Of a DNA stretch of 64,000 bases, positions 1 to 64,000 are shown in pieces (the stretch's first letter is position 1; each line of letters opens with the position of its first letter). Both the position numbers and the translations under genes were made by a program. The stretch is taken from positions 62,001 through 126,000 of the forward strand of contig JAISBB010000005.1 of NCBI GenBank assembly GCA_031266415.1, in the 5' to 3' direction. The notes beneath the pieces are model-generated. The model saw only the letters and a list, made by a program, of their open reading frames with translations, had not been told where the DNA came from and did not search any database. The DNA comes from Oscillospiraceae bacterium (GTDB lineage: Bacteria > Bacillota > Clostridia > Oscillospirales > Ruminococcaceae).

Positions 1-302
1 TTTGCCTCTTGCTCTGGGAAAAGACCCATGTGCTTAAAATTTGTAGGCTTTGTTAAAAAACTAATGCCTTCATATTTTACAATTTGCTTAAATTCTTTCG
101 AACTAAAAAAATGCCAAGTACCACCACCATCTTTAGACCTAACATATTTGGCATCTGCTTTTTTCCAAAAAACTGAATTTTTTGCAGTTTGCCATATCAC
201 TTGTGGGTCTGGACGAACTAATATGGAATCACCCCACCTTTCCAGTCGCTCACCATCAGAAACATCTAACAATTCATAGCCATCTATTTTGCTTTTTTTC
301 AA
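1..302 (-). CDS. Class I SAM-dependent methyltransferase, N-terminal part (cut by window edge)
   Basis: This ORF is not in the track because it runs off the left edge. About 100 residues are visible in one open frame. The N-terminus reads KKSKIDGYELLDVSDGERLE, followed by WGDSILVRPDPQVIW, GGGTWHFF and GLFPEQEA. I recognise this as the N-terminal region of a Firmicute class I SAM-dependent methyltransferase family, often annotated as an rRNA methyltransferase. The SAM-binding fold would lie beyond the edge. The start is a TTG that overlaps the glmM stop codon (TTGA), with a TGAGG Shine-Dalgarno a few bases upstream, so it is probably translationally coupled to glmM and last in the long operon. 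The plus-strand ORF 28-279 is its shadow. The family call rests on remembered sequence pattern; the substrate is unknown. Confidence 0.75.
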   Translation of the reverse strand, partial: MKKSKIDGYELLDVSDGERLERWGDSILVRPDPQVIWQTAKNSVFWKKADAKYVRSKDGGGTWHFFSSKEFKQIVKYEGISFLTKPTNFKHMGLFPEQEA

Positions 303-1636
303 GCCTCATCAAGCTCCTCTGTAATCCTCACCAATCTCTCTAATATATCTTTAGCCATAACACCATCTTCTCCTTCCACCAAAATCCTAATAACAGGTTC
401 CGTTCCAGATTCTCTTACAATAATTCTACCAAATTCACCCAACTCATTTTCACATTTTTCTATTTCATTTTGAAAAAAATCGTCCGAAAGCACGTTTTTT
501 TTATTGTGAAGCATCACATTACCGTTAATTTGCTGGTATTTTTCAAATTCATTACCCAGTTCATTAAAATCAATACCTAATTCCAAAATCGCTTTTAAAA
601 ACAAACATGCTGTTAATTGCCCATCCCCTGTTTTCGAATAATCCAGATAAATTAAGTGCCCTGAGTTTTCTGCACCAAGATTACAATTATTTTGCAACAT
701 CGCTTCTAAAACACATTTGTCGCCCACATCGGTCTTTATAACATTTATTCCTTTCGCTTCCATAGCCTTAAACAACCCCATGTTGCTCATTTTTGTAACA
801 ACAACTTTCGAGCCTTGTAATTCGCCATTGCAGGCTGCATGCTTCGCAACAATCCAAAGGATATTATCTCCATCTAATACTTTCCCATTTCTATTCACAG
901 CAAAACACCTATCCGCGTCACCATCGAATGCAAATCCAATATCACAATTATTTTTTTTAACAAATTCTACCAGATTCCTTACATTTGTGGACCCACATTC
1001 ACAATTAATGTTACGGCCATTTGGTTCACCATAAATAACTTGCAAACTTCCGAAATCGCGAAAAATCTCGTTTGCAGTTTCACTTGCACTTCCATTTGCA
1101 CAATCAACAGCGACTTTTAACGGTTTTTTTTTGTATTCAATGCCATCAACAAGCTCCTTCATTTTTGCTAAATAACCTGCCTTTACTGCCCTATTACAAA
1201 AAACCGTCCCTGGCTTGCGTACACACATATTCAAGCTGTTTGCCATTATTTCTTCAATTTTTTGTTCTTGCTTTTTGCACAATTTCATTCCAGTTGCATC
1301 AAACACTTTAATCCCGTTATATTCATATTGATTGTGAGAAGCAGAAATCATAACACCGCCAACTAACCCTTCGTTTAAAACAGCAAACGAAACCAGTGGT
1401 GTCGGAACAATACCAAGCAAGTTAACATCCATGCCAACAGAACACAAACCTGCAGCAACCGCAATTTCAATCATCCCAGAAGAGGCACGAGGGTCTTTGC
1501 CAATTGTAACCGTTCCAACCCCTTTCGTATTTATAAAAAAACTTCCCGCAGCCTTGCCAATTTCAAACGCTAAATCCGCTGTTAAATCTTTTCCTGCAAT
1601 TCCACGAACTCCATCTGTCCCAAAATATTTTTTCAA
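299..1636 (-). CDS. glmM: Phosphoglucosamine mutase GlmM
   Basis: GlmM converts glucosamine-6-phosphate to glucosamine-1-phosphate, the step feeding UDP-GlcNAc for peptidoglycan. The 445-residue length is normal for the family. The N-terminus KKYFGTDGVRG, the active-site phosphoserine loop (ISASHNQYEYNG, about residues 99-110), the metal-binding loop DGDADRC (about 240) and the C-terminal phosphate-binding RESGTEP are all present, so all four domains look intact. The start is TTG with AGGGTGA upstream; 23 bases separate it from the ruvB stop. It lies near the end of the asp23-to-glmM operon, in keeping with the cell-wall theme of that operon. Confidence 0.97.
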   Translation of the reverse strand: MKKYFGTDGVRGIAGKDLTADLAFEIGKAAGSFFINTKGVGTVTIGKDPRASSGMIEIAVAAGLCSVGMDVNLLGIVPTPLVSFAVLNEGLVGGVMISASHNQYEYNGIKVFDATGMKLCKKQEQKIEEIMANSLNMCVRKPGTVFCNRAVKAGYLAKMKELVDGIEYKKKPLKVAVDCANGSASETANEIFRDFGSLQVIYGEPNGRNINCECGSTNVRNLVEFVKKNNCDIGFAFDGDADRCFAVNRNGKVLDGDNILWIVAKHAACNGELQGSKVVVTKMSNMGLFKAMEAKGINVIKTDVGDKCVLEAMLQNNCNLGAENSGHLIYLDYSKTGDGQLTACLFLKAILELGIDFNELGNEFEKYQQINGNVMLHNKKNVLSDDFFQNEIEKCENELGEFGRIIVRESGTEPVIRILVEGEDGVMAKDILERLVRITEELDEA

Positions 1637-1659
1637 TAAGTCACCCTACCTTCACATTA

Positions 1660-2688
1660 TCACAAACGCGAAAATCCCAAGTGTTTATAACACAAACCTG
1701 TTACACATCTTCCCCTAGGGGTACGTACCAAAAAACCTACCTGAATCAAAAATGGTTCACAAATATCTTCAATTGTAACGACTTCTTCTCCAACTGCAGC
1801 CGCCAAAGTCTCTACCCCAACAGGACCACCACCATAATTTTTAATTATTATGGTTAGCATTCTACGGTCAATATTGTCTAAGCCAAGTTCATCTATTTCT
1901 AATTTCTCTAAAGCAGATTTTGCCGCCATTTTAGTAATTATTCGCTCACCAGCAACTTCTGTGAAATCTCGAATTCTTTTCAACAGCCGGTTTGCAATTC
2001 TTGGAGTGCCGCGACTCCTTTCGGCAATCTCTTGCGCAGCATCTTCTTCGCAATTAATTCCCAAAATACAGCTATTTCGCTTAACGATTTTTGCCAAACT
2101 TTCAGGTTCATAAAGGTCCAATCTTAAAATCACACCAAATCTATCCCTGAGTGGTGGTGAAAGTTGCCCCGCCCTTGTTGTTGCGCCCACAAGCGTAAAT
2201 TTAGGCAAATCAAGGCGAATTGAGCGGGCAGATGGTCCTTTCCCTATAATTATATCAAGGCCAAAATCTTCCATTGCAGGGTACAACACTTCTTCAATGT
2301 TACGCATCATGCGATGAATCTCATCAATAAACAACAAATCATTTTCAGCAAGGTTTGTCAACAAAGCAGCTAAATCACCTGGGCGCTCAATTGCAGGGCC
2401 AGAGGTTACTCTAAGGTTCACACCAAGTTCATTAGCAATCACTGTCGCGAGCGTTGTCTTTCCAACTCCAGGAGGCCCATAAAACAAGCAGTGGTCTAAA
2501 GCTTCGTTCCTTTTTTTTGCCGCATCAATAAAAACCCCCAGATTTTCTTTAACTTTCTCTTGCCCTATATATTCTTCAAGTCTTTTTGGCCTAAGCGAGA
2601 GCTCCACTTCACCATCTTCAAGAGAAAATTCTGGTTTCATTATTCTATCGTCAAATTTCAAACTTTCTTCCTCTTTTGCCATGGACAC
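1660..2688 (-). CDS. ruvB: Holliday junction branch migration helicase RuvB
   Basis: RuvB is the AAA+ motor of the RuvAB complex that drives branch migration at Holliday junctions. The 342-residue protein has Walker [12 protein letters not shown] (about residues 70-80), Walker [11 protein letters not shown], sensor motif GATTRAG, arginine finger region RDRFG, and the C-terminal winged helix ending [14 protein letters not shown]. The start is GTG with AAGGAGAG 5 bases upstream; an in-frame ATG two codons later is the alternative. ruvA and ruvC lie in a different operon about 16 kb away, so the usual ruvA-ruvB adjacency is broken here. Confidence 0.97.
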
Positions 2689-2700
2689 AAAAACTCTCCT

Positions 2701-3912
2701 TTATTCAATCAATTTCCTGATGATTGTTCCTTCTGGCAGCTTAAAATCAGACTCAAATTTAAATTTCATCATTGCATGCGGAACAGAAGATATCTGCTGC
2801 CCAAACTCATCAAACAACTTTTCAATCGTTAATGTAAGTGGTCTTTTTCCAGGTGAAATCAATTCAACTGTCGTTGGTACTTCAAATTTATTCCTCTGAG
2901 AACAGTTTACCATAAAACCATCACATGATTCAACTGTCGCCACCACATCATAGTTTCTTAAATAACCACCATTTTCAATAAATTGGCAGGGCATTCCAAA
3001 ATAAAAACCTGTTGAATATTCTCGGTGGCTAACCTTATTCACTTCTTCTCGTAAGAAATCTGGCAATTTAAATGTTTTTGGAGATTTTCCAAAAAGTTCA
3101 AGTGCCTGCTTATACGCATTTGTTACTACGGCAACGTAATAAAAAGATTTAGAACGTCCTTCAATCTTAAAACTACTAATCCCAGCATCCTCCAATTCTG
3201 GCAAATGTTCAATCATACACAAATCCTTTGCGTTAAGGATATAACTACCATCATCATTTTCATAAACAGGGAAATATTCTCCTTGCTGATTTTTTTTAAA
3301 CAAGTGATAATTCCATCTGCACGGTTGCGCGCATTCGCCTTCGTTAGCGCTCCTGCCTGTTAAAAAACTAGAAAGTAAACAACGGCCAGAAAATGCCATA
3401 CACATAGCTCCATGAACAAAAACTTCCAACTCCAAATCATGCGGCGTGTTTCTGCGAATTTCTCGGATATCTTTTAAGCTTAACTCACGCGCCAAAATAA
3501 TCCGCTTTGCACCCAATTTAAAAAATTCGTTCGCTGCCGCAAAATTTGTAACACCAGCCTGCGTAGAGATATGAATATCCATACAATTGGCACTTTGCTT
3601 GGCTACTGCAAAAGCTCCCATATCAGCAACAATCACAGCATCCACTTTCGCCTCCTTAGCCAATTCCATAAATTCTGGCAATTTTTTCACTTGATTGTTT
3701 TTAAGAGTGGTGTTGCAGGTTAAATAAACCTTTACATTTCGCTGATGTGCAAAATTCACAGCCATTTTCAATTCATCTGGTGTGAAATTACAAGTAGACG
3801 TTCGCATAGTTAACTCTTTTAAACCCAAATAAACGGCATCTGCACCAAATAAAATTGCAAATTTCAGTTTTTCTATATCACCAGCCGGTGCCAAAATTTC
3901 CGGACACCTCAC
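2701..3912 (-). CDS. Peptidase U32 family protein (TrhP/RlhA-like)
   Basis: This 403-residue U32-family protein opens with PEILAPAGDIEKLKFAILFGADAVY, the standard N-terminus of the family. It carries the family signature GRCLLSSFLTGRSANEGECAQPC, whose cysteines (with C..SGRC) are thought to bind a metal or Fe-S cofactor. U32 proteins known as TrhP (tRNA U34 hydroxylation) and RlhA (23S rRNA C2501 hydroxylation) are RNA-modifying enzymes; others are described as collagenase-like. With tRNA-charging genes upstream (asnS, gatCAB), a tRNA-modification role is the likelier reading, but this is inference. The start GTG overlaps the asnS stop by 4 bases. Confidence 0.85.
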   Translation of the reverse strand: MRCPEILAPAGDIEKLKFAILFGADAVYLGLKELTMRTSTCNFTPDELKMAVNFAHQRNVKVYLTCNTTLKNNQVKKLPEFMELAKEAKVDAVIVADMGAFAVAKQSANCMDIHISTQAGVTNFAAANEFFKLGAKRIILARELSLKDIREIRRNTPHDLELEVFVHGAMCMAFSGRCLLSSFLTGRSANEGECAQPCRWNYHLFKKNQQGEYFPVYENDDGSYILNAKDLCMIEHLPELEDAGISSFKIEGRSKSFYYVAVVTNAYKQALELFGKSPKTFKLPDFLREEVNKVSHREYSTGFYFGMPCQFIENGGYLRNYDVVATVESCDGFMVNCSQRNKFEVPTTVELISPGKRPLTLTIEKLFDEFGQQISSVPHAMMKFKFESDFKLPEGTIIRKLIE

Positions 3913-5300
3913 AAAACAGAGCCAACTGTTCTTGGAAACAACAAAACATCTCTAATATTAGAAATCCCCGTTAAATACATGATAAGGCGTTCAAAACCCA
4001 AACCAAATCCCGCGTGCTTCGTGCCACCAAATCGCCGTAAATCCAAATACCAACTATAATCACTCTCTTTTACGCCGCTGGCTACCATTCGTTGCTGTAA
4101 AACCTCCAAACGCTCTTCACGCTGACTGCCACCAATAATCTCGCCAATACCCGGAACCAATAAATCCATTGCTGCAACAGTTTCCTCATCATCATTCAAG
4201 CGCATGTAAAAAGACTTTATTTCTTTCGGGTAATTTGTTACAAATACTGGATTTTTAAATAAGTGCTCTGTTAAATATCTTTCGTGCTCTGTTTGCAAAT
4301 CACAACCCCATTCAACAGGGAATTCAAATACTTGGCTGCTTTTTCTAAGCATATCAATTGCCTCTGTATAGGTAACAACAGTCACTTCTGAACTTACAAG
4401 CAACTTCAAACGCTTTAACAATCCTTTTTCTAAAAATTCATCAAAAAATAAAATCTCTTGCTCGCAGTTTTCCAAAACATATTTCACCACATATCTCAAC
4501 ATGCTTTCAGCTAACTTCATGTTGTCTGCAAGATCGGCAAATGCAATCTCTGGCTCAATCATCCAAAATTCCGCAGCGTGCCGTGTGGTATTTGAGTTCT
4601 CTGCCCTAAATGTAGGCCCAAATGTATAAATTTTTCCAAAGGCCATTGCCATGCATTCACCTTCAAGCTGCCCCGAAACAGTAAGGCGCGCCACCCCTGA
4701 AAAGAAATCTTTCGTAATGTCAGGTTTACCTTCTGCATCAAACGGCAATGCACCTAAATCAAGAGAAGTAACCTGAAACATTTCACCAGCACCTTCACAA
4801 TCACTGCCAGTTATAATCGGTGTATGTGTGTATATAAAACCATTTTCAGCGAAAAATTTATGAATGGCAAATGAAGCAACAGAACGAACCCTAAACACAG
4901 CCCCTAATGTATTGCTTCTTGCCCTTAAATAAGGGATTGTCCGCAAAAATTCAAGGGTATGCTGTTTTTTTTGTAGAGGATATTCTGGTGACGAGTGTCC
5001 TTCAATTTCAACACTCTTAGCCTTTAATTCAAAAGGTTGTGCAGCATCCGGTGTTTCCACAAGTTCCCCTGTTACCGAAATTGCAGCACCCACATTTTCT
5101 TTTAGTGCTTCTGCAAAATTCACAGTTACTCCATCTTCTAAAACCACTTGTAAATTTTTTAACTGCGAACCATCATTAAGCTCAATGAATCCAATTTTTT
5201 TACTACAGCGACTGGTTTTAATCCAACCACAAACACCAATTTCTTTTTTAACATATTGCAACGGATCTTTGAATACATCCTTTACTATCACTCTGTTCAC
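3909..5300 (-). CDS. asnS: Asparaginyl-tRNA synthetase
   Basis: AsnRS is a class IIb aminoacyl-tRNA synthetase that charges tRNA-Asn directly. The 463-residue protein has an N-terminal OB-fold anticodon-binding domain (GVCGWIKTSRCSKKIGFIELNDG), motif 2 around FRAENSNTTRHAAEFWMIEPE, the AsnRS-type ITGSDCEGAGEMFQVT segment, and motif 3 (GFGLGFERLIMYLTG) at the C-terminus. The start GTG overlaps the gatB stop by 4 bases. Because AsnRS is present, the adjacent GatCAB is probably needed mainly for Gln-tRNA, though a dual role cannot be excluded. Confidence 0.96.
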   Translation of the reverse strand: MNRVIVKDVFKDPLQYVKKEIGVCGWIKTSRCSKKIGFIELNDGSQLKNLQVVLEDGVTVNFAEALKENVGAAISVTGELVETPDAAQPFELKAKSVEIEGHSSPEYPLQKKQHTLEFLRTIPYLRARSNTLGAVFRVRSVASFAIHKFFAENGFIYTHTPIITGSDCEGAGEMFQVTSLDLGALPFDAEGKPDITKDFFSGVARLTVSGQLEGECMAMAFGKIYTFGPTFRAENSNTTRHAAEFWMIEPEIAFADLADNMKLAESMLRYVVKYVLENCEQEILFFDEFLEKGLLKRLKLLVSSEVTVVTYTEAIDMLRKSSQVFEFPVEWGCDLQTEHERYLTEHLFKNPVFVTNYPKEIKSFYMRLNDDEETVAAMDLLVPGIGEIIGGSQREERLEVLQQRMVASGVKESDYSWYLDLRRFGGTKHAGFGLGFERLIMYLTGISNIRDVLLFPRTVGSVL

Positions 5301-6748
5301 ACTTCAACACTCCCTTGAATCTGTTTAAGTAAAATCTCTTTAATCAAAGTCGGGTTGCCACTCCCCTTCAAACGCTTCATACATTCGCCAACCGCAAACC
5401 CTAAAATATTCGTTTTCCCTTTTTTAAAAAGCTCCGGCACATGCGTATTTTCTAAAAGCACCTCACGAACAACATCTTCCAATACACTTTGATCACTTTG
5501 CTGCAAAAGCCCTTGCTGCTTTGCAATAGTTTCCGGATGAACATCTTGTTTCATTAATACCTCAATTATTGTTTTCCCCGCCGTATTAGAGATGCTATTG
5601 TTTTCAATCATCTCTAACATTTTTTCAAGATTTTTTGCCGTTAATTTTGAATCCGCAAATGAAATATTTTGTTTATTCAAAATTCTAGTCAGATCACCTA
5701 AAATCCAGTTCGCAACTTTTTTAGGTTCACCACTAAAGTCAGCCGCCACCGCTTCAAACATTGCATTTTTTTCATCATCTTCCATCAACAAATAAGCATC
5801 TGCATACGGCAGTTTATAATCCGCCATAAGCCTACGGATTTTTTGGTTGGGGAGCTCGCAAATGGAAGTTTTTATTTCCTCAATTTCTTCGTTTAAAATC
5901 TCTACTTGTGGCAAATCTGGCTCCGCAAAAAATCCATAATCAACCGATTTATCTTTCTTTCGCATAACCATATTTTCGTTTAGTGTCTCATCCCACCGAA
6001 ATGTAACCTGCTCAACTTCACCTCCCGAACTAATAACTTCCTTCTGTCTTTTAATTTCGCATTCCGCCGCCCGAGTGGCACCATTTATGCTCCCCACATT
6101 TTTAATTTCGCATCTTGTACCAAATTTGCTGCTACCCTTTTGCTTCAACGAAATATTTACATCTGCCCGCAAAGATCCTTCCTGCATTTTGCAATCGCTA
6201 ATTCCAAGGCAAAGTGCGGTGTTCCTAATTGTTTCAAGAAAAGCTTTAACTTCTGACGGGCTACACAAATCAGGTTCCGAAACTATCTCTATAAGGGGGA
6301 CTCCTGAGCGATTAAAATCCACAAATATTTCATCACTCTCCGGCATATGAATTATTTTCCCCGCATCCTCCTCAACATGAATTTGGACCAACCGAATCCT
6401 TTTTTCTTTCGTTCCGCCATCTAATAAAATTTCAACAAAACCACCAACACACAACGGTTGCTCTTTTTGTGAGATCTGGTATGATTTTGCAAGATCTGGG
6501 TAGAAATAATTTTTCCTGTCCAATTTCGTAGATGTATTAATTTTACAATTAAAGGCAAGCCCGGCTTTAATTGCATATTCAATTGCCCGCTTATTTATGT
6601 TTGGCAAAACTCCCGGCATCCCCAAACAGATTTCACAACAATGTGAATTGGCCACGCCACCAAATTCATTTTTACAGCCGCAGTACATTTTTGTTTTTGT
6701 TTTCAATTCAACATGCACTTCAAGCCCAATCACAACATCGAATTCCAT
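5297..6748 (-). CDS. gatB: Asp/Glu-tRNA amidotransferase subunit B
   Basis: GatB binds the misacylated tRNA and phosphorylates its Glu or Asp side chain within the GatCAB amidotransferase. The 483-residue protein begins EFDVVIGLEVHVELKTKTKMYC, contains the Zn-ligand cysteines (C-G-C...C-C-E-I-C), the kinase cradle (RKNYFYPDLAKSYQISQ; FNRSGVPLIEIVSEPD) and the C-terminal YqeY-like helical tail domain. It is full length. It ends overlapping asnS, and 46 bases separate it from gatA. The order gatC-gatA-gatB is the standard Firmicute arrangement. Confidence 0.97.
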   Translation of the reverse strand: MEFDVVIGLEVHVELKTKTKMYCGCKNEFGGVANSHCCEICLGMPGVLPNINKRAIEYAIKAGLAFNCKINTSTKLDRKNYFYPDLAKSYQISQKEQPLCVGGFVEILLDGGTKEKRIRLVQIHVEEDAGKIIHMPESDEIFVDFNRSGVPLIEIVSEPDLCSPSEVKAFLETIRNTALCLGISDCKMQEGSLRADVNISLKQKGSSKFGTRCEIKNVGSINGATRAAECEIKRQKEVISSGGEVEQVTFRWDETLNENMVMRKKDKSVDYGFFAEPDLPQVEILNEEIEEIKTSICELPNQKIRRLMADYKLPYADAYLLMEDDEKNAMFEAVAADFSGEPKKVANWILGDLTRILNKQNISFADSKLTAKNLEKMLEMIENNSISNTAGKTIIEVLMKQDVHPETIAKQQGLLQQSDQSVLEDVVREVLLENTHVPELFKKGKTNILGFAVGECMKRLKGSGNPTLIKEILLKQIQGSVEV

Positions 6749-6794
6749 ACTTACTCTCGCAACCTTCCATTAATTTTCATCCACAAAGCAGGTG

Positions 6795-8219
6795 CTATGT
6801 TTTACAATGTGCTTCATAAAATTCACCAACGTCAAATAAAAACTTCTCTGAATATTTGGGTCCAATTATTTGCGTGCCTATTGGCAAATTAGAGCTATCT
6901 AGTCCACACGGTAAGGCAAGCGCCGGAATAGAAGCAAGGCTCGCACCAAACGCACATAAATCGAGGGCATAAATTTTAATTGGGTCAACCAATTCACCCA
7001 CCTTAAATGCGTGCGAACAACTCATTGGGGAAATTAACAGGTCACATTCCTTAAAAGCATTGTCATAAGCTTCTGCAATTTTTTGCATCCAATAAAACGC
7101 TTTTTTTCTGTATGCACCGCCAAACTCAGCACTTGAAAGGAAGGTCCCCAATATAATCCTTCTTTTAGGCTCTGGCCCAAATCCTTCGCTACGTGTTTTG
7201 CAATATAATTCTTCAACATCTTTAAATTCCTGTGTACGGTGCCCATACCGTATTCCATCGTGCCGCGCCAAATTCGAAGCAGCTTCAATTGTTAATATAA
7301 TTTGATATAATGGCAAAAAATATTCAGAGTAAGGAACAGAGATCTCTTTAATTGTGGCACCATGTTCTTTAAAACTTTCAACCATTTTCATAACACTTGC
7401 TGAAATCTCTGGGTCAACATGCTCATTGAATTGTTCTTTATAAATCCCCAGTGTTAGTTTTTTTATATCAAAACTTTTCTCAAACTTTTTATTCGGAATG
7501 GTTGTCATATCCTTCGGATCTTCGCCGGCAATAGCATTAAACAACATTCTAACATCGCCAACCGTTTTGCCCATTGGTCCTACCTGGTCAAATGAAGAGG
7601 CCAGCGGAATTACGCCATATCTTGAAACCCGTCCATATGTCGGCCGTAACCCAACCACCCCACAAAACGCAGCGGGCAACCGAACAGAGCCACCCGTATC
7701 AGAACCAAGCGCAAGAATAGCTTCGTTCCCGGCAACAGCTGCCGCCGACCCACCGGATGACCCCCCCGGCACCCTGGTTAAATCACGCGGATTTTTTGTA
7801 AATCTCAGGGCAGAGCTTTCGCAGGTGGTTCCCATGGCAAATTCATCTAAATTAGCTTTCCCCACAACCACCATATTGGCAGCCAACACTTTATTAAAAA
7901 CCGTTGCATTATATTGCGGCACAAAATTTTCCAAAATTTTGGAACCGGCCGTGGTTAAAATTCCTTTTGTGCAAATAACATCTTTAACCGCAATAGGGAT
8001 TCCCGCCAATTCAGCCAACTCAACCCCTTTTGCCAACTTTTCGTCAACCTTTTGCGCTTGTTTTTTTGCAAGGTCTTCTGTAAGTGTTATGTATGCACCA
8101 ATATCACTTTCTTTTTCTTGAATTTGCTGTAAAACACTTTCTAGAATTTCGCTGGCACTGCATGTTCTTTTCCGAAGCATTTGTGAAAGCTCTTTCGCCG
8201 TTAATTCACTTAATTCCAC
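6795..8219 (-). CDS. gatA: Asp/Glu-tRNA amidotransferase subunit A (amidase)
   Basis: GatA hydrolyses glutamine and channels ammonia to GatB. The 474-residue amidase-signature protein shows the Ser-cisSer-Lys catalytic set: Lys in GIPIAVKDVICTKG (about residue 79), the GGSSGGSAAAVAG stretch holding cis-Ser and nucleophile Ser (about 150-160), and the downstream LGSDTGGSVRLPA. It is full length. The start is GTG (VELSELTAKEL). The only Shine-Dalgarno candidate is a run of nine G residues directly upstream, described as a separate feature. It completes a gatC-gatA-gatB unit inside the long minus-strand operon. Confidence 0.97.
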   Translation of the reverse strand: MELSELTAKELSQMLRKRTCSASEILESVLQQIQEKESDIGAYITLTEDLAKKQAQKVDEKLAKGVELAELAGIPIAVKDVICTKGILTTAGSKILENFVPQYNATVFNKVLAANMVVVGKANLDEFAMGTTCESSALRFTKNPRDLTRVPGGSSGGSAAAVAGNEAILALGSDTGGSVRLPAAFCGVVGLRPTYGRVSRYGVIPLASSFDQVGPMGKTVGDVRMLFNAIAGEDPKDMTTIPNKKFEKSFDIKKLTLGIYKEQFNEHVDPEISASVMKMVESFKEHGATIKEISVPYSEYFLPLYQIILTIEAASNLARHDGIRYGHRTQEFKDVEELYCKTRSEGFGPEPKRRIILGTFLSSAEFGGAYRKKAFYWMQKIAEAYDNAFKECDLLISPMSCSHAFKVGELVDPIKIYALDLCAFGASLASIPALALPCGLDSSNLPIGTQIIGPKYSEKFLFDVGEFYEAHCKT

Positions 8220-8225
8220 CCCGGG

Positions 8226-8234
8226 CCCCCCCCC
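8226..8234 (-). repeat. G9 mononucleotide tract acting as gatA Shine-Dalgarno
   Basis: Nine consecutive C on the plus strand are nine G on the coding strand (AAGGGGGGGGGCCCGGGGTG), ending 6 bases before the gatA GTG start. This G/C block stands out in an AT-rich sequence and fills most of the 26-base gatC-gatA spacer. It probably serves as the ribosome-binding site. Slippage in such a tract would change the spacing to the start codon. Confidence 0.7.
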
Positions 8235-8245
8235 TTATTATCATC

Positions 8246-8503
8246 TTATACCACGAAAAACCCCGATTTTTTCTTCGGCGCATTAGCCAAAACATCGAAA
8301 CTGTCCCACGATCCCTGCGGAACATCCTCACGTAGGTCACTAAGCCGCACTTTGTTTGCAACCATTGCCTCTGTTTCTAAAACCTCTGGAATAATTGAAA
8401 TCATCCGCAACATTTCTTTTATATGACCATCAAATTTTTTAACCTCTTCTTCTGTAAACTCAAACCTTGCCAATTCACCCACTCTTAAAACATCAAATGC
8501 CAT
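8246..8503 (-). CDS. gatC: Asp/Glu-tRNA amidotransferase subunit C
   Basis: GatC is the small chaperone-like subunit that wraps around the GatA-GatB interface. The 85-residue protein begins FDVLRVGELARFEFTEEEV, the usual GatC opening (V..lA.L.l...E), and ends with LREDVPQGS before the C-terminal tail. It is slightly shorter than the usual 95 residues. It starts with ATG 3 bases after the ligA stop and is followed by gatA, as in other Firmicutes. Confidence 0.93.
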   Translation of the reverse strand: MAFDVLRVGELARFEFTEEEVKKFDGHIKEMLRMISIIPEVLETEAMVANKVRLSDLREDVPQGSWDSFDVLANAPKKKSGFFVV

Positions 8504-8506
8504 TAG

Positions 8507-10477
8507 CTACTCCCTCATTTCTAATTTTTTAATTAAATTTCTCAACTCATTTTCAAGCACAATTTTTACTCCCAATTGCTCCGCTTTTTTCAATTTACTT
8601 CCCGGGTTCTCTCCAACCAAAAGGCAATTGGTTTTTTTTGAAATTGTATCTGAAACATTAATCCCCAATCCCTGCAATCTCTCCACTAACTTATGCCTAC
8701 TTATGCCCTCAAAAGAACCGGTAATCACAAAAGTTTCCCCGGTTTCTTTGACTTCTTGTGACTGCACTACTTTTGTTTGCACCCCTGCAATTTTTAAACG
8801 ATGAATACATGTTTTCGTCTCTTGCAATTTAAAATAATTTGCCAATGAATCTGCCGAGGTCACACCTATGCCACGAATCTCACATATTTCATCCATTGTC
8901 ACACCAAACAAATTATCCACACTACCGAAATACCTAATTATATCTTTAGATGTTTTTTCTCCAATGTTTTTAATCCCTAATCCAAACAATAATCGCGCCG
9001 GTCCACTTCCTTTCGATTTTTCGATAGATTTTAAAATATTTTGAATAGATTTTTCTGCAAGGCCGTCAATTGAAGCAAAATCTTGCTCCTCCAAGTAATA
9101 AATATCCGCAAACACAACAATCACTTTTTGCTCTATTAGTTTTTTAATAATGCTTGGCCCCAACCCCTCAATATTCATTGCATCCCGCGAAACAAAGTGC
9201 GTTAACTTCCTGAACTTTACATCTGGGCACAACACATTCTGACAAATCAAACCCCCTTCTTCTGCAAACAGTTTTTCCCCGCAAGAAGGACAATTTGAAG
9301 GGATTTCAAAATATTCACCAGAAGGAACAACTGCCTCCATAATTTCCGGAATCACGTCTCCCGCTTTTCGAACGCGAATTAAACTTCCAATATTAATCTT
9401 CTTCTTCTTTATGAAATCTTGATTATGCAAAACGGCACGACTAACAACGCTCCCCGAAATAAAAACTGGATCAAAAATCGCAATTGGGGTTAATGCACCA
9501 GTTCTGCCAACACTTACTTTAATATCGCGAATTGTTGTTTGAACCTCTTGCGGCGTATACTTGAAAGCAACCGCCCACTTAGGGTATTTTGAAGTCCTCC
9601 CCAACTCTCTTCGATACCCAAGGTCATCCACTTTTACAACTGCCCCATCTATATTAAAACTCCTGACTTCTTGTTTAATTCTTTCAATTTGCGCGGCAAT
9701 TTCCCCGTTACTTTTGAACAAACCATAAACATCAACTGTATTAAATCCCAAATTTTTTAAAAACTCTATTGATTCTTTGTGGCTCTCAAACCTCGTAGTT
9801 GTAATCTGCTGAAGATTAAAAATCAAAATATCCAAATTACGCTCTTTTGTGATTTGGGGGTCCTTTTGGCGCAACGAGCCAGCTGCTGCATTTCTTGCAT
9901 TTTTAAAACAGATTCGCTGACTTTCTCGCTGCACATTAATCAATTGCTCAAAAACCAAATTGGGCATAAAAACCTCACCGCGAACAACTAAATTCTCAAT
10001 TTTTTGCGCCAATGTTTGCGGTACAGTTTTTATCATTCGTATGTTTTGTGTAACATCTTCGCCAACAAAACCATTCCCCCTTGTTGCTGCCCTAACCAAC
10101 ACCCCATTTTTATACTCCAAAGCAACAGAAAGACCATCTATCTTCGGTTCCACAACAAACAAAACTTGATTATTAAATTTTTCACGCACTTTGTCACAAA
10201 ATGCAAAAACACTCTCCAAATTAAAAACATCTTGCAAACTGTCCATTTGAACACCGTGGCGAACTTTATTTATGTGCAAACTTGCATTTCCACCGACAAC
10301 AACCGAAGGCGACTGAGTATCAATTAATTCCGGGTACTGTGCTTCTAGACTTTTCAACTTGTGCATCAATGCATCATATTCGCCATCTGTAATTTTCGGC
10401 GCATCTAAAACATAATAGAAGTGATTGTGTTTTTTAAGCTCTTCTCTTAATTTTAAAATTTCAATTTCAACGTCCAT
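8507..10477 (-). CDS. ligA: NAD-dependent DNA ligase LigA
   Basis: LigA seals nicks in replication and repair using NAD+. Domains in order are: Ia NAD-binding region (NHFYYVLDAPKITDGEYDALM), the adenylation domain with the catalytic lysine in VEPKIDGLS (about residue 110), an OB fold, a four-cysteine zinc finger (CPSCGEKL...CQNVLCPD), helix-hairpin-helix repeats (LFGLGIKNIGEKT; IRGIGVTSADSL) and a C-terminal BRCT domain (TFVITGSFEGISRHKL). It is full length. The ORF track starts at a TTG 10 codons upstream, but the ATG at 10477 has a better AAAGGA site, matches the family N-terminus and removes an overlap with the racemase gene, so I prefer it. Confidence 0.96.
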   Translation of the reverse strand: MDVEIEILKLREELKKHNHFYYVLDAPKITDGEYDALMHKLKSLEAQYPELIDTQSPSVVVGGNASLHINKVRHGVQMDSLQDVFNLESVFAFCDKVREKFNNQVLFVVEPKIDGLSVALEYKNGVLVRAATRGNGFVGEDVTQNIRMIKTVPQTLAQKIENLVVRGEVFMPNLVFEQLINVQRESQRICFKNARNAAAGSLRQKDPQITKERNLDILIFNLQQITTTRFESHKESIEFLKNLGFNTVDVYGLFKSNGEIAAQIERIKQEVRSFNIDGAVVKVDDLGYRRELGRTSKYPKWAVAFKYTPQEVQTTIRDIKVSVGRTGALTPIAIFDPVFISGSVVSRAVLHNQDFIKKKKINIGSLIRVRKAGDVIPEIMEAVVPSGEYFEIPSNCPSCGEKLFAEEGGLICQNVLCPDVKFRKLTHFVSRDAMNIEGLGPSIIKKLIEQKVIVVFADIYYLEEQDFASIDGLAEKSIQNILKSIEKSKGSGPARLLFGLGIKNIGEKTSKDIIRYFGSVDNLFGVTMDEICEIRGIGVTSADSLANYFKLQETKTCIHRLKIAGVQTKVVQSQEVKETGETFVITGSFEGISRHKLVERLQGLGINVSDTISKKTNCLLVGENPGSKLKKAEQLGVKIVLENELRNLIKKLEMRE

Positions 10478-10484
10478 ATTTATG

Positions 10485-11186
10485 TTATTCCTTTGTTTTC
10501 TTGCCAAAATATTTAATCACGAATCTTGCCAAAACGTCCATCGGGTCTAAAAATCTTTCGTCAAGCGAAAACCATTCTTTCAAAATCGAAAGTTCTGTAC
10601 AACCAAGAACTATTTTCTCACAACCTGCACCAAATAAATCATCAACAACTTCAAAAAAAGTGGTTTCTTTCGGCATTTTACCCGCTTTCACACTAGCATA
10701 TATTATCTCCATAACTTTTTCTTGCTGTTTCGCATCTGGCACACAACATGTTAGCCCAACCTCCGCAAACGCCGTTTGAAATAAACCAACTGAAATTGTT
10801 CCAGTTGTTGCCATAATCCCCACTTTCCCAATTTCCGCATCTTTTAAACTTTTGACAGTTTCTTTTTGAAAATGTACAATTGGAGTTGAAATTTGGGCAA
10901 TCAACTGATTATAAAAATAGTGAGATGTGTTGCAAGGAATCGCAATTAAACTTGCACCTGCCTTTTCTAAAATGCGGCAGCAATTCAAAAGTTCTTTAAA
11001 AGGATTTTCTTGACTTTTCCCTGAAATAAATTCAGTCCTATCTGGGGTTTTTGCATTACTAAGCACCATCATATTAATATGTTCTTGATCTATTTTAGCA
11101 TCGGTTAACTCTGTAATTCTTTTCATAAAATAAACAGTTGCTAATGGCCCAATTCCACCAACAATTCCCAAAAAATCCTTTAACAT
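10485..11186 (-). CDS. racD: Aspartate/glutamate racemase family protein, probable aspartate racemase
   Basis: This is a PLP-independent racemase of the Asp/Glu/hydantoin family. It has IVGGIGPLATVYFMKRI at the N-terminus and both catalytic cysteines: the first in IPCNTSHYF (about residue 83), the second in VLGCTELSIL (about 194). The GGxGP(L)AT opening and TSHY context are typical of aspartate rather than glutamate racemases. Its start ATG overlaps the stop of the upstream ATP-grasp ligase (TGATG), so the two are translationally coupled. The pairing supports production of D-aspartate for that ligase, as in lactic acid bacteria that place D-Asp in the peptidoglycan cross-bridge. The symbol reflects that inferred role. 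Confidence 0.85.
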   Translation of the reverse strand: MLKDFLGIVGGIGPLATVYFMKRITELTDAKIDQEHINMMVLSNAKTPDRTEFISGKSQENPFKELLNCCRILEKAGASLIAIPCNTSHYFYNQLIAQISTPIVHFQKETVKSLKDAEIGKVGIMATTGTISVGLFQTAFAEVGLTCCVPDAKQQEKVMEIIYASVKAGKMPKETTFFEVVDDLFGAGCEKIVLGCTELSILKEWFSLDERFLDPMDVLARFVIKYFGKKTKE

Positions 11187-12388
11187 CAAACCTTACCTTC
11201 CCAACCTCTTTTAAACCAATAACGCCCAGAAATTCTTGCATTTTGCAAAAATCTAAAAAAATTCCTATCTTTTTTATAAGATAACGTAGAACAAAATCTG
11301 TCACCTGCCACAAGTTTCTTAATTTTGCCCTTGTAATATTCATTCACGTTCTTCATCAGCAACTTTTTTGGAAGCCCCAACCAAAGATGTTCTGTATTGG
11401 AAATTTCAATTGAAAGTGGTTCTTCTAAAATCCAGTCTTTAACCAAATATTTTGCCAAATTAAATCCACTGCCAGTAACAAAAAAACTGCTTCTGCCTTG
11501 CCGCAAATTAATCTCAAAAAATTTAAATTTGCCGTCTCTTGAATCAAATTTCATATCAAAATTGGCAAACCCCATATAACCAAGGGATTCCAAAAACAAC
11601 TTAACCTTTTCGCAAATTTCGGGTTGATATTCGTTAATTATTGCTAAATAATTCCCAACTGTTTGTGGAGCTTTATCTTCAAGTAGTACCTGCCCCAAAC
11701 ACATTAACTTTACCTTGCTATCTTTCCCAACATAACAATTCAACACCCTCATAGTGTCATCTGTACCCGTAATCATTTCTTGAACAACCAAATCTCCATC
11801 ATAAGCAGATTTATATATACACTCTATTGTATGGGTTAAATCAGCTTTACTTTCAATAAAAAATGTTTTCTTCTGCCCCACAAACTTACATCGAGTATAT
11901 TTTGCACTATCATCAGCTTTTAACACCACAGGGAATGCAAACGGCAACTCTACATTTATTTCTTTTTTTGTTATAATATGAGTTATAGGGTAGTCTAGAC
12001 CAAATTGCTCACAGGCCTTATAAAAATTTAATTTTGTTGCTAATTTTGTAAACAATTCCTCCGAAACGCACGAAACAACAAACCGTTTTTCTAAAATCTT
12101 TTTATTTTTCACCACAAACTCCACATAATTGTCACCACAAGCAACAAGCAACAACTTCGAAAATTTTTTATGATATTCTTCATATATAACATTCAAATTT
12201 TCTAAAAAAGATTGCTGGGTTCCAAAATCAGCAAATATCCTAACCTCTACAATCGAAGAATGCCGTGTTGGAATCAAGCTAAACTCACCTAGTGCCAAAC
12301 TCTTTACTCCATATTCTTCGTGAAACGCACGAGCCATCCCATAAGCATTTAGATCTGTTCCCAGTAAAATCGGTAGAAATTTTCCCAA
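11186..12388 (-). CDS. ATP-grasp carboxylate-amine ligase, probable D-aspartate ligase (AslA/Aslfm type)
   Basis: This protein of about 400 residues has an N-terminal pre-ATP-grasp domain (PILLGTDLNAYGMARAFHE) and an ATP-grasp core: ATP-binding lysine in FPVVLKADDSAKY (about residue 175), VVQEMITGTDDTMRV, and metal-ligand motif FEINLRQGRSSFF (about 310), then a helical C-terminus. D-aspartate ligases Aslfm (Enterococcus faecium) and AslA (Lactococcus lactis) belong to this superfamily, have this size and add D-Asp to the lysine side chain of peptidoglycan precursors. Neighbours are an aspartate racemase downstream and an asparagine synthetase-like gene upstream, which together match the L. 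lactis cross-bridge set. The substrate is inferred from context. The TTG at 12388 follows AGAGGTGA by 5 bases; the track start at 12397 lies inside that site. Confidence 0.7.
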   Translation of the reverse strand: MGKFLPILLGTDLNAYGMARAFHEEYGVKSLALGEFSLIPTRHSSIVEVRIFADFGTQQSFLENLNVIYEEYHKKFSKLLLVACGDNYVEFVVKNKKILEKRFVVSCVSEELFTKLATKLNFYKACEQFGLDYPITHIITKKEINVELPFAFPVVLKADDSAKYTRCKFVGQKKTFFIESKADLTHTIECIYKSAYDGDLVVQEMITGTDDTMRVLNCYVGKDSKVKLMCLGQVLLEDKAPQTVGNYLAIINEYQPEICEKVKLFLESLGYMGFANFDMKFDSRDGKFKFFEINLRQGRSSFFVTGSGFNLAKYLVKDWILEEPLSIEISNTEHLWLGLPKKLLMKNVNEYYKGKIKKLVAGDRFCSTLSYKKDRNFFRFLQNARISGRYWFKRGWEGKV

Positions 12389-12393
12389 GTGAG

Positions 12394-14238
12394 TCACCTC
12401 TTAATGAAATACTGGTCATACCAAACTAAAAACGAATATATAGTCCATATTTTTCTGGCATTGTTGCTTTTTCCAGTGTAATGATCTTCTAATAGTTTCA
12501 AGATCTTGCTGTTTTCAAAGAACTGAGTAGCAACCCTGCTAACAAAAAAATCCTTCACTTGCTCATAGAAAACTTTGTCTCTCAACCAATTTGCAATTGG
12601 CACTGGGAACCCTTTTTTTGGCCTGGTTGCCCAAGTACTTGGTAATTTCCTCAGTGATGCCTCACGCAATACGTATTTAGAAACCCCTCTTCTTACCTTA
12701 AATTTGCTGGGGATCTCACTTGCCACTTTAAGAACCTCTATATCTAAAAACGGTGTTCGCAACTCAACTGAATGCGCCATACTCATTTTATCTGCCTTAA
12801 GCAAAATATCATTTGGTAACCACAAATTCAAATCAAGATATATTTTTTGGGTAAGCAGATCATTGCCTTCGGTTTGTACATAATATTTATTTGTTAAATC
12901 TGTAGCCAAAAATTCGAAATCATAACCAGCTCGAAGTAACGCTGTTGACTCTTTTTCTGTAAATATATACGCCTGCCCTATAAAATCTTCTTGCTCAGTT
13001 TTGGCTCCCCTAATCAGTTTTGTTTTCACAGTTCCCTTCAAAACTAATTCCGCAAATTTTGCCAACAAATTTCTTAAGCATTGAGGAACCAACCTTCGAT
13101 ACCAGCGCATCTTCCGTGGCACTAAATACGCTTCATAGCCACCAAAAAGTTCGTCTGCACCCTCACCAGAAAGCACCACCTTAACGTGTTGCGAAATCAA
13201 TTTAGTTAAAAAAAATAACGGCAAAACAGAAGGGTTAGCGCTCGGTTCATCCAAATGATATTGAATGTCCCCAAATTTTTCAAAACACTCTTGCGGTTCC
13301 ACATACTCAATGTATATTTTCGAACCAATTAAACTTGCCAATTCTTTCGCATACCCAGTTTCATCAAAATTTACATCTCTAAACCCCACTGAAAACATGC
13401 TTTGCGACTGCGCCTCCGCCGCAATATAACTGCTGTCTACTCCACCAGAAACAGCTACTCCAATTGGCACATCACTCACTTTATGCATCTGCACAGAATC
13501 TTTTATTGCCTTCCTGACTTTTTCAACAGCTATTCTTTTATTCACACCCTTTTCTGAAAAAATATGATTAAAATAAGCCTTAGTTGTCAACTTCCCAGCC
13601 TGCCAAACAAGATAGGTCCCTGGTAATAGCTTAAATACTCCCTTAAAAAAAGTTTCATTTGTTACAGGATACTGAAAAGTCATATATGGTTTGATTGCTT
13701 TTTCGTTCATTTTTTTTTTAAACAAAGGGCACGGCAAAAACCCTTTAATTTCTGATCCAAACAAAAGTTCTGCATCTCTTGTTAGGTAATAATAAAGTGG
13801 CTTAATTCCAAAAATATCTCTCACCAAAAGTAGTTTCTTTTCTTTGCGGTCCCAAATGGCTAAGCCAAACATCCCTCGTAATTTTGGAAATAACTCTTCT
13901 TTAAATTCCTCATAGCCATGAATTAAAACTTCTGAATCTGTTTGGCTTCTAAATTTATGACCCAAGACAATTAAATGATCCTTTAATTCTTGGAAATTAT
14001 ATATCTCACCGTTAAACACTAACACAATTGAACCATCTTCATTTAACATCGGTTGGTCGCCATTTGTACTAACGTCAATAATGCGCAACCGCCTAAACCC
14101 CACAGCAAATTCCGAATCACAAAAAAAACCTTCGCCATCTGGCCCTCTGTGAGAAATCTCGTGCAGCATCTTGCCCAAAATCATTTTTTGTTCCTCTAGA
14201 TTATAAAGGTCCCCCGTAAACCCAACAAATCCACACAC
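12394..14238 (-). CDS. asnB: Glutamine-dependent asparagine synthetase (AsnB family; possibly AsnH-like D-Asp amidase)
   Basis: The 614-residue protein has the class II glutamine amidotransferase domain with Cys2 as N-terminal nucleophile after the GTG start (MCGFVGFTG), then HRGPDGEGF and FNGEIYNFQEL. The synthetase domain carries the PP-loop VAVSGGVDSSYIAA (about residue 265), SGEGADELFGGYEAY and the C-terminal MSMAHSVELRTPFLD. Both domains are complete. It either makes free asparagine from aspartate or, given the racemase and D-Asp ligase directly downstream (4-base overlap at the track start), amidates D-Asp on peptidoglycan precursors as AsnH does in L. lactis. The sequence alone does not separate these. 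AAGGAGA lies 6 bases before the start. Confidence 0.9.
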   Translation of the reverse strand: MCGFVGFTGDLYNLEEQKMILGKMLHEISHRGPDGEGFFCDSEFAVGFRRLRIIDVSTNGDQPMLNEDGSIVLVFNGEIYNFQELKDHLIVLGHKFRSQTDSEVLIHGYEEFKEELFPKLRGMFGLAIWDRKEKKLLLVRDIFGIKPLYYYLTRDAELLFGSEIKGFLPCPLFKKKMNEKAIKPYMTFQYPVTNETFFKGVFKLLPGTYLVWQAGKLTTKAYFNHIFSEKGVNKRIAVEKVRKAIKDSVQMHKVSDVPIGVAVSGGVDSSYIAAEAQSQSMFSVGFRDVNFDETGYAKELASLIGSKIYIEYVEPQECFEKFGDIQYHLDEPSANPSVLPLFFLTKLISQHVKVVLSGEGADELFGGYEAYLVPRKMRWYRRLVPQCLRNLLAKFAELVLKGTVKTKLIRGAKTEQEDFIGQAYIFTEKESTALLRAGYDFEFLATDLTNKYYVQTEGNDLLTQKIYLDLNLWLPNDILLKADKMSMAHSVELRTPFLDIEVLKVASEIPSKFKVRRGVSKYVLREASLRKLPSTWATRPKKGFPVPIANWLRDKVFYEQVKDFFVSRVATQFFENSKILKLLEDHYTGKSNNARKIWTIYSFLVWYDQYFIKR

Positions 14239-14250
14239 AAACGTTCTCCT

Positions 14251-14655
14251 TCAACTTTTTTTCACATCTTTCACTATTCCCGCTAAAACACCATTAACAA
14301 AACTTGATTCCTCTTCACCAGAAAATTTTTTCGCTAGCTCAATTGCTTCATTTATAGAGACTTTAAACGGTACATTATCCATATACTTTATTTCAGCAAT
14401 AGCCAACCGCAAAACAGAGACAGCAACTTTAGAAAGCCGCCCCAATTGCCACCTCTCTGAGTTCACAACCAACAATTCGTCGATTTCTTTAATGTTTGCA
14501 AAAGCCACCTCGCAAAGCTCTTTTGTGAACATCTCTTCCGTAATGTAATTATTTTCCACACTTCTTTTTAATAATGCACTTAACACTGCATCATCATCGA
14601 ATGCCCTTTGAAATAATATCAAAAAAGCTTGCTCTCTTGCTTTGCTTCGATTCAT
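14251..14655 (-). CDS. nusB: Transcription antitermination factor NusB
   Basis: NusB pairs with NusE (S10) to bind boxA RNA and support rRNA transcription. The 134-residue all-helical protein shows NRSKAREQAFLILFQRAF at the N-terminus, WQLGRLSKVAVSVLRLAIAEIKYM in the centre and NEAIELAKKFSGEEESSFVNGVLAGIV at the C-terminus, the three most conserved NusB blocks. The ATG start lies 23 bases downstream of asp23. Asp23-NusB adjacency is common in Firmicutes. It precedes asnB by 12 bases, so it probably belongs to the same transcript. Confidence 0.96.
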   Translation of the reverse strand: MNRSKAREQAFLILFQRAFDDDAVLSALLKRSVENNYITEEMFTKELCEVAFANIKEIDELLVVNSERWQLGRLSKVAVSVLRLAIAEIKYMDNVPFKVSINEAIELAKKFSGEEESSFVNGVLAGIVKDVKKS

Positions 14656-14678
14656 TTTGTTCTCCTATTCATGCACTT

Positions 14679-15068
14679 TCATGCATCAACTTCAGGGCAC
14701 TCAACTGCATCATTAAAAAGACCAACAACAATTACATTCACTCGTGGAACAGCAAACCCCGTTATGTTTTGGACCGCACTTTTAACGTTCGCTTGAACTT
14801 CCTGCGCAGTACTTTTCACATCTGTTTCTGGCCTTACTTTTATATATAAATCAACCATTATCGCGCCTTCACTAAATTTTATTTTTGTGCATTTCGAAAA
14901 TCCACGCAACTGCAAAAGATCTTGCACCCCACAAATATCCGAAACACATTTCACTCCGGTAACTTCTGAGGCTGCAGTTGCCACAATAGTTGAAATAACA
15001 TTTTCAGAAAGTTTGAAATTGCCCAAAACATTCTTTTCTGCCCCTGTTTTCATATTTTTATCGTCCAT
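14679..15068 (-). CDS. Asp23/Gls24 family envelope stress protein
   Basis: This 129-residue Asp23/Gls24-family protein has GNFKLSENVISTIVATAASEVTGVKCVSD at the N-terminus and VDLYIKVRPETDVKSTAQEVQANVKSAVQNITGFAVPRVNVIV further on, the standard pattern of the family. Family members sit at the cytoplasmic face of the membrane and are tied to envelope homeostasis; their molecular function is unclear. It is first in the long minus-strand operon, behind an extended -10 promoter. The start is set at the ATG at 15068, which has AGAGGAG about 10 bases upstream; the track GTG at 15077 is too close to that site. Confidence 0.9.
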   Translation of the reverse strand: MDDKNMKTGAEKNVLGNFKLSENVISTIVATAASEVTGVKCVSDICGVQDLLQLRGFSKCTKIKFSEGAIMVDLYIKVRPETDVKSTAQEVQANVKSAVQNITGFAVPRVNVIVVGLFNDAVECPEVDA

Positions 15069-15111
15069 GTTTTTCACTTCTCCTCTCAGATGATAGCTAC
15101 CACCAGTCTGA

Positions 15112-15120
15112 ATTATACCA
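15112..15120 (-). promoter_or_regulatory. Extended -10 promoter element before asp23 operon
   Basis: On the minus strand the sequence TGGTATAAT is a perfect extended -10 (TGnTATAAT), 44 bases upstream of the asp23 start. No good -35 hexamer is seen at 17 bases, as expected of an extended -10 promoter. It lies between the mutS2 stop and asp23 and would drive the asp23-nusB-asnB-... operon. Confidence 0.65.
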
Positions 15121-15150
15121 TATTCTTCTGTAACTCACATTACCGTAATA

Positions 15151-17502
15151 CTACAATTCAACAATTGTCACTCCATTTTCACCTTCACCGAAAAATCCAA
15201 GCCGAAACGTTTTAACCACAGAACATGATTTTAAATAATTGTGCACAGCTGCTCTTAATTTCCCGGTTCCTTTTCCGTGCACAATTCGCAAACTGTGCAA
15301 CCCCACTGCAGAAGCTTCGTCAATAAATTTATCAAGTTCAAACAATGCTTCATCAACCGCCAACCCCAGCAATTTAATTTCGTTTTCTATTTTTTTAGTG
15401 GATTTGCTAACTCCCTTTACTGTTTTGCTTGTGTAAGTCTTTTCAATTTTCAATCTTTTTATTTTTCGAAGATTTAAAATATTCAATTTAGTAGTTAAGT
15501 TACCAATTCGCACTACAACGACTCCATTTTTATCCGGGGCATCCACCAAAATACCTTCCTTTTGCAAGTTTTTTACCAACACCAAATCTCCCTTTCTAAG
15601 CACTTCTTCAACATTTTTTAGTGCTTTATTCTCCTCTCCCCAAAATTTTTTATAAGCACTAAGATTTCCCTTAATTTTATTTCGGAATTCTTCCAATTTT
15701 ACTCTGTTATCAATTTTTTGCGCTGCATGGATTTGTGTGGCAACCTCATTAAAGGTATCTTCAATTGTTGCAACAATCGGATCCGTTTTCATTTTAAAAT
15801 CAAAGCGCATTGCCGCTTCTTTTTCTACCAGTTCCTCTTTCAATTTTTCAACCAGGCTGCACTCTTCTGTAAGTTTTTTCCCTAATACTAGGTTTTGTTC
15901 AATTTTCTCTTGCATTTCATTTTTAATTTCATTTAATTCTCGCAGAACATTTTCAAAAACCACATTTTTTTCAGTTAATTGCTTTCCCGCAATAGCAATA
16001 ATTTCCGCCGGGAACCCCAATTGCCGTGCAATTGCAAACGCATTGGAACAGCCCGGTACCCCCATTGAAAGTTTATAAGTTGGCTTTAAAGCCGCAATGT
16101 CAAACTCACAAGATGCATTTTTGACTCCCTCATTACTCAATGCATACGCTTTAAGTTCCGCATAGTGAGTTGTTGCCACAATTCGCGCCCCACGCCCTTT
16201 AATAACCTCAAAAATTGCAATGGCAAGGCCTGCACCCTCAACAGGATCTGTTCCAGATCCCAATTCATCTAATAAAACCAAACTTTTCTTCTCTGAAATT
16301 TTCAATATTTCAATAATATTCTTTAAATGCCCAGAAAAAGTAGAAAGATTTTGCTCAATACTCTGTTCGTCACCAATATCTACCAAAACATGCGAAAAAA
16401 CCGAAACCATACTATTTTCTTTAGCTGGTAGCATCAACCCACTCATTGCCATCACAGTCAACAATCCAATGGTTTTTAATGCTACCGTTTTTCCCCCTGT
16501 ATTTGGCCCAGTTATTACAAGCACCGAGAAATTTCCACCAACCCCAACATCAATTGGAACTGCCTTTTTGTGCGGCAAAAGTGGGTGCCGTGCCCCCTTA
16601 ATGTCAATTATTCCGCTTTCTACTAAAATTGGGGAAATTGCATTCATTTCAATTGCAAGTCGTGCCTTTGCCAGAATACAGTCCAACAAAATTAATAATC
16701 TATAATTATTTTTAACATTTCCAAGCTGCTCATAAACACAACCTGAAAGTTCTTTCAAAACTTTCTCAATTTCACGCTGCTCTTGTGCAAACAAAAGCTT
16801 TAATCCATTGTTTTGCTCTATTACATTCGCAGGTTCCACAAATAGTGTTGAACCACTTGCAGACGCGTCATGCACCAGCCCCTTTATTTCTCCTTTGCAT
16901 TCGGCCTTAACTAAAACCACAAACCGGTCATTACGAACCGTTACTGTATTTTCTTGAAGGTGCTTTCGAACATTTGGAACGCGCGTAAAAGACTCTAACT
17001 CAGAACGAATTTGTGACTTAATATCGGCAATTTTTTTTCTAATATTCGAAAGCGTTTCGCTTGCCAGATTGTTAATTTCGCCTCCCGGCCTAATTGCTTT
17101 TACAATGGTTTCGTTAAGTGATTTTAGGGGACGCAATTCTTTCAAATATTTCGTTAAAATTAACTCCATATCTTCAAAATTGCCACTCCAACCAACCACA
17201 TTCCAAACGGTATTTAGTAATGCAGCAACACAAAGAAGATCTTTTGATGCTAAAACCGCACCGAGTTCTAACCTAGAAATAATAGAAGATATGTCACCAA
17301 ACAACAAAAATTCGGGCTCGTCATAACGCAAAATTAAAGTTTGTGCACATAATGTTTGCTCTTGCAGCTTTTGAATCTCTTTTATGTCAGTACTTGGCCT
17401 AATTTCAAGCAATCGTTGTTTAGCTTCTTTACAAACGGCTTTTTGCGCCAACAGTTCTAAGATTTTATCAAATTCCAATGCCTTCAGGTGTTTTTCCAGC
17501 AT
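15151..17502 (-). CDS. mutS2: Endonuclease MutS2
   Basis: MutS2 is a MutS-family ATPase with a C-terminal nuclease, linked to suppression of recombination and, in Bacillus, to splitting of collided ribosomes. In this 783-residue protein the domains are: lever/core (LEKHLKALEFDKILELLA at the N-terminus), ATPase with Walker A ITGPNTGGKTVALKT (about residue 330), signature DIGDEQSIEQNLSTFSGHL, Walker B VLLDELGSGTDP, a coiled coil, a KOW-like segment, and a Smr domain (HSLRIVHGKGTGKLRAAV) at the C-terminus. The track ORF starts 26 codons earlier inside aroQ; the ATG at 17502 has GGGGAG upstream and matches the family, leaving a 19-base overlap with aroQ. Confidence 0.95.
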   Translation of the reverse strand: MLEKHLKALEFDKILELLAQKAVCKEAKQRLLEIRPSTDIKEIQKLQEQTLCAQTLILRYDEPEFLLFGDISSIISRLELGAVLASKDLLCVAALLNTVWNVVGWSGNFEDMELILTKYLKELRPLKSLNETIVKAIRPGGEINNLASETLSNIRKKIADIKSQIRSELESFTRVPNVRKHLQENTVTVRNDRFVVLVKAECKGEIKGLVHDASASGSTLFVEPANVIEQNNGLKLLFAQEQREIEKVLKELSGCVYEQLGNVKNNYRLLILLDCILAKARLAIEMNAISPILVESGIIDIKGARHPLLPHKKAVPIDVGVGGNFSVLVITGPNTGGKTVALKTIGLLTVMAMSGLMLPAKENSMVSVFSHVLVDIGDEQSIEQNLSTFSGHLKNIIEILKISEKKSLVLLDELGSGTDPVEGAGLAIAIFEVIKGRGARIVATTHYAELKAYALSNEGVKNASCEFDIAALKPTYKLSMGVPGCSNAFAIARQLGFPAEIIAIAGKQLTEKNVVFENVLRELNEIKNEMQEKIEQNLVLGKKLTEECSLVEKLKEELVEKEAAMRFDFKMKTDPIVATIEDTFNEVATQIHAAQKIDNRVKLEEFRNKIKGNLSAYKKFWGEENKALKNVEEVLRKGDLVLVKNLQKEGILVDAPDKNGVVVVRIGNLTTKLNILNLRKIKRLKIEKTYTSKTVKGVSKSTKKIENEIKLLGLAVDEALFELDKFIDEASAVGLHSLRIVHGKGTGKLRAAVHNYLKSCSVVKTFRLGFFGEGENGVTIVEL

Positions 17503-17942
17503 CTCTTTAATCTCCCCGAAATAAAATCCAGTGCCATAAAATAACCACCCCAACCAAAACCCGAGAGCTGCGCAACACAAAAAGGTGCAATAACCGAATT
17601 CTTCCTAAAAGTCTCTCTCGAATTGATATTGGTTAAGTGCACTTCAATTACAGGGGTGCTTACCGCTCTTACCGCATCTGCAATAGCATGGCTGTAGTGT
17701 GTATATGCCCCCGAGTTTAAGATGATAAAATCCCCTTCAAAGCTCTGAATCTTATCAATTAGCGTTCCTTCACTGTTGGAATGAATTAATTCACAGGTTA
17801 TTTTTAAAGCATCTGCATATTTCAAGATGGCCTCCACAAACTTCTCATAACCTATTTTTCCATAGATTTCAGGTTCTCTTTGCCCAATCAAGTTTATGTT
17901 TGGGCCATTTAAGATGCTTGCTACCACATTACTCACCCACAT
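17484..17942 (-). CDS. aroQ: Type II 3-dehydroquinate dehydratase
   Basis: AroQ catalyses the third shikimate-pathway step, 3-dehydroquinate to 3-dehydroshikimate. The 152-residue protein has LNGPNINLIGQREPEIYG, whose Arg and Tyr are catalytic; LNSGAYTHYSHAIADA, the variant of the INPGAYTHTS motif; and EVHLTNINSRETFRKNSVIAP with the conserved His and substrate-binding residues. GFGWGGYFMALDFI replaces the usual GFG..SY..AL. The length is normal. The start is uncertain: ATG 17942 or GTG 17936, both overlapping the nfo stop. Its presence implies chorismate synthesis is at least partly retained. Confidence 0.93.
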   Translation of the reverse strand: MWVSNVVASILNGPNINLIGQREPEIYGKIGYEKFVEAILKYADALKITCELIHSNSEGTLIDKIQSFEGDFIILNSGAYTHYSHAIADAVRAVSTPVIEVHLTNINSRETFRKNSVIAPFCVAQLSGFGWGGYFMALDFISGRLKRCWKNT

Positions 17943-18783
17943 TCGCCATATAATAATCTTTCATTGTTTTTGCATCTTCTGCTTGCGTTCCACTGGATTC
18001 GCAAATTATTACTGGCTGGCAATGTTTTTTTATAACAACATTTAAAAGATGTTTAAAATCCGCACCAAAGTGTTGCTCTTCAAAGGTACAATGCCGCCGC
18101 TCGCCACCGCTTGTAAATTCTACTTTTGAAAAATGAATATGCATATTTTTCAGTTTGCAATAACCCAAATTATTTTCTATTGCCTCAAAAATCTTTTCAA
18201 AACTTGCTTCATCAGGCAATGAACCTTGCCCACGCGCATCCATGTGACCAAAATCAATGCAAGGAATTATTGAAACATCCTGTGCACAAAGTTCAAAGAT
18301 TTCTTCTATTGTTCCCAACTGGTTAACTTTGCCCATTGTTTCTGGACAAATATGCACCGATTCTAATCCACTACTTTTTAATTCATCAATCGCCATTTTA
18401 AGAGTGGTTTTAGCAAAATCCATTGCCTGATTTCTGCTAATTTTGGCACAAGACCCCGCATGCACAACAATCCTTTCAGCCCCCATAGCTTTTGCTATTT
18501 CAGCCGTTTGCAAAATATATTTCACACTATTCAATCGCTTCTCTTCATCAACACTGGCAATCGAAATATAATATGGCGAATGAACGGAAAGGTAAATGCC
18601 AGATTTAGCCATTAATTTACCAAATTTCTGTGCTGCACTTTGCGAAATTCTAATTCCGTGCCCACATTGATATTCATATGCATTGAGCCTAAAATTACTC
18701 AAATAAATAGGTAGATCTTCTAACTTGGAATATCTCTCAAAAAAACTAGCTGAATGCCCGGCCGGGCCAAATTTAATTGCCAT
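17929..18783 (-). CDS. nfo: Endonuclease IV (AP endonuclease, Nfo)
   Basis: Nfo cleaves DNA 5' of abasic sites in base-excision repair using a trinuclear zinc centre. The 284-residue TIM-barrel protein begins IKFGPAGHSASF and contains metal-ligand motifs HSPYYIS (about residue 68), VVHAGS (about 109), ICPETMGK (about 145), PCIDFGHMDARGQG (about 180) and a C-terminal VIICESSG. These map onto the Endo IV family pattern. It starts with ATG, overlapping ruvA by 11 bases, and ends overlapping aroQ. The position in a ruvC-ruvA-nfo-mutS2 run fits a repair operon. Confidence 0.93.
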   Translation of the reverse strand: MAIKFGPAGHSASFFERYSKLEDLPIYLSNFRLNAYEYQCGHGIRISQSAAQKFGKLMAKSGIYLSVHSPYYISIASVDEEKRLNSVKYILQTAEIAKAMGAERIVVHAGSCAKISRNQAMDFAKTTLKMAIDELKSSGLESVHICPETMGKVNQLGTIEEIFELCAQDVSIIPCIDFGHMDARGQGSLPDEASFEKIFEAIENNLGYCKLKNMHIHFSKVEFTSGGERRHCTFEEQHFGADFKHLLNVVIKKHCQPVIICESSGTQAEDAKTMKDYYMANVGE

Positions 18784-19381
18784 CGCACCACCTTTTTAGT
18801 GTAAGATTTTTCAAACCGAACTTAACCACATCTTCCACCTTGCCATTGCCGTCACAACCTTTAACGGATTCAATTGCCTCTGCCCTTGAATACCCCAGGG
18901 ACTCCAACGCACCCAAAGCCTCTAAAAAATTCGAACCTAATTCACTAGGTTTAAAATCAAGGTTAGCATGCAAAAACTCTTTTTGTACTTTATTTTTAAG
19001 TTCAAGAATAATCCGCTGTGAAAGTTTTGTGCCCACTCCACTTGCAGCTGTAAATGCTTTTACATCATCAACTTGAATACTCTTAATTACTTCTTCCGGC
19101 AATAAAGTGGCAAGAATTGAAAGTGCAAACTTCGCACCAACTCCAGAAACCGAAACCAACATTTTAAAACATTCCAATTCCTGCTCGTGCAAAAAACCAA
19201 AAAGTTCAAAGGCATCTTCTTTCACACTAAAATGTGTATATATTTTTACTTTTTTGCCAATCGCCCCCAATCGTGCACTCGTACTAGCCGTCACAAAACA
19301 TTTATAGCCAACACCAGCGCAATCAATTACAACAAAGGTACTTGTTTTTTTTATTAAATCCCCATTTAAACTATATATCAC
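18773..19381 (-). CDS. ruvA: Holliday junction DNA helicase subunit RuvA
   Basis: RuvA tetramers bind four-way junctions and dock RuvB motors. The 202-residue protein has the N-terminal OB fold (MIYSLNGDLIKKTSTFVVIDCAGVGYKC; HFSVKEDAFELFGF), the central helix-hairpin-helix pair (LVSVSGVGAKFALSIL; FTAASGVGTKLSQRIILELKNK), and the C-terminal RuvB-interacting domain (EALGALESLGYSRAEA). Full length. It sits 3 bases after ruvC and overlaps nfo; ruvB is in the other operon. Confidence 0.96.
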   Translation of the reverse strand: MIYSLNGDLIKKTSTFVVIDCAGVGYKCFVTASTSARLGAIGKKVKIYTHFSVKEDAFELFGFLHEQELECFKMLVSVSGVGAKFALSILATLLPEEVIKSIQVDDVKAFTAASGVGTKLSQRIILELKNKVQKEFLHANLDFKPSELGSNFLEALGALESLGYSRAEAIESVKGCDGNGKVEDVVKFGLKNLTLKRWCDGN

Positions 19382-19384
19382 TTG

Positions 19385-19879
19385 TTATATCCAGCTTCCA
19401 TTTGAATTTGAAACACCTTTTCGAAAGGAATGTGCATGGCACACCGCTACAGCTAATGCATCTGCCTCGTCGTCAATTTTTGAGTGCAACTTTAATAGAT
19501 TCGAAATCATTGCAATTACCTGTTTTTTTTCGGCTCTCCCAAACCCAACCACTGCCTGTTTAATTTGCAATGGAGTATATTCAAATAATTCAAGTGCCCC
19601 CTGCACAGCTGCCAACATAATTACACCTCTAGCCTGTGCAACATCAATTGCGGTTTTTTGGTTATTGGTAAAAAATAATTTTTCTATTGCCACGTGATCA
19701 GGAGAAAACTGCAAAATCATTTCATTCAGTTTGTCAAAAATCAACTTCAGTCTATTTTCTAAACAGATTTGGGGAGTTGTAATAACACCGCTTGAAATCA
19801 CACCAAATCTAGTGTTTTCATAATCTAACACCCCATATCCAACTATTGCAAAACCTGGGTCTATTCCTAAAATTCTCAC
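19385..19879 (-). CDS. ruvC: Holliday junction resolvase RuvC
   Basis: RuvC resolves Holliday junctions by symmetric nicking. The 164-residue protein has all four acidic catalytic positions in context: Asp in MRILGIDPGFAIVGYGV, Glu in VAIEKLFFTNNQKTAI (about residue 66), and two Asp in DDEADALAVAVCHA (about 140). Full length with a short tail. It lies between yifB (5-base gap) and ruvA (3-base gap), so it is almost certainly cotranscribed with them from the promoter upstream of yifB. Confidence 0.96.
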   Translation of the reverse strand: MRILGIDPGFAIVGYGVLDYENTRFGVISSGVITTPQICLENRLKLIFDKLNEMILQFSPDHVAIEKLFFTNNQKTAIDVAQARGVIMLAAVQGALELFEYTPLQIKQAVVGFGRAEKKQVIAMISNLLKLHSKIDDEADALAVAVCHAHSFRKGVSNSNGSWI

Positions 19880-19884
19880 CGTTT

Positions 19885-21408
19885 CTATCCCCAGTACCGC
19901 CGATCAAGGTCACGATATTGAAGCGATTCTGCTATATGCTTCGAATCTATTATTTCAGCATCGTCTAGATCTGCTATTGTTTTTGCTACCTTTAAAATTT
20001 TGTTGTAAACCCGTGCAGAAAATGCAAGCCTTTCAAAAGCTGTTTTAAGCATTTTCGCCGCTGTTGTAGTTGTTAAACAGATTTTATTTACTGCTGATGA
20101 GTTAATTTCGGCATTGCAATTAAATTTCTCGCTTGAGAAACGTAACCATTGTTTTTCTCTTGCCCTGGTAACTCGCCGCCTAATAATTTCTGAAGTTTCA
20201 CCATCCGGTGCTTTCGTCATGTCGTTAATGTCAATTGGCATAACTTCAACGTGTATATCAATTCTATCTAACATTGGACCAGAAATTCTTCCTAAATATT
20301 TAGAAACTGCCATTTGTTGGCATTTGCATTTCTTAATAGGGTGCCCCCAAAACCCACACGGGCACGGATTCATTGCTGCAACCAACATTATGGAACTCGG
20401 GTAAGTTAATTTCGAGCGCGCACGCGATATTGTGATAGTTTTATCTTCAAGAGGTTGGCGCAAACCTTCTAAAACTTGCCTACTAAATTCCGGGAATTCA
20501 TCTAAAAAAAGAACTCCGTTGTGGGCCAGTGAAATTTCACCCGGCATAGGGATACTGCCACCACCTGCTAACCCAGCAAGTGATGTTGTGTGATGCGGTG
20601 CACGAAACGGTCGGGTAAAATTAAGCGGTGATTCCCTTGAAATATTCCCAACTACTGAATGAATTTTTGTTGTTTCTATTGCTTCTGAAAATTCAAGTGG
20701 CGGCAAAATCGAAGGGATTCGTTTCGCTAACATGCTTTTCCCAGAACCAGGCGCCCCAATTAATAATATGTTGTGCCCGCCCGCTGCTGCAACTTCTATT
20801 GCTCGCTTTGCTTTAAACTGACCTTTAACATCTAAAAAGTCAAAAGCATATTTAAAATTATCATTCGCAAAATTCCGTGGTTCCAGTGCCTGAAGTTGCA
20901 TCTTATTCGAAAAGTAATTTACAAGTTGTTGCAAGCTGAATGCTGCAAAAATATTAATTCCAGAAACAATTGCAGCCTCTTCGGCGTTTTCTTGAGGCAC
21001 AAATACATTCTTAAAACCAAGCTCGCGCGCCTTTAAAACCATCGGCAAAACTCCGTTAACTGGCTTAATCTCCCCAGAAAGAGACAACTCACCGAAAAAA
21101 ACATTGTTCTCTTCCCACTGCGCAACTTGACCTGACGCCCTAAGTATTGAAATAGCAATCGGTAAATCGTAAAATGATCCATTTTTTTTAAGGTCGGCCG
21201 GTGCAAGATTAACCGTTATTTTCCCCACCGGGAACTCAAATTCACTATTTTTAATGCTAGCCTTAACACGATTTCTCGACTCTTTAATTCCAACATCTGG
21301 AAGTCCTACTACATCAAAAACCGGCAACCCTCTTGCAATATCGACTTCTACTAAAACTTCAAATGCATCTATTCCCAATATCCCCATGCTGCTGGTTCTA
21401 CAAAACAA
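19885..21408 (-). CDS. YifB/ComM-family Mg-chelatase-like AAA+ ATPase
   Basis: This is a ComM/YifB-type hexameric AAA+ protein of about 507 residues. It has an N-terminal Lon-protease-like domain (DIARGLPVFDVVGLPDVGIKES), Walker A LIGAPGSGKSMLAKRI (about residue 217), Walker B VLFLDEFPEF, a four-cysteine zinc motif (CPCGFWGHPIKKCKC) and a C-terminal helical domain ending RDLDRRYWG. ComM is known to promote branch migration during natural transformation; cotranscription with ruvC-ruvA fits a recombination role. Start: a TTG at 21408 has GGGGGAG 9 bases upstream; the track TTG at 21414 is only 3 bases from it. First gene of its operon. Confidence 0.93.
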   Translation of the reverse strand: MFCRTSSMGILGIDAFEVLVEVDIARGLPVFDVVGLPDVGIKESRNRVKASIKNSEFEFPVGKITVNLAPADLKKNGSFYDLPIAISILRASGQVAQWEENNVFFGELSLSGEIKPVNGVLPMVLKARELGFKNVFVPQENAEEAAIVSGINIFAAFSLQQLVNYFSNKMQLQALEPRNFANDNFKYAFDFLDVKGQFKAKRAIEVAAAGGHNILLIGAPGSGKSMLAKRIPSILPPLEFSEAIETTKIHSVVGNISRESPLNFTRPFRAPHHTTSLAGLAGGGSIPMPGEISLAHNGVLFLDEFPEFSRQVLEGLRQPLEDKTITISRARSKLTYPSSIMLVAAMNPCPCGFWGHPIKKCKCQQMAVSKYLGRISGPMLDRIDIHVEVMPIDINDMTKAPDGETSEIIRRRVTRAREKQWLRFSSEKFNCNAEINSSAVNKICLTTTTAAKMLKTAFERLAFSARVYNKILKVAKTIADLDDAEIIDSKHIAESLQYRDLDRRYWG

Positions 21409-21436
21409 AAACAATCACTCCCCCAGAGTCTAGCCT

Positions 21437-21466
21437 ATTATATCATATCTAAATGCCACACCGCAA
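21437..21466 (-). promoter_or_regulatory. Promoter for yifB-ruvC-ruvA-nfo-aroQ-mutS2 operon
   Basis: On the minus strand, TTGCGG, an 18-base spacer and TATAAT preceded by TGA (an extended -10) lie about 30 bases upstream of the yifB start. The position, just after the terminator of the opposite operon end, supports it as the main promoter of the repair operon. Confidence 0.7.
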
Positions 21467-21573
21467 TAAAGCTAAAGCATCATTCCACCACGCAGAGAAT
21501 CACATTTTTGCATCACCACATGAAAATCGAAACTTGATTTCAGTAGTCTCGCCACCATATTTCACATATTTTC

Positions 21574-21610
21574 AAAAAAATGGCTTCTTGCCAAAATCAA
21601 AGCAAGAAGC
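21574..21610 (-). terminator. Intrinsic terminator after dnaI
   Basis: On the minus strand a perfect 9-base stem GCTTCTTGC/GCAAGAAGC with a 10-base loop is followed by CATTTTTTT. It lies 11 bases beyond the dnaI stop and closes the tig-to-dnaI transcription unit. Confidence 0.9.
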
Positions 21611-21621
21611 GTGAAACCAAA

Positions 21622-22602
21622 CTATTTTTTCTGCAACCGAATATCATTCCCAAAGAAGCGCAATACTTTATATTCACCATTTAAACGCGAACTCACTCGC
21701 CCACCGTATCTTTCAATTACTTCGGCCCCAGAAAGGTCGGTATTAATTATAGTTGATTTCCTTGCTAATAATCTGAGGTCAATTATACTAAATATTGAGG
21801 AGTTAGCAAACTGAGTTTGTGGCTCGCTTCCCAAGTCATCAATAATAATCAAATCACAATCTAAAAATGAGTTTAGCGCGGAAATTTTTTGTTCTCCTCG
21901 ACTAAAACGTTCTTCTTCCAGTTCATTAATCATCTGCCCCGCAAGCACATAAACCACAGTGTAACCACAACCTAAACACCATTTCGCAATTGCAAGAGCA
22001 AGGTGCGTTTTCCCTAAACCAGTCAGTCCCTGCATAAGAATATTCCCTACCCCTGAAACAAATGTTTTTGCAAAATTTAAGCAGTACTCGTAATTTTGCC
22101 GTGCTTGCTCCCTTTGCGTAATGGGGGTCTTCGAGCCTGCTATAAGTTCGTTACTAAAATATTCCAGTTTAAAATTACTGAAAGAAAACTTGTCCAGATC
22201 AATTTTCGAATTTAAACCCTTTGCCATATCCTCAATTAAAAGTTTCTTTAAACACCCACACATTGCACCGGCAACATACCCTTCATCTTTGCAAGTGGAG
22301 CAATCACAATTAAGTTTAAAAAAATCTGCGTGAATTTCGTTTTTAGCAAGCAATTGAGCTCTTTGCATTTGCAGATTTTGACTTGCTAACTTTAATTCCT
22401 CAATGGCTTTAGAATTTTCACCAATTGCTACTTGCTTTATTGCTGCCAACGAAATTTTCGACATTTGTTTATCTAACTCTTCCAATTCCGGTAAATGCTT
22501 ATATACTTCTCGCTTTTTCTCTTCTAATTCTCTTCGTGCATTCCAGCGTCTCCGGCTTAAATTTTCAAGCGCAATCTCCATTGCATTCTCTGAATATAAC
22601 AC
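21622..22602 (-). CDS. dnaI: DnaC/DnaI-like helicase loader ATPase
   Basis: This AAA+ protein of the DnaC/IstB type loads the replicative helicase. The 326-residue protein has a coiled N-terminus (LSRRRWNARRELEEKKREVYKHLPEL), a zinc-type cluster (CDCSTCKDEGYVAGAMCGC, about residues 98-116) as in DnaI of Firmicutes, Walker A LMQGLTGLGKTHLALAIA (about 190) and Walker B DLIIIDDLGSE. The start is GTG at 22602, with GGTGG close and AAGGATC at better spacing. It lies directly after the DnaD-domain gene, so the pair likely acts as helicase loading/primosome genes in place of Gram-negative DnaC systems. Confidence 0.9.
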   Translation of the reverse strand: MLYSENAMEIALENLSRRRWNARRELEEKKREVYKHLPELEELDKQMSKISLAAIKQVAIGENSKAIEELKLASQNLQMQRAQLLAKNEIHADFFKLNCDCSTCKDEGYVAGAMCGCLKKLLIEDMAKGLNSKIDLDKFSFSNFKLEYFSNELIAGSKTPITQREQARQNYEYCLNFAKTFVSGVGNILMQGLTGLGKTHLALAIAKWCLGCGYTVVYVLAGQMINELEEERFSRGEQKISALNSFLDCDLIIIDDLGSEPQTQFANSSIFSIIDLRLLARKSTIINTDLSGAEVIERYGGRVSSRLNGEYKVLRFFGNDIRLQKK

Positions 22603-22625
22603 AATCCACCAGATCCTTTTTTACA

Positions 22626-23486
22626 TCAAAATCTCATATCTTCGATTTTAAAAGACAAAAGTTTATTTGTTTTTTTTCCACTACCACAAACAGCTCCTTT
22701 TTTAATGCCAGCATGTCGTGGCGTTTTCCGCACCCAATTCACAAGAATTCCGTTAATATATGGCACATTAACCTCACCTTTTTGCTCTAATGCCACATTA
22801 ATTGCCTTTTCTATAGTCTCTAAATTTAGCTTTAAGTCAGTTTGCCATTTCTTTATTATTAACTTTTGTTTATTATTCAAAGTGGGCAACTGCAACTTCT
22901 CTCTAACTGTTTCATGCCAACTTTCTAATTCTACATTTCTCGCTGCATATACTTCAGCTGCTTCATAAGAATTAATTCCAGACTCAAACCAAAAATTAGC
23001 TTCGCGCCTAATAGCTTTTGCAGAAATCTGCCCAATAGTCGCACAATATTTTAATAAAAACATTATCAACTCTGGTTCCATTCCCAAATTGAAATGCAAA
23101 TCAACCAGATTAATTAAATCAAATTGGTTTTGCATTCGCCCCAAAATCCCAGGGAACTGGCCTAAAACAAAGCTCAGTTCTTCTGACTCCACAATCATGT
23201 GTGTGGCTTCTTCTGGGGTTAATTTAATTGCGAATAATTTATCTTTATTTTCACGTAACTCTTCTTTCTCACAAACTAAAACCTTCTTTTGCATCCAAAA
23301 ATCTACAGCTTGCTCGACTTCACTTGTTGTTGCCCCCAGTTTCCCGGCAATTTGTAACGGCGTTGCATCACAAGTAAGAACTAAAAGCAACAACGTTTTA
23401 AGCTGCAACTCATTACATTCATTTATATAAGCGCTAGCAACGATCTCCGGTACCTCTAAAACTTTCCCAAACGAAAAATTTACCAT
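22626..23486 (-). CDS. dnaD: DnaD-domain replication initiation protein
   Basis: This 286-residue protein has the DnaD family architecture. It has an N-terminal winged-helix-like region (VNFSFGKVLEVPEIVASAYINECNELQLKTLLLL) and two C-terminal DnaD domains, the second ending in INGILVNWVRK, the family's DNA/helicase-contact motif. DnaD works with DnaB and DnaI in primosome assembly. The track starts at a TTG overlapping the pyk stop, but an ATG at 23486 has GGAGG at good spacing and fits the family, so I use it. The basic C-terminus (KKGAVCGSGKKTNKLL) may bind DNA. Confidence 0.85.
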   Translation of the reverse strand: MVNFSFGKVLEVPEIVASAYINECNELQLKTLLLLVLTCDATPLQIAGKLGATTSEVEQAVDFWMQKKVLVCEKEELRENKDKLFAIKLTPEEATHMIVESEELSFVLGQFPGILGRMQNQFDLINLVDLHFNLGMEPELIMFLLKYCATIGQISAKAIRREANFWFESGINSYEAAEVYAARNVELESWHETVREKLQLPTLNNKQKLIIKKWQTDLKLNLETIEKAINVALEQKGEVNVPYINGILVNWVRKTPRHAGIKKGAVCGSGKKTNKLLSFKIEDMRF

Positions 23487-23518
23487 CATTCGCCTCCATG
23501 CACTATTTTCATAGTTGC

Positions 23519-24565
23519 TCAAGTTGAAGCTATGTTTGCCATTCTACCAAATTTACCAATGTCTTGCTCCGCACGTTCCAAAAGCCGCCTCATTACACAA
23601 AGAGTCTCAATCGGATGCTTTCCAATTGCTGTTTCAGCTGCCAACATAACTGCTGCTGCCCCATCAAAAACCGCATTCGCTACATCAGTACTTTCTGCTC
23701 TTGTTGGAAGCAGATTCCAAATCATAGAGTCTAACATTTGGGTTGCAACAACTGCTGGTTTTTTCATTTTAAATGCCAATGAAACAATTTCTTTTTGCAC
23801 ACTCGGCAATTCTTCAAATGGGATCTCAACTCCCATGTCACCTCTTGCCACCACCACTCCATCCGAAACTTCTAAAATTTCTTTTACATTGTTTATTCCT
23901 TCTCTATTCTCAATTTTGGCAATAATTTGCATTTGTGAATCCTCACACAAATCGCGTAGTTTAACTATATCTGCCTTGTTTTTAGTAAAAGAAGCCGAAA
24001 CATAATCGAACCCCAGCTTCATTCCAAACTGAATATCTTTTTCATCTTCTTGAGTAATAGACGAAGCAGAAATATTTACATTTGGCAGATTTATTCCCTT
24101 CTTGTTTGAAACTACCCCACCACGAATAACAACACAAACCACTTCTTCGGCCACTTCAACCACTTTTAACTGAAGTAAACCATCATCAATATAAACCAAA
24201 TCTCCGCACTTTAAATCATTTGCAAACCCTTTGTAGTTAACGGCAGCAATTTTTTCGTTCCCAATTACACTTTTTGTTGTAATAATAAATTTTTGAGTCT
24301 CTTTAAGTGCTATTTCTCCATTTTCAAAAACTTCAAAACGAATTTTTGGCCCCTTGGTATCCATCATTTTCAAAACATTTAAGCCAAGCTCCTTCTCTAT
24401 TCTACAAACCTTCTCAAAGCTTTTTTGGTGTTCTTCTTGAGTTTGGTGTGCAAAATTAAACCTAGCTATATCCATTCCATTCAACATAAGTTCGCGAACT
24501 TTCTCATCGCTATCAACTGCTGGCCCCAGAGTACAAATTATTTTTGTTTTTCTTTTTAAATTCAA
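23519..24565 (-). CDS. pyk: Pyruvate kinase, short form without C-terminal domain
   Basis: Pyruvate kinase makes pyruvate and ATP from PEP and ADP. The 348-residue ORF covers the A (TIM barrel) and B domains: KIICTLGPAVDSDEKV, IIAKIENREG with catalytic Lys, VARGDMGVEIP with metal-binding residues, VATQMLDSM and PTRAESTDVANAVFDG. It ends soon after the barrel, so the regulatory C domain found in typical 470-590-residue enzymes is absent. Two changes affect the K+ site: the usual NFSH is NFAH, and the Glu of DTKGPEIR is Lys (DTKGPKIR). Lys at that position is known from K+-independent pyruvate kinases. TTG start; the stop overlaps the track start of dnaD. Confidence 0.93.
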   Translation of the reverse strand: MNLKRKTKIICTLGPAVDSDEKVRELMLNGMDIARFNFAHQTQEEHQKSFEKVCRIEKELGLNVLKMMDTKGPKIRFEVFENGEIALKETQKFIITTKSVIGNEKIAAVNYKGFANDLKCGDLVYIDDGLLQLKVVEVAEEVVCVVIRGGVVSNKKGINLPNVNISASSITQEDEKDIQFGMKLGFDYVSASFTKNKADIVKLRDLCEDSQMQIIAKIENREGINNVKEILEVSDGVVVARGDMGVEIPFEELPSVQKEIVSLAFKMKKPAVVATQMLDSMIWNLLPTRAESTDVANAVFDGAAAVMLAAETAIGKHPIETLCVMRRLLERAEQDIGKFGRMANIAST

Positions 24566-24635
24566 CTAACCTTACACCTTCTTACAACGAAACCTAAAAT
24601 AAACTTTAAGTATTCAGCAAAAACCAATCCACACA

Positions 24636-25901
24636 CTATTCTTGCAACAATTTCGCGGTTTTTAATTTATACGCTAGCACTCCCGGTTCGTTAAATGGAT
24701 TAACACCTAAAACCAATGCAGAAATTGCGCAAGCTTTCTCAAAAAAATAAATCAAATACCCGTACTCAAATTCATTTACTTGCGGAATTCTCAATACAAT
24801 ACTTGGCACAGCCGCATCAACATGTGCCTTTAAAGCGCCTTCTAACACTTTTTTGTTAATTTGCGAAAGCGAACTGTGGGCTAATCCAAAATTGTGAATA
24901 CATTCTGATTCAGCGCACATATCCACATTTGAATTCAAAACATCAATTACAGTTTCAAAAATCAAACTGCCACTATCTTGAATGAATTGTCCCAGCGCGT
25001 GTAAATCCGTTGAATATATCCCAGCAGTCGGGAAAATTCCCTTGCCATCTTTCCCTTCACTTTCAGCAAACAATTGCTTAAACCACTCAGCAAAAGAGTG
25101 AAAATCCGGTTCTAAACCAATCAAAACTTCTATTCTTTTGCCTTTTCTATTTAAGCAGTTTCTATACGCTGCGTAAATCAAACTTTCGTTCTCTGGGAAT
25201 TTTTTATCAGACAAATACAAACAAGCATTCCTCGCTCCATTCATAACCTGGCGAATATCTATTCCCGCAACCGCCATTGGCAACAATCCCACAGCTGTTA
25301 ACACAGAATATCTCCCACCAATATCTTCTGGAATAACAAATCGCCTGTATCCATTGTCTTTTGCCATTCTCAAAAGTGTACCTTTCTCTTCATCTGTGGT
25401 AACAAAAATTCTCTTACTGGCCTCTATCTTTCCGTACTTTTGTTCAAGCAAATTCCTGAAAATTCCGAAGGCAAGCATCGGTTCCAAAGTCTCTCCCGAC
25501 TTAGATACAATGTTGATATAAACTTCCTTATCTTCACAACACGCTATTACATTACTTAAATAGCTGGCACTAAGATTATTGCCCGCGAAATAAATTTTCA
25601 ACTGCGATTTCTCGTTGTAAAAAATAGAGCGCAACCACTCTATTGCTGCTTTCGCGCCAAGAGATGAACCACCTATTCCAATAACAATAAAAACATCGGC
25701 TCTATTTTTAATTTCTTCTGCTGCTTGCAAAATCGCTTCTAATTCATTACTATCAAACTCTTGAGGTAAATTATGCCAGCTTTTCGACCCCATTTCCTCG
25801 TCTAACATTTTTGCGGCAAGGCTAACCTGCGGCTCAATCCTCTCCAATTCTGTATCTGTAATAAAATTGCAAATCCCGCTGTTATTCAGTCTAACCGCCA
25901 T
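24636..25901 (-). CDS. pgi: Glucose-6-phosphate isomerase
   Basis: Pgi interconverts glucose-6-phosphate and fructose-6-phosphate. The 421-residue protein has the SIS-fold phosphate-binding loop VIGIGGSSLGAKAAIEWL (about residues 73-90), the family segment NIVSKSGETLEPMLAF (about 130), FVIPEDIGGRYSVLTAVGLLPMA with catalytic residues (about 190), and the C-terminal PFNEPGVLAYKLKTAKLL with the conserved Lys. It is somewhat shorter than the usual 445-450 residues. ATG start with AAAGGA upstream. With pyk 70 bases downstream, glycolysis is represented in this operon. Confidence 0.95.
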   Translation of the reverse strand: MAVRLNNSGICNFITDTELERIEPQVSLAAKMLDEEMGSKSWHNLPQEFDSNELEAILQAAEEIKNRADVFIVIGIGGSSLGAKAAIEWLRSIFYNEKSQLKIYFAGNNLSASYLSNVIACCEDKEVYINIVSKSGETLEPMLAFGIFRNLLEQKYGKIEASKRIFVTTDEEKGTLLRMAKDNGYRRFVIPEDIGGRYSVLTAVGLLPMAVAGIDIRQVMNGARNACLYLSDKKFPENESLIYAAYRNCLNRKGKRIEVLIGLEPDFHSFAEWFKQLFAESEGKDGKGIFPTAGIYSTDLHALGQFIQDSGSLIFETVIDVLNSNVDMCAESECIHNFGLAHSSLSQINKKVLEGALKAHVDAAVPSIVLRIPQVNEFEYGYLIYFFEKACAISALVLGVNPFNEPGVLAYKLKTAKLLQE

Positions 25902-25919
25902 TTAACAAAAATCCTTTCA

Positions 25920-26594
25920 TTACTTCATTTTCAAGAACTCTATTAATATTTGCGCGGACTTTTGGGCGGCAACATCTTTAAATTTTTCATAGTTGTCACT
26001 CGGCTCCCACACTAAATCTGAAATAACTTTCAAAACGCAAAAATCAACACGATTTAAAAAACAACTTTGGCCAACACTTCCACATTCCATTTCAACTGCA
26101 ACCGCACTTATTTTTTTGCACAATCCACCAGCTGCACCTATTCCATTAACAAAACTATCACCCGTTGCAATAATTCCGCTGCAAGCAACATTCGAAGAAA
26201 CCTTTAAAAGTTTTTGCATAGATCTTCTATGGCAATCTATTAAACCAATCCCTAACCCGGGAATAATCTCAAGGTTGTTCCTCACAACAGATATATCTAA
26301 ATCGTATTGAAACACACCAGAAGCAACTACCACATCGCAAATTTTAAGCTCTTTTGAAATTGCACCAGCCACCCCACTGTTCACAATCAATTTTGGCGCA
26401 TATTTTAATATCATTGTTTGAGTTGCAATTGCCGCATTAACTTTTCCTATCCCAGATTGCACAAGAACAACACTCTGCCCACACAAATCACCTAAATAAA
26501 ACACTATATGGCCACAAAGCTCATTTCTTGGGTTTTCTAATTGCAACTTAAGTGGCCCTATTTCTTCTGGCATTGCACAAACAATCCCAATCAA
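25920..26594 (-). CDS. mtnN: 5'-methylthioadenosine/S-adenosylhomocysteine nucleosidase
   Basis: MTAN cleaves the glycosidic bond of MTA and SAH, recycling by-products of SAM-dependent methylation and polyamine synthesis. The protein reads IGIVCAMPEEIGPLKLQL at the N-terminus, LVNSGVAGAISKELKICDVVVAS in the centre, then EMECGSVGQSCFLNRV (the variant of EMEGAAIAQ, with the ribose-binding Met-Glu) and ISDLVWEP containing the catalytic Asp. The track start would overlap lon; a TTG at 26594 with AGGAAGG upstream and the family N-terminus is preferred, giving about 224 residues. It follows lon by 28 bases. Confidence 0.9.
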   Translation of the reverse strand: MIGIVCAMPEEIGPLKLQLENPRNELCGHIVFYLGDLCGQSVVLVQSGIGKVNAAIATQTMILKYAPKLIVNSGVAGAISKELKICDVVVASGVFQYDLDISVVRNNLEIIPGLGIGLIDCHRRSMQKLLKVSSNVACSGIIATGDSFVNGIGAAGGLCKKISAVAVEMECGSVGQSCFLNRVDFCVLKVISDLVWEPSDNYEKFKDVAAQKSAQILIEFLKMK

Positions 26595-26622
26595 CTTCCA
26601 TATCCTTCCTACGTTCCAAGAT

Positions 26623-28965
26623 TCACGAGTAGCCAATCACTGCTGTTTTCCAAACAGTATCTACATTTTTTGCAAACACAAATTCAATTTCATCTTTCAC
26701 ACTCTCATCAACTTCCTCAAGGTCCGCTTCATTTTCTTTCGGTAACACTACCATTTTTATTCCCATTTTATGTGCTGCAATTACCTTTTCTTTAACACCA
26801 CCAACCGGCAAAACTTTGCCTCTTAATGTTATTTCACCTGTAATTGCTACATCTTTTCTAATAGGTTTTTTCATTAACTCTGAAACAATGGCAGTTGATA
26901 TTGCGGTCCCCGCAGATGGACCATCTTTCGGAACGGCACCACTTGGCACATGTAGGTGAATATCACTGTTTTTATAAAACTCTTTGTTTATCTTCAATTT
27001 GCCAGACACTTTCCGAATATAAGACAACGCTGCTTTTGCTGATTCTTGCATAACACTTCCAAGCGACCCTGTTAATTCCAATTTCCCGGTACCCTCTAAA
27101 GATAAAGCTTCTATACACATTGTTTCGCCCCCAACTTGTGTCCATGCAAGCCCTGTTGCTGTTCCAACCACATTTCTATTCAAAGTATCTCTGTGGGAAT
27201 ATTTAGGAACCCCTGCATATTCCTTCAGATTTTTTACTGTAAACGAAAACGACTCCAAATTTAACTCCAACATTTTTCGAATTGCTTTTCGGCACAAACT
27301 CCCCACTAAACGCGAAGCGCTCCGAACACCAGCTTCCCTTGTATAATTATCAACAATTGCACGAATTACAGCATCACTAAACTTAATTTGATTGGGCGCT
27401 AGCAAATACTCGGTTAACTGCTTTGGAATCACATGTTTTTTCAAAATATTAAATTTTTCATATCGCGTATAGCTATCAAGCTCAACCACTTCCATTCTGT
27501 TCAACAAAGGTGCTGGAATATCCCAAAGATAATTAGCGGTTGCCACAAACAACACGTCGCTCAAGTCAAACGCAACCTCTAAATAATTATCTCTAAATTC
27601 ACAATTCTGTCCATAATCTAAGACTTCTAAAAATGCGGCTGTTGGGTCAGAACGGAAATCCATTGCCATTTTATCTATCTCATCCAATAAAATCAACGGA
27701 TTTTTAGATTTCGCTGTTTTCAGTGCCATTATTATTCTACCAGGCATTGCCCCAACATAAGTTTTTCTGTGACCTCTAACTTCACTTTCATCTTTCAGTC
27801 CACCCAGAGAAACCTTCACATATTTTCTGTTAACTGCCTCTGCAATTGCTTTTGCAATTGATGTTTTCCCAACTCCTGGCGGCCCAACCAAGCAAAGTAC
27901 TTGCCACTTTGTACCCCTATTTAATGCCTTAACAGCAATCATTTCCAATATTTTCTCTTTGATTTTCTTCAAACCAAAATGGGCCCTATCTAATATTTTG
28001 GCAGCAACCTCAACATCCATGCTATCTTCCGTTTTTTTACTCCACGGCAATTCCACGCAAATATCTAGGTAGTTTTTAATCACAGCGCCCTCATGTGAGC
28101 CACTTGGTGCTTTATCTAATTTTTGCGCCTCTTTAAGTAAATGCTCTTTACTATCTTGATCTATCATAAGCTCATTTATTCTTTTAATATATTCTTGAAC
28201 CTCATCTGTTGCTTGGGGACCACCTGCAAGCTCACTATTTAAAATCTTAATTTGTTCCCTTATATAATAATCTTTTTGTCCTTTATCGATATTTTTCTTC
28301 AATTTTTCATCTAATTCAACTTGGCAAGAAATAATTCCTACTTCTCGCTCTAAAACACTGGCTAAAATTAGAAGCCTGTCAAGCACTCCAACAACTTCCA
28401 ACAACTGCTGCTTAACAGAAAGCTCTAGCATTATATTTACTGCTATGTAATTTACCAGTTCATTCCCTGACTTTATTTTTTTTATTGTTTGGTGTATGGC
28501 CTTAGATATGGCAGGGAAAAATTGGGCATATTCCACAAATAATTTCTTAACCGTTCTAATAAGCGCTTCCTCAATATTTTTCTTATCTTTTTGGTCTACT
28601 TGAAATTGAGATGTTGCTGTATATTTTTTAACAACAGCTGAGTGTAAACCATTTTCATTCCTTTTAATTTTAGTCAATGAAGCAACATCTTTCCCTTGAA
28701 TTAAAATTCGTGCTGAAACAGCGTCTTTTTTCAAAATTTGTTTAATTTGTGCCAAAACCCCAACTGGAAACAACTTTTTTTTCTGTACATTCACCATCCC
28801 TTCCGAACCTGTAGCTCTTTGTGCAACAAAAAAAATCAAATGATTCCCCAACATGGCGCTTTCTAAAGCTTTCAGTTGCTCTTTGCCAAAACACTCTAAA
28901 TAAATTTCTGTCCCGGGGTAGATTACACACCCGCAGGCCGTTAACAAATCGAATTCTTCAGCCAT
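26623..28965 (-). CDS. lon: ATP-dependent protease Lon
   Basis: Lon degrades misfolded and regulatory proteins. The 780-residue protein has an N-terminal substrate domain (somewhat divergent: CVIYPGTEIYLECF), a helical region with DYYIREQIKILNSEL, the AAA+ domain with Walker [19 protein letters not shown] (about residue 360) and Walker B PLILLDEIDKM, and the C-terminal Ser-Lys peptidase (Ser in KDGPSAGTA, about 685; Lys in GKVLPVGGVKEKV, about 728). Full length with all catalytic residues. It is the last of the tig-clpP-clpX-lon run, a common Clostridial order. Confidence 0.97.
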   Translation of the reverse strand: MAEEFDLLTACGCVIYPGTEIYLECFGKEQLKALESAMLGNHLIFFVAQRATGSEGMVNVQKKKLFPVGVLAQIKQILKKDAVSARILIQGKDVASLTKIKRNENGLHSAVVKKYTATSQFQVDQKDKKNIEEALIRTVKKLFVEYAQFFPAISKAIHQTIKKIKSGNELVNYIAVNIMLELSVKQQLLEVVGVLDRLLILASVLEREVGIISCQVELDEKLKKNIDKGQKDYYIREQIKILNSELAGGPQATDEVQEYIKRINELMIDQDSKEHLLKEAQKLDKAPSGSHEGAVIKNYLDICVELPWSKKTEDSMDVEVAAKILDRAHFGLKKIKEKILEMIAVKALNRGTKWQVLCLVGPPGVGKTSIAKAIAEAVNRKYVKVSLGGLKDESEVRGHRKTYVGAMPGRIIMALKTAKSKNPLILLDEIDKMAMDFRSDPTAAFLEVLDYGQNCEFRDNYLEVAFDLSDVLFVATANYLWDIPAPLLNRMEVVELDSYTRYEKFNILKKHVIPKQLTEYLLAPNQIKFSDAVIRAIVDNYTREAGVRSASRLVGSLCRKAIRKMLELNLESFSFTVKNLKEYAGVPKYSHRDTLNRNVVGTATGLAWTQVGGETMCIEALSLEGTGKLELTGSLGSVMQESAKAALSYIRKVSGKLKINKEFYKNSDIHLHVPSGAVPKDGPSAGTAISTAIVSELMKKPIRKDVAITGEITLRGKVLPVGGVKEKVIAAHKMGIKMVVLPKENEADLEEVDESVKDEIEFVFAKNVDTVWKTAVIGYS

Positions 28966-29002
28966 GGTTTACCCCCTTTCTGCCTGCCCCCAAATTGCCA
29001 AC

Positions 29003-30328
29003 CTAAACCATTTCTTTCCTATCTTTTCTATCCCAAAAAATATTTAAATTTTTGGCTTCTTTTTTCTCGTTTATTTGAATTTTCGGTTCACGAATTTCCT
29101 TTTTCACAAATTCCTTTGTAATTGTTATTTTTTCAAGCCCGGAATGTGAAGGAGCAAGGAACATTAAATCTCCTAATACTTCTTCCAAAATAGCTCTTAA
29201 GCCTCTTGCTCCTGTATTTCGTTCCAATGCTCTTTTTGCCATCTCTTTTATTGCATCTTCTTCAAGCTCTAATTCTACTCTGTCTATTCGAAATAATTTT
29301 TTATATTGCTTTACAAGTGAATTTTTAGGCTCCGTTAAAATTTTTACCAACGCATTTTCATCCAAAGCCTCTAAAACACTCAACACGGGAATTCTCCCAA
29401 CCAATTCTGGAATCAACCCATATTTAATCAAGTCATGAGGCAAAACTTGCTTCATAACGTCGTTAAGTTTCTCTTGTTTTTTCGATTTCACATTTGCACC
29501 AAAGCCAATTTCAGAGTGCCCAATTCGCTTACTAATAATAGAATCTAAACCCTCAAACGCACCACCGCAAACAAACAAAATATTTGTGGTATCAATGCTT
29601 ATTAGCTCATGTTGAGGGTGCTTTCTTCCACCTTGTGGTGGTACACTAGCAATGGTTCCTTCTAAAATTTTAAGCAAGGCTTGTTGCACACCTTCACCAC
29701 TAACATCTCGTGTAAGTGACCGATTTTCGCTTTTCCTTGTGATTTTATCAATTTCGTCTATATATATAATACCCCTTTGAGCCTTCTCAACATCAAAATC
29801 TGCAGCTTGAATTAACCTCAGCAAGATATTTTCAACGTCTTCTCCAACATAACCAGCTTCTGTTAGTGTTGTTGCGTCTGCAATTGCAAATGGCACTTTT
29901 AATATGTGTGCTAAAGTTTGCGCCAAAAGCGTTTTCCCCACACCAGTTGGACCAAGCAATAAAATGTTGCTTTTGTGCAATTTCGTAGCATCTTCTGGGT
30001 CATCACTTAAAAAAATTCTTTTATAGTGGTTATATACCGCCGTTGAAAGCGCCTTTTTTGCACTTTCTTGCCCAATAATATATTCATCCAAGACTCGTTT
30101 AATTTCAACAGGTGGCATTAATTCTAACATTGGAGTGGCAGTCCCTTTGGTTTCTTCATTTATGATTTTTCTGTGTTTGCTCTCTTCCCGCAAAATATTT
30201 TGGCAAAGTTCAATACACTCATTGCAAATACATACTCCCGGCCCAGCAATAATTCGACCTACTTGGTCGTTTAACTTGCCACAAAAAGAGCATCTTAATA
30301 ATTTATTATAATCATCACTACTTGGCAT
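29003..30328 (-). CDS. clpX: ClpXP unfoldase subunit ClpX
   Basis: ClpX is the AAA+ unfoldase that feeds ClpP. The 441-residue protein begins with the zinc-binding domain (CSFCGKL...[11 protein letters not shown]), followed by Walker [19 protein letters not shown] (about residue 125), the [11 protein letters not shown] pore loop, Walker [12 protein letters not shown] and sensor motifs. Full length. The start is the ATG at 30328 (the track begins one codon earlier at TTG) with AAGGTGAG upstream. It is transcribed after clpP with about 55 bases between and precedes lon. Confidence 0.97.
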
Positions 30329-30382
30329 CAAATCTCACCTTCCCCCGAGAATCTACATTTAATCATAAAACAACACACAAAC

Positions 30383-30973
30383 TCAGGTAACCATCCTCTT
30401 TTCCATCACTTTATCTATAAGCCCATAATCACAAGCTTCATCTGAAGACATGAAATAATCTCGCTCAGTATCTTGCTCGACCTTACCAAGTGTTTGCCCG
30501 GTATTTTTTGCCAAAATTTGATTCAATTTTGTTTTTAATTTCGCGATTCTTTCTGCTTGAATTTTAATATCGGTAGCTTGCCCTTGCACCCCACCAAGTG
30601 GTTGGTGAATCATTATTTCACTGTTTGGAAGTGCAAAGCGCTTACCTTTTGCACCGGCAGCCAACAAAAATGCACCCATAGAAGCCGCCAAACCTAAACA
30701 AATTGTAGAAACATCTGATTTTATATATTGCATAGTATCATATATCGCCATCCCAGATGAAGTTGAACCCCCAGGACTATTTATATACAAGTGAATATCT
30801 CTATCTGGGTCCTGCCCTTCAAGGTAAATAAGCTGTGCAATAACCAAGCTTGATGTCACATCATTTACTTCATCGCAAAGCATAATAATTCTATCATTTA
30901 AAAGCCGCGAATAAATATCATAAGACCTTTCACCTCGACTTGTTTGTTCCACAACTACAGGAACTAATGCCAT
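30383..30973 (-). CDS. clpP: ClpP protease proteolytic subunit
   Basis: ClpP is the serine-protease barrel partnered by ClpX. The 196-residue protein begins [24 protein letters not shown], with catalytic Ser in [11 protein letters not shown] (about residue 98), His in IMIHQPLGG (about 123) and Asp in [18 protein letters not shown] (about 172). Full length and apparently active. The track ORF begins 19 codons earlier inside tig; the ATG at 30973 has AAAGGATGA upstream and matches the family. It lies 7 bases after the tig stop. Confidence 0.97.
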
Positions 30974-30980
30974 AATATTT

Positions 30981-32291
30981 TCATCCTTTCTTTTCAACTG
31001 AATGTTCTTTAATTTTTGCAGATTTAACAATAAATGCCAACGCCTTTTTCAATTTCAAATCCGCCTTTAATTTATCAATATCTATTCTTTTTTTAGCTTG
31101 CTCTAAGTCTATTCCCTGCATTTGCATAAAGCGTTTCAACTCTTTTTCAATATCTTCATCCAAAACCACAATCTCTTCCATTTCGGCAATCTTTTCAAGC
31201 ACCAGCTTAATTTTAACTTGTTTTCTAGCATCATTCGCAAATCGCGCTTTAAAGCTTGCCATATCCAAGCCCAACATTTTTAAATAAGTTGCCAAATCCA
31301 TTCTTTGCTGCCTTTCAAGGTCTTGCTTGAAGTTTGCAATTAAATTTTCTCGTCGCCTTTCATTCATAATTTCTGGAACATCAACCTTGATTTCTTCCAC
31401 AATTTTATCCAAAAGTTTTTGCTCAACATCTGCGATTCTATTTTTTTCTTTCATTTCTTTTAACGATTTTAAAATATCAGATTTAAGCTCTGCTAATGTA
31501 TTAAATTCACTAACATTTGAGGCAAATTCATCATCAATTGATGGCAATTCATATCTTTTAATTCCATTTAATTGAATGTTGAATTGAGCTGCTTTTCCCG
31601 CAAGGCTCACAACTGAGTAATCTTGTGGAAATACAATATCAATCTGAAATTGGTCCCCCGGCTTGTGCCCAACAATTGCATTTTCAAATCCTTTAATGAA
31701 CTCGCCAGAACCTAAAGTAAGATCGTATTTTAAACATTTACCAGATTCCAACGGTTTATTATCAACAAATCCTTCAAAATCTATGTTTACAATATCACCC
31801 AACACACATGGCGCATCTTTTATTTCATTAAGGCGCGCAACTCTTTTCGCCAGGTGCATTAGATTTGCATCTATTTCTTCTTCATGCACTTCTTCCAGTT
31901 GTATTTCCACTTGCAAGCCTTTATATGGCCCAAGCTCTACCGCTGGCTTTACAATAACATCAATACACAAACTTACGCCATCTTGCTTGTTAACGGACAG
32001 CACATCAACTTTATCTATCGCAACAATCTCTTCAATTTGTGCCTCTTTCAATGCTAAGTCAAGCTCACTTGGCCAAAGATCATTCACAGCATCATCAAAA
32101 AAAACATTTGCTCCATATATTTTTTCGACAATTGCTCGTGGAACCTTTCCCTTTCGAAACCCTGGAGCATTTAACTTTTTCGCATTCTTCACAAACAACG
32201 TATTTAAATATTCATTGAAAATTTCTGCTTCTATTTCAAAGGTCAATGCATATTTATTTGGGTCTTTCTGCTCTTTTTTGCCAAATTTCAT
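30981..32291 (-). CDS. tig: Trigger factor (ribosome-associated chaperone)
   Basis: Trigger factor binds nascent chains at the ribosomal exit. The 436-residue protein has the ribosome-docking loop [19 protein letters not shown] (the GFRKG signature) near the N-terminus, a central FKBP-like PPIase domain ([39 protein letters not shown]) and the long helical C-terminal arms. Start moved to the ATG at 32291, giving the usual short N-terminal strand; the track start adds 19 unlikely residues. It is the first gene of the proteostasis operon and has its own promoter, divergent from mrnC. Confidence 0.95.
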
Positions 32292-32347
32292 ATCGCCACT
32301 TTTCGCCTCCTGAATTTGTAAACCATTGCAACATAGTATACCACACA

Positions 32348-32377
32348 ATTATACTACACATTTTCAAACTGCATCAA
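32348..32377 (-). promoter_or_regulatory. Promoter for tig-clpP-clpX-lon operon
   Basis: On the minus strand, TTGATG, an 18-base spacer and TATAAT lie about 57 bases upstream of the tig ATG. A second -10-like TATACT lies just downstream of it. It is back to back with the mrnC promoter in a spacer of about 180 bases. Confidence 0.7.
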
Positions 32378-32394
32378 ATATCAATAAAGGGGAA

Positions 32395-32424
32395 TTGAAA
32401 TCAAAACCAAAACCGTGATATAAT
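32395..32424 (+). promoter_or_regulatory. Promoter for mrnC-to-miaA operon
   Basis: TTGAAA, an 18-base spacer and TATAAT preceded by TGA (extended -10) lie about 48 bases upstream of mrnC. It starts the plus-strand operon and diverges from the tig promoter, with the two -35 boxes about 18 bases apart. Confidence 0.75.
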
Positions 32425-32471
32425 AACCCAGTTATTTTTAGAAAAACACTATCAGCAAAAATGAGGGTAAA

Positions 32472-32873
32472 ATGGAACCGATTTGCGAACAAGAGCACAA
32501 AATATTAGAACTTGGCACTCCAAATCTAGCATTCGTTGGAGATGCGGTTTATGAGCTACTAACCAGAACAAAAATTGCCCAAACAAAAAATCAAACATCA
32601 GCAAAACTCCACGAGATTTCAGTAAAGAAAGTGTGCGCAAAATCACAAGCACTAGCTTACAAGTTTATTGTCAAATTCTTAACAGAAAAAGAACAAGAAA
32701 TTTTAAAACGTGGAAGAAACTACAGTGGATGCAGACCTCCACACAATGTTAGCCCCATTGCTTACCGAAAAGCAACCGGGGTTGAGGTGCTGTTTGGATA
32801 TTTGTTTTTAATCGGGGAATATGCTAGACTAGAAGAGATTTTTTTAATGATTTTTGAATTTTTAAAAACATAA
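32472..32873 (+). CDS. mrnC: Mini-ribonuclease III
   Basis: Mini-III is a dsRNA-binding-domain-less RNase III that matures 23S rRNA ends in Firmicutes. The 133-residue protein shows LGTPNLAFVGDAVYELLTR (the acidic RNase III signature), then HEISVKKVCAKSQALAYKF, GRNYSGCRPPHNVSPIAYRKATGVEVLFGYLFLIGE, the family's second acidic block. Length is normal. First gene of the plus-strand operon. ATG start preceded by GAGGG. Confidence 0.92.
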   Translation: MEPICEQEHKILELGTPNLAFVGDAVYELLTRTKIAQTKNQTSAKLHEISVKKVCAKSQALAYKFIVKFLTEKEQEILKRGRNYSGCRPPHNVSPIAYRKATGVEVLFGYLFLIGEYARLEEIFLMIFEFLKT

Positions 32874-32905
32874 ATCAGCGGACCCTGAAAACGGAGGGAT
32901 ACATT

Positions 32906-33547
32906 GTGAGCGAAAAAGTAAAAAAATGGCTGACGTTTGGAATTGTAGACCTTATTGGACTTGCTATTTATGTTTTTGCATGGCTTTCTTTCATTGCTCC
33001 AAATAAGGCCGGCATTGGCGGCGTAACCGGAATTGCAACCCTCATCGGATATATTTATCAAAAAAGCAATTTGGGTACATTCACTTTACTAATTAATATA
33101 CCCATTTTTATTCTTGCACTAATAAATCTCCCCAAAATATTTTGCATTAAAACTGGATTTACTATAGGCATGTCCACTCTGTTATCCAATTATTTTAATC
33201 AAGTACTTCCGCACTTTGTCGGCTTAAAAAACACACCACGGTTTGGATTTTGTTTTGCAGGCGCACTTTTAATGGGACTTGGCATTGGAACTATTTTTAA
33301 AGTAGGTGGCGCAAGTGGTGGTTCAGATATCATTTCTAATTTAATTCTTTTGAAGAAGCCACATCTGAAAATAGGGGTTGTCTTATTTATTATGGATGCC
33401 GTTGTGATTTTATTGTCGGCATTTGTTTACAAAGACGTAATGTCTGCACTTTATGGCTGTTTTGTTTCTCTCGTTTACACGCGTGTTGTTGACTTAGTTC
33501 TTAAGCTGAAATGGCCCATAAGTACCCAAAGGGGTGACCATTTATAA
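32906..33547 (+). CDS. YitT-family membrane protein lacking the C-terminal DUF2179 domain
   Basis: This 213-residue polytopic membrane protein is of the YitT family. It has five or six hydrophobic segments, beginning LTFGIVDLIGLAIYVFAWLSFIAP, and the family hallmarks AGIGGVTGIATL and FKVGGASGGSDIISNLIL. Family members usually run to about 280 residues with a soluble DUF2179 tail; here the protein stops after the last membrane segment (VVDLVLKLKWPISTQRG), so the tail is missing. Function is unknown for the family. GTG start with GGAGGGA upstream. It lies between mrnC and pth in one operon. Confidence 0.85.
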   Translation: MSEKVKKWLTFGIVDLIGLAIYVFAWLSFIAPNKAGIGGVTGIATLIGYIYQKSNLGTFTLLINIPIFILALINLPKIFCIKTGFTIGMSTLLSNYFNQVLPHFVGLKNTPRFGFCFAGALLMGLGIGTIFKVGGASGGSDIISNLILLKKPHLKIGVVLFIMDAVVILLSAFVYKDVMSALYGCFVSLVYTRVVDLVLKLKWPISTQRGDHL

Positions 33548-33573
33548 ACCTGTTTTGGAATCGTGGAGCAAAA

Positions 33574-34131
33574 ATGCTGATTGTGGGGCTTGGGAATCCA
33601 GGTTTTTTTTACAACAACACTCGGCACAATTTTGGTTCTTTTATTTTAAATAAACTAGCGGCACGCTGGGGGAATCCGCCAACACATAAAAAATTCGAAG
33701 GACTATATCAAAAACGTAAAATGGAAAGCGGCCTTATTATTTTGTTGCAACCACAAAGTTTTATGAATAATTCGGGGTTGGTTGTGCAATCCTTTGCCCA
33801 TTACTTCAAATTGCCAACACAAAACATTATTGTTGTCCACGACGATATCACTTTAGAACTGGGCATGTTTAAAGTGAAAGTCGGTGGTTCAAGTGGTGGA
33901 CACAACGGAATCAAAAGCGTGGCAGATTTTTTAGACTCCGAAAATTTCATTCGTGTTAAATGTGGAATTGGCACGGGGGGAAAACAACAAACAGAATTAA
34001 AAACTTGGGTTTTAAGCCGCTTTTCTGCTGAAGAAATGGGAAAAATCGAAGGAATGATGCCACAACTTTTAGATTGTTTAGAATGTACAATTTGCAACGG
34101 CGTGGACAAAGCAATGAACAAATACAATTAA
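33574..34131 (+). CDS. pth: Peptidyl-tRNA hydrolase
   Basis: Pth recycles tRNA from peptidyl-tRNA released by stalled ribosomes. The 185-residue protein has LIVGLGNPGFFYNNTRHNFGS (catalytic His in TRHNFG), LLQPQSFMNNSGLVV (the conserved Asn in a KP(Q)xxMNxSG-like motif), VVHDDITLELG with catalytic Asp (about residue 93), and GGSSGGHNGIKSV. All key residues are visible. ATG start at 33574 after the YitT stop. Part of the mrnC operon. Confidence 0.96.
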   Translation: MLIVGLGNPGFFYNNTRHNFGSFILNKLAARWGNPPTHKKFEGLYQKRKMESGLIILLQPQSFMNNSGLVVQSFAHYFKLPTQNIIVVHDDITLELGMFKVKVGGSSGGHNGIKSVADFLDSENFIRVKCGIGTGGKQQTELKTWVLSRFSAEEMGKIEGMMPQLLDCLECTICNGVDKAMNKYN

Positions 34132-34164
34132 ACGTTAAAACAAACCAAGGAAGAAGGCCTTTTT

Positions 34165-34770
34165 GTGAATTTAAACTTTGTGGAAGATTTTTTTCAGGAA
34201 GGATTTAAGCTAATTTGCGGCATTGACGAAGCCGGAAGAGGACCACTGGCAGGCCCTGTTTGTGTTGCGGCGGTTATTTTACCAAAAATTTTCGATCTGC
34301 CGTTCTTAAACGATTCCAAAAAGCTCAGTGAAAAAAAACGTGAAGAGTTATTTAAAAAAATAAAACAGCAGGCACTTTGCTTCAACATTGTTATGATTAA
34401 TGAAAAACAAATTGACAAATTAAATATCCTGCAAGCAACAATGCTTGGAATGCAAATGGCGGCAGATAGTTTGACTCCGCAGCCAGACCTTATCCTAGTA
34501 GACGGAAATCAAACACCCAAATTAAAAAGAAACACATATATTCAGTGTCTAATTAAAGGAGATGAAAAAATTCCAGCAATTGCCGCAGCTTCTATTCTTG
34601 CAAAGGTATCTAGAGATAGATTCATAAGTGAATTAGGTCAAAAAAAATACCCTCAATATCTTTTTGAAAAACACAAAGGATATGGAACAGCAGAGCATTT
34701 CAGAGCAATATCTGAATTTGGCCTTTGCGAAATTCACCGTAAAAGCTTTTGCAAAAAATGGTTACATTAA
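34165..34770 (+). CDS. rnhB: Ribonuclease HII
   Basis: RNase HII removes ribonucleotides and RNA primers from DNA. The 201-residue protein has the catalytic DEAGRGPLAGPVCVAAVIL block (Asp-Glu, about residues 20-22), the third Asp in LILVDGN (about 112), and the fourth in AAASILAKVSRDRF. Full length. Start GTG with a purine-rich AAGGAAGAAGG upstream. It ends 4 bases before yraN; rnhB-yraN adjacency is common in bacteria. Confidence 0.96.
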   Translation: MNLNFVEDFFQEGFKLICGIDEAGRGPLAGPVCVAAVILPKIFDLPFLNDSKKLSEKKREELFKKIKQQALCFNIVMINEKQIDKLNILQATMLGMQMAADSLTPQPDLILVDGNQTPKLKRNTYIQCLIKGDEKIPAIAAASILAKVSRDRFISELGQKKYPQYLFEKHKGYGTAEHFRAISEFGLCEIHRKSFCKKWLH

Positions 34771-34774
34771 CATT

Positions 34775-35158
34775 ATGAAGAATCTTGAAAGAGGGAAGTT
34801 GGGCGAGCAATTAGCCGCTAAATACCTAACTGGAAACGGATTCAAAATTGCAGCTATGAACTACCATTCAAAATACGGCGAATTAGATATTGTTGCAACA
34901 AACCATCAATATCTCTTGTTTGTTGAAGTTAAAACACGAAAAGCTAGGAGCCTGGTTAACCCAGCAGAAGCAATCAATTACCCCAAAATCCAAAAAATTG
35001 TTAAAACCGCTGAATCTTTTTTATATAAACAAACCGAGATTTGTCATTTGCAGCCGCGCTTTGATGTGATTGAAATTGTTGTGAAATCAGGGACATATAA
35101 ACTAAACCACATAAAAGCTGCCTTTGATAGCGAGGGTATTTTTTTTGAAGAATTTTAA
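34775..35158 (+). CDS. YraN/UPF0102 family endonuclease-like protein
   Basis: This 127-residue YraN-family protein reads NLERGKLGEQLAAKYLTGNGFKI, then KYGELDIVATNHQYLLFVEVKTRK, which carries the PD-(D/E)xK-like nuclease motif (GELDIVA...FVEVK). Function is not established; the fold resembles Holliday-junction and repair nucleases. The ORF track begins 37 codons earlier inside rnhB; the ATG at 34775, directly after the rnhB stop with GAGG-like purines upstream, matches the family start. It overlaps engB by 14 bases. Confidence 0.9.
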   Translation: MKNLERGKLGEQLAAKYLTGNGFKIAAMNYHSKYGELDIVATNHQYLLFVEVKTRKARSLVNPAEAINYPKIQKIVKTAESFLYKQTEICHLQPRFDVIEIVVKSGTYKLNHIKAAFDSEGIFFEEF

Positions 35159-35732
35159 TGAAATTGAATTCGAAAAAGCATTTGGAACGGCAAATCAGCT
35201 TGCAAAATCCAACTTCCCAGAAATAGTATTTGCCGGCCGTTCAAATGTTGGAAAATCTTCCTTAATTAACAAAATTTGCAATAGAAAGAACTTGGCCAGA
35301 GTAAGCGCTACACCCGGAAAAACCATCACAATAAATTTTTATAAGGCCAAAGGGTTTCGACTTGTGGATATCCCAGGTTATGGTTATGCAAAAGCGGCAA
35401 AAATGGAACAAATTAGATGGAGAAATCTTATTAATGGTTATTTCGGTATGCATCGTAATATCCATTTTCTGTTTTTACTAATAGATATTCGCCACCCACC
35501 CTCAAATGAAGACATAATTATGGTAGATATGTTAAACGCACTAGCTATTCCGTTTACTTTCGTACTAACAAAAATAGATAAAACTGCAAAAACAAAAATG
35601 GCAGCGCAAGTTAATTACGTTATTTCATTTTTTAATTTAAAAAAAACGATTAAACATATTCCTTTTTCCGCAATAACAGGGCAGGGCACTAACGAAATTA
35701 AATCCACAATTAATGAGGTGTTAAAACAGTGA
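35145..35732 (+). CDS. engB: Ribosome biogenesis GTPase YsxC/EngB
   Basis: EngB is an essential GTPase of late 50S assembly. The protein of about 195 residues has G1 VFAGRSNVGKSSLINKI, the G2/switch region ARVSATPGKTITINFY, G3 LVDIPGYGYAK, G4 VLTKIDKT and G5 IPFSAITGQG. The start is probably a TTG at 35145 (LKNFNEIEFEKAFG) with GAGGG 8 bases upstream; the track TTG at 35124 lacks a site. The start lies in a T8 run. It overlaps the end of yraN and is followed by the deaminase with a 4-base overlap. Confidence 0.94.
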   Translation: MKNFNEIEFEKAFGTANQLAKSNFPEIVFAGRSNVGKSSLINKICNRKNLARVSATPGKTITINFYKAKGFRLVDIPGYGYAKAAKMEQIRWRNLINGYFGMHRNIHFLFLLIDIRHPPSNEDIIMVDMLNALAIPFTFVLTKIDKTAKTKMAAQVNYVISFFNLKKTIKHIPFSAITGQGTNEIKSTINEVLKQ

Positions 35733-36205
35733 ATTATAGATTGCAATGGGACGAATATTTTATGAAAATGACTTTTCTAGTAGCAGAACGGTCAACTTGT
35801 TTGCGTCGGCATGTAGGCGCAATTATTGTTAAAGATGCAAGGGTTTTTGCAACTGGTTACAATGGTGCGGCCACCGGAATAAAACATTGCAGCGAAATCG
35901 GTTGCATTCGGGACGAATTGGGCATTAAATCCGGCGAACGCCAAGAAATATGCCAGGCTATTCACGCAGAGCAAAACGCAATTATTCAGTGCGCATTACA
36001 CGGCAACCAAATTGCAGGGACAACACTTTATTGTACTCACTCACCCTGCATAATCTGCGCAAAAATGATAATCAATTCAAAAATAAGCAAAGTAATTTGC
36101 TGTCACACCTATTCTGAAGAAACTTTTTTAAAGCTTTTTGAAGAAGCGAGAATTGAATATCAAACCATGAATATCCCGAATTTAACAATAACTCAAAAAC
36201 CATAG
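35729..36205 (+). CDS. Deoxycytidylate (dCMP) deaminase family protein
   Basis: This 158-residue zinc-dependent deaminase is of the ComEB/dCMP deaminase type. The N-terminal WDEYFMKMTFLVAERSTCLRRHVGAIIV is characteristic, followed by the zinc His and catalytic Glu in AIHAEQNAIIQC (about residue 77) and the zinc cysteines in HSPCIICAKMI (about 104). It would convert dCMP to dUMP, feeding dTMP synthesis. GTG start overlapping the engB stop. The C-terminal tail is short and basic with no extra domain. Confidence 0.92.
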   Translation: MNYRLQWDEYFMKMTFLVAERSTCLRRHVGAIIVKDARVFATGYNGAATGIKHCSEIGCIRDELGIKSGERQEICQAIHAEQNAIIQCALHGNQIAGTTLYCTHSPCIICAKMIINSKISKVICCHTYSEETFLKLFEEARIEYQTMNIPNLTITQKP

Positions 36206-36215
36206 GAGGAGCTGA

Positions 36216-36902
36216 ATGGTACGGCCATATGTTCTTTTTATTGTTGGGCCAACCGCAGCAGGAAAAACATCTCTCTCTTTGAAATTGGCCCAGCTACTTG
36301 GCGGCGAGATCATTAATGCAGATGCCATGCAGATTTACCGTAACATGGATATTGGCACAGGGAAACCTTCCACTGAAGAAATGTTAACCTGCCCACATCA
36401 TTTGTTCAACATACTCGACCCCACTGAATCTTTTAGTGCCATAGAATATAAAACTTTGGCAACAAAAAAAATTCAAGAGATTTTAAAACGAAGAAAGCTC
36501 CCCATTGTGGTCGGCGGAACTGGACTATATATAAACGCCATCGTCAACAACTTAAATTTCCAACAAGAAAACAATCTGTGGCAGGCACAAAACAAACGGT
36601 TTAACCCCATTATCATTGGAGTAAATTACAGTGAACGCAAAGAGCTGTATAAACAAATTGATAACAGAGTAGAAAAAATGATGGCTGCTGGCCTACTTAA
36701 AGAAGTCGAAACACTTTTTACCACAGGACTTGGGAAAACAGCTTCTCAAGCAATAGGCTACAAAGAATTTAAAGATTTTTTTAATGGAAAAGCCAGTTAC
36801 AAAGAAACCGTTGCATTAATTAAAAAGCGTACCCGTAACTATGCCAAAAGGCAACTTACTTGGTTTTGTAAATTACCCAATGTTCACTGGATTTCACAAT
36901 AA
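36216..36902 (+). CDS. miaA: tRNA dimethylallyltransferase MiaA, internally shortened
   Basis: MiaA prenylates A37 of tRNAs reading UNN codons. The 228-residue protein has the P-loop FIVGPTAAGKTSLSLKLA, the catalytic stretch INADAMQIYRNMDIGTGKPS, HHLFNILDP and VVGGTGLYINAI, and the C-terminal QAIGYKEF and KKRTRNYAKRQLTWF. Typical enzymes have about 300-315 residues. Between NNLNFQQEN (about residue 122) and PIIIGVNYSERKELY (about 139) the usual 60-70-residue helical insert, which grips the anticodon stem-loop, is almost absent. The frame is intact and catalytic residues remain. Start ATG with AGGAGG. Last gene of the plus operon, converging on the flippase gene. Confidence 0.92.
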   Translation: MVRPYVLFIVGPTAAGKTSLSLKLAQLLGGEIINADAMQIYRNMDIGTGKPSTEEMLTCPHHLFNILDPTESFSAIEYKTLATKKIQEILKRRKLPIVVGGTGLYINAIVNNLNFQQENNLWQAQNKRFNPIIIGVNYSERKELYKQIDNRVEKMMAAGLLKEVETLFTTGLGKTASQAIGYKEFKDFFNGKASYKETVALIKKRTRNYAKRQLTWFCKLPNVHWISQ

Positions 36903-36911
36903 AAAATCAAA

Positions 36912-38444
36912 TTAAAAGCAAGAAAGAACAAGGAGAAAGCGGCGCAAAATCAACTGTTTCAAAAATAAAAATTCTTGCGTTCTGCCGAAAAAAATTAAAA
37001 GCAACAAGCCATGCACAAAAACGGAAACTACACTCACAACCAAAACTTGTCCCCACCCAACAAATGTTACACCAAGAAAGATGTATGCGTTAATTAAGCA
37101 ACTGCCGGCAGCAGCCACATAATATAATAACTGTTTTTTAAAAAAACTAATTGGAGACTTTTTGAATCCCAAGCGAAAAAGTAGCCATGGTTCTCGCCAA
37201 AAACATGTACACAAAATACTGATAGTTAACGCTCCAAACACCCCTATTGCCCCGTACCCGGCAAGAAAATAACCCAAAATTATATTTAAAACTGCTTCAC
37301 ACAAAGTTACATATTTACCGTCCCAATAAATACCCATATTTTCTTTAAACATCAACACGATTTTTCTTACCGCCAACAAATAAAAATTAATTAATATTAT
37401 GTAACAAGTCATTTTATCAAAAACGCGGTTGGTGGGCAACCAAAGTTTAATTACTCCATTAACACTTGTAGCTAAAATGCACACAACTGCCCCAAAAATC
37501 CAATTGTTAATCAATAAAACTGCATAAAAACGCGCCTCTAGCTTTTTTCGCTCGCCTAAAGTTGCTAGATCCCCAACACTTGGGCCAATTGATTCACAAA
37601 AATGCCAATTGAAATTTTTTACTACTGTTAAAATGTGTTGATATGGTGCATACACCCCCATTGCAGCCAAACCCACAAATCTAGACATATATACATTCAC
37701 TGTTGCATGAACAATTAAACCAAACCCCTGATTAAAAACTCCGCCCCCAACGTTTTTGAAAATTAAATGAATTTCTTGTCTTGAAAGTGGCTTTTTTGTT
37801 TTCACACTCAAAAACGGATATAGGCGTTTTGCTACAAAAAAAATAATCAGCCCTTCCAAAATTGTTGATGTTACTGCGCAGAATGCAAACGAAATTAAAC
37901 CCGAGTGGTAATTCAAAAAAAACATTTTCGCAATAAGTCCCAACGAAATCGATATAAAATCTATTATGACTATAATATATTTTTTTTGATTATATAAGAT
38001 CACTGAACGCAAATGTGCAAAAAAACATGGCAGAAGAATATTCGCTAAAAATAACAAGTATATAGTCCTTATTCGTGGGATTTCATATATGTTGTTAGCT
38101 ATTAATTGCAGATTAAAACTTAAAACCCAACCAATAACGGCAAAGCAACCAGCGATTATTAAGCAAACTTTCTTCGTAAATGCAACAATAGATCGCAACT
38201 TTTCCACATCACCGTCTGCAAGCGGTTTATAAAGGCTAATAGAAATTGCCGGAATTACCCCTAAATTCAATATAGAAAAAAATAGTAAAACATTGCTAAA
38301 GGTACTCTCTACACCCATATAAATCATTCCAAGAGTGCTCGCAAATTTTCGCCGAAGGCAAAACTCCAAAACCCAAATTATCGTTTGGCACGGCAACATA
38401 AACAACAAATTAATCACTACGTTTTTAGTTCTAGAGCGCCCCAC
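36912..38444 (-). CDS. Polysaccharide/lipid-linked-sugar flippase-like membrane protein (MOP superfamily)
   Basis: This protein of about 510 residues has twelve or more hydrophobic segments and an arrangement typical of Wzx-type polysaccharide transporters. It begins NVVINLLFMLPCQTIIWVLEF, with LGMIYMGVESTFSNVLLFFSILNLG next, a pattern seen in Firmicute oligosaccharide flippases. It probably moves lipid-linked sugars for surface polysaccharide, but no glycosyltransferase genes are nearby and the substrate cannot be inferred. The track ATG at 38471 is possible; I prefer the GTG at 38444, which has AGAGGG 7 bases upstream. It ends 9 bases from the convergent miaA stop, with no clear terminator between. 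Confidence 0.8.
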   Translation of the reverse strand: MGRSRTKNVVINLLFMLPCQTIIWVLEFCLRRKFASTLGMIYMGVESTFSNVLLFFSILNLGVIPAISISLYKPLADGDVEKLRSIVAFTKKVCLIIAGCFAVIGWVLSFNLQLIANNIYEIPRIRTIYLLFLANILLPCFFAHLRSVILYNQKKYIIVIIDFISISLGLIAKMFFLNYHSGLISFAFCAVTSTILEGLIIFFVAKRLYPFLSVKTKKPLSRQEIHLIFKNVGGGVFNQGFGLIVHATVNVYMSRFVGLAAMGVYAPYQHILTVVKNFNWHFCESIGPSVGDLATLGERKKLEARFYAVLLINNWIFGAVVCILATSVNGVIKLWLPTNRVFDKMTCYIILINFYLLAVRKIVLMFKENMGIYWDGKYVTLCEAVLNIILGYFLAGYGAIGVFGALTISILCTCFWREPWLLFRLGFKKSPISFFKKQLLYYVAAAGSCLINAYIFLGVTFVGWGQVLVVSVVSVFVHGLLLLIFFGRTQEFLFLKQLILRRFLLVLSCF

Positions 38445-38564
38445 ATTTAATCCCTCTTTTTTAAAAACCATTCATCTACTGACGATATTCTGTGTATTTG
38501 TCTTATTTATTTTTTCAATTTTCTCTTGCAATTCAACGTGCATTCTCAAAGTGTTTAGAAAGTG

Positions 38565-40229
38565 TTAAACTGTTCCCTTTTGGCTAGAAATAAACCGCAA
38601 TGGATCAACTTGCTTCCCTTCATATAAAACTTCAAAGTGCAGGTGTGTACCAGTTGCATAGCCTGTTCTTCCAATTGCGGCTATTTGCTCCCCCTTACTT
38701 ACACGCTGGGCAACACGCACATATATCTCGGAATTGTGTGCATATCTCGTGAGCAACCCATTTTCATGCCGAATAACCACACTTTTTCCGTAAGTACCTT
38801 CCCAACCCGCCGAAACAATTTCGCCAGAGTCACTTGCCAAAATCACAGAACCAGTTTCCGCACAAATGTCAATACCCCTGTGGTGCGTTGGGCCGCTAAA
38901 GTAACAACTCACATAACCTTTCCCACCAACAAGTGGCCACATAAAATTGGCCTTCAAATCACTTAAAATCCCGCTATCACTCTCAATATATTTATACTTT
39001 TGACCAATAATCACATGTTTGTTGATCGGTTCGGTTATTACCCTTTTGGAAATCGCCACTTTACTTTGTTCAATACCATCTACATAAGTAACGTTATAAG
39101 TTATTTGTATTTCACCATCTTTGCCCCGTTGCCTAACAAAAGAAGTTCCCAATGGGTAACAAGTGCTAGAAGTTGTTATAACTTTAAATGGCATTTTTTC
39201 TTGCTTAATTTCAGTGTTAATAAATTTAACATTAAAAAGTGGCACTGATTTTAAAACCCTAACTGTGTTCCCAGGGTTAATCTCGCCCTCGTTTAATTTT
39301 TCAAACTCAGACATCGTCATTTCATATCTTTCAATAATTTTTTCAACAGAATCCCCTTTTATTATGGTGTAATCAACTTCTTTTCGTTCTTTGGCATAAA
39401 TCATTGATTTAAAATCAGTGGCAAACGGCAAGACACTTGCTTTCGGGTAAAGTGCATCTTGCACTTCCACCGCTTTTTCAAACAACACCTCTCCCCCGCA
39501 ATTTTGCCCTTGTGCATTTGCAGCCTTAACCATTTCCAGCTCTTTCTTTAGTTGTTCCTTTTCTGTGGTTGCACCCAGAAATTTTTTATCAAGATATAAC
39601 CCACTTGCCTCTACAATATCATTGCCAAGAACTTTAACAAGCCGATCTGCCAATTCTTTTTGACTTGTAATTTTCTCTGGTTCCAAAACCTTAATGGCAA
39701 ATTGCGGCTTAATATATATACTAGATGGTTCCAAAATACGGCTTCTTGCAAGTTTTTGCGCCTCCTCAAAATCTAACTCATTTTCTACAAGCCCTACAAT
39801 CTCACCATTACACCAAATTTCAATGCCATATTCTATAGAATTAAAACGCCTTATGGTTAAAAAACAAACAACAGCAGAACTTAATGCAAAACATGCTCGC
39901 AAAAATCGCCAAACTGCTTTTTTGTAAACACCGTATTTAAAGGCACAAAACGCATACAATTCCTTGAAAAGCACACCCAAAGATTCCTCTTTTGCCATTC
40001 CCCCAAAATGCTTCGCTGCTTTACTCAGACGGATAACTACCACTTGACAAACTTCCAAAAAACTAAAACTTAAATTTTGGAACATTACTTTTAAATTCCA
40101 AAAATCATGGTAAATATTCCGGCATGCTTTAATTAGATTTTCTTCGACTTTTTTAGGTTCCCATTTTAAATTTAACCAATAAGTTCCCGACCAAAAAGAT
40201 CTCCCCAACCACTCTAAACATAAGCACAC
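38565..40229 (-). CDS. Membrane-anchored M23 peptidoglycan endopeptidase with LysM and G5 domains
   Basis: This protein of up to 554 residues is predicted to face outward. A basic N-terminal region of about 100 residues precedes a membrane segment (FLRACFALSSAVVCFLTI). After this come a LysM-like repeat (YTIIKGDSVEKIIERYEMTMSEF, about residue 290), a G5-like domain (about 340-410), and a C-terminal M23 metallopeptidase with zinc motifs HHRGIDI (about 465) and THLHFEV (about 540). Such proteins cut peptidoglycan cross-links and are common in Clostridia. The true start is uncertain; several GTG/ATG options exist in the first 75 codons. The target cross-links may include the D-Asp bridge proposed from the asnB-racD genes, which is speculative. 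Confidence 0.88.
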   Translation of the reverse strand: MCLCLEWLGRSFWSGTYWLNLKWEPKKVEENLIKACRNIYHDFWNLKVMFQNLSFSFLEVCQVVVIRLSKAAKHFGGMAKEESLGVLFKELYAFCAFKYGVYKKAVWRFLRACFALSSAVVCFLTIRRFNSIEYGIEIWCNGEIVGLVENELDFEEAQKLARSRILEPSSIYIKPQFAIKVLEPEKITSQKELADRLVKVLGNDIVEASGLYLDKKFLGATTEKEQLKKELEMVKAANAQGQNCGGEVLFEKAVEVQDALYPKASVLPFATDFKSMIYAKERKEVDYTIIKGDSVEKIIERYEMTMSEFEKLNEGEINPGNTVRVLKSVPLFNVKFINTEIKQEKMPFKVITTSSTCYPLGTSFVRQRGKDGEIQITYNVTYVDGIEQSKVAISKRVITEPINKHVIIGQKYKYIESDSGILSDLKANFMWPLVGGKGYVSCYFSGPTHHRGIDICAETGSVILASDSGEIVSAGWEGTYGKSVVIRHENGLLTRYAHNSEIYVRVAQRVSKGEQIAAIGRTGYATGTHLHFEVLYEGKQVDPLRFISSQKGTV

Positions 40230-40286
40230 AACTGAAAAACTTACCTTTACTATATTTCACGCACCTCTTTTCACACAGGCACACAC

Positions 40287-40338
40287 AAGGGCTCGCCCAA
40301 GAACTCACATAAAGTCCGACAGACAAGCCCTTCTTTTT
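40287..40338 (+). other. Hairpin in queT-M23 spacer with plus-strand T tract
   Basis: AAGGGCTCG and CAAGCCCTT form a 7-9-base stem (one G-U pair) enclosing about 28 bases, with a possible inner stem. Only the plus strand has a T run after the stem (CTTTTT), although both flanking genes are on the minus strand. It could be a structured leader of the M23 gene, or a terminator stopping antisense transcripts. I cannot decide. Confidence 0.4.
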
Positions 40339-40353
40339 CACAAAACATAAAAC

Positions 40354-40896
40354 TTAACTGACTATTTCTTTTTTAAAAACAGTTGACCCCAATAGTTTAC
40401 ATAGCGGTAGACCAATAAGAACACAGGCAACAAACTGCCCAACACCAACCCTAAATATATTTTTAGCAGCCACCGCCCAATTCCAGTGCCAGCCTAACTC
40501 CTGCAAAGTAATTTCTATTCCAACAACCAATGCATTTAAAATCACTGGCGGTAACACACTTAAAAGTGGAAGCCCAAACATACGCCGTTTACGCCATTTA
40601 TAAGTAAGGTAAGCGGAAATAAAGGTTGTAAAACTCCCCACAAAAATATCAATTGCCATATCCAATCCTGCCAGCGTTCCCTGTATGTTTGTTAGGACAC
40701 AGCCTATAGTTAACCCAGCAATTGCACTCACATCAAAAACCGGCAAAATAGTTAAGGCCTCGGCAAGGCGAATCTGGTCGCCACCAAAACTAAATCTGGC
40801 CAACAAGAGAGACAAAAGAGAATAAATTGCTGCAATCATTGCCGCTTTTACTAGATGAATTAATTTCTGATTTTTGTTAGATTTTGAGGTAAACAT
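40354..40896 (-). CDS. queT: QueT-family transporter (preQ1/queuosine precursor ECF S component)
   Basis: This 180-residue membrane protein has about five hydrophobic segments: AAMIAAIYSLLSLLLARFSFGG, IRLAEALTILPVFDVSAIAGLTIGCVLTN, GSFTTFISAYLTYKW, LLSVLPPVILNALVVGIEI and FVACVLIGLPLCKLL. The (Q)IRLAEALTILP block is characteristic of QueT proteins, the substrate-binding subunits of ECF transporters for queuosine precursors. The energising ECF genes are not in the window. I looked for a preQ1-type leader in the 42 bases upstream and saw none. ATG start with GAGAGGA upstream. Confidence 0.82.
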   Translation of the reverse strand: MFTSKSNKNQKLIHLVKAAMIAAIYSLLSLLLARFSFGGDQIRLAEALTILPVFDVSAIAGLTIGCVLTNIQGTLAGLDMAIDIFVGSFTTFISAYLTYKWRKRRMFGLPLLSVLPPVILNALVVGIEITLQELGWHWNWAVAAKNIFRVGVGQFVACVLIGLPLCKLLGSTVFKKEIVS

Positions 40897-40938
40897 TTTA
40901 AATCCAATCCTCTCATTAATGCCATAAATTGTTCAATT

Positions 40939-42099
40939 TTACCTTTCTTTAAATTTCAACTTTGAAGACTTAAATTTTTTAACAATTTCTTCATCAAATT
41001 TAATTCCCTGTCTATTTCCAAGCTCCACTAGCATCTTTTCAAATTCCTCTAATTTCATCTCCTCAATTATTTCTTCTTCTCTTTTCTCACATTCTTCCTC
41101 CGTCATTGGCAACTTCTGCAAAACAACAAGCATATTATGGTGCTTAACATCTAGCAAAGTTGTTTCTCCTGGCAGTAGCTTTTTAATTTCGTCTCGACCA
41201 CTTTCTGCGTAATAATTTATAACTTGTTTCTCATTTAATACTTCAATTGAAGCAGCTTCTATATTTTTCAATTTCTCCTCATTGGCCTCTGTTTCCTTCA
41301 CTTTTTCTTCTGGCTTTTTCGCTTCCCCGCTAAGCGCAGAATCTATGTTTGCACCAGACTCGGGCTCTGTTCCCTTCGCTTTTTCTTCTTTTTTAATACT
41401 TTCTTCTTCCATTGAAAACAAAACCTTGCTAAAACCCTCTTCAGTTACTCTCATTCGAAATGCTTCTGCATCTTTTTGAACTTCAGCTTTCTGCGCAGCA
41501 CTTTGCTCTCCATAATAGAAAATCTTCGTTTGTACTTTAAAAAATTTCTCTTCAAAATAACGTCCAATTTCTTCTTTTGTCGGTCTTTCTTTTCCATCCT
41601 TTCCGTAATAATAATCGAAAATAGCCGCCCTTTTTTCCTTCGCTTCAAGGCACGCAATATAAGATTCTTTCCCAACACCATTTTCGCTAAGTGACATCTT
41701 TTTCTTATCATATATTTTTGCAAATTGCTCTAACATTTCAAGTTTCCCTGTGGGTAACGTCAACTTTAATTCGTCAAATAGCGTGATTATACCTACATAC
41801 TGCGTGACTTTTTCTTTTGCTATTTTCTCAATTAACTCTTCCATAGTTTCTCCGTCAATGGCACAATTAAAGCAAGACCTGAGATTGTGAGGATAAAAAG
41901 TACTATCTTTTTCTCTTAGTTTTTGCATCGCTGAACCCAAAGCATCACTTAATTCATACATCACATAAATCCCAGTTGGAATCTTCTTCCCATCACCATA
42001 CACAGCAATGTATTCCGTTTGGGTTCCAAATCTGCAAGCGGTACACAATACTCCAATTATCAATGAAAATAATAGCAACGTATTTCTCATAACCTTCAT
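40939..42099 (-). CDS. Foldase-like lipoprotein A (SurA/PrsA N-domain-like)
   Basis: This protein of about 386 residues has an N-terminal signal (KVMRNTLLLFSLIIGVLCTAC) ending in a Cys that may be lipidated, although VLCTAC is an imperfect lipobox. The body is helical and charged, with a central low-complexity E/K/A stretch (about residues 235-285) and a C-terminal conserved block (LLPGETTLLDVKHHNMLVVLQKL). It resembles SurA/PrsA-type chaperone scaffolds; no clear parvulin catalytic domain is visible. It is clearly homologous to the next gene upstream: NLRSCFNCAIDGETMEELIEK here against DPKSCWNEKVDGGETLEEKVQ there. The start is placed at the ATG directly before the signal; the ORF track extends 14 codons further. 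Confidence 0.7.
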   Translation of the reverse strand: MKVMRNTLLLFSLIIGVLCTACRFGTQTEYIAVYGDGKKIPTGIYVMYELSDALGSAMQKLREKDSTFYPHNLRSCFNCAIDGETMEELIEKIAKEKVTQYVGIITLFDELKLTLPTGKLEMLEQFAKIYDKKKMSLSENGVGKESYIACLEAKEKRAAIFDYYYGKDGKERPTKEEIGRYFEEKFFKVQTKIFYYGEQSAAQKAEVQKDAEAFRMRVTEEGFSKVLFSMEEESIKKEEKAKGTEPESGANIDSALSGEAKKPEEKVKETEANEEKLKNIEAASIEVLNEKQVINYYAESGRDEIKKLLPGETTLLDVKHHNMLVVLQKLPMTEEECEKREEEIIEEMKLEEFEKMLVELGNRQGIKFDEEIVKKFKSSKLKFKER

Positions 42100-42206
42100 G
42101 AGGAACACATACCCCCCATATCCTTTTAGGTTTCGCTGCAAAACGTTAACACCAGTTCTAGTTTTGAATTATTGGATTAAAATTTATACATCTGGGTAAC
42201 ACTATT

Positions 42207-43553
42207 TTAAGATTTCTCGCTGACTTCTTCTTTTCTTGCTTCTTTCTTTTCAACTTCCTCGTGGTTCTCAATTTTCTCCTCCGGCGGCAAAACAATGCTC
42301 GGTTTATTTTTGGCAAGTGTAGATTTATTCCACTTTATTTCAGCTTTTCCCACTGCAATCAACTCTTCTTTAAATTCATCGCCTTTAAGTTTCTGCAATA
42401 CTGCCGGTTTAAATTTCTTAGCATCTTCAGGTGTCTTTTTTTCGACTTTCACAACCAAAAATGCACTTTTAGCAGGTATTACCATTGACTGCCCACTAAT
42501 TTCCGCTTCTTTAAAGAGCTTCATTCCCTCTGCAGTAAAAATGTTTGTTTCCAACTTTTCTTTCTCTGTTATAACTACGTTACTTTGCGCCAGGTATTCT
42601 TTCCTTTTTTCATCTGTTATTACAGGTGCTTCGGTTTTCTTCTTGCTCCCTGACTCGGCTGCATCTACAGCTTCGGTTTTCTTCTTACTTTCTGACTTGG
42701 CTGCTTTCTTGGCTTCGGCTTCTTGCTCTTTCTTTTTCTTTTCCAAGTCAGCTTCTAGTTTCTTCTGTTCTACAAGAAGCACTTCCACAAATTCATCGCC
42801 ATATTTCTGTACATTTACTAAGAAATCTTCCGCTTTCTTTTTCGCAGTGTTTTTACTGTCGGGCTTAGGCACAACATTTTCACTGGCCTTAGCATCAACT
42901 TTCTCAGCGACCTCATCGCCGACATTATCATCGTAAGCAAACACTTGTATCCAAAATTTACTAAAGTTTTCGTTAAAAGAATTCTTTATTTGATCTTCCG
43001 CAATCCCTTCCGTAGCTTTCTCAAATAAAGCCACCACTTTTTGCGAATTGTTTATCATTATCATTGAATTTCTATAATATTCCAACATATTTTCTCTTTC
43101 TTTTTTGTCTTCTCCCTCTTTTGCTGGCATATTTTCCAAAGTTTTTATGTAATCTTCTAGGTTTTGATTTTGCTTTTGAGCTTCTTCCGATAATTTCAAA
43201 CCATCTTTTGCAAACGAGCACTCCACGCCTACATGTAAAAAGACTGCCTTTTCAGTTTCGGCTTGAACTTTTTCTTCTAGTGTTTCTCCACCATCTACCT
43301 TCTCATTCCAACAACTTTTTGGATCAGGGTACCCCTCAGCCCAAGGGTTTTTCGCTGGGTCAATCTTACTCAACACAGTATAAAAAGCTTGCCCTAACAG
43401 TGCTTTATAAAGGCCTACAGATATCTTTTGCGTTTCTCCATTTGGCAATTTAAATGAAGCAACATATGGCTCCGATTGCTTACATCCAGTAAACAACATC
43501 CCCACCGCAATAATTATTGACACACAAAACTTTCCTTTATTGACAATCTTCAT
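42207..43553 (-). CDS. Foldase-like lipoprotein B (SurA/PrsA N-domain-like) with K/E/A repeats
   Basis: This 448-residue predicted lipoprotein has signal peptide IVNKGKFCVSIIIAVGMLFTGC with a good lipobox (LFTG-C). The N-terminal region is helical and shares the SC.N...DG.ETLEE pattern with its neighbour. A strongly charged central part (about residues 255-310) holds repeats of SKKKTEA. The C-terminal block (GQSMVIPAKSAFLVVKVEKKTPEDAKKF) corresponds to the same region of the paralogue, and a Glu/Lys-rich tail ends the protein. It may be an extracytoplasmic chaperone of the SurA/PrsA class, though a parvulin catalytic domain is not obvious. ATG start with GTGAG upstream. The two genes look like a tandem duplication. 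Confidence 0.72.
   Translation of the reverse strand: MKIVNKGKFCVSIIIAVGMLFTGCKQSEPYVASFKLPNGETQKISVGLYKALLGQAFYTVLSKIDPAKNPWAEGYPDPKSCWNEKVDGGETLEEKVQAETEKAVFLHVGVECSFAKDGLKLSEEAQKQNQNLEDYIKTLENMPAKEGEDKKERENMLEYYRNSMIMINNSQKVVALFEKATEGIAEDQIKNSFNENFSKFWIQVFAYDDNVGDEVAEKVDAKASENVVPKPDSKNTAKKKAEDFLVNVQKYGDEFVEVLLVEQKKLEADLEKKKKEQEAEAKKAAKSESKKKTEAVDAAESGSKKKTEAPVITDEKRKEYLAQSNVVITEKEKLETNIFTAEGMKLFKEAEISGQSMVIPAKSAFLVVKVEKKTPEDAKKFKPAVLQKLKGDEFKEELIAVGKAEIKWNKSTLAKNKPSIVLPPEEKIENHEEVEKKEARKEEVSEKS
42628..42730 (-). repeat. 42-bp direct repeats inside lipoprotein B
   Basis: The motif gcttcggttttcttctt recurs at 42628 and 42670, and in degenerate form at 42712, at an exact 42-base period, so each unit encodes 14 residues (SKKKTEA core). 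This gives about 2.5 copies in the charged linker. In-frame repeats like this can expand or contract without breaking the frame. Confidence 0.75.
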
Positions 43554-43592
43554 AAATATTTCTCACCTCATAGTTAATATCACAAACAAAAA

Positions 43593-44777
43593 TCAAACAC
43601 GCTGCCGTTTATTATGCGACCGCAAAACTCCAAGAGAAATTGTCGCTGCGGCACAAACAAAAATAAACACCGGCATCACCCAAACATTGTTATTTTCGTC
43701 TGCAACCATAATCTCAACCCACAAAGAATCCATAAATTCTTCCAGTTCCGTGGATATAAATTGGTAACTTTGCGTATTTTTTAAAGTTTGTTCATCTGGG
43801 TAGGCAACTTTATTATTCTTTACGTTTTCCGGCAATAAATCAAATGCCTTAATATTGGGCGTAGAACAGTTTCCATATAAAGCATTATTTAAAGCCACAC
43901 CAGGTTCACACAAAAAATTAATGTAAAGTTCAGCTGCTTCTTTATATTTCGCATTTATTGGAATGCAAGCTGCATCCACAAAGCGATTCGTTCCTTCTTT
44001 GGGGAACACAAATTTAAGATTTTGATTATCATTCATCATGTTTATAACATCACCGGAATAGTAAGGAGCAATTAAAGCCTCCTCTGTTTGCATTTTATCG
44101 AAAATCTCATCCATAACATAGGCTTGTATCAAATGTTTTTGCTTTTTTAATTCCTTAGCTGCAGCCAATATATCTTCTTTTCTGCGCGTGTTGAACGAAA
44201 TATTCAATTTTCTTAAAGCAATTGCAAATGCATCTCTAGGATTTGAAAACATCAGAATTTCGTTTTTGAATTTTTCATCCCACAAAATGTTAAAACCATC
44301 TACTTCCTCCTTAATCTCTTTCGAATTATAAACTATTCCAACTGTTCCCCAAGCATATGCCACTGAATATTCACCTGTAGGGTCGTAATTCAGTTTCTTT
44401 AAATTTGGCATTATATTCACTATATTGGGAATGTTTGCATAGTTAAGTTTCGCAAGCCGTTTTTCTGCAATCATTCTAGCAATCATGTAATCCGACAGGA
44501 TAACAACATCATAACTCACGCCCCCGCCTTTAATTTTTGCATATGCTTCTTCATTAGAAGAAACTGTTGTGTAATTAACATGGACCCCTGTTAATTTTTC
44601 GAATTCGTAGTTCACATTCATTAAGCTATTTGATCCGTTTGACATGAACTCGCCCCAATTCGAAACATTAATTGAGATCTTTGCGTTTTTTTTATTATAT
44701 AACATGCTTTGTTTTGCAACAATAACAGCCAGAAGTACAAGTCCCGTTGCCAAAATTGCCAAATTACGCAATTTCAA
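43593..44777 (-). CDS. potD: Spermidine/putrescine-binding protein PotD, with membrane anchors at both ends
   Basis: This 394-residue polyamine-binding protein of the PotD/PotF type reads INVSNWGEFMSNGSNSLMNVNYEFEKLTGVHVNYT, then YDVVILSDYMIARMI, YAWGTVGIVYNSKEI, and RFVDAACIPINAKYKEAAELYINFLCEPG, all standard family blocks. Instead of a lipobox Cys it has an uncleaved-looking N-terminal hydrophobic segment (LAILATGLVLLAVIVAKQ), and it ends with a second hydrophobic segment (VWVMPVFIFVCAAATISLGVL) followed by basic residues, so it may be anchored at both ends. It overlaps potC by 4 bases. No potA or potB is present. Confidence 0.9.
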   Translation of the reverse strand: MKLRNLAILATGLVLLAVIVAKQSMLYNKKNAKISINVSNWGEFMSNGSNSLMNVNYEFEKLTGVHVNYTTVSSNEEAYAKIKGGGVSYDVVILSDYMIARMIAEKRLAKLNYANIPNIVNIMPNLKKLNYDPTGEYSVAYAWGTVGIVYNSKEIKEEVDGFNILWDEKFKNEILMFSNPRDAFAIALRKLNISFNTRRKEDILAAAKELKKQKHLIQAYVMDEIFDKMQTEEALIAPYYSGDVINMMNDNQNLKFVFPKEGTNRFVDAACIPINAKYKEAAELYINFLCEPGVALNNALYGNCSTPNIKAFDLLPENVKNNKVAYPDEQTLKNTQSYQFISTELEEFMDSLWVEIMVADENNNVWVMPVFIFVCAAATISLGVLRSHNKRQRV

Positions 44778-45583
44778 CTACCTTGCCCCTTTCTGGCGTG
44801 GCTTTGTTTAGCCTTAACTCCTTGAAATTCTCTATATTGCATTGCAAAAATAATAATTAATGCAATCATAAAAATAATGGTAGAAAGCGCATTGATTTCC
44901 GGGCTTACTCTTTTCCTTGTCATTGCAAAAATTGCAAGCGGTAATGTTTGAGAAGTTGGCCCACTTGTGAAATAACTTATAACAAAATCATCCAGTGAAA
45001 ATGCAACTACAATCAAAAAACCAGAAAGAACTCCCGGTGAAATTTCTGGCAAAATCACTTTAAAAAATACTTGCAACCAGCCGCAACCTAAATCCATTGC
45101 CACATCACATAAATGTCTATCCATTTGCTTAAGTTTTGGCAACACACTAAACACAACGTAGGGAACATTAGAAATTACATGCGCCAGAATTAATGTTTCA
45201 AATCCCATGTTAAACTTCAAAAAAGTGAACATAAGCATGAGAGAAACACCTGTTACAATTTCTGGATTAACTATTGGCAAGTTTGTTAAAATAGTCATTA
45301 CATTTTGAAGTCTTTTACTCAGAAAGTACATGCCAACAGCAGAAACCGTCCCCAACACCGTTGCAACAACAGAAACAACTACTGCAACAACTAACGTGTT
45401 TAAAGCAGCCTGCAAAATTTCTGAATTATGCAGCAGCTTATTATACCATGTAAATGTAAAACCTGTCCAGTGTGACCGACTTCTGGACTTATTAAATGAA
45501 AAGGTAATTAAAATAAACATTGGAATATGTGCAAACAGAAGAACCGCCATAACATAAATTTTAGAACCTAACCCATGTTTCAA
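44774..45583 (-). CDS. potC: Spermidine/putrescine ABC transporter permease PotC
   Basis: This 269-residue permease has six hydrophobic segments, starting KIYVMAVLLFAHIPMFILITFSFN, and the EAA-type cytoplasmic loop (MDLGCGWLQVFFKVILPEISPG, about residues 165-186) that contacts the ATPase. WTGFTFTWYNKLLHN is typical of PotC. It is the first gene after its own promoter. In Clostridia the usual order is potA-potB-potC-potD; here the sequence upstream of potC is a promoter region and then a phage portal gene, so the ATPase and the second permease must be elsewhere or lost. ATG start. Confidence 0.92.
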   Translation of the reverse strand: MKHGLGSKIYVMAVLLFAHIPMFILITFSFNKSRSRSHWTGFTFTWYNKLLHNSEILQAALNTLVVAVVVSVVATVLGTVSAVGMYFLSKRLQNVMTILTNLPIVNPEIVTGVSLMLMFTFLKFNMGFETLILAHVISNVPYVVFSVLPKLKQMDRHLCDVAMDLGCGWLQVFFKVILPEISPGVLSGFLIVVAFSLDDFVISYFTSGPTSQTLPLAIFAMTRKRVSPEINALSTIIFMIALIIIFAMQYREFQGVKAKQSHARKGQGS

Positions 45584-45636
45584 CTACAATTACTCCGCCT
45601 TTCCGGATGACTTTTGCACAAAACCCCTCTTCGATG

Positions 45637-45665
45637 ATTATAGCACACTAATACAAGCACACCAA
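45637..45665 (-). promoter_or_regulatory. Promoter for potC-potD
   Basis: On the minus strand, TTGGTG, a 17-base spacer and TATAAT end about 54 bases upstream of the potC start. A promoter here means potCD is not the tail of a longer pot operon at this locus. Confidence 0.65.
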
Positions 45666-45706
45666 TTCCCACTTATCTCTGCTGGGAAATACTCAAAAAT
45701 TATTGA

Positions 45707-45747
45707 AACAAAAAAACCAGCTGTCAACAAAAATTTGACGCTGGTTT
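45707..45747 (-). terminator. Intrinsic terminator after portal gene
   Basis: On the minus strand AAACCAGCGTCAA pairs with TTGACAGCTGGTTT (13 pairs with one bulge), a 7-base loop, then a T run. It begins 6 bases after the portal stop codon. A strong terminator. Confidence 0.9.
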
Positions 45748-45752
45748 CCTGG

Positions 45753-46892
45753 TTAATTGCTTGTTTGTGCTTCTATATGACGCGCCTGTTCCATAAGCAA
45801 TTTTGCACGCGCTTGCGTTAATTCATCGTGTAAATTAATTTTATCCCAAACAATCATAAATTTGTCGTCAAAGCCAGAAAGCCGTGCCCACAATTTAATA
45901 ATTTTATTAATACCAGGCGTAACAATTCTACGGTAACTTTCAATTTCACTTATTAAAATGTCGCTTTGTTGCTTGCTCATACGTTCTGTTGTTGCCCAAC
46001 TTAACCCAAGCAAAAACGGAGGTACCCCCATTTTTGCAACAATTTGCTCTAACATCTGCCTAACAGGAATTTCGGTATCAATTACATTGTTGTCTGCACC
46101 TATAACTTTAATATCCACATCTCCAACAGAAATAAAATCACGAACAATTCCAGCTGCACCATCACTCATCGCCTGTTCCCATTGCGTCGCAATGTTTTGA
46201 GCTATTTCTTGCGCACAATCAGCATCCATGCTGTTTGGCACAGGTTTGTAGTTCACAGAAAACCGTATGTTTCCCACTCGATCGAAATTCAATCCAATAG
46301 AATTATATATTTTAAGAAGAATTCCACTAACAAATGGCAAGCCTTTAATAAGTGAATTCCCATAAGGTTCGCCTGCTGTTGGGTTTAATGCAGAAAAAAG
46401 TAGCAATTCTGGGTGTGCTATTTTTTCATAATTTAACCCGCGACTTATCCAAAATTCAGTTTCTAATGAAGCAGATTTCCTTTTCAACACGATTCTTTTC
46501 ATATCGACGTTAATTAACGCCGCTATTGAGTCCCCATTAACATCTGGAATAATTTCCCCCAACGCACTGCCAAAAGTTAACATACTATCTAAGTAACATG
46601 TTACAAAATTATGGATCCCGTTGCTGTTTCCCACTACTTTCACATCTCGCAAAAAATATTCGACCTGTTCTGTCATAAACTCATTATCTGACTTGATTTT
46701 AAAATCTCCAATAAGCCGAATAATTTTACTAATAGCGGCATCTATTATTGGAATTGATGCTCTAATATTTGAAAAGAGGGGAAACTGAACTTCTGGAGGG
46801 AACCCAATCCCAACATCAAGCTTCGTATTGCGGCTAGTTTGCAGACATATTTTCTTCTTGGTTCCATTTTTCTCACGCTTAAATATATTCAA
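45753..46892 (-). CDS. Isolated phage portal-like protein
   Basis: This 379-residue intact ORF has features of phage portal proteins: an N-terminal domain mentioning paired positions (IRASIPIIDAAISKIIRLIGDFKI), a core (LPFVSGILLKIYNSIGLNFDRVGNI), and a C-terminal segment KMGVPPFLLGLSWATTERMSKQQSDILISEIE...VTPGINKIIKLWARL, the stem/crown-like portion seen in portals. Portals form the dodecameric DNA gate of phage capsids. No terminase, capsid or other phage gene adjoins it. It is monocistronic: a terminator on each side, its own GGGAGAG site and a TTG start. Base composition looks like its neighbours. It may be a domesticated gene or the sole survivor of a prophage. The family call is from pattern; which portal family is uncertain. 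Confidence 0.72.
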   Translation of the reverse strand: MNIFKREKNGTKKKICLQTSRNTKLDVGIGFPPEVQFPLFSNIRASIPIIDAAISKIIRLIGDFKIKSDNEFMTEQVEYFLRDVKVVGNSNGIHNFVTCYLDSMLTFGSALGEIIPDVNGDSIAALINVDMKRIVLKRKSASLETEFWISRGLNYEKIAHPELLLFSALNPTAGEPYGNSLIKGLPFVSGILLKIYNSIGLNFDRVGNIRFSVNYKPVPNSMDADCAQEIAQNIATQWEQAMSDGAAGIVRDFISVGDVDIKVIGADNNVIDTEIPVRQMLEQIVAKMGVPPFLLGLSWATTERMSKQQSDILISEIESYRRIVTPGINKIIKLWARLSGFDDKFMIVWDKINLHDELTQARAKLLMEQARHIEAQTSN

Positions 46893-46955
46893 TCTTTCTG
46901 TCTCTCCCTTCTTGCCTTCATTTTAGGAATTTCACATGTTAAGATTAAGACAGAT

Positions 46956-46984
46956 TAAAAAGTTGCAAATTTTTTAGCAACTCT
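46956..46984 (-). terminator. Intrinsic terminator after yufQ
   Basis: On the minus strand AGTTGC/GCAACT with inner A-T pairs forms a short stem, followed by TTTTTAATC. It lies about 90 bases after the yufQ stop and separates the nucleoside transporter operon from the portal gene. Confidence 0.65.
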
Positions 46985-47070
46985 ATTTTCTTTGAATACA
47001 CCGCACGCAAAAAATGGAATTAAAAACCTTCCATTGCTCAGCCAACTTCACTACCATTTCTTTTAAAAAG

Positions 47071-48009
47071 TTACCGCAAATCTTTAGTATATGGAACCCC
47101 AACAGCCTTTGGCGCCAAAGATCTTCCCACAAATAAAATCAACACGGCAATAGTTAACACATATGGTAACATTTCTAACAATGCTTGAGAAACGAAGCCA
47201 TTTTGCCCACCAAGCATTGTGGTACACTCACGTGCAAAACCAAACAAAAGACAGCTAAACATTGCACCTTGCGGTGTCCATTTACCAAAAATCAATGCTC
47301 CAAGAGCAATAAAACCTTGCCCACAAATGGTAACAGGGGAAAAAGAACTGGTTACAGAAATTGACATGAAAGCGCCACCTAATGCAGCTAAAAAACCAGA
47401 ACACAAAACACAAAAATACCGAATCTTAAAAACACTACCTCCCAAAGAATCAACAGCAGCCGGATGTTCCCCTGTTGCCAAAATTCTAAGCCCCCACTTA
47501 GTTCTATACATAAAAAACCAAAGAAAAAATACTAGTAAAAATGCAAACAATGTGGCTATACTTATTGCATTTATGGCTTCTAAGTCCGTTCCTTTTAATC
47601 TATTGGAAACGAATTTGGGGAAAGCTGACGGCAACTTTGGTGCTGATGCAGAAAGGGCTGAACCATTGAAAAGTTTTTTTGTTAATAAAATACTTATGCC
47701 CCCACCCAAAAAATTTATTGCCGTGCCAGAAATAGTTTGGTCTGCCCTAAATGTAACACAGGCAACCGCATGCAAAAGAATAAGCAGCGCACCAGCGAAC
47801 CCTGCCGCCAAAAAACCAACAAACGCACTGTTAGTGAAATAAGAAACACTTGCACCAGTAAACGCACCAACAGTCATAATACCTTCCAAGGCAATATTCA
47901 TAACACCAGAAAGCTCTGAAATAACACCACCAAGCGCAGCAAACAAAAGTGGGGTAGTGTACATCAGTGTTCCCACAAAAATAAGGGCTATGTTATTTGG
48001 TATTCTCAA
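47071..48009 (-). CDS. Nucleoside-type ABC transporter permease (YufQ-like)
   Basis: This 312-residue permease of the BMP-associated (RbsC-like) family has eight to ten hydrophobic segments. LMYTTPLLFAALGGVISELSGVMNIALEGIMTVGAF is the standard N-terminus, and GMGLRILATGEHPAAVDSLG-type sequence (here KWGLRILATGEHPAAVDSLGG, about residue 178) is a family signature, with CGQGFIALGALIFGKWTP near the C-terminus. It works with YufP and YufO to import nucleosides. The start overlaps yufP by 17 bases. Last gene of its operon, followed by a terminator. Confidence 0.9.
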   Translation of the reverse strand: MRIPNNIALIFVGTLMYTTPLLFAALGGVISELSGVMNIALEGIMTVGAFTGASVSYFTNSAFVGFLAAGFAGALLILLHAVACVTFRADQTISGTAINFLGGGISILLTKKLFNGSALSASAPKLPSAFPKFVSNRLKGTDLEAINAISIATLFAFLLVFFLWFFMYRTKWGLRILATGEHPAAVDSLGGSVFKIRYFCVLCSGFLAALGGAFMSISVTSSFSPVTICGQGFIALGALIFGKWTPQGAMFSCLLFGFARECTTMLGGQNGFVSQALLEMLPYVLTIAVLILFVGRSLAPKAVGVPYTKDLR

Positions 48010-49120
48010 GTTTATTCTCCTTTTTCTTTTGCAGATAATTCAAAATAAGCTTATGCAAAAACGGAACGGCAATAAAGAAAATGATAACTCCAGTTATTAT
48101 CTTTATAATTTCGCGAGGAGTCCCAACTTTAATTTGCATTAAACTGCTGCCACATTTAATAGCACTAAAAAACAATCCCGAAAACAAACAACCAATTGGC
48201 GAACAATTTGCGACAAGCGCAATATAAATTCCTTCATTGCCATAACCTTCAAAACCCGCCAAATTTGTCATTCTGTAAGGACTGACTCCTGTAATTTGAA
48301 TAGCACCAGCAGCACCAGAAATAGCACCCGCAATAAACATAGAAAGCACCGTATTACGCTTCACATTCATTCCCACAAAACTTGCCGTTTCGTGGTTAAT
48401 TCCCATAGTTTTAAACTCAAAACCCCGCGTTGTTTTATTAAGAAAATAGTGTATTAAAATCACTGCAAGCAAAGCCACAAAAATTCCAATGTTCAAATCG
48501 GTTTTAAAAATATCTGAAAACAGCGGATTTTTTGCTATCATTCCTTTCCATTGCGCCGTTTCTTTAAATTTTTGAAAAATGGAAATTCTGGCGGTTTCTC
48601 TAATCGGAAGCGAAGCATCAAGATTTCGCACGAGTAACCAAGGCTGAGCAAAAATATATTTATGCAGATAAAAAGCAATCCAATTTAGCATAATAGAAAT
48701 AACAACTTCGTTTATTCCAAACTTTGCTTTCAAAAACCCGGCAACAGCTCCCCATACACCTGCCGCAATAACAGCAGCTATAAATAAAGCCAAAAAGTGA
48801 ATTACCGGTGGCAAAGAAAGCTTAATTCCCATTAAAGCAGCAACCAGTAACCCTACCATATATTGACCTTCTGCACCAATGTTAAACAACCCACTTTTAA
48901 AAGCAAGTGCAACAGAAAGCCCTGTTAAAATCAATGGGGCACTTTTAACAATAACCTGCACCATATATTTAGGTTTAGCAAAAATACCTTCCAACATCGC
49001 AAGATAAGAATTTATAGGGTCATAACCACAACAAATTAAACACAAGCCTCCAACAAAAAAACCACCAAGCAACGCAAAAAAAAATGGCACTAACTTCTTT
49101 TTCAAGTTAAACTTGTTCAT
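47993..49120 (-). CDS. Nucleoside-type ABC transporter permease (YufP-like)
   Basis: This 375-residue permease has about ten hydrophobic segments. LVPFFFALLGGFFVGGLCLICCGYDPI opens it; SAPLILTGLSVALAFKSGLFNIGAEGQYMVG and FGINEVVISIMLNWIAFYLHKYI are the signature blocks of the YufP family. It pairs with YufQ to form the channel of a BMP-type nucleoside ABC importer. ATG start overlapping the yufO stop by 4 bases. No binding protein (BmpA/YufN) gene is found beside the operon. Confidence 0.9.
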   Translation of the reverse strand: MNKFNLKKKLVPFFFALLGGFFVGGLCLICCGYDPINSYLAMLEGIFAKPKYMVQVIVKSAPLILTGLSVALAFKSGLFNIGAEGQYMVGLLVAALMGIKLSLPPVIHFLALFIAAVIAAGVWGAVAGFLKAKFGINEVVISIMLNWIAFYLHKYIFAQPWLLVRNLDASLPIRETARISIFQKFKETAQWKGMIAKNPLFSDIFKTDLNIGIFVALLAVILIHYFLNKTTRGFEFKTMGINHETASFVGMNVKRNTVLSMFIAGAISGAAGAIQITGVSPYRMTNLAGFEGYGNEGIYIALVANCSPIGCLFSGLFFSAIKCGSSLMQIKVGTPREIIKIITGVIIFFIAVPFLHKLILNYLQKKKENKLENTK

Positions 49121-50700
49121 TTCTTCCCTCCGCCAACCATCAATGCCCCCATCTCTTCCTCACTTGTGGCGTCTGCCTCAACAACTGCAATAATTTCTCC
49201 GTTGTAAATAACCGCTATTCTATCTGACATTTCCATTATTTCATTTAATTCCAAAGAAATCAACAAAATAGCTTTCTCTTTTTTTTTCTGCTCCCATAAT
49301 TTCTGGTGCACATATTCAATTGCACCAATATCAAGGCCCCTTGTAGGCTGCATTGCCACCAAGAGGTCTGGGTTGTTGCTCACCTCACGTGCAATTATTA
49401 CTTTTTGTTGATTCCCTCCAGAAAGTTTTTTTATAGGAATCTCTGCACAATTCGGTGGCCTGATGTCAAACTTTTCTATTAAGTCATCTGCAAACTGCTT
49501 AATCAAAATTTTATTCATGCGTCCACACCTTGAAAATGGTTTCTCTTTATATCTTTTAAGTATCATATTTTCAGCAACAGAAAATTTCATAACCAAGCCC
49601 GAGCGGTGCCTATCTTCCGGGATAGCAGAAATTCCTGAACAAATAACATTTTTGGTCGTTGTGTTTTGAATTTCTTTCCCGTGAATTTTTATGGTGCCAG
49701 ATTCCACTTTTCGCAAACAAGTAATCGCTTCAACTAGTTCTTGCTGCCCGTTTTCATCTACCCCGGCAACCCCCAAAATTTCACCAGCTTTAACTTCAAG
49801 TGAAACTCCATTGATTTTTTTTACTCCACGATCATCTTTAACAACAAGATCTTTAATTTCAAGTATTGTTTTTTTGGATTTTGTTGTTTTCAACCGAGGG
49901 ACAGAAACTATTTCACGCTCAACCATCATTGCCCCCAGTTGCTGTTCATTGTAGTCGTCAACGTGAACCGTTAAAACATTTTCGCCTCGCCTTATAATTG
50001 TGCAAAAATCGCACACACGCTTTATTTCATTTATTTTATGCGTAATCACAACAATAGTTTTATTATTTGACGCTAAATTTCTCATAATCTGCATAAGATC
50101 ATTTGCTTCTTGCGATGTTAACACGGCAGTTGGTTCATCTAGAATTAAAATTTCCGCTCCACGGTACAACACTTTTAAAATTTCAACACGCTGCTGCATA
50201 CCAACAGACATATCTAAAACCTTCTTTTTAGTATTAACAGTCAATCTATATTCATTAGAAAGTTCTGTAATTTCTCGGTTAGCTCTTTTAAAATCAATTA
50301 CGCCAATTCCTTTTGTTAGTTCGCTCCCAAGCATAATATTTTGAGCAACCGTAAAAGTCTGCACCAACATAAAGTGTTGGTGAACCATTCCAATTCCGTA
50401 GTCTATTGCCATCTTTGGGTTCGTTATGTTAACCTGTTTGCCATTTATAGAAATAAACCCAATATCTTGGTGATAAAATCCACACAAAATATTCATTAAT
50501 GTGGATTTGCCAGCACCATTTTCGCCTAATAGCGCATGAATTGTCCCGGGCATGACATTTAAATCCACCCCGCGCAATGCATGATTCTTGCCAAAACTCT
50601 TGTGTATATTACACATACTAACAGCGGCAACGTTTTTCGCCGGCAGATGCTCTAAAAGCGATTGTTCGGTTCTTTCCAATTCCAAAAAAGCCACCACCAC
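49117..50700 (-). CDS. Nucleoside-type ABC transporter ATPase, double ABC domain (YufO-like)
   Basis: This protein of about 527 residues has two fused ABC domains. The first has Walker A LLGENGAGKSTLMNIL (about residue 67) and signature LDMSVGMQQRVEILKVL with LILDEPTAVLT. The second has a degenerate Walker A (GVAGVDENGQQELVEAI), signature LSGGNQQKVIIAREV and Walker B-like DLLVAMQPTRGLDIG. This is the standard YufO/RbsA-type arrangement, with one weak ATP site. The start is uncertain: the track GTG at 50700 is one of three consecutive GTG codons, with AGAGGA about 13 bases upstream. Divergent from hrcA. Confidence 0.92.
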   Translation of the reverse strand: MVVAFLELERTEQSLLEHLPAKNVAAVSMCNIHKSFGKNHALRGVDLNVMPGTIHALLGENGAGKSTLMNILCGFYHQDIGFISINGKQVNITNPKMAIDYGIGMVHQHFMLVQTFTVAQNIMLGSELTKGIGVIDFKRANREITELSNEYRLTVNTKKKVLDMSVGMQQRVEILKVLYRGAEILILDEPTAVLTSQEANDLMQIMRNLASNNKTIVVITHKINEIKRVCDFCTIIRRGENVLTVHVDDYNEQQLGAMMVEREIVSVPRLKTTKSKKTILEIKDLVVKDDRGVKKINGVSLEVKAGEILGVAGVDENGQQELVEAITCLRKVESGTIKIHGKEIQNTTTKNVICSGISAIPEDRHRSGLVMKFSVAENMILKRYKEKPFSRCGRMNKILIKQFADDLIEKFDIRPPNCAEIPIKKLSGGNQQKVIIAREVSNNPDLLVAMQPTRGLDIGAIEYVHQKLWEQKKKEKAILLISLELNEIMEMSDRIAVIYNGEIIAVVEADATSEEEMGALMVGGGKK

Positions 50701-50722
50701 ATTTTATTTTCAGTCCTCTTTG

Positions 50723-50751
50723 ATTATATATTACTTTTCTTTCAAAATCTA
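50723..50751 (-). promoter_or_regulatory. Possible promoter for yufO-yufP-yufQ
   Basis: On the minus strand a TATAAT box lies 22 bases upstream of the yufO GTG codons, with a weak TAGATT at 17 bases spacing. It is back to back with the hrcA promoter. Confidence 0.45.
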
Positions 50752-50752
50752 C

Positions 50753-50781
50753 TTGACATTAAATAAAATATAGTGTAAAAT
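50753..50781 (+). promoter_or_regulatory. Sigma-A promoter of the hrcA heat-shock operon
   Basis: A consensus TTGACA, a 17-base spacer and TAAAAT lie immediately upstream of the CIRCE-like operator. This spacing places the operator at the expected transcription start, as in other HrcA-regulated operons. Confidence 0.88.
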
Positions 50782-50785
50782 CTAA

Positions 50786-50812
50786 TTAGCAGTCAGGGGG
50801 TTCAATTGCTAA
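50786..50812 (+). promoter_or_regulatory. CIRCE-like HrcA operator
   Basis: TTAGCAGTC, 9 bases, AATTGCTAA resembles the CIRCE consensus TTAGCACTC-N9-GAGTGCTAA. The outer TTAGCA/TGCTAA arms are perfect and the inner parts carry three changes. The 9-base spacer is exact. It overlaps the TTG where the ORF track begins hrcA, which argues for the downstream GTG start. Confidence 0.88.
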
Positions 50813-50832
50813 TTGCGCAAGGCGGTGAGTTT

Positions 50833-51861
50833 GTGAATCTAGATGAACGCAAAAAACGAATCTTGGCCGTTGTTGTGGAAGAATACATTGTTAACCACAA
50901 ACCTATTTGTTCAAGTTGGGTTGCAAATTTACTTGGAAATTGCCTTTCATCTGCAACTATTCGAAATGAAATGGCATTCTTATATGAACTTGGCTTACTA
51001 GAACAACCTCACACTTCTGCAGGGCGCATCCCTTCTGTAAATGGCTACAGATTTTATACTGAAAATATATTGAGAAGCCGAGAAATAGATAACCTTACTC
51101 GAGAAAAAATTACATTTTTGCTGGAAGGGCATGCAGACCAAAAAACCATTTTAACACGAGTTTGCTCTCTTTTAGCAAAAGTAACTCGTTGTGTTGTGAC
51201 CGCTTCTACCCCACATTCAAAAACAGATAAAATTCAACATTTGGAGGTGATACAAACCGCAGCTGATCTTTGTGTTATAGTTTTGGCAACAACTTCTTCT
51301 AAATCAAGCCACAAAATTTGTCGTTTTAATCATACTCTGCCAAGTAATTTTGTGGAAGGCTTAAATACATTTTTAAACAACACTTTCTCAAACAGATATC
51401 TAACAGAAGTTACCCACTCTTTCGTTGAGTCGATTATCGCAACTACTCCTCTTACTAACAATTTATTTAATACAATTCTTGCCCCTATCCTTTTCACCAT
51501 ATATCAAATTTGCTTGGACAACTGCAATATTGACATTTACACAAAAGGGCGCAGCAATTTACTTCTTTACTCGGAATTGGCACAAAATGTGAAAATTATT
51601 CTTGATTTCTTAGAAGATCATAAAAAAATCCTGGAATTAATGACAGCACCCCCTGGCAATTTAGAGATAAAAGTCGGGCAAAACATTGGGAGTAGCGAGT
51701 TACGACCATTTAGCATTTTGAATGCTTGTTACACTGTTAAAGGAATAGGAGACGCACACATTATGACAATTGGACCGGTTAGAGTTGAATATCAAATTGG
51801 GGTTACTTACCTTAAATATTTTTCTGAACTTCTGCCGGAATATTTAAAACAGAAAAGTTAG
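50833..51861 (+). CDS. hrcA: Heat-inducible transcription repressor HrcA
   Basis: HrcA represses hrcA-grpE-dnaK-dnaJ by binding CIRCE, with GroEL assisting. The protein of about 342 residues begins NLDERKKRILAVVVEEYI, has a winged-helix DNA-binding region (SSATIRNEMAFLYELGLLEQPHTSAGRIPSVNGYRFY) and the C-terminal dimerisation domain (PFSILNACYTVKG-GDAHIMTIGPVRVEY). The preferred start is the GTG at 50833, preceded by GGCGGTGAG; the track TTG at 50806 lies inside the operator and is unlikely. First gene of the operon; autoregulation is expected. Confidence 0.95.
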   Translation: MNLDERKKRILAVVVEEYIVNHKPICSSWVANLLGNCLSSATIRNEMAFLYELGLLEQPHTSAGRIPSVNGYRFYTENILRSREIDNLTREKITFLLEGHADQKTILTRVCSLLAKVTRCVVTASTPHSKTDKIQHLEVIQTAADLCVIVLATTSSKSSHKICRFNHTLPSNFVEGLNTFLNNTFSNRYLTEVTHSFVESIIATTPLTNNLFNTILAPILFTIYQICLDNCNIDIYTKGRSNLLLYSELAQNVKIILDFLEDHKKILELMTAPPGNLEIKVGQNIGSSELRPFSILNACYTVKGIGDAHIMTIGPVRVEYQIGVTYLKYFSELLPEYLKQKS

Positions 51862-51876
51862 AAGGTGAAAAATTTT

Positions 51877-52422
51877 ATGGTCAACAAAAATCAACCTGAC
51901 ACAAACGATACCTGCAAAAACAAATTTAAACAAGAAGCAGAATGCGAAAACACAAAAACTAAATGCCAAGAAAATAGTGCAGAATATGAAACGGAACCTC
52001 TTGAAAAAAAATACGAAGAATTAAACGAACGCTTCATGCGGCTTGCTGCAGAATATGAAAACTACCGCAAACGCTCTACAAAAGAGAAAGAGCAAATCTA
52101 TTTAGATGCAGTTGCCGGAGTTGTTAGTCAATTTTTAAGCGTAATAGATAGCCTTGAAGCGGCTTTAACACTCAAAATCCCCGATTCTGAATTTAAAAAA
52201 GGAATTGAATTAGTTTATGGAAATTGCCTTACCGCATTGAAAAATCTGGGCGTGAAAACAATCGAGGAAGCCGGTGAAAAATTCGACCCCAACATCCACA
52301 ACGCTGTTTTACACATTAATGACGATTCTAACAAAGAAAATGAAGTTGTTGAGATTTTGCAAAAAGGCTATTCAATTGCGCAAAAAATAATTCGGCACGC
52401 AATGGTGAAGGTTTCAAATTGA
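51877..52422 (+). CDS. grpE: Nucleotide exchange factor GrpE
   Basis: GrpE exchanges nucleotide on DnaK. The protein of about 181 residues has an acidic, low-complexity N-terminus, a coiled-coil helix (LEKKYEELNERFMRLAAEYENYRKRSTKEKEQIY) and the C-terminal domain with GVKTIEEAGEKFDPNIHNAVLHI and VVEILQKGYSIAQKIIRHAMVKV, the GrpE signature. Full length. An ATG at 51877 with GAAGGTGA 8 bases upstream is preferred over the GTG at 51865. It lies between hrcA and dnaK in the heat-shock operon. Confidence 0.95.
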   Translation: MVNKNQPDTNDTCKNKFKQEAECENTKTKCQENSAEYETEPLEKKYEELNERFMRLAAEYENYRKRSTKEKEQIYLDAVAGVVSQFLSVIDSLEAALTLKIPDSEFKKGIELVYGNCLTALKNLGVKTIEEAGEKFDPNIHNAVLHINDDSNKENEVVEILQKGYSIAQKIIRHAMVKVSN

Positions 52423-52449
52423 AAAAAATTTATTAAAGAGGAGATATTT

Positions 52450-54264
52450 ATGAGTAAAATAATAGGAATTGACCTGGGCACAACAAATTCATGCGTTGCA
52501 GTGATTGAAGGTGAGGGCACTGTCGTAATCCCCAATAGTGAAGGATCAAGAACAACACCTTCAGTGGTTGCATTTTTAAAAGATGGGACAAGAGTAGTTG
52601 GGCAATCTGCAAAACACCAAGCAGTAATAAACCCAAACACAATCATTTCCATTAAACGTGAAATGGGAACTGATTATAAAACCTCTATCAATGGAAAAAA
52701 TTACACACCGCAAGAAATTTCTGCCATGATTCTTCAAAAATTAAAAGCAGACGCCGAAGCATATCTTGGGCACACCGTTTCTGAAGCCGTAATAACAGTC
52801 CCTGCTTATTTTACAGACGCACAACGGCAAGCAACAAAAGATGCCGGCAAAATTGCTGGGCTTGAAGTTAAAAGAATTATTAATGAACCAACAGCAGCTG
52901 CGTTAGCATATGGTATTAACAAAGAACAAGATCAAAAAATTTTGGTTTATGACCTTGGTGGCGGCACTTTTGATGTCTCTGTTATAGAAATGGGGGAAGG
53001 TATTCAAGAAGTTCTCGCAACAGCTGGCAATAACAGGCTCGGTGGTGACGATTTTGATGACCGCATTATTAAATTCTTAGCAAATGAATTTAAAATGACA
53101 AATGGCATTGACCTTTTGCAAGATAAAATGGCGATGCAACGCTTGAAAGAAGCGGCCGAAAAAGCAAAAATTGAACTTTCAAATACAGTTCAAACAAGTA
53201 TTAATTTGCCATTTATCACGGCAGATGCAAACGGACCTAAACATTTAGACATAACATTAACACGTGCAAAATTCAATGAATTAACAGCAGACCTAGTGGA
53301 AGCAACAATGGAGCCAGTTAAACAAGCAATGGCTGATGCCAACATTAAAGTTACAGATATTCACAAAATTTTAATGGTAGGCGGTTCCTCAAGAATTCCA
53401 GCTGTTCAAGAAGCAATTCAAAAATATATTGGCAAGGAACCATTTAAAGGGATTAACCCAGATGAGTGCGTTGCAATTGGAGCCGCTCTTCAAGGTGGTG
53501 TTTTAGGTGGCGACGTGAAAGGCCTGCTTCTTTTAGATGTAACCCCACTTTCACTTGGCCTGGAGACTTTAGGGGGCGTTTTTACAAAAATAATTGAAAG
53601 AAATACAACAATCCCAACAAAAAAATCCCAAGTTTTCTCAACAGCAGCAGATAACCAAACATCTGTTGAGATTCACATTTTGCAAGGGGAACGCGAAATG
53701 GCAAGTGGAAACAAAACCATTGGGCTTTTCAAATTAGATGGAATCCCGCCCGCTGCCAGAGGTGTTCCGCAAATTGAAGTTACTTTCGACATCGACGCCA
53801 ATGGAATTGTGAACGTCTCTGCAAAAGATTTGGGTACAGGGAAAGAACAAAAAGTGACTATTACCTCTTCAACTAACATGTCAAAAACAGATATTGAAAA
53901 CGCAATAAAAGAAGCGGAACAATTTGCTGCCGAAGATAAAACAAAAAAAGATGAAATTGACATTAAAAATTCAGCAGATCAAATGATTTACCAAGCAGAA
54001 AAAACTCTTAATGACATGGGCGACAAAATTTCTGACGAAGAGAAAGAAATCATGAAACAAAAAACACAAGCACTCAAAGAAGCCATTGCCAGCAACGATA
54101 TATCTGCAACTAAAAGCAAACAAGAAGAACTTCAAAAAAGTTTGTTTGAAATATCACAAAAACTCTATCAACAATCCGCAAACACTAGTGCAGAAAAAGA
54201 ACCTAACAGCGGCGTGGTTGACGCAGACTACACAGACGTGAAGGAAGAACCCAAAGAAGATTAG
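52450..54264 (+). CDS. dnaK: Chaperone protein DnaK (Hsp70)
   Basis: DnaK is the Hsp70 chaperone. The 604-residue protein has the N-terminal ATPase domain ([40 protein letters not shown]), an interdomain linker ([15 protein letters not shown]), a substrate-binding domain ([19 protein letters not shown]) and a helical lid with a short acidic tail. It carries the shorter ATPase domain typical of Firmicutes. ATG start with AGAGGAG 8 bases upstream. Preceded by grpE, followed by dnaJ. Confidence 0.98.
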
Positions 54265-54311
54265 AGTTTACTTTTGGTTTGTGAAAGATGATGTCAGAAA
54301 GGAGAAAAATC

Positions 54312-55484
54312 TTGCCTAAACGAGATTATTACGAAGTGCTAGAAATAAAAAAGGGAGCTTCTGAATCGGAAATAAAAAAAGCTTTTCGGCAACTTGCAAA
54401 AAAATATCACCCAGATTTAAACGCGAGTAATTCGGCTGCCGCAGAAAAATTCAAAGAGGTAAATGAAGCCTATGAAGTCCTTTCAGACGCCAAAAAGAAA
54501 GCCAAATATGATCAATTTGGGCACGCCGGCGTTGACCCTTCTTATGCAGACGGCAATGCAGGCACTGGGTTCGGGGGTTTTAGTGACTTTGGTATGGATT
54601 TAGGCGATATCTTCGAAAACATATTTAGCGGCTTTGGCGGGTTCGGTGGCCGCAACAATTCCTCACGAACGCAGAATATTCCACAAAAAGGTGAAAATGT
54701 TGAAATTACCATCGGTTTAAGTTTCATGGAGGCTGCTCTTGGTACAAAAAAAACCATTAAATGCAACCGCAGAGAAACCTGTGGCACATGCGGTGGAACA
54801 GGCACGGCAAAAGGTCACTCAGCAAAAACATGCACAGATTGTAACGGCACAGGCGTTGTTCGAGTAACCCAACGAACTCCTTTTGGTACTGTTGCCTCAA
54901 CCAGAACGTGTAACAGGTGCTGCGGTGCAGGAACAATAATCGAAAAACCGTGTCACGAATGTGGCGGCCGAACAACAATTCAAAAAAATGCAACACTTAA
55001 CATCAACTGTCCCGCCGGCATTGACGACAGGCAAGCCTTTGTGGTCCCAGAACAAGGCCATGCAGGATTTAAGGGCGGCCCTAATGGGGACCTTGAAATT
55101 GTTGTTCGGGTAGAAAAACACGAGATTTTTTCAAGAGATGGTTACGACGTTTTCTGTGAATTGCCACTTACATTTACACAGCTTGTTTTTGGTGGCGAAA
55201 TAATCGTTCCAACCATCACAGGGAAAGTGAAATACACAATTGCAGAAGGCACACAACCAGGAACTACATTCAGGCTCAAAAATAAAGGGATCCCTTATGT
55301 TAATAGCCACGGCTACGGAGATGCATATATCAAAGTTACAGTTGAAGTCCCCAAAAATTTAAATACTAAGCAAAAAAGTTTATTACAAGAATTTTCAGAC
55401 AGTTTAAAAAACGGAAAGCACTACACCAAAAGTAAAAGTTTCTTCGAAAAATTAAAGCATGACCTTAAAGATACTTTCACATAA
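54312..55484 (+). CDS. dnaJ: Chaperone protein DnaJ (Hsp40)
   Basis: DnaJ stimulates DnaK ATPase and delivers substrates. The protein of about 390 residues has the J domain with HPD ([34 protein letters not shown]), a Gly/Phe-rich region, a zinc region with four CxxC repeats ([24 protein letters not shown] and CHECGG, the last lacking its final Gly), and the C-terminal substrate domain. The start is probably a TTG at 54312 with AAAGGAG upstream, giving [10 protein letters not shown] as in the family; the track ATG at 54288 is 8 codons earlier. A terminator follows. Confidence 0.95.
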
Positions 55485-55503
55485 TTTCATTTCATATAAA
55501 AAT

Positions 55504-55542
55504 ACAAAGCAGCCAAGTGACTGTTTTGTGTTTTTTATTTTT
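55504..55542 (+). terminator. Intrinsic terminator of hrcA-grpE-dnaK-dnaJ
   Basis: ACAAAGCAG and CTGTTTTGT form a 9-base stem (one G-U), with an 8-base loop, followed by GTTTTTTATTTTT. It begins 20 bases after the dnaJ stop. Confidence 0.8.
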
Positions 55543-55628
55543 CCATGAAAAAAACAAAGAATTACAATTGCATCTAGAAATATTGAATTTTATCAACTAA
55601 CTTACTACTTGGGACATATTTTTAAAAA

Positions 55629-56411
55629 TCAAACAACCCTTGAAGTATTCATTCGTATTTCATTAACCACATAAGAAATAATTTGAGAATTGGTTGGCCT
55701 TGCAAGAAACATTTTTTCTACCAATTTCTTTTCTGGTGTTTTTCCGGATAATAACCAAGCAAGAGCAATGGCATGCCTTATAGCACGCTCAACGCAAGCT
55801 GACGTTGACTGATTAACTTGCGCGACTGCCGGATATATATCTTTAGTTACGCTAACTTTCGTTGGACAATTTTTAAAAGCAAACATAATCGCTTCTTTCA
55901 AATATGTGTAACCTTTAATATGCGGTGGCACTCCCAAATCTAAAATCATTCGTGCAATCAAAATCTCTAACTCAATCAAAGGGATTTTTGCGTTTTCTGC
56001 AGCTGTTTGTTTAACAACTTCTAAATCTGTATTCGCGTCATAATTAATCATTTGCAAGATTTTGGAAGTTAATATAGAAATTTCAAATGGTTTAACCAAA
56101 TATTCTGAGGCACCCGCTTCAATATTATCACGCTTCAATAATGCATCATCATCATATGAAACAACAATAAATTGCGGTTGTTTAACTTTACTTTCTCGTG
56201 ATATCTGCATCACAGAAATTGCATCAAATAGCGACATAACCACATTTAAAACCACAACATCTGGTTTATTATTTTTAATAATATCTAAAACTTTTTTTCC
56301 ATTATTTTCTAAACAAACTACGTGAATTCCGTGTTTGGCAAGGGCTTGTTTACAGTTTCTTTGAAAAAACATATCTACATCAGCAATTAAAACACAACCA
56401 GAGCGTTCCAA
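55629..56411 (-). CDS. spo0A: Spo0A-like response regulator with Asn at the phosphoacceptor position
   Basis: This protein of about 260 residues has a receiver domain and the Spo0A C-terminal effector domain: HIKGYTYLKEAIMFAF, VERAIRHAIALAW (recognition helix region) and ARPTNSQIISYVVNEIR. The canonical receiver motif VLDIIMP reads VLNVVMS, so the phosphorylated Asp is Asn (aat codon at about 56245). One of the two acidic-pocket residues (IADD) is Val (IADVD); the Ser/Thr and Lys (LVKPF) are kept. In the effector, the conserved Arg before Val-Glu is Cys. The frame is intact, so it is retained but not phosphorylatable in the usual way. The TTG at 56411 follows GAGGTGA and gives the normal length; the track start adds 14 residues. 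Confidence 0.93.
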   Translation of the reverse strand: MERSGCVLIADVDMFFQRNCKQALAKHGIHVVCLENNGKKVLDIIKNNKPDVVVLNVVMSLFDAISVMQISRESKVKQPQFIVVSYDDDALLKRDNIEAGASEYLVKPFEISILTSKILQMINYDANTDLEVVKQTAAENAKIPLIELEILIARMILDLGVPPHIKGYTYLKEAIMFAFKNCPTKVSVTKDIYPAVAQVNQSTSACVERAIRHAIALAWLLSGKTPEKKLVEKMFLARPTNSQIISYVVNEIRMNTSRVV

Positions 56412-56438
56412 ATTTGTCACCTCGATAAAAGATTTTTG

Positions 56439-56452
56439 TTGCAATTGCAACA
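56439..56452. promoter_or_regulatory. 14-bp perfect palindrome between spo0A-like promoter and start
   Basis: GTTGCAATTGCAAC is a perfect 14-base palindrome about 30 bases upstream of the spo0A-like start and just downstream of its promoter. This is a plausible operator position, although it could be chance in AT-rich DNA. A possible Spo0A-box-like TATCGAA (one change from TGTCGAA) lies further upstream at 56527-56533. Confidence 0.4.
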
Positions 56453-56469
56453 TTGTTTTAATTGCGTAA

Positions 56470-56498
56470 ATTTTATCACATTGCTAGATAAAATGCAA
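56470..56498 (-). promoter_or_regulatory. Promoter for spo0A-like gene
   Basis: On the minus strand, TTGCAT, 17 bases and TAAAAT preceded by TGA lie about 60 bases upstream of the TTG start. This suggests an ordinary sigma-A promoter. Confidence 0.6.
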
Positions 56499-56737
56499 CC
56501 AAATCCAACAGAACAAACAAATGTTCTTCGATAAAACAATTATATTACAGCAAATAATTGTATAATATATAAAAATTATTAATCATTGGTAGCTATTAAC
56601 ATGTTTAATTACCAAAAAATTCCAATTATTAATCACACCTAAGAAAAAACTAAAAAGGGAAACATGAAATATAAAAAAACACTTGATTCCATTCTGAAAA
56701 GCATTTGGTTTTATTCTTTTCATTTTCGTTCCAAATG

Positions 56738-56746
56738 TGTTATAAT
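56738..56746 (+). promoter_or_regulatory. Extended -10 promoter of rnpB
   Basis: TGTTATAAT (TGnTATAAT) ends 6 bases before the first paired base of RNase P RNA at 56753, the right place for the transcription start. The -35 region (TTTCAT) is weak, as is usual with an extended -10. The stretch from 56454 to 56737 otherwise holds only the spo0A-like promoter; I see no gene in it. Confidence 0.7.
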
Positions 56747-56752
56747 AATCAC

Positions 56753-57080
56753 GAGCAAGCGAGGCAACAGCGTGTAAAAATACACGAGGAAAGTCCGAGC
56801 TCCACAAAGCGGGGTAACTGCTAACGGCAGCCAGAGGCAACTCTAGGGATAGTGCAACAGAAAGATACCGCCACAAATTTTGTGGTAAGGGTGGAAAGGC
56901 GAGGTAAGAGCTCACCAGAGATTTAGGCAACTAATCTGCTGTGTAAACCCTACCTGGAGCAACACTAACAGGAACACATATGTTCGCTTGACATGTTCCG
57001 AAAAGTGGCTTAAGACTAGTGGTGACGCTAGTTCTAGATAGATTGTTGCCAAATACAGAACTCGGCTTATATGCTTGCTC
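56753..57080 (+). ncRNA. rnpB: RNase P RNA
   Basis: This catalytic RNA removes 5' leaders from tRNA precursors. The 5' arm GAGCAAGC pairs with GCTTGCTC at the 3' end (P1), fixing both ends. Conserved blocks seen include GAGGAAAGTCCGAGCTCC (CR I), GGGTGGAAAGGCGAGGTAAG in the middle, ACAGAAAGATACCGCC and ACAGAACTCGGCTTA (CR V) near the 3' end. Length is about 328 bases. The order and content fit a bacterial RNase P RNA; I have not folded it to assign type A or B. The minus-strand ORF 56583-56930 overlaps it and is rejected. Confidence 0.93.
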
Positions 57081-57125
57081 ATTTTTGTTTATAACCACTA
57101 AGCATAACGAGGGAGCGATGATCTT

Positions 57126-58511
57126 TTGTCAGAGGTTGACTTAATCAGCAATAGTGTCGGCATAGGCGTAAGTGGGATGCCACCAATAGAACCTGAAAAC
57201 ACACCTACCACTGTTGTTTCTGGAGAAAAAAGTGTCAAAGTTAACCAAGCAGAAACACTTTCTACGGAAAAGTCAGAACCAAAATCGCCGTTAATAATCT
57301 CATCAGCGCAAGAAAAATTAATACAAATGGCAACAAGCCTCAGCAGTTATTTAAAAATGCAAATGTTACTTCTTGACTCCACCGAGTCAGAAGAATTTAT
57401 GGGAACCATCCCCAATTCAAAAGAAGAGCTTATTCAATCATTAACAGAACAACACGAAGGCGCCACATGCTTCAACTGCGAGCTTGGCAAGCACTTATAT
57501 GCAATTCTAGAACGCCACGCTGGGAACCCGATAATCGAGGGGGCCGTTGTTGACTTGCTGAAAAAACTAATAGCTTTTAAAAATAAAGCGTGTACCACTA
57601 CAATGATCATGCAAAATTTAGAGCATTTGTCGAGAACAACCACAATACAAAAACAAATAATCAAAGACGTGCTAAGCGAATTTTCAGCTAAGTTTGCAAG
57701 CAACCCCGAATGGGCCTTGGCCCACCCAGAAGAAGTATTGGATTTCTTAAAATCATCTGCCTTGCCCAGGCTAAGAGAAGCAACTGGAGCAAATCCTTCT
57801 AATGTTTTCGCGCGGTCATTTTTATTAACAGTTCTGCAAGGTATTATGAATTTAGAGGGAAGCGATAAAATTAGCTTATTCACAGCACTTGACAACCTCG
57901 TGTCAACACTTAACATTTACAATTCAGATAATGTTGCAACAACTCTTTATAATCTACTTCAGGAAGAAATAAATGGGACCCAATCCGCAAAAAAATCTCC
58001 ACTTTTAAAAAACATGGTTAATTTTATGGAAAAAAACAGCAAAGCTGCTGAAAAAAATGTCAATGCCACTGTTTCTAAACATATTGTAAAAGCAATGCTT
58101 GCCAACCAAAGTTTTCCCCCTCAATTAATGCATTATGTTCTTCCAATTCTTATCAAACCAAACGGCCCAACATTTGCACAATGTTGGGTAGATCACAATG
58201 CAAAGGGAACAAACGAAAAATATGAAGAAGTACCTGGCAAGCAGGTTTTTTTTATGGTTGATCTTGATCATGTTGGTGAAATATTCGTGCAACTGTTTAT
58301 TTCAGAAAATGAAGAAATTTATTGCCAATTTTTCTGCCCAGAACATGTATTGGAGCATTTTCAAAATATAAAATCAAAAATTGAATCTGGCATTAAAGCC
58401 AATGGATATTCACTGAAAACATTCAAAGTTTCAACCCCAGAGCCCAACTTTCAAAATCGCATATTTTCAAATATCAGAAGCAAAGAGGGGACAGTAAATG
58501 TCAAAGTTTAA
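57126..58511 (+). CDS. FliK-like hook-length-control-domain protein (YlqG-like)
   Basis: This 461-residue protein has a disordered, Thr/Pro/Glu-rich N-terminus (about 60 residues), a helical body, and a C-terminal domain (FMVDLDHVGEIFVQLFISENEEIYCQFFCPEHVLEHFQNI) resembling the beta-alpha C-terminus of flagellar FliK: strand-helix pattern L..LG.v.v, then v.f......l. No signal peptide or membrane segment is seen. The next gene overlaps by 14 bases and encodes an FlhB-C-domain protein. Bacillus subtilis has a similar ylqG-ylqH pair of unknown role. No other flagellar gene is present, so this is not evidence of a flagellum. TTG start with GAGGGAGCG upstream, following rnpB. Confidence 0.6.
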   Translation: MSEVDLISNSVGIGVSGMPPIEPENTPTTVVSGEKSVKVNQAETLSTEKSEPKSPLIISSAQEKLIQMATSLSSYLKMQMLLLDSTESEEFMGTIPNSKEELIQSLTEQHEGATCFNCELGKHLYAILERHAGNPIIEGAVVDLLKKLIAFKNKACTTTMIMQNLEHLSRTTTIQKQIIKDVLSEFSAKFASNPEWALAHPEEVLDFLKSSALPRLREATGANPSNVFARSFLLTVLQGIMNLEGSDKISLFTALDNLVSTLNIYNSDNVATTLYNLLQEEINGTQSAKKSPLLKNMVNFMEKNSKAAEKNVNATVSKHIVKAMLANQSFPPQLMHYVLPILIKPNGPTFAQCWVDHNAKGTNEKYEEVPGKQVFFMVDLDHVGEIFVQLFISENEEIYCQFFCPEHVLEHFQNIKSKIESGIKANGYSLKTFKVSTPEPNFQNRIFSNIRSKEGTVNVKV

Positions 58512-58821
58512 TGATAAAGCCGTAGCATTAAAATATCGAAAAGACCGCGACAGAGCTCCTGTGATTGTGGCTTCTGGTGGCGGCTCAATTGCCAACAAAA
58601 TCATTGAACTAGCAGATTTAAATGGTGTTCCTATATATAAAGATACAACAACAGCCACTATTCTCTCACAACTTAAAATGGGGCAAGAAATCCCTGTTAA
58701 TTTATATAGCGTAATTGCCAATATATACATTGCAATTATGGAAACAGCCGATGAAATAAAACAGCACCCATCACAAAATCACAAAACGCAACCACTACCA
58801 CTAGAAGAGGCTGCAATTTGA
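58498..58821 (+). CDS. FlhB C-terminal-domain-like protein (YlqH/EscU-type)
   Basis: This 107-residue protein begins SKFNDKAVALKYRKDRDRAPVIVASGGGSIANKIIELADLNGVPIY and continues TTTATILSQLKMGQEIPVNLYSVIANIYIAI, matching the cytoplasmic C-domain of FlhB/EscU export-switch proteins. The NPTH autocleavage motif and the FlhB membrane part are absent. Small free-standing versions such as YlqH are widespread in Firmicutes, including non-motile ones; their role is unknown. The ATG has GAGGGGA upstream and overlaps the FliK-like gene by 14 bases, so the two are coupled. Confidence 0.85.
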   Translation: MSKFNDKAVALKYRKDRDRAPVIVASGGGSIANKIIELADLNGVPIYKDTTTATILSQLKMGQEIPVNLYSVIANIYIAIMETADEIKQHPSQNHKTQPLPLEEAAI

Positions 58822-58827
58822 ATAAAT

Positions 58828-59752
58828 TTCGATTTTACTACATCACGAAAAAGAACGTGTGGATAAATAGCTTGTGAAACAAACCAACCTTACTTGTTCC
58901 GCACTTGCCAATTTATTTAAGTGCGGGATTATAACTATTAATGAAGAACCTGACACAAAAAGTAAAATCATAGTTACTGGCGATTGTGTTGACGCTTTTA
59001 TTCCACCTGCGCGCTTATTGGAAGTAAAATAACAAAACATTCCACTTGAAATAATCTTCGAAGATAATGATGTTATTGTGGTGAATAAGCAAAAAGGGTT
59101 GGTAATACATCAGTCTCGGCTACCACGAAAATACCCTTGTACATGCTTTACTTTACCACTGTAAAGGGAAACTTGCAGACATAAATGAGAATTATTCACC
59201 TAGGGGTTGCCCACCGGTTAAATAAAGACACAAGCGGCTTGCTTGTTATTGCTTACCAAAAATAATAATGCACATTTAAAACTATTCTCACAAATTCAAA
59301 ATCATGGCTTCTGTAAAAAATATCACGGCTGTAGTCCGCGGAAAAATCAAAGAACAAAATGGAGTAATCTTATTGCCAATTGGCAGAAATTTACAAAATC
59401 GCAAAAAAATGATGGTAACTTCTCGAAATTCAAAAATAGCTCCCACTGAATTTAAATTACTTGAAACTTATCAAAATTTCTCTTATCTTGAACTTTGTTT
59501 AGAAACAGGCAAGGACACGCACCCTATTCGGGTTCACATGGCACATTTGGGTCACCCGGGGACCTAGGACCCAAGTTAATGGCCCGCACTTCACCTCTAA
59601 AGAACTAAATGGCCAATGCTTACATGCAAATATTTAGCATTTGCTCACCCCATAACTAAATAAATACATTCCCTTCGAGTCACCTCTACCACCCTTACCT
59701 TGAAGCATTTTTAAATAATCAGGAAGAAAAATTAGCGAAGGCAGTGATTTAA
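58828..59752 (+). pseudogene. rluD: Decayed RluD-family pseudouridine synthase
   Basis: The region encodes fragments of a full RluA/RluD-type enzyme in order but in several frames: an S4-like start (ERVDK-stop, then LVKQTNLTCSALANLFKCGIITIN), IPLEIIFEDNDVIVVNKQKGLVIHQ, NTLVHALLYHCKGKLADINE, HRLNKDTSGLLVIA, KKYHG, then LELCLETG and THPIRVHMAHLGHP, LNGQCLHA, LAFAHPI and a C-terminal tail ending in a stop 2 bases before fabG. At least two in-frame stops and about three frameshifts are needed. In addition, the catalytic HRLD reads HRLN (aat at 59221). Total length matches an intact gene of about 300 codons, so decay looks recent. Confidence 0.88.
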
Positions 59753-59753
59753 T

Positions 59754-60479
59754 ATGGCAAAAACTGTACTTGTTACAGGCGCTTCACGTGGGATTGGCCA
59801 TGAAACAGCAAAACGATTTTGCATAGCAGGGAATCAAGTGATTATTAATTATAATTCGACAGAAGCGCCCGCATTAAAACTCGCTTCTAAATTCCCAAAT
59901 CAAGCACTTGCCATTAAAGCCGACGTTTCTGATTTCACGCAAGTTGAAGAAATGATTCACACAATCAACAAACATTTTGGCCAAATTGATATTATTGTTA
60001 ATAATGCAGGCGTTGCTAGTTATAAACTATTCACAGAATGTAACGAAAATGAATTCGACCGATTATTTTCTGTTAATGTAAAAGGAATATTTAACGTTTG
60101 CAAAGCAGTTGTTCCGCAAATGATAGCGGGCAAATTCGGCAAAATCATCAACATTTCTTCTGTGTGGGGGTTGATTGGCGCCTCTTGCGAAGTACTTTAC
60201 TCAGCTTCAAAAGCGGCAATTATTGGCTTCACGAAAGCACTAGCAAAAGAACTTGGCCCTTCCGGAATTACGGTTAACTGCGTTGCACCCGGTATTATAA
60301 ACTCTGCTATGAACAGCAGGCTAACGGAAGAAGAGAAAAATGAATTGCGGCAAAACACACCACTTCTTCGGTTAGGGCAACCTCATGAAGTAGCCGAAGC
60401 AATTTTGTTTTTGGCCTCAAGTAAAGCAGACTTTATAACCGGCCACTTACTAAATGTTGATGGTGGCTTTTCAATGTAA
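59754..60479 (+). CDS. fabG: 3-oxoacyl-ACP reductase FabG-type SDR
   Basis: This 241-residue short-chain dehydrogenase/reductase has cofactor loop VTGASRGIGHETAKRF, NNAGVASYKLF, the catalytic Ser-Tyr-Lys (IINISSVWGLIGASCEVLYSASKAAIIGF) and PGIINSAMNSRL. It best matches FabG, which reduces 3-oxoacyl-ACP in fatty-acid synthesis with NADPH. Other SDR roles are possible because no other fab gene is near. ATG start 1 base beyond the rluD remnant's stop, so its translation was probably coupled to rluD before decay; its own Shine-Dalgarno is poor. Confidence 0.88.
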   Translation: MAKTVLVTGASRGIGHETAKRFCIAGNQVIINYNSTEAPALKLASKFPNQALAIKADVSDFTQVEEMIHTINKHFGQIDIIVNNAGVASYKLFTECNENEFDRLFSVNVKGIFNVCKAVVPQMIAGKFGKIINISSVWGLIGASCEVLYSASKAAIIGFTKALAKELGPSGITVNCVAPGIINSAMNSRLTEEEKNELRQNTPLLRLGQPHEVAEAILFLASSKADFITGHLLNVDGGFSM

Positions 60480-60513
60480 ACATCATATTTCTTTGTAACA
60501 AGGAGAGATGTCT

Positions 60514-61479
60514 ATGCTTATTAGCCAAAGAGCCCGCAATTTTTTTGTGCGAAGTGGAGGGCTCGCTATTTTATTTGCTTGGATACCACTTCACTGCATT
60601 TCATTTCATTTGTCATTTCCATGCGCTATAGTACAACTGAAAAATATGTGTTGCTTAAGTATATTCAGTCAGCTTAATAAACTCATGTCGCGGGAACCTG
60701 CAGATCAATGGAATAAAAGCATTGAAACACACGAAATTACAATTGAATCGTTTGATGGTTTAAAATTAGCCGGCACCTTATTTTTACAGAAAAACCCAAC
60801 AGATGCGTGGATGATATGTGTTCACGGATATATGAACAATCAATCGAAGCTGTTGCCACAAGTCCAAGCTTTTTACAAACAAGGTGTAAACATATTAACC
60901 ATTGACTTGCGATCACATGGAAAAAGCGAGGGCGTTATTTCAACAATGGGCGAACAAGAACAAGAGGACATTTTGGCATGGATAAATACCCTAATTGCAA
61001 AATATCCAACAGCAAAAATCGCTTTACTTGGGAATTCTTTAGGTGCAGTTAGCTGTTTACGAGCAGCGGGGAACAGGTTGCCAAGTAACGTGAAATGTAT
61101 TGTTGCCGACTCGTGTTACAATTCCATTTTTGAGATTGTTACAAATGCCTCCCGCAAAATTTCAAACACAAGCGAACTTTCGAATTTGCTGATTTCTTTT
61201 CTAAAAAACTCAAAAAGAAAAACAACAGTCGAACAACTTAAATCAGCCACATTGCCAATTTTATTCATACACAGTAAAAACGATGTTGTTTCCCCAATAG
61301 ACCAAGTTAATACCGTTTTTGAATCGGCACCAGAAGGGAAAGAATTAGTGATTACAACAACACCACACAATCGCTGTTTCGACACTAATCCGCAAAATTA
61401 CCTAAACTGGGTCATGTCATTTCTAGAAAAACATGGAATACCACCAGAGCCCACACAAAATCCAATGCAACGCTTGTAG
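60514..61479 (+). CDS. Alpha/beta hydrolase family protein, membrane-associated
   Basis: This protein of about 321 residues has a hydrophobic N-terminus (about residues 12-45), then an alpha/beta-hydrolase domain: WMICVHGYMNNQSKLL with the HGxxxN-like oxyanion segment, NILTIDLRSHGKSEG, LLGNSLGAVSCLRAA (nucleophile Ser in GNSLG, about residue 176), and PILFIHSKNDVVSPIDQV followed by a His in TTPHNRCF, so the Ser-Asp-His triad is complete. Substrate unknown. The ATG at 60514, with AAGGAGAG 8 bases upstream, is preferred over 60508. It lies 35 bases after fabG and is the last plus-strand gene before the convergent khpA. Confidence 0.85.
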   Translation: MLISQRARNFFVRSGGLAILFAWIPLHCISFHLSFPCAIVQLKNMCCLSIFSQLNKLMSREPADQWNKSIETHEITIESFDGLKLAGTLFLQKNPTDAWMICVHGYMNNQSKLLPQVQAFYKQGVNILTIDLRSHGKSEGVISTMGEQEQEDILAWINTLIAKYPTAKIALLGNSLGAVSCLRAAGNRLPSNVKCIVADSCYNSIFEIVTNASRKISNTSELSNLLISFLKNSKRKTTVEQLKSATLPILFIHSKNDVVSPIDQVNTVFESAPEGKELVITTTPHNRCFDTNPQNYLNWVMSFLEKHGIPPEPTQNPMQRL

Positions 61480-61512
61480 ATAGCACCTCACCAGAAAAAG
61501 AAATAAACACAA

Positions 61513-61544
61513 AATAAAAAAACGCCCTCATTTACAAGGGGCGC
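61513..61544 (-). terminator. Intrinsic terminator of ylxM-ffh-rpsP-khpA
   Basis: On the minus strand GCGCCC/GGGCGT (6 pairs, one G-U) with an 11-base loop is followed by TTTTTTTATTTTG. It lies about 35 bases after the khpA stop. Confidence 0.85.
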
Positions 61545-61575
61545 ATTAATAATTTTGCAACCACAATAAAAACTA

Positions 61576-61821
61576 TCATTCGATTCTTTCTTTCATCTCA
61601 ACAGAAATACGCCGACCTCCACCTTTGGCCTCTGAAAAGCCGCGGAAAATTCTGCGAATTGCAGAGGCTGTCCGCCCGCCTTTCCCAATCACCTTCCCAA
61701 TATCTGCCTTGGCAAAGTAAAGTTCAACATGCTCTTCATCAGGATAGTGGACTTCATATTTACTATCAACTATTCCATCAAAAATTGCTGCAACCAATTG
61801 TTCTAGCTGATCAATTGTCAT
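61576..61821 (-). CDS. khpA: KH-domain RNA-binding protein KhpA
   Basis: This 81-residue protein is almost entirely one KH domain, with the RNA-binding GxxG loop in VIGKGGRTASAIRRI (about residue 42). KhpA is known to pair with KhpB in Firmicutes to bind RNAs and influence cell division and wall synthesis. rpsP-khpA adjacency is standard. ATG start 13 bases after rpsP. Last gene of the operon before a terminator. Confidence 0.93.
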   Translation of the reverse strand: MTIDQLEQLVAAIFDGIVDSKYEVHYPDEEHVELYFAKADIGKVIGKGGRTASAIRRIFRGFSEAKGGGRRISVEMKERIE

Positions 61822-61834
61822 AAATAAAGCTCCC

Positions 61835-62062
61835 CTATTTCTTAAAAAGTACTTTCACTGTATCTGTTAGTTGCGCGCCATTGTTCACCCAATACTCAAC
61901 TCGTTCTTTGTTGATTTCTATTTTCGCAGGGTTACGAGTAGGATCATAAAAGCCAATTGCTTCAATAAATTTACCGTCTCTTGGTGCACGCACATCTGCA
62001 ACAACCACCCTATAAAATGGTGCTCTTTTTTTCCCCATTCTTTTTAATCTGATTTTTACCAT
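61835..62062 (-). CDS. rpsP: Ribosomal protein bS16
   Basis: bS16 is a small-subunit protein needed for 30S assembly. The 75-residue protein begins [29 protein letters not shown] and continues [13 protein letters not shown], the two conserved bS16 blocks, ending after [12 protein letters not shown]. The ORF track begins at an upstream ATG that lies in the Shine-Dalgarno (AAAGGAGATG); the ATG at 62062, 11 bases later, is the family start. Between ffh and khpA, as in other Firmicutes. Confidence 0.96.
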
Positions 62063-62095
62063 AAAACTACCCATCTCCTTTGTTTTTTATGTTTT

Positions 62096-63400
62096 TTATG
62101 TTTTTTTATACCGTTTTTTACCAGAACGGTCAAATTGCTTCATTAATTTGCACATGGAATTGAACTGTTTAAGCAATCTATTTAAATCTTCAACTTTAAG
62201 GCCACTGCCTGAAGCAATTCGCCTGCGGCGGCTTGCATCAATTATTAGCGGATTTGTCCGCTCTTTGGGTGTCATTGCAAAAACCAGTGCTTTCGTTTTG
62301 ATTAGTTCTTTCTCTCCTTTATCAAGCTGATCTTCTGTAACTTTGTGCCCAACACCAGGCAACAGCGAAACAAGGTTCTTAAGTGACCCTAGCTTTTTCA
62401 TCGATTGCATGCTGGAAAGAAGATCATTTAAATCAAAATTTTTTTTATTAAGTTTAGCTTCTTGCTCTCTTCCAAACGCACTTTCCACTTTTTCAATCAA
62501 TGAAAGGGTATCACCCATTCCAAGGATTCGCGCAGCCATCCTTTCAGGGTGAAAAACTTCTAAATCTGTATATTTTTCACCGATTCCAACGAACTTAATT
62601 GGCTTTTTGGTTACCGCACTAACAGAAAAGGCAACTCCCCCACGTGTATCGCTATCTAGCTTTGTTAAAATTATGCCGCTGATTGCAACTTTTTCGTCAA
62701 AAGCAACTGCCACATTCACTGCGTCTTGGCCAGCCATCGAGTCAAGAACAAGCAACGTCTCTGAAATGTTAACGGCCTTGCTAATCTTTTGCAACTCATC
62801 CATAAGTGCAACATCCACTTGCAATCTGCCAGCCGTATCAATTATAACAACATCATATCCATTATCTTTTGCATATTTTACGCCGTTTTTAGCCACCGCC
62901 ACTGGGTCTAATTTACCTTCCTCAAACGTGCAGCAACCAACACGTTCGCCGGATATTTTTAGCTGTTCAATTGCCGCTGCCCTATATATGTCGCACGCAA
63001 CCAGCAACACCCTTTTACCGTTAATTTTAAAGAAATGTGCCAATTTAGCCACATGAGTTGTCTTGCCACTTCCTTGCAATCCACACATAAGAACTACGCT
63101 AGGCGGCATTGGCGCAAAATTAATCCGTTCATTTTTTTGACCCAGCAATTTCGTTAATTCTTCGTGAACCATTTTAATAATCTGCTGAACCGGTGTTAAA
63201 CTCCCCAATATCTCTTGGCTGATTGCCAAACCTTGGATACGCTGTGTAAAATCACGAACAACACCGTAATTTACATCTGCATCAAGCAGTGCTAACCTAA
63301 TCTCTCTCATTGCAATTTTAACGTCTTGTTCTGAAATTTTAGTTTTAAAACGCAATCCACGAAGCGCACTCGAAACTTTTGACGCTAACCTTTCAAACAT
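62096..63400 (-). CDS. ffh: Signal recognition particle protein Ffh
   Basis: Ffh binds signal sequences and SRP RNA, targeting membrane proteins via FtsY. The protein of about 434 residues has the N domain (FERLASKVSSALRGLRFK), the G domain with P-loop CGLQGSGKTTHVAKLA (about residue 108), DTAGRLQVD, TKLDSDTRGG and the Met-rich M domain (about 300-434). Full length. The preferred ATG at 63400 overlaps the ylxM stop as TGATG, with GGGGAG 8 bases upstream. Order ylxM-ffh-rpsP-khpA is classic for Firmicutes. No SRP RNA gene was seen in the window. Confidence 0.97.
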   Translation of the reverse strand: MFERLASKVSSALRGLRFKTKISEQDVKIAMREIRLALLDADVNYGVVRDFTQRIQGLAISQEILGSLTPVQQIIKMVHEELTKLLGQKNERINFAPMPPSVVLMCGLQGSGKTTHVAKLAHFFKINGKRVLLVACDIYRAAAIEQLKISGERVGCCTFEEGKLDPVAVAKNGVKYAKDNGYDVVIIDTAGRLQVDVALMDELQKISKAVNISETLLVLDSMAGQDAVNVAVAFDEKVAISGIILTKLDSDTRGGVAFSVSAVTKKPIKFVGIGEKYTDLEVFHPERMAARILGMGDTLSLIEKVESAFGREQEAKLNKKNFDLNDLLSSMQSMKKLGSLKNLVSLLPGVGHKVTEDQLDKGEKELIKTKALVFAMTPKERTNPLIIDASRRRRIASGSGLKVEDLNRLLKQFNSMCKLMKQFDRSGKKRYKKT

Positions 63401-63792
63401 CAACGCTGCTCCCCACTTTGGCCTGCCTGTTCTTCCAACATCTTTTCCATTAATTCTGAAATGAGTTTCAAGCGCTTTGTTAATTCCGCAGAAAACAAAT
63501 ATTTTTGATTATATTGGCTCAACGAGTCAATAACTTCTTTAATTTGTCGGCAACGCAACTGCATTTTTGCGTAGTTTGCAGCCACACACAATCGTTTTTC
63601 CAGAGAAAAAACAGCGTCTTCAACTTTCTTAATGTGGTCTCTTACACCTTGTCTTGTAATCCCCAAACGGCCTGCAATTTCACTCAACGAAAGATCTTCG
63701 TCAAAATAAAGGTGTGCAACCTCTTGCTGTTTATCTGTTAACATGGCACCATAAAAATCTAGAAGATTAACTACATTTAAATTTTTCGCCAT
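63400..63792 (-). CDS. ylxM: YlxM/p13-like DNA-binding protein
   Basis: This 130-residue protein belongs to the YlxM family, which sits next to ffh in most Firmicutes. The N-terminal half has a sigma-70 region-4-like helix-turn-helix (LTDKQQEVAHLYFDEDLSLSEIAGRLGITRQGVRDHIKKVEDAV); the C-terminal half is helical and charged. Its role is uncertain; links to SRP function have been proposed. ATG start; first gene of the operon, 73 bases from the promoter below. Confidence 0.92.
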   Translation of the reverse strand: MAKNLNVVNLLDFYGAMLTDKQQEVAHLYFDEDLSLSEIAGRLGITRQGVRDHIKKVEDAVFSLEKRLCVAANYAKMQLRCRQIKEVIDSLSQYNQKYLFSAELTKRLKLISELMEKMLEEQAGQSGEQR

Positions 63793-63864
63793 AAAAACGC
63801 TCCAAAATTAAAAGAAAATTATCAAACCACAGAACTCGATAAAGGATATCAACTTTACCAGTTA

Positions 63865-63893
63865 AGCATACAACATGTTTTTTATTTTGTCAA
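63865..63893 (-). promoter_or_regulatory. Strong promoter of ylxM-ffh-rpsP-khpA
   Basis: On the minus strand a consensus TTGACA, a 17-base spacer and TATGCT lie about 73 bases upstream of ylxM. It starts the ylxM-ffh-rpsP-khpA unit that ends at the terminator near 61.5 kb. Confidence 0.75.
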
Positions 63894-63915
63894 ATACCAA
63901 ATTTTCGGTGTTAAA

Positions 63916-64000
63916 CTAATGGCGATGATTGTGACAATACGCTTCCACATTCAAACCATCAAATACTCCCATTTCAAATTCACAATTGTCTTCTTTGCAA
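63916..64000 (-). CDS. C-terminal end of an unidentified Cys/His-rich protein
   Basis: An open frame enters from the right edge and ends at a TAG at 63916. The visible 27 residues include CKEDNCEFEMG and YCHNHRH, a Cys/His cluster that could bind zinc. Too little is visible to name a family. It lies upstream of the ylxM promoter, so it ends a separate gene on the same strand. Confidence 0.45.
   Translation of the reverse strand, partial: CKEDNCEFEMGVFDGLNVEAYCHNHRH

Follow-up and report, generated by a model that had tools for sequence, protein, structure and literature searches.

A candidate asnH-aslA-racD operon for a D-aspartate or D-isoasparagine cross-bridge in a small-genome Oscillospiraceae bacterium

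Results

The list of open reading frames for the window (the whole stretch of 64,000 nucleotides that was analysed) shows three consecutive genes on the minus strand between positions 14238 and 10485. This confirms the row of three genes with overlapping ends that the original prediction had described here. The first encodes an asnB/asnH-type glutamine-dependent amidotransferase (12394..14238, minus strand, 614 aa), the second a putative D-aspartate ligase of the Asl family with an ATP-grasp fold (11186..12397, minus strand, 403 aa) and the last a RacD-type, PLP-independent aspartate racemase (10485..11189, minus strand, 234 aa). The genes lie head to tail, with an overlap of 4 bp at both the asnB/ligase and the ligase/racemase junction, and 23 bp are shared by the racemase gene and ligA (8507-10507), which follows downstream. 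Directly upstream of asnB lies nusB, and gatCAB is found in the flanks together with ligA; no transporter or tailoring genes were seen around the cassette. All three genes are present in single copy in the genome of 736,233 bp (97.8% complete).

The amidotransferase scores 489 bits with TIGR01536 (cut-off 267), contains the domains PF13537 and PF00733 and begins with MCGF, thus providing the N-terminal cysteine nucleophile. An AsnB profile built from Bacilli only matches it at 2e-238. In a tree of 49 rows it clusters with the ligase-adjacent AsnB proteins of Lactococcus, Enterococcus and Lactobacillus, and a constraint placing it with the murE-linked or free AsnB proteins was rejected (AU p=0.017). 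Resolution of this tree is incomplete in the backbone near the ligase-linked groups, and one free copy (G073) stands among the ligase-linked ones. For AsnB-like enzymes three roles come into question: asparagine synthesis, amidation of meso-DAP and amidation of D-Asp as by AsnH.

The ligase has no match in Pfam, and NCBIfam delivers a single ATP-grasp match below threshold. Since these databases leave the protein unnamed, its identity was taken from homology, gene context and a custom profile, an HMM of 45 D-Asp ligases from Bacilli only. In the host genome this profile matches the cassette ligase alone (E=1.6e-155), and neither Ddl nor the other ATP-grasp proteins are found by it. The ligase is 42-47% identical over its full length (about 380 aa) to ligases of Lactococcus, Enterococcus, Lysinibacillus and others. 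In a scan of named genomes its relatives were concentrated in Lactococcus, Enterococcus, Vagococcus, Pediococcus, Lactobacillus and Lysinibacillus, and ligases of Planomicrobium and Viridibacillus, among others, also fell within the 42-47% set. The six genera in which the relatives are concentrated are known for L-Lys-D-Asp walls. The phylogeny places the cassette ligase inside the D-Asp ligase family. The AlphaFold2 model (pLDDT 90.6) is matched by Foldseek to ATP-grasp enzymes with a probability of 1.00, including PurK, PylC and biotin carboxylase, with E-values down to 1e-15. A sequence search of the PDB gave no close structure and no solved D-Asp ligase. By fold, the PDB entries that match best, with 12-16% identity, are PurK, PylC and L-amino acid ligase.

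The racemase is matched by TIGR00035 (asp_race) at 212 bits (cut-off 93) and by PF01177. Both catalytic cysteines, Cys86 and Cys197, are kept, and they are conserved in all 27 of 27 ligase-linked racemases from Bacilli. With a profile of the Bacilli racemases the cassette protein reaches 4e-69, compared with 4e-5 for MurI of the same genome. It also passes the cut-off of the CuyB cysteate racemase model (208 vs 190), which Lactococcus RacD (166) does not reach and the ligase-linked racemase of L. curvatus (185) nearly does. As the protein passes the models of both aspartate and cysteate racemases, it is the context rather than the model which would decide for D-Asp. A role as a substitute for MurI was considered as well and ruled out, MurI being present beside ddl.

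The row is not due to chance: the three genes occur together and in the same order in 4/4 genomes of the host genus. In a sister genus, also with small genomes (G129, G216), asnB, ligase and racemase likewise stand between nusB and ligA. For a wider comparison, 80 ligase loci were gathered by ligase sequence alone and partners were sought within about 5 kb: a racemase is found at 52/80, asnB at 39/80 and at least one of the two at 64/80. Among 17 relatives within the order of the host, 14 have asnB near the ligase and 10 have the racemase there. In the host's family, ligase matches were obtained in 72 of 398 genomes, about 66 of them strong (~17%). The cassette is thus a recurrent trait and no isolated oddity, and the expectation that it would be unusual in a Clostridium-like genome needs revision, the strong ligases often being accompanied by partners. 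The ratio dN/dS of the three genes is low (0.04-0.13 by NG86, 0.05-0.21 by YN00), pointing to purifying selection and therefore to maintenance of the cassette. On its long branch the host genus has no firm place in the ligase tree, which therefore does not separate vertical descent from a transfer into the lineage of small genomes.

Several relatives carry a second MurE without the DAP motif at or near the cassette. Such a protein follows immediately after the racemase in G080 (motif DNPG), lies at or near the cassette in G073 (EDSG) and G089 (DDPQ), at a distance of 10 kb in G013 (DNPG) and beside an asnB in G039 (DNPA). In Vagococcus and Pediococcus the order is asnB-murE-ligase-racD, with the MurE motif DDPG. 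This neighbourhood ties the cassette to stem-peptide chemistry.

The host genome itself contains genes of wall synthesis, the Mur enzymes that make the ligase's substrate among them, namely those of MurB, MurC-F, MraY, MurG, Ddl, MurI, FtsW and an FtsI-type PBP. MurE is present in single copy and shows the DAP-type motif DNPR and, in E. coli numbering, Arg389 and Glu468, as it does in 4/4 genomes of the host genus. DNPR is found in the sister genus as well, which makes five genomes in two genera. The genes lysC, asd, dapA, dapB, dapF and lysA are absent from the host genome at its completeness of 97.8%, and consequently the host makes neither DAP nor lysine. The whole host genus is without DapF, DapB and LysA, which are present in 79, 82 and 87 of 100 relatives, respectively; lysC, asd and dapA are missing in the sister genus (G129) too. 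With both syntheses lost, either lysine, which is needed for translation anyway, or DAP must be imported. An NhaC-like membrane protein and an APC-type permease are candidate amino-acid carriers, and no model assigns lysine to either. The host has no homologue of E. coli LysP, and lysine riboswitches, present in 12 of the 21 genomes searched, were not found in the host genus. Neither Alr nor Aminotran_4 was found in the host genome, and the sister genus does have Alr.

With 736 kb and an ATP/ADP translocase of the TLC family (E=8e-157), the host combines two marks of the energy-parasite Clostridia, which were described from termite-gut protists and other animal guts (Takahashi 2023, PMC10579323). 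It looks like an intracellular parasite of this kind, resembling the protist-parasite Clostridia. In the main text of that study neither DAP nor lysine nor aspartate comes up.

Discussion

Families, Bacilli profiles, gene order and the AsnB tree all support the set of RacD, D-Asp ligase and AsnH-type amidotransferase that had been proposed for this locus. Judged from the sequence, it is highly probable that the cassette is an asnH-aslA-racD operon with a role in a D-Asp or D-isoAsn bridge; this judgement concerns the cassette and its role, and the acceptor is weighed separately below. The enzymology is already known, and what is new is a new family member in a new host. RacD would convert L-Asp to D-Asp, whose beta-carboxyl group would then be activated by ATP and joined by the ATP-grasp ligase to the free side-chain amine of stem residue 3. 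The AsnH-type enzyme is predicted to amidate the alpha-carboxyl group of the added D-Asp, which would give D-isoAsn, and a transpeptidase would link the amine of D-Asp or D-isoAsn to D-Ala4 of the neighbouring strand.

The closest parallel is the asnH-aslA-racD cassette of Lactococcus lactis/cremoris, which has the same three families in the same order and on one strand (asnB-ligase-racemase in L. cremoris L233). Taking the best query used, the ligase is 44%, AsnB 49% and the racemase 46% identical to the Lactococcus proteins. In contrast to Lactococcus, the host is a Clostridia bacterium with a 736-kb genome and a DNPR-type MurE, without DAP or lysine synthesis. The ligase belongs to the same family as Aslfm of Enterococcus faecium, as judged via the ligases of E. 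villorum and E. avium (42-43%), with the acceptor being putative in our case. Related loci are also known from plasmid records of Lactobacillus crispatus (ligase and asnB) and Latilactobacillus curvatus (ligase and racemase), which unlike the present one are two-gene arrangements. PylC shares the ATP-grasp fold and joins the carboxylate of a D-amino acid (D-ornithine) to the epsilon-amine of L-lysine. However, it is only about 15% identical and acts on free lysine instead of a stem peptide, and is therefore an analogue and not a family member.

Two readings would take a member of the cassette out of bridge formation. The ligase might be an unrelated ATP-grasp enzyme making a dipeptide or natural product in a small biosynthetic cluster. 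The missing Pfam match, the generic nature of the fold and the 12-16% identity of the best PDB entries would allow for this. Nevertheless, we consider it very improbable, as the protein is 42-47% identical over its full length to ligases standing beside racD or asnH in bacteria with D-Asp walls, and the surroundings hold nusB, ligA and gatCAB and no transporter or tailoring genes. More weight, though still little, can be given to the idea that AsnB is a mere neighbour of the ligase, serving as a plain asparagine synthetase for translation or amidating meso-DAP as AsnB1 of L. plantarum does, the gene of which adjoins murE (PMC4155827). It is the sole AsnB of its family in the genome, NCBIfam labels it as asparagine synthase, and members of the superfamily are common in relatives without the ligase. 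The meso-DAP-amidating enzymes of L. plantarum and Listeria belong to this superfamily and likewise act on peptidoglycan precursors (PMC4155827; PMC8554201). What makes this reading unlikely is the tree, which unites the cassette AsnB with ligase-linked copies, unlike L. plantarum asnB1, and rejects its grouping with murE-linked or free ones, as well as its inheritance alongside the other two cassette genes, seen in two genera. In the known systems, AsnH amidates D-Asp once it is attached, and racD shares an operon with aslA (PMC4155827).

The nature of residue 3 is less clear-cut. A self-made meso-DAP wall requires a DAP synthesis which the host does not have, and an L-Lys-D-Asp (A4alpha) wall would go with a Lys-type MurE lacking Arg in DNPx, whereas the host enzyme has DNPR. 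The 'DAP-type wall' of the original prediction is thus borne out by the MurE motif and not by the genome, in which neither DAP nor lysine synthesis is encoded. A DAP-specific MurE had also been named as an argument against the bridge. The motif is indeed of this type, yet it leaves the substrate unsettled: a Thermotoga MurE deposited as L/D-lysine ligase has DDPR, with Arg at the fourth position, and MurE of S. aureus with the exchange A409R retained lysine addition with a greatly raised Km for lysine (PMC3829189). Lysine is compatible with an Arg in this place. In our assessment L-Lys scavenged from the host has a little better than an even chance of being residue 3 and is slightly favoured over meso-DAP. 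The undrifted DAP-binding residues of MurE tell against lysine, because Arg should have begun to drift in an enzyme that no longer uses DAP.

The same cassette could instead act on meso-DAP that the cell scavenges in the gut, or from bacteria which a host protist digests, forming an mDAP-D-isoAsn bridge, a reading to which we give a substantial chance somewhat short of even. The conservation of DNPR, Arg389 and Glu468 fits with it. So does the lack of Alr and Aminotran_4, by which other wall residues look scavenged too: D-Ala may be imported, and DAP might be as well. Many ligase-bearing relatives (e.g. G034, G044, G083) moreover possess only an R-motif MurE together with DAP genes. On the other hand, the D-Asp ligases characterised so far use L-Lys stems, and L-Lys-D-Asp walls are known from lactic acid bacteria (PMC4155827). 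Lysine import is needed for translation regardless, DAP import is not, and no DAP transporter was identified, though without a systematic search.

With lysine as the acceptor, a switch in wall chemistry can tentatively be proposed, which we hold to be possible rather than probable. An ancestor that had a D-Asp cassette beside its DAP wall would have lost DAP synthesis on turning into an intracellular parasite; the unconverted DNPR MurE would then load lysine from the host, and the D-isoAsn bridge would serve the lysine stem. As regards the cross-bridge originally predicted, the genes are still best read as making a side chain of D-Asp or D-isoAsn, and it is the wall context that needs revision.

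These findings place a cross-bridge operon of the lactic-acid-bacterium type among gut Clostridia for which little work on wall chemistry exists. Searches of the open-access literature turned up no paper describing D-Asp bridges for the clade, and the genera of Ruminococcaceae/Oscillospiraceae tabulated in a 2024 review are given either as mesoDAP (Faecalibacterium) or without data (PMC11382707). Reduced parasite genomes keep the operon while the synthesis of DAP and lysine is gone, which yields a testable prediction on a DAP-type MurE without a substrate that the cell can make. In L. lactis, amidation of D-Asp in the bridge affects the sensitivity to lysozyme and hydrolases (PMC4155827).

In the relative G080, asnB, the D-aspartate ligase gene, the racemase gene and a second murE, whose product carries the non-DAP motif DNPG, form a single block (7337-12560 of stretch L064). 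G080 also encodes a MurE with the DAP-type motif DNPR, and one cell could possibly combine two stem chemistries. A different arrangement was observed in the relatives G011, G015, G021, G023, G028, G055 and G057, where asnB adjoins a gene for a MurE with the motif DNNR (or DSNR), either on its own or next to the D-Asp ligase cassette. These pairs resemble murE-asnB1 of L. plantarum and are likely to serve mDAP amidation.

Across the whole window genome (G000), no Ala_racemase_N or Aminotran_4 protein was found, despite which Ddl and MurF are encoded. In the sister genus (G129), two Alr-like proteins are encoded, one of them 713 aa long. Beyond the window, a TLC-family ATP/ADP translocase (C4, 209736-211310, stretch L283) marks G000 as a likely intracellular energy parasite.

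Two distinct D-Asp ligase homologues per genome were detected in genus g55 (G262, G358, G397, G429), with 34-35% identity to the window ligase. Further homologues (32-45% identity) are encoded in LT985590, OR847535, OR848680 and MT835538 of the phage collection. These records, unannotated and phage by name, are either wrongly labelled bacterial contigs or represent wall genes carried by phage.
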